Source: a candidate division KSB1 bacterium
GTDB taxonomy: Bacteria > Zhuqueibacterota > JdFR-76 > DREG01
Length of the DNA: 6,852 nt
Assembly: GCA_022566355.1 (NCBI GenBank)
Contig: JADFJB010000173.1
Span: 1 to 6,852 of the forward strand
Direction: 5' to 3'
This document shows, in pieces, positions 1 to 6,852 of this stretch (its first letter is position 1; the number at the start of each line of letters is the position of its first letter). The notes beneath the pieces were generated by a model. It did not search any database and was not told where the DNA came from. It saw nothing but the letters and a program-made list of their open reading frames with translations. The translations under genes were made by a program, and so were the position numbers.

Positions 1-1
1 A

Positions 2-1231
2 CCTGGCGATGAAGTAAGCGATATGTGCGATCCAAATCCAATTCTAGTGATTACAGGAAATGTAGACACCAATGTTCCTGGCAATTATACAATTACTTAT
101 ACTGCCACTGATTCCGTCGGGAACACCGCTACCGCCACACGAACGGTACGTGCGGTTGACACCCATGTTCCAGTTATCTCATTAAATGGCGACAATCCCT
201 TAACTATTGAATGTCCACTACCTTATGAGGAACCCGGCGCACAAGTGAGTGATCTCTGCGATCCAAATCCAGTTCTTGTGATTACCGGAAATGTAGACAC
301 CAATGTTCCTGGCAATTATACAATTACTTATACTGCAACTGATGCCAGTAACAACAGCGCATCCATGCAACGAACTGTAAATGTGGTTGATACAACACCA
401 CCAGTCATTGCCATAAACCCTGATATTATAACCCTGTGGCCGCCAAATCACAAATATGAAACCATTTCAGTAGAACAAGCTGTTGTTTCTGTTTCTGATG
501 TTTGCGATGTTGACCTCTCGATTAATGATGTTTTGATTGTTTCGGTGAGCAGTGACGAACCGGAAGATGCTAATGGCAACGGCGATGGTAAAACATTCAA
601 CGACATTGTTATTGCCGATGATTGTAAATCCGTTCAGCTCAGGAAAGAACGTCAGGGTGGTGGTAACGGACGGGTTTACACCATTCATTTCGAAGCTGTG
701 GATCACAGTGGTAATCCAGCAACGGCATCATACCAGGTTCAAGTTCCCCATGATAAAAAAGATATAGCAATGGATGAGGGTCCGGCTTACACAGTCTTGG
801 GTAACTGCAGCATTCCTTCAGCGCTGATAGCATCCAATATTGAGGAAAACCAGGATGGTATAAACGATGTAGAAAGCAAATTAGATGAGAAACAATTGAA
901 TGCTGAAACTAATTTTGATAAAAGCCAGGATTTAGATGAAACAAAATTGTTGAATGGATACCAACTATACCAGAACCATCCAAATCCTTTTAATCCGACC
1001 ACCGAGATCACATTTGCTCTTCCGAAAGCAGTTAATGTGAGCCTGGTGATCTACAATCTTTCCGGGCAGCTGGTGAGAACTTTGGTTTCCGGCCAGTTCC
1101 CGACAGGTGTTCATCGAGTTACCTGGAATGCCACAGATGACAACGGCATTCGTGTGGCCAGTGGTATGTACCTGTACGTGCTGAAAGCAGGTCAATATAT
1201 GGATAAGAAGAAGCTGTTGCTGATGAAGTAA
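2..1231 (+). CDS. Secreted Ig-like repeat protein with type IX secretion sorting tail (5' partial)
   Basis: The frame is open to the left edge (the first residues read PGDEVSDMCDPNP), so the ATG at 23 is internal and the gene starts outside the window; 409 residues are visible. In order they show: the end of one DUF5011/HYR-like Ig domain (about 1-52), a complete copy (about 53-130), and a domain opening with LWPPNHK (about 141-255) that ends VPHDKK. This third domain type is common beside HYR repeats in bacterial surface proteins. An acidic linker rich in D, E, N and K follows (about 256-316). The last 90 or so residues (NHPNPFNPTTEI, GMYLYVL, KKLLLMK) match the FlgD-Ig/Por-secretion tail that sends cargo through the type IX system and is usually cleaved. 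Cysteine pairs around DLCDPNP and IEC could form disulfides. The inferred role is a cell-surface or extracellular adhesive or structural protein; any catalytic domain would lie upstream. Confidence 0.9.
   Translation, partial: PGDEVSDMCDPNPILVITGNVDTNVPGNYTITYTATDSVGNTATATRTVRAVDTHVPVISLNGDNPLTIECPLPYEEPGAQVSDLCDPNPVLVITGNVDTNVPGNYTITYTATDASNNSASMQRTVNVVDTTPPVIAINPDIITLWPPNHKYETISVEQAVVSVSDVCDVDLSINDVLIVSVSSDEPEDANGNGDGKTFNDIVIADDCKSVQLRKERQGGGNGRVYTIHFEAVDHSGNPATASYQVQVPHDKKDIAMDEGPAYTVLGNCSIPSALIASNIEENQDGINDVESKLDEKQLNAETNFDKSQDLDETKLLNGYQLYQNHPNPFNPTTEITFALPKAVNVSLVIYNLSGQLVRTLVSGQFPTGVHRVTWNATDDNGIRVASGMYLYVLKAGQYMDKKKLLLMK
26..336 (+). repeat. Tandem Ig-domain repeat, 231-bp (77-codon) period
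   Basis: The coding sequence from about 26 recurs at about 257, exactly 231 bp later. Bases 56-105 and 287-336 are identical over 50 bp, including synonymous positions, and the flanking sequence is also very similar. Both copies encode CDPNPxLVITGNVDTNVPG followed by NYTITYTATD. Identity at the DNA level points to recent duplication or gene conversion between neighbouring domains, and more copies probably lie upstream. Confidence 0.9.
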
Positions 1232-1240
1232 GGCTGGGTT

Positions 1241-1268
1241 CTTGATGCTTGATGCTAGATATTTGATG
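1241..1268 (+). repeat. Degenerate heptanucleotide repeat (CTTGATG)
   Basis: Ten bases after the surface-protein stop codon are four consecutive 7-bp units: CTTGATG, CTTGATG, CTAGATA, TTTGATG. The first two are identical and the others differ at one or two positions. It is non-coding, just before the terminator hairpin. It may be a small slippage-derived repeat or part of a dispersed intergenic element. Confidence 0.5.
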
Positions 1269-1280
1269 AGTCGGAAAATT

Positions 1281-1317
1281 AAACCTGCCAGGATGGGGAA
1301 ACCTGGCAGGTTTTTTT
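1281..1317 (+). terminator. Rho-independent terminator after the surface-protein gene
   Basis: Arms 1281-1292 (AAACCTGCCAGG) and 1302-1313 (CCTGGCAGGTTT) pair perfectly over 12 bp around a 9-nt loop, and a T run extends to 1317. It lies 49 bp after the stop codon at 1231, as expected for the 3' end of that transcript. AAAATTAAA precedes the left arm, so it could also work weakly in reverse, but no convergent gene is present. Confidence 0.9.
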
Positions 1318-1417
1318 GTGTACGTAAATCCTGTGGCATTTCAAACCGTTGGGGTTATAAAATCCGGGGGGTTTTTTGTCTAGCAATTTGTCATGAGGAA
1401 TTATCTATGGGATATCC

Positions 1418-1446
1418 TTCTACTCAAATTTATCTTTGATTATAAT
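1418..1446 (+). promoter_or_regulatory. Possible promoter of the response-regulator gene
   Basis: A perfect TATAAT -10 hexamer lies at 1441-1446, 55 bp before the ATG at 1502. The matching -35 position (1418-1423, TTCTAC, 17-bp spacing) is poor, so this is tentative in such AT-rich DNA. No Shine-Dalgarno site precedes the ATG, only an A/T-rich leader. Confidence 0.3.
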
Positions 1447-1501
1447 TTCAGTAATAGTAATTTTAACCAAATATTGTGAATCTTATTTTTAAAATAAAAA
1501 A

Positions 1502-2878
1502 ATGCCATCAAACCAAATTACAAGCCATCCACAACATATAATCCTCATTGTCGATGATGACGCAAACATCTGCGAAAGCCTGAAGGATATTTTGACTTTT
1601 GAAGGTTTCAATTGTGTACTGGCCAATGACGGCAAAGAAGCATTAGAAATCATCAATCAACAAAGAATTGATCTGATGCTTCTGGATATTCGTTTACCTA
1701 GAATTGACGGCATGGAGGTGTTGAAAAAATCTATCTCAGAGCATTCCTACCTGCCAATTGTAATGATCAGCGGGCAGGGTACGATTCAATTGGCAGTAGA
1801 ATCGACTAAACTTGGGGCTTATGATTTTCTGGAAAAACCTCTCGATGCAGAACGTGTGTTAATTACGGTTCGTAATGCGTTACTCACAAACCAACTCAAA
1901 ATACAACGAGATAAATTACTTACAGAGTCACAACTTCGTTATAAAATGATCGGAACGGATTCAACCATGCAGAAAATTTTTGCGCTGATCGATCAGGCAG
2001 CAAACGTAGACAGCAAGGTTCTCATCACCGGTGAATCAGGTACCGGCAAAGAATTGGTAGCAAGAGCTATTCACTTGAACAGCAGTCGTGTAGGAAATCC
2101 ATTCATACCGGTGAATTGTTCCGCTATTTCGGAAAATTTGATTGAGAGTGAGCTCTTTGGCCACGTTAAGGGCGCCTTTACTGGCGCCATTTCCAATCAC
2201 CTGGGTAAATTTCAACGCGCCAATGGCGGCACCCTGTTTTTGGATGAAGTTGGCGACATGAGTTTAATGATGCAGGCGAAACTTCTTCGTACGATCGAAG
2301 ATAATATTGTAGAACCTGTGGGCAGTAATAAACCACAGGAAATATCTTTTCGAATTGTCTGCGCAACCAACAAAGATTTACGCAGCGAAATAAAGGAAGG
2401 GAATTTTCGTGAAGACCTGTACTTCCGCATCAACGTGATTCCAATCTACCTCCCAGCCTTAAGACATCGGCACAATGACATACGGCCCTTATCAGAGTTC
2501 TTATTGCAGCAAGTATGCACTAACGAAGGACTGCCGGACAAAAGATTTGCCGAAAATATTTGGCCCTTATTGATGGAATACGACTGGCCTGGCAACATCC
2601 GTGAATTGCGCAATATAATTGAACGTTCAGCCGTACTCTCCAACGAAATTTTAATTGATATCCCAATCATGCACCAGGCGATGCAAGACGGTCCTCTCAA
2701 TAAATCGGACCCACAACGAGAACAAACCTTACGGGAAGCGCGCGCTAAATTCGAAAAAGACTTTATCCTCAAAACCCTCGCGGCTCATGATGGCAGAATC
2801 CAGGAGTCTGCTCGATCTCTTGGCATTCAACGCAGCCATCTCTGGAAAAAGATGCAGCAGTATGGGATAAACCGATGA
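1502..2878 (+). CDS. Sigma-54-dependent response regulator, NtrC family (NtrX-like)
   Basis: This 458-residue cytoplasmic activator has the full three-domain plan. The receiver (about 12-128) has acidic D18-D20, phosphoacceptor D62 in LLDIRLP, S90 and K112 in EKP. The AAA+ domain (about 150-380) has Walker A GESGTGKE (177-184), the sigma-54-contacting loop GAFTGA (224-229), Walker B GGTLFLDE (242-249), sensor I around CATNKDL (287-293), arginine fingers R303 and R309, and sensor II WPGNIRELRN (362-371). A Fis-type helix-turn-helix (about 418-456) ends RSHLWKKMQQYGI. ISGQGTIQLAVESTKLGAYDFLEKP and the REARAKFEKDF lead-in to the DNA-binding domain resemble NtrX more than NtrC. By family knowledge, phosphorylation of D62 promotes ring assembly and ATP-driven opening of sigma-54 promoters. 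No histidine kinase gene lies beside it, so its partner and targets are unknown. The start is supported because the receiver begins 11 residues in, although no Shine-Dalgarno site is visible. Confidence 0.96.
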   Translation: MPSNQITSHPQHIILIVDDDANICESLKDILTFEGFNCVLANDGKEALEIINQQRIDLMLLDIRLPRIDGMEVLKKSISEHSYLPIVMISGQGTIQLAVESTKLGAYDFLEKPLDAERVLITVRNALLTNQLKIQRDKLLTESQLRYKMIGTDSTMQKIFALIDQAANVDSKVLITGESGTGKELVARAIHLNSSRVGNPFIPVNCSAISENLIESELFGHVKGAFTGAISNHLGKFQRANGGTLFLDEVGDMSLMMQAKLLRTIEDNIVEPVGSNKPQEISFRIVCATNKDLRSEIKEGNFREDLYFRINVIPIYLPALRHRHNDIRPLSEFLLQQVCTNEGLPDKRFAENIWPLLMEYDWPGNIRELRNIIERSAVLSNEILIDIPIMHQAMQDGPLNKSDPQREQTLREARAKFEKDFILKTLAAHDGRIQESARSLGIQRSHLWKKMQQYGINR

Positions 2879-2913
2879 GCTGTTTCATTTTCGGCTAATT
2901 AAAACTTATTTCA

Positions 2914-3060
2914 GAAGCACGAAATCCTAATTTCGAAATCCTAAACAAATCCTAATTTCTAAATCTCAATGTCTTAAACATGTTAAACCATCTTAAATTT
3001 GATTGTTATTTGAAAATTTATTATTCCGATATTGTTTAGATTTTTGTGCTTCGGATTTCT
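2914..3060. repeat. AT-rich intergenic repeat element with inverted ends
   Basis: GAAGCAC (2914-2920) is matched in inverted orientation by GTGCTTC (3046-3052), and the pairing continues inward imperfectly (about 13 of 16 positions). CTAAACAA (2941-2948) also has an inverted match in TTGTTTAG (3032-3039). Inside the left half, 2922-2940 recurs at 2947-2965 with 18 of 19 bases identical (AAATCCTAATTTC core, 25-bp period). AACATGTT at the centre (2977-2984) is palindromic. The whole could fold as a long cruciform. From memory, similar GAAGCACGAAATCC-type sequences recur between genes in several uncultured bacterial phyla; this was not checked here. Confidence 0.55.
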
Positions 3061-3100
3061 GATTTAATCGGTAAAATGGGGGTGGGGGTTCAAGATACTA

Positions 3101-3123
3101 TTCCTGACGAACTCACTCAGGAA
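3101..3123 (+). other. Small hairpin upstream of the peptide transporter
   Basis: TTCCTGA (3101-3107) and TCAGGAA (3117-3123) form a perfect 7-bp inverted repeat around 9 nt. There is no T run after it, so it does not look like a terminator. It lies 135 bp before the transporter ATG and could be an operator or a leader structure. Confidence 0.35.
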
Positions 3124-3247
3124 CAAAAATCTTCATCGTTTATTTTCAAATCATTATTATTCTGCTTTTATTAAAAAAACAACTTGCTTTTTAGAAATCA
3201 AAATTGTATTGTGCACTACTGCTAAGTATTAGTATTCATATTATTTC

Positions 3248-3253
3248 AAGGAG
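3248..3253 (+). promoter_or_regulatory. Shine-Dalgarno site of the peptide transporter
   Basis: AAGGAG lies 5 nt before the ATG at 3259. It is the strongest ribosome binding site in the window and fixes the start. The neighbouring regulator, mazE-like and ccmA genes lack a comparable site. Confidence 0.85.
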
Positions 3254-3258
3254 CTATC

Positions 3259-4707
3259 ATGTTTAAAGATCAACCTAGAGGACTGCCCGTTCTGTTTTTT
3301 ACGGAAATGTGGGAGCGGTTTAGCTATTATGGTATGCGGGCATTACTGGTTTTATTTATGACAGCTGCTGTGGCGGAAGGCGGCCTTGGTTTAGAAATTG
3401 CGATAGCGACCGCTATTTACGGTTTGTATACATTCGGTGTCTACGCAATGGCGATACCCGGTGGTTGGATTGCTGACAAATTGATTGGTCAACGCCGAGC
3501 CGTACTTATCGGCGGTATCATAATTGCTCTCGGACACTACACACTTGCCTTACCCATGCTATGGACATTTTACCTGGGCTTGCTCCTGGTAATTATGGGA
3601 ACGGGTTTATTGAAGCCAAATGTGAGCGCCATTGTTGGCGAACTTTATCCGGAGGGCGGGGCCAGACGTGACGCAGGGTTCTCGATTTTTTATATGGGAA
3701 TTAATGTTGGAGCAGTATTAGGTCAGTCAGTATGTGCCTTGCTGGGAGAAAAAGTTGACTGGCACTTGGGTTTTGGCGCCGCGGCTATTGGTATGACCTT
3801 CGGTATTATTCAATATGTTGCCGGCAAAAAGCACCTGCAAAATGTGGGCGAACTCAAAGGGGATTATGCCAAAGAGTCGAGTATAAAGGCAGCAAAGAAG
3901 CAATTCATTATTGGTATTGGCATTGTCCTGGCATTAATAGTAGCATTTGTGTTATATCTGCAAACCACTACATCATTTGATATCGTTAGTTTTGCCGAGA
4001 ACATCGGGCTTTCGATTACGGCAATAGCCTTTATATACTTTACTTTGATCATAATATTTGTGTGTAAAAATTCAAATGAAAAAAAACGTGTTGGATTAAT
4101 TTGGATTCTATTTCTCGGCGCGGCTCTTTTTTGGAGCGGTTTTGAACAAGCCGGCTCGTCGATGAACCTGTTTGCCAGGGATTTTACAGACCGAATGGCA
4201 TTTGGCTGGGAGGTCCCTACTGGTTGGTTGCAGAGCATCAACCCAATATTCATCGTAATTTTAGCGCCGGTCATGGGTATGTTATGGGTACGATTAGGTG
4301 ACAAAAATCCAAATATACCCATTAAATTTGGCATAGGGCTGGTTTTACTTGGAGTTGGATTTTTTGTAATAGCCTGGGGAGCTTCCTTTATAGAAGCGGG
4401 GAAAGTGAGTCCTATGTGGTTAGTCGTTACTTACTTTTTCCATACCGTCGGTGAATTGTGTCTGAGCCCGGTTGGATTGAGCAGTATCACGAAACTTTCA
4501 CCGGATCGTCTTGTCGGCCAGATGATGGGAACCTGGTTTATGGGCGCCGCGTTGGGCAACCTGATTGCAGGCCTTGTCGCTGGTTACATTGAAAAGCTGC
4601 CGCAAAATGAATTGTACGCAGTGGTTGCCGCTATTGTTATGGTATCTGGTTTTATGTTCTTGCTACTTCAAAAACCGATAAACAAGCTTTCCTGCGGTAT
4701 AAAATAA
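3259..4707 (+). CDS. Proton-dependent oligopeptide transporter (POT/PTR family, MFS)
   Basis: This 482-residue inner-membrane protein has about fourteen hydrophobic segments and the usual length for bacterial POT carriers, which import di- and tripeptides with protons. Helix 1 carries the family motif ExxERFxYYG as EMWERFSYYG (16-25), with E16, E19 and R20 all present. K119 in GLLKPN corresponds to the conserved substrate/proton-coupling lysine of helix 4. The second PTR signature is RDAGFSIFYMGINVGA (137-152). The C-terminal half has GFEQAGSSMNLF (around 294-305), E399 in HTVGELCLSP, matching the conserved helix-10 glutamate, and PDRLVGQMMGTWFMGAALGN (415-434). All key residues are present, so it is probably functional. 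The strong Shine-Dalgarno site sets the start. It appears monocistronic, with a long upstream spacer and a hairpin downstream. Exact substrate preference cannot be read from sequence. Confidence 0.96.
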   Translation: MFKDQPRGLPVLFFTEMWERFSYYGMRALLVLFMTAAVAEGGLGLEIAIATAIYGLYTFGVYAMAIPGGWIADKLIGQRRAVLIGGIIIALGHYTLALPMLWTFYLGLLLVIMGTGLLKPNVSAIVGELYPEGGARRDAGFSIFYMGINVGAVLGQSVCALLGEKVDWHLGFGAAAIGMTFGIIQYVAGKKHLQNVGELKGDYAKESSIKAAKKQFIIGIGIVLALIVAFVLYLQTTTSFDIVSFAENIGLSITAIAFIYFTLIIIFVCKNSNEKKRVGLIWILFLGAALFWSGFEQAGSSMNLFARDFTDRMAFGWEVPTGWLQSINPIFIVILAPVMGMLWVRLGDKNPNIPIKFGIGLVLLGVGFFVIAWGASFIEAGKVSPMWLVVTYFFHTVGELCLSPVGLSSITKLSPDRLVGQMMGTWFMGAALGNLIAGLVAGYIEKLPQNELYAVVAAIVMVSGFMFLLLQKPINKLSCGIK

Positions 4708-4725
4708 GATTAATTTACAAAAGTT

Positions 4726-4773
4726 GTCGTTGGCGAATTGGAAAAATTATTTTACTTCTAATTCGCCGACGGC
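4726..4773 (+). terminator. Terminator-like hairpin after the peptide transporter
   Basis: GTCGTTGGCGAATT (4726-4739) pairs with AATTCGCCGACGGC (4760-4773) over 14 bp, including two G-U pairs, around a 20-nt loop. The right arm is followed by TTCAATTTTGTT, a broken T-rich tail. Starting 18 bp after the stop at 4707, it most likely ends the transporter transcript. The large loop and interrupted T tract make it less certain than the one at 1281-1317. Confidence 0.6.
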
Positions 4774-4865
4774 TTCAATTTTGTTACCCTTTAAAAAATT
4801 TATTCCCTGACAAAATTTAGTATTTATTATTAAAAACGATTTCTTTTGTAAGTACTAATGTAATT

Positions 4866-5123
4866 ATGATAGCTAAAATTATTCAAGTCGGTAATTTTCG
4901 CGGTATCCGAATTCCAAAAACACTACTGGAACAAACTGGTTTTTCCGACGAGGTAGAGTTAGAGGTCAAAAATAATTATATCATTATTAAACCTGCTCAA
5001 AAACCCCGTAAGGGTTGGCAAGATAAATTTCAGACTATGGCAAAAAAAAGTGACGATGATTTAATGGATTCAAGTGAATTAACTCGCTTGAATCCCTGGA
5101 ATGATGAGGAATGGGAATGGTAG
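4866..5123 (+). CDS. MazE-like antitoxin, SpoVT-AbrB fold
   Basis: This is a complete 85-residue protein. The N-terminal swapped-hairpin (AbrB/MazE) DNA-binding domain covers about 3-47, with GNFRGIRIPKTLLEQ at 9-23 and the strand pair VELEVKNNYIIIKPA. It is followed by the family's PRKGWQDKF stretch and an acidic, tryptophan-rich tail ending NDEEWEW, the part expected to wrap and block a MazF toxin. The family neutralises MazF and represses its own operon. Position 11 is Phe where the family normally has Ser (GNS). The stop codon at 5121-5123 directly abuts the ATG of the mazF remnant at 5124. The start at 4866 fits the family N-terminus; no Shine-Dalgarno site is seen, and the upstream ATG at 4858 is followed at once by a stop. 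Confidence 0.9.
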   Translation: MIAKIIQVGNFRGIRIPKTLLEQTGFSDEVELEVKNNYIIIKPAQKPRKGWQDKFQTMAKKSDDDLMDSSELTRLNPWNDEEWEW

Positions 5124-5446
5124 ATGCAAGTATCAAGATTTGAGTTTATTAAATCAATCTTGATCCTACCAAAGGGAAGAGAAATAAAAAAAACCGCCCT
5201 TGTTTAATAATTTTACCGAATGAAATGAACCATTATATTAGCACAATCGTTATTGCACCAATGACCACAAAAATACATGGTTATCCTTCCCGGGTCAAAT
5301 GCAAATTTTCCGGCAAAGATTGCCAAATCGTTTTAGATCAAATCAGGTCTGTTTATAAATCTCGCTTAATCAAAAAGATAGGGAAAATAAAAAATAAAAC
5401 CCAGATTACGGTTTTAGAAATTTTACAAGAGATGTTTGCCTGGTAA
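5124..5446 (+). pseudogene. mazF: mazF toxin remnant, frameshifted near its 5' end
   Basis: MazF is an mRNA-cleaving endoribonuclease. The C-terminal two thirds is clear from 5225 (MNHYISTIVIAPMTTKIHG through LQEMFAW), but the N-terminal third is split between frames. From ATG 5124 one frame reads MQVSRFE, the usual MazF start. INLDPTKG then appears in the frame of the C-terminal part from 5153, just after an in-frame TAA (5150-5152). GREIKKT, the consensus continuation, appears back in the first frame (5175-5195). RPCLIILPNEMNHY then continues in the C-terminal frame from 5195. This implies a 1-nt loss in 5143-5152, and perhaps a compensated gain near 5174-5176 and loss near 5192-5195. Off-consensus residues (ILPNE for ISPNE, KDCQ for KDGQ, SVYKS for TVDKS) support decay. 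The catalytic Arg (RP, 5195) and Thr (APMT, 5264) codons remain. Sequencing or assembly error, especially at the A8 run 5186-5193, is the alternative. Confidence 0.85.
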
Positions 5447-5457
5447 ATTATTTGTTT

Positions 5458-5586
5458 AATTCATGAGTTCATTCTAAAAAGGTGGGATACCGATTCCATC
5501 GCTCTCATAAGTATTTGTTTTTATGTAACATTGCTTTTGGAAAAAGCGATTGCATCGGTTTTTAGAGTAGACTCATTCATCGAATT
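5458..5586. repeat. Long imperfect hairpin between mazF and ccmA
   Basis: Nested inverted segments cover almost all of this 149-bp gap. They are AATTC (5458-5462) with GAATT (5582-5586), 5464-5480 with 5559-5575 (17 positions, one mismatch and two G-U pairs), and 5489-5505 with 5543-5559 (14 of 17 match). The left arm carries an 8-nt bulge (5481-5488) and the loop is about 37 nt. No T run follows, so it is not a standard terminator. It could be a miniature mobile or REP-like element, or a structured leader of ccmA. Confidence 0.6.
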
Positions 5587-5595
5587 CAAATTCTT

Positions 5596-6213
5596 ATGTG
5601 GAAAATTAGAGGCAAAGAATTAGCGCAAAAATTCAATCAAAGGAAAATATTTGATAATATTTCCTTTGAAATTAGAAGCGGCGAATCAATAGCGATCACA
5701 GGTGCCAACGGCTCAGGCAAAACGACGCTGCTACGGATCATCAGTCAACTGTTGCGACCGAGTGCCGGGAAAATTACTTTCCATGAAAACCAGGTTGAGA
5801 TAAAAAGAGAGAAGCTCTATGTAGCTATTGGGCTTGTTGGCCCTTATCTGCAATTATATAATCAGCTTACTGCGCTAGAGAACTATTCATTCTTCCGCAG
5901 AATCCGGGGTTTGCCTGCTAATATCCCCCACTTCAAAAAACTGATGAGCAGAGTCGGATTGGCTGGTAGAGAAGCAGACGAACTAAGGAATTATTCTTCC
6001 GGAATGCTGCAAAGAATGAAATACGTATGTGCATTACTTCACGAACCGGAAATTCTTTTGGTTGATGAACCAACGTCTAATTTGGATGAAGCTGGCTCTC
6101 AAATAGTTTTCGAAATTATGGAGCAGCAAAAGAAAAACAAAATATTGATTTTAGCGACCAACAATAAAGACGAGGTAAAATTTGGCGACAGTACAATCGA
6201 GCTTACTGTATAA
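5596..6213 (+). CDS. ccmA: Heme exporter-type ABC ATPase CcmA
   Basis: This is a complete 205-residue nucleotide-binding subunit, the usual CcmA size. It shows Walker A GANGSGKTT (36-44), the GPYLQLYNQLTALEN segment that holds the Q-loop region (82-96), signature YSSGMLQR (133-140) in place of the canonical LSGGQ, and Walker B EILLVDEP with D157/E158, then a D-loop SNLD (161-164). The H-loop position is Asn (N189 in LATNNKDE) instead of His. In System I cytochrome c maturation, CcmA with CcmB and CcmC drives ATP-dependent release of heme-loaded CcmE at the inner membrane. The assignment rests on the fold plus the following ccmB gene; alone it could be another small ABC ATPase. The ATG has no evident Shine-Dalgarno site, but the protein N-terminus begins at the normal place and an in-frame stop (5563-5565) lies upstream. 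Confidence 0.88.
   Translation: MWKIRGKELAQKFNQRKIFDNISFEIRSGESIAITGANGSGKTTLLRIISQLLRPSAGKITFHENQVEIKREKLYVAIGLVGPYLQLYNQLTALENYSFFRRIRGLPANIPHFKKLMSRVGLAGREADELRNYSSGMLQRMKYVCALLHEPEILLVDEPTSNLDEAGSQIVFEIMEQQKKNKILILATNNKDEVKFGDSTIELTV
6172..6175 (+). promoter_or_regulatory. Ribosome binding site deciding the TTG start of ccmB
   Basis: GAGG lies inside the end of ccmA, 6 nt before TTG at 6182-6184. The ccmB frame is open only from 6179 (a stop occupies 6176-6178) and has no ATG until far into the protein, so this site and the TTG together give the best start. Confidence 0.65.
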
Positions 6214-6852
6214 AGCCTGGATCGTTTTTCAAAAAGATATTCAGTTAGAATTACGTACCCGGTATTCCATCAATGCTTTTCTCTTGTTTGCGATAACTTC
6301 ATTAGTCGTTGTTAGTTTTGCAATCGGTCCCGGCGCTTTATCGGAAAAATTTTTATCAGCTTTGTTGTGGATTATCCTCTTTTTTGCTTCAATTTCAAGC
6401 CTATCTCATATTTTTGTTAGAGAAGAAGAACAGCAAACAGCAGATACGTTGAAACTAGTTGCGCCACCACCGGCAATATTTTTGGGGAAATGGTTGTTTA
6501 ATTTAGTATTGCTGTTTGGATTACAATTGGTAACCATACCCTTATTTTTGATATTTATGAATGTAACTGTACGGAATTTTCCAATCTTTATATGTATAAT
6601 TTTATTAGGTAACCTGGGTTTATCGACTGTCGCTACAATAATTGGCGCCATTATCTCCAAAAGCAATGCAAAAGGCGCCCTATTTGCAGTGCTTGCTTTC
6701 CCCATTCTCTTCCCTATTTTGATATCCGCCGTAAATGGAACATTTTTGGCTTTCAATGGGAATCCTTTTTTCGATTGCATTACCGATTTGCAAGTATTAT
6801 TTTCATTCGCCGGGGCTATCTTCATCGCATCAATGTTACTGTTTGAATATGT
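6182..6852 (+). CDS. ccmB: Heme exporter permease CcmB (3' partial, TTG start)
   Basis: The frame encodes 223 complete codons to the right edge, with no stop. It begins ATVQSSLLYKAWIVFQKDI after the start residue, followed by LELRTR, the usual amphipathic entry of CcmB. A first membrane segment then precedes FVREEEQQTADTLKLVAPPP and FLGKWLFN, the hallmark CcmB loop. Four or five more hydrophobic segments follow, ending IASMLLFEY, which matches the last helix of the family. CcmB proteins are about 220-225 residues, so only a few codons are missing. It is the membrane subunit that pairs with CcmA at the inner membrane. The gene overlaps ccmA by 32 nt, indicating translational coupling; ccmC would be expected next. 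The start is a TTG with a GAGG site, and no ATG occurs nearby, so ATG-only gene calling misses it. The opposite-strand frame here is a shadow. Confidence 0.9.
   Translation, partial: MATVQSSLLYKAWIVFQKDIQLELRTRYSINAFLLFAITSLVVVSFAIGPGALSEKFLSALLWIILFFASISSLSHIFVREEEQQTADTLKLVAPPPAIFLGKWLFNLVLLFGLQLVTIPLFLIFMNVTVRNFPIFICIILLGNLGLSTVATIIGAIISKSNAKGALFAVLAFPILFPILISAVNGTFLAFNGNPFFDCITDLQVLFSFAGAIFIASMLLFEY

Follow-up and report, generated by a model that had tools for sequence, protein, structure and literature searches.

Antitoxin and Toxin Sequences at the Locus

The window analyzed, i.e., the complete contig C173, originates from the genome of an uncultured bacterium (4.62 Mb in total, completeness 98.5%) and harbors a MazE-type antitoxin gene, followed directly downstream by sequence of a MazF/PemK-type toxin. 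The corresponding features are summarized in Table 1.

Table 1. Features of the mazE/mazF locus and its surroundings. Positions refer to the window.
Feature	Position	Strand	Evidence or remark
Contig C173 (entire window)	6852 bp		One of 213 contigs
Peptide:H+ symporter gene	3259-4707		5' neighbor of the mazE/mazF locus
MazE-type antitoxin gene, intact, 85 aa	4866..5123	+	PF04014, E = 1.5e-6, above cut-off
mazF toxin pseudogene, 323 nt, net -1	5124..5446	+	PF02452, E = 7.3e-23, one internal TAA
Lesion 1, single-base shift between the MQVSRFE and NLDP blocks	5142..5152	+	Frameshift-aware alignment; stop codon (TAA 5150-5152) inside
Lesion 2, highly likely single-base shift before GREIKKT	~5171..5174	+	GREIKKT scoring
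Lesion 3, highly likely single-base shift between GREIKKT and RPCLII	~5193..5196	+	Alignment and GREIKKT scoring; just past the A8 run
Longest toxin ORF left, C-terminal fragment, 73 aa	5225..5446	+	PF02452 positions 32-109, E = 9e-13
Heme-exporter-like ABC ATPase gene	5596-6213		3' neighbor of the mazE/mazF locus

The antitoxin gene was found to be an uninterrupted reading frame, as an earlier first-pass annotation of this DNA had claimed, and encodes an AbrB/MazE domain followed by a conserved acidic, Trp-containing C-terminal tail (...WNDEEWEW), which has been kept. Related antitoxins, with identities between 44% and 57%, were identified in nine further genomes belonging to the phylum; when only the antitoxin was used to search genome contigs, no relative emerged. 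Considering the 17 columns conserved to at least 95%, the antitoxin departs from the consensus at one (controls: zero to two), and at the 90% level, two out of 19 columns were changed, placing it towards the upper end of the controls.

The toxin sequence begins immediately past the antitoxin stop codon, and its PF02452 match spans positions 5144-5437. In the first-pass annotation, the segments MQVSRFE and GREIKKT had been assigned to the frame of position 5124, and INLDPTKG as well as RPCLII up to the end to the frame of position 5225; all four proved to be placed correctly. Their spacing is likewise that of an intact MazF, as had been stated, with approximately 11 codons preceding NLDP and another 95-97 codons from this motif onwards, up to the stop, as in the intact homologues. 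The internal TAA lies in the frame of the conserved toxin body, which differs from the frame of the start codon. It was also correctly anticipated that this stop and the net change of -1 prevent full-length translation. Since both leave no intact toxin, we infer that the ribonuclease half of the locus is dead. The longest fragment left lacks the first strand and the Arg-Pro segment.

Among the same-order genomes checked, relatives of the flanking genes, encoding the peptide transporter and the heme-exporter-like ABC ATPase, were found without an adjoining mazEF, which suggests that the locus was inserted in the host lineage. The mazEF locus was not found in the other genomes of the same family that were searched, and the relatives carrying the pair belong to other families of the phylum. 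Upstream of the antitoxin gene, six promoter-like sites were matched, which is near the expectation from shuffled sequences (mean 3.7, sd 1.6). The strongest inverted repeat in this upstream scan (4728-4743/4756-4771; 16 nt, 88% complementary, with a 12-nt loop) is located just 3' of the peptide transporter gene and possibly represents a terminator or a regulatory structure.

Frame Changes within the Toxin Gene

Eight relatives from the phylum (L010-L015, L017, and L018) feature an intact toxin directly 3' of a related antitoxin, and the toxin body of the window shares 54-64% identity with these intact MazF sequences. Together with 80 wider homologues, obtained from a contig scan with the toxin alignment, they constitute the set of 88 homologues used for comparison. 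MazE is encoded directly 5' of MazF in 77 out of the 80 wider homologues, the remaining three offering 17-127 nt of upstream sequence only.

Frameshift-aware alignment against a profile of the phylum relatives placed one shift near 5142-5143 at almost any penalty, and accepted two extra shifts at low penalty only. A separate out-of-frame test, based on the 88 homologues, addressed the segment GREIKKT. With the reading displaced by one base from the body frame, it achieved 22.0 bits against the profile (mean of the true segment in intact homologues: 23.0 bits), compared to -1.6 bits for the body-frame reading GKRNKKN. A score of 22.0 bits was not reached by any of the 13,904 seven-codon segments taken out of frame from the intact homologues. 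These values argue for two further, mutually compensating shifts. Thus, lesion 1 is regarded as certain and lesions 2 and 3 as highly likely, as deduced from the sequence comparisons. The first-pass annotation had allowed for one to three indels, a range that can now be replaced by three. It had also suspected the A8 run as a lesion, which has to be withdrawn, as the same run is normal in the family (at least seven A in 14 out of 80 homologues, two of them having eight A with an intact frame).

Slippage of the ribosome or RNA polymerase, for example at the A8 run, could in principle yield low-level full-length toxin by programmed recoding. From the ATG at 5124, no stop codon interrupts the reading frame before A AAA AAA, where a -1 shift would fuse GREIKK to RPCLII at the normal length. 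However, residues 8-16 would stay out of register and be devoid of the conserved NLDPT, homologues featuring like A-runs read straight through them, a correct product would presuppose three separate recoding events, and the excess of conserved-site substitutions described below speaks against selection on the product. Recoding is therefore considered extremely unlikely, and a programmed frameshift at the A8 run was rejected, this run being common to intact homologues and the segment preceding it being out of register.

Decay or Sequencing Error

The toxin sequence of the window was changed at seven out of 39 columns conserved to at least 95% (E20R, I21N, S31L, I43V, G67C, T76S, and D78Y). Among the 88 controls, 44 showed no change, 31 one, nine two, three three, and one four. 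The eight controls from the phylum had been identified by way of their antitoxins and scored between 0 and 4; the 80 wider homologues had been picked by conserved motifs, which favors conservation at some columns. The window toxin is thus the most changed of the 89 sequences compared. E20R and I21N result from the compensating shifts and cannot be counted as independent, but the other five changes still exceed the count of every control. Constraint is therefore relaxed in the toxin (7/39) and kept in the antitoxin (1/17).

An intact mazF and a functional pair, disguised by assembly or sequencing errors, would be an alternative explanation, already raised as a doubt in the first-pass annotation, which is in agreement with the short length of the contig, with its origin from an assembly resembling a metagenome bin, and with the position of the shifts next to short homopolymers. 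However, three shifts within approximately 55 nt have to be compared with none in approximately 5.6 kb of coding sequence in the remainder of the same contig, which contains 38 homopolymers of at least five bases. ORF lengths in a sample of 298 kb of the host genome were normal (mean 347 aa), and neither the nine other PF02452 matches of this genome nor the ABC ATPase matches listed for it contain stops. Moreover, S31L, G67C, D78Y, and others are substitutions rather than indel errors. Indel errors cannot cause conserved-site substitutions in the toxin and at the same time spare the antitoxin, which indicates decay. Considering the excess of substitutions, the clean 5.6 kb, and the nine stop-free mazF-like matches, an erroneously interrupted but functional gene appears very unlikely, and a true loss of constraint on the toxin gene is much the likelier reading compared to assembly error alone. 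Nevertheless, one of the three shifts could be a sequencing error. The claim of the first-pass annotation that mazF is broken beside an intact antitoxin is therefore supported by the frame, the homologue comparison, and the conserved-column counts.

Broken mazF copies are no rarity among genomes of the phylum. Among approximately 150 PF02452 matches listed for 82 genomes, seven contain internal stops, including the toxin of the window. At the locus of the ninth antitoxin relative (L016, genome G035), mazF possesses a frameshift of its own in the middle of the gene, and the toxin adjoining a further, weaker antitoxin match (L020) is truncated; these two represent the broken toxins among the eleven closest MazE loci. 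In the latter genome (G007; L020/L024), a frame break in the antitoxin accompanies the truncated toxin. In the mazF of a relative from Calditrichaceae (L068; toxin start at ~1477-1500), the stretch separating the upstream stop from the conserved RFEVYL block was observed to lack ATG, GTG, and TTG; translation may begin at a rare codon here, or the start may be damaged.

Proposed History and Role of the Orphan Antitoxin

The locus very probably represents a MazEF-type (type II) toxin-antitoxin operon that has degraded, the toxin having been inactivated and the antitoxin being left over. It shares with MazEF/PemIK/Kis-Kid systems (PF04014 and PF02452) the order of antitoxin and toxin, abutting genes, an AbrB/MazE-type antitoxin, and a MazF-family toxin, and the profile recovers MazF, EndoA, and Kid chains of known structure. 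It differs from them in the toxin frame, which is broken three times, and in the loss of conserved residues. The chromosomal ChpIK of Leptospira is likewise a pair of a MazF-family toxin and an AbrB/MazE-type antitoxin. Pairs of MazF and AbrB/MazE are also encoded on Leptospira plasmids, the plasmid toxin being 58.5% identical to that of the phylum relative L012; these pairs are annotated as intact, whereas the toxin of the window is a pseudogene. Furthermore, orphan antitoxins left behind by degraded toxins have been described for Caulobacter, where ParD is encoded beside a parE pseudogene, and for Shigella, where yacB carries a frameshift (PMC7354431). These cases resemble the locus by an intact antitoxin adjoining a broken toxin gene, but concern other toxin families, and the host studied here is an uncultured bacterium. 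The locus is nothing new in kind; broken toxins adjoining intact antitoxins have been described before (PMC7354431). It provides a clear example of how a toxin-antitoxin system dies, the toxin going first and being outlived by the antitoxin. It should not be annotated as a working mazEF pair, and the 73 aa fragment should not be annotated as a MazF. Beyond these points, it represents routine genome decay, affecting a very common type of system.

Initially, a single-base frame change near the start of mazF would have inactivated the toxin. Two further one-base changes that offset each other, as well as several substitutions at otherwise invariant positions, probably followed, in this presumed order, and functional ribonuclease would no longer be made. 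The antitoxin has remained in frame, has retained its tail, and shows essentially the same conservation as the antitoxins of working pairs. Most likely, it is a leftover, orphaned fairly recently, whose harmlessness has let it persist.

As suggested in the first-pass annotation, the orphan antitoxin may bind its own promoter or neutralize a related toxin, which could be an incoming one. Within the host genome, a second copy of the mazEF locus was not found, and the other MazF-like proteins include none closely related to the toxin, the highest identity in a full-length match being approximately 30% (C18). Given this low identity, a target of neutralization inside the host genome is unlikely.

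The antitoxin could also have been kept by selection as an anti-addiction gene against related MazF toxins of plasmids and phages. Its conservation, including that of the tail, would agree with such a role, as would the occurrence of related intact MazF on plasmids, for example of Leptospira, and on a viral contig (60% identity), and the idea has been discussed for orphan antitoxins (PMC7354431). However, recent breakage of the toxin alone predicts the same pattern and needs no function, a closely related toxin was not found in the host genome, and, according to the review, it has yet to be shown that orphan antitoxins commonly serve in anti-addiction (PMC7354431). Maintenance by selection is accordingly rated as unlikely, and selection acting after toxin loss, with an anti-addiction or anti-phage effect against incoming MazF-bearing elements, as rather improbable. 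Counting the decayed toxin, the host genome (G000, L001-L008) features a fairly rich set of ten MazF/PemK-like matches, accompanied by several antitoxin types, MazE-like and others.
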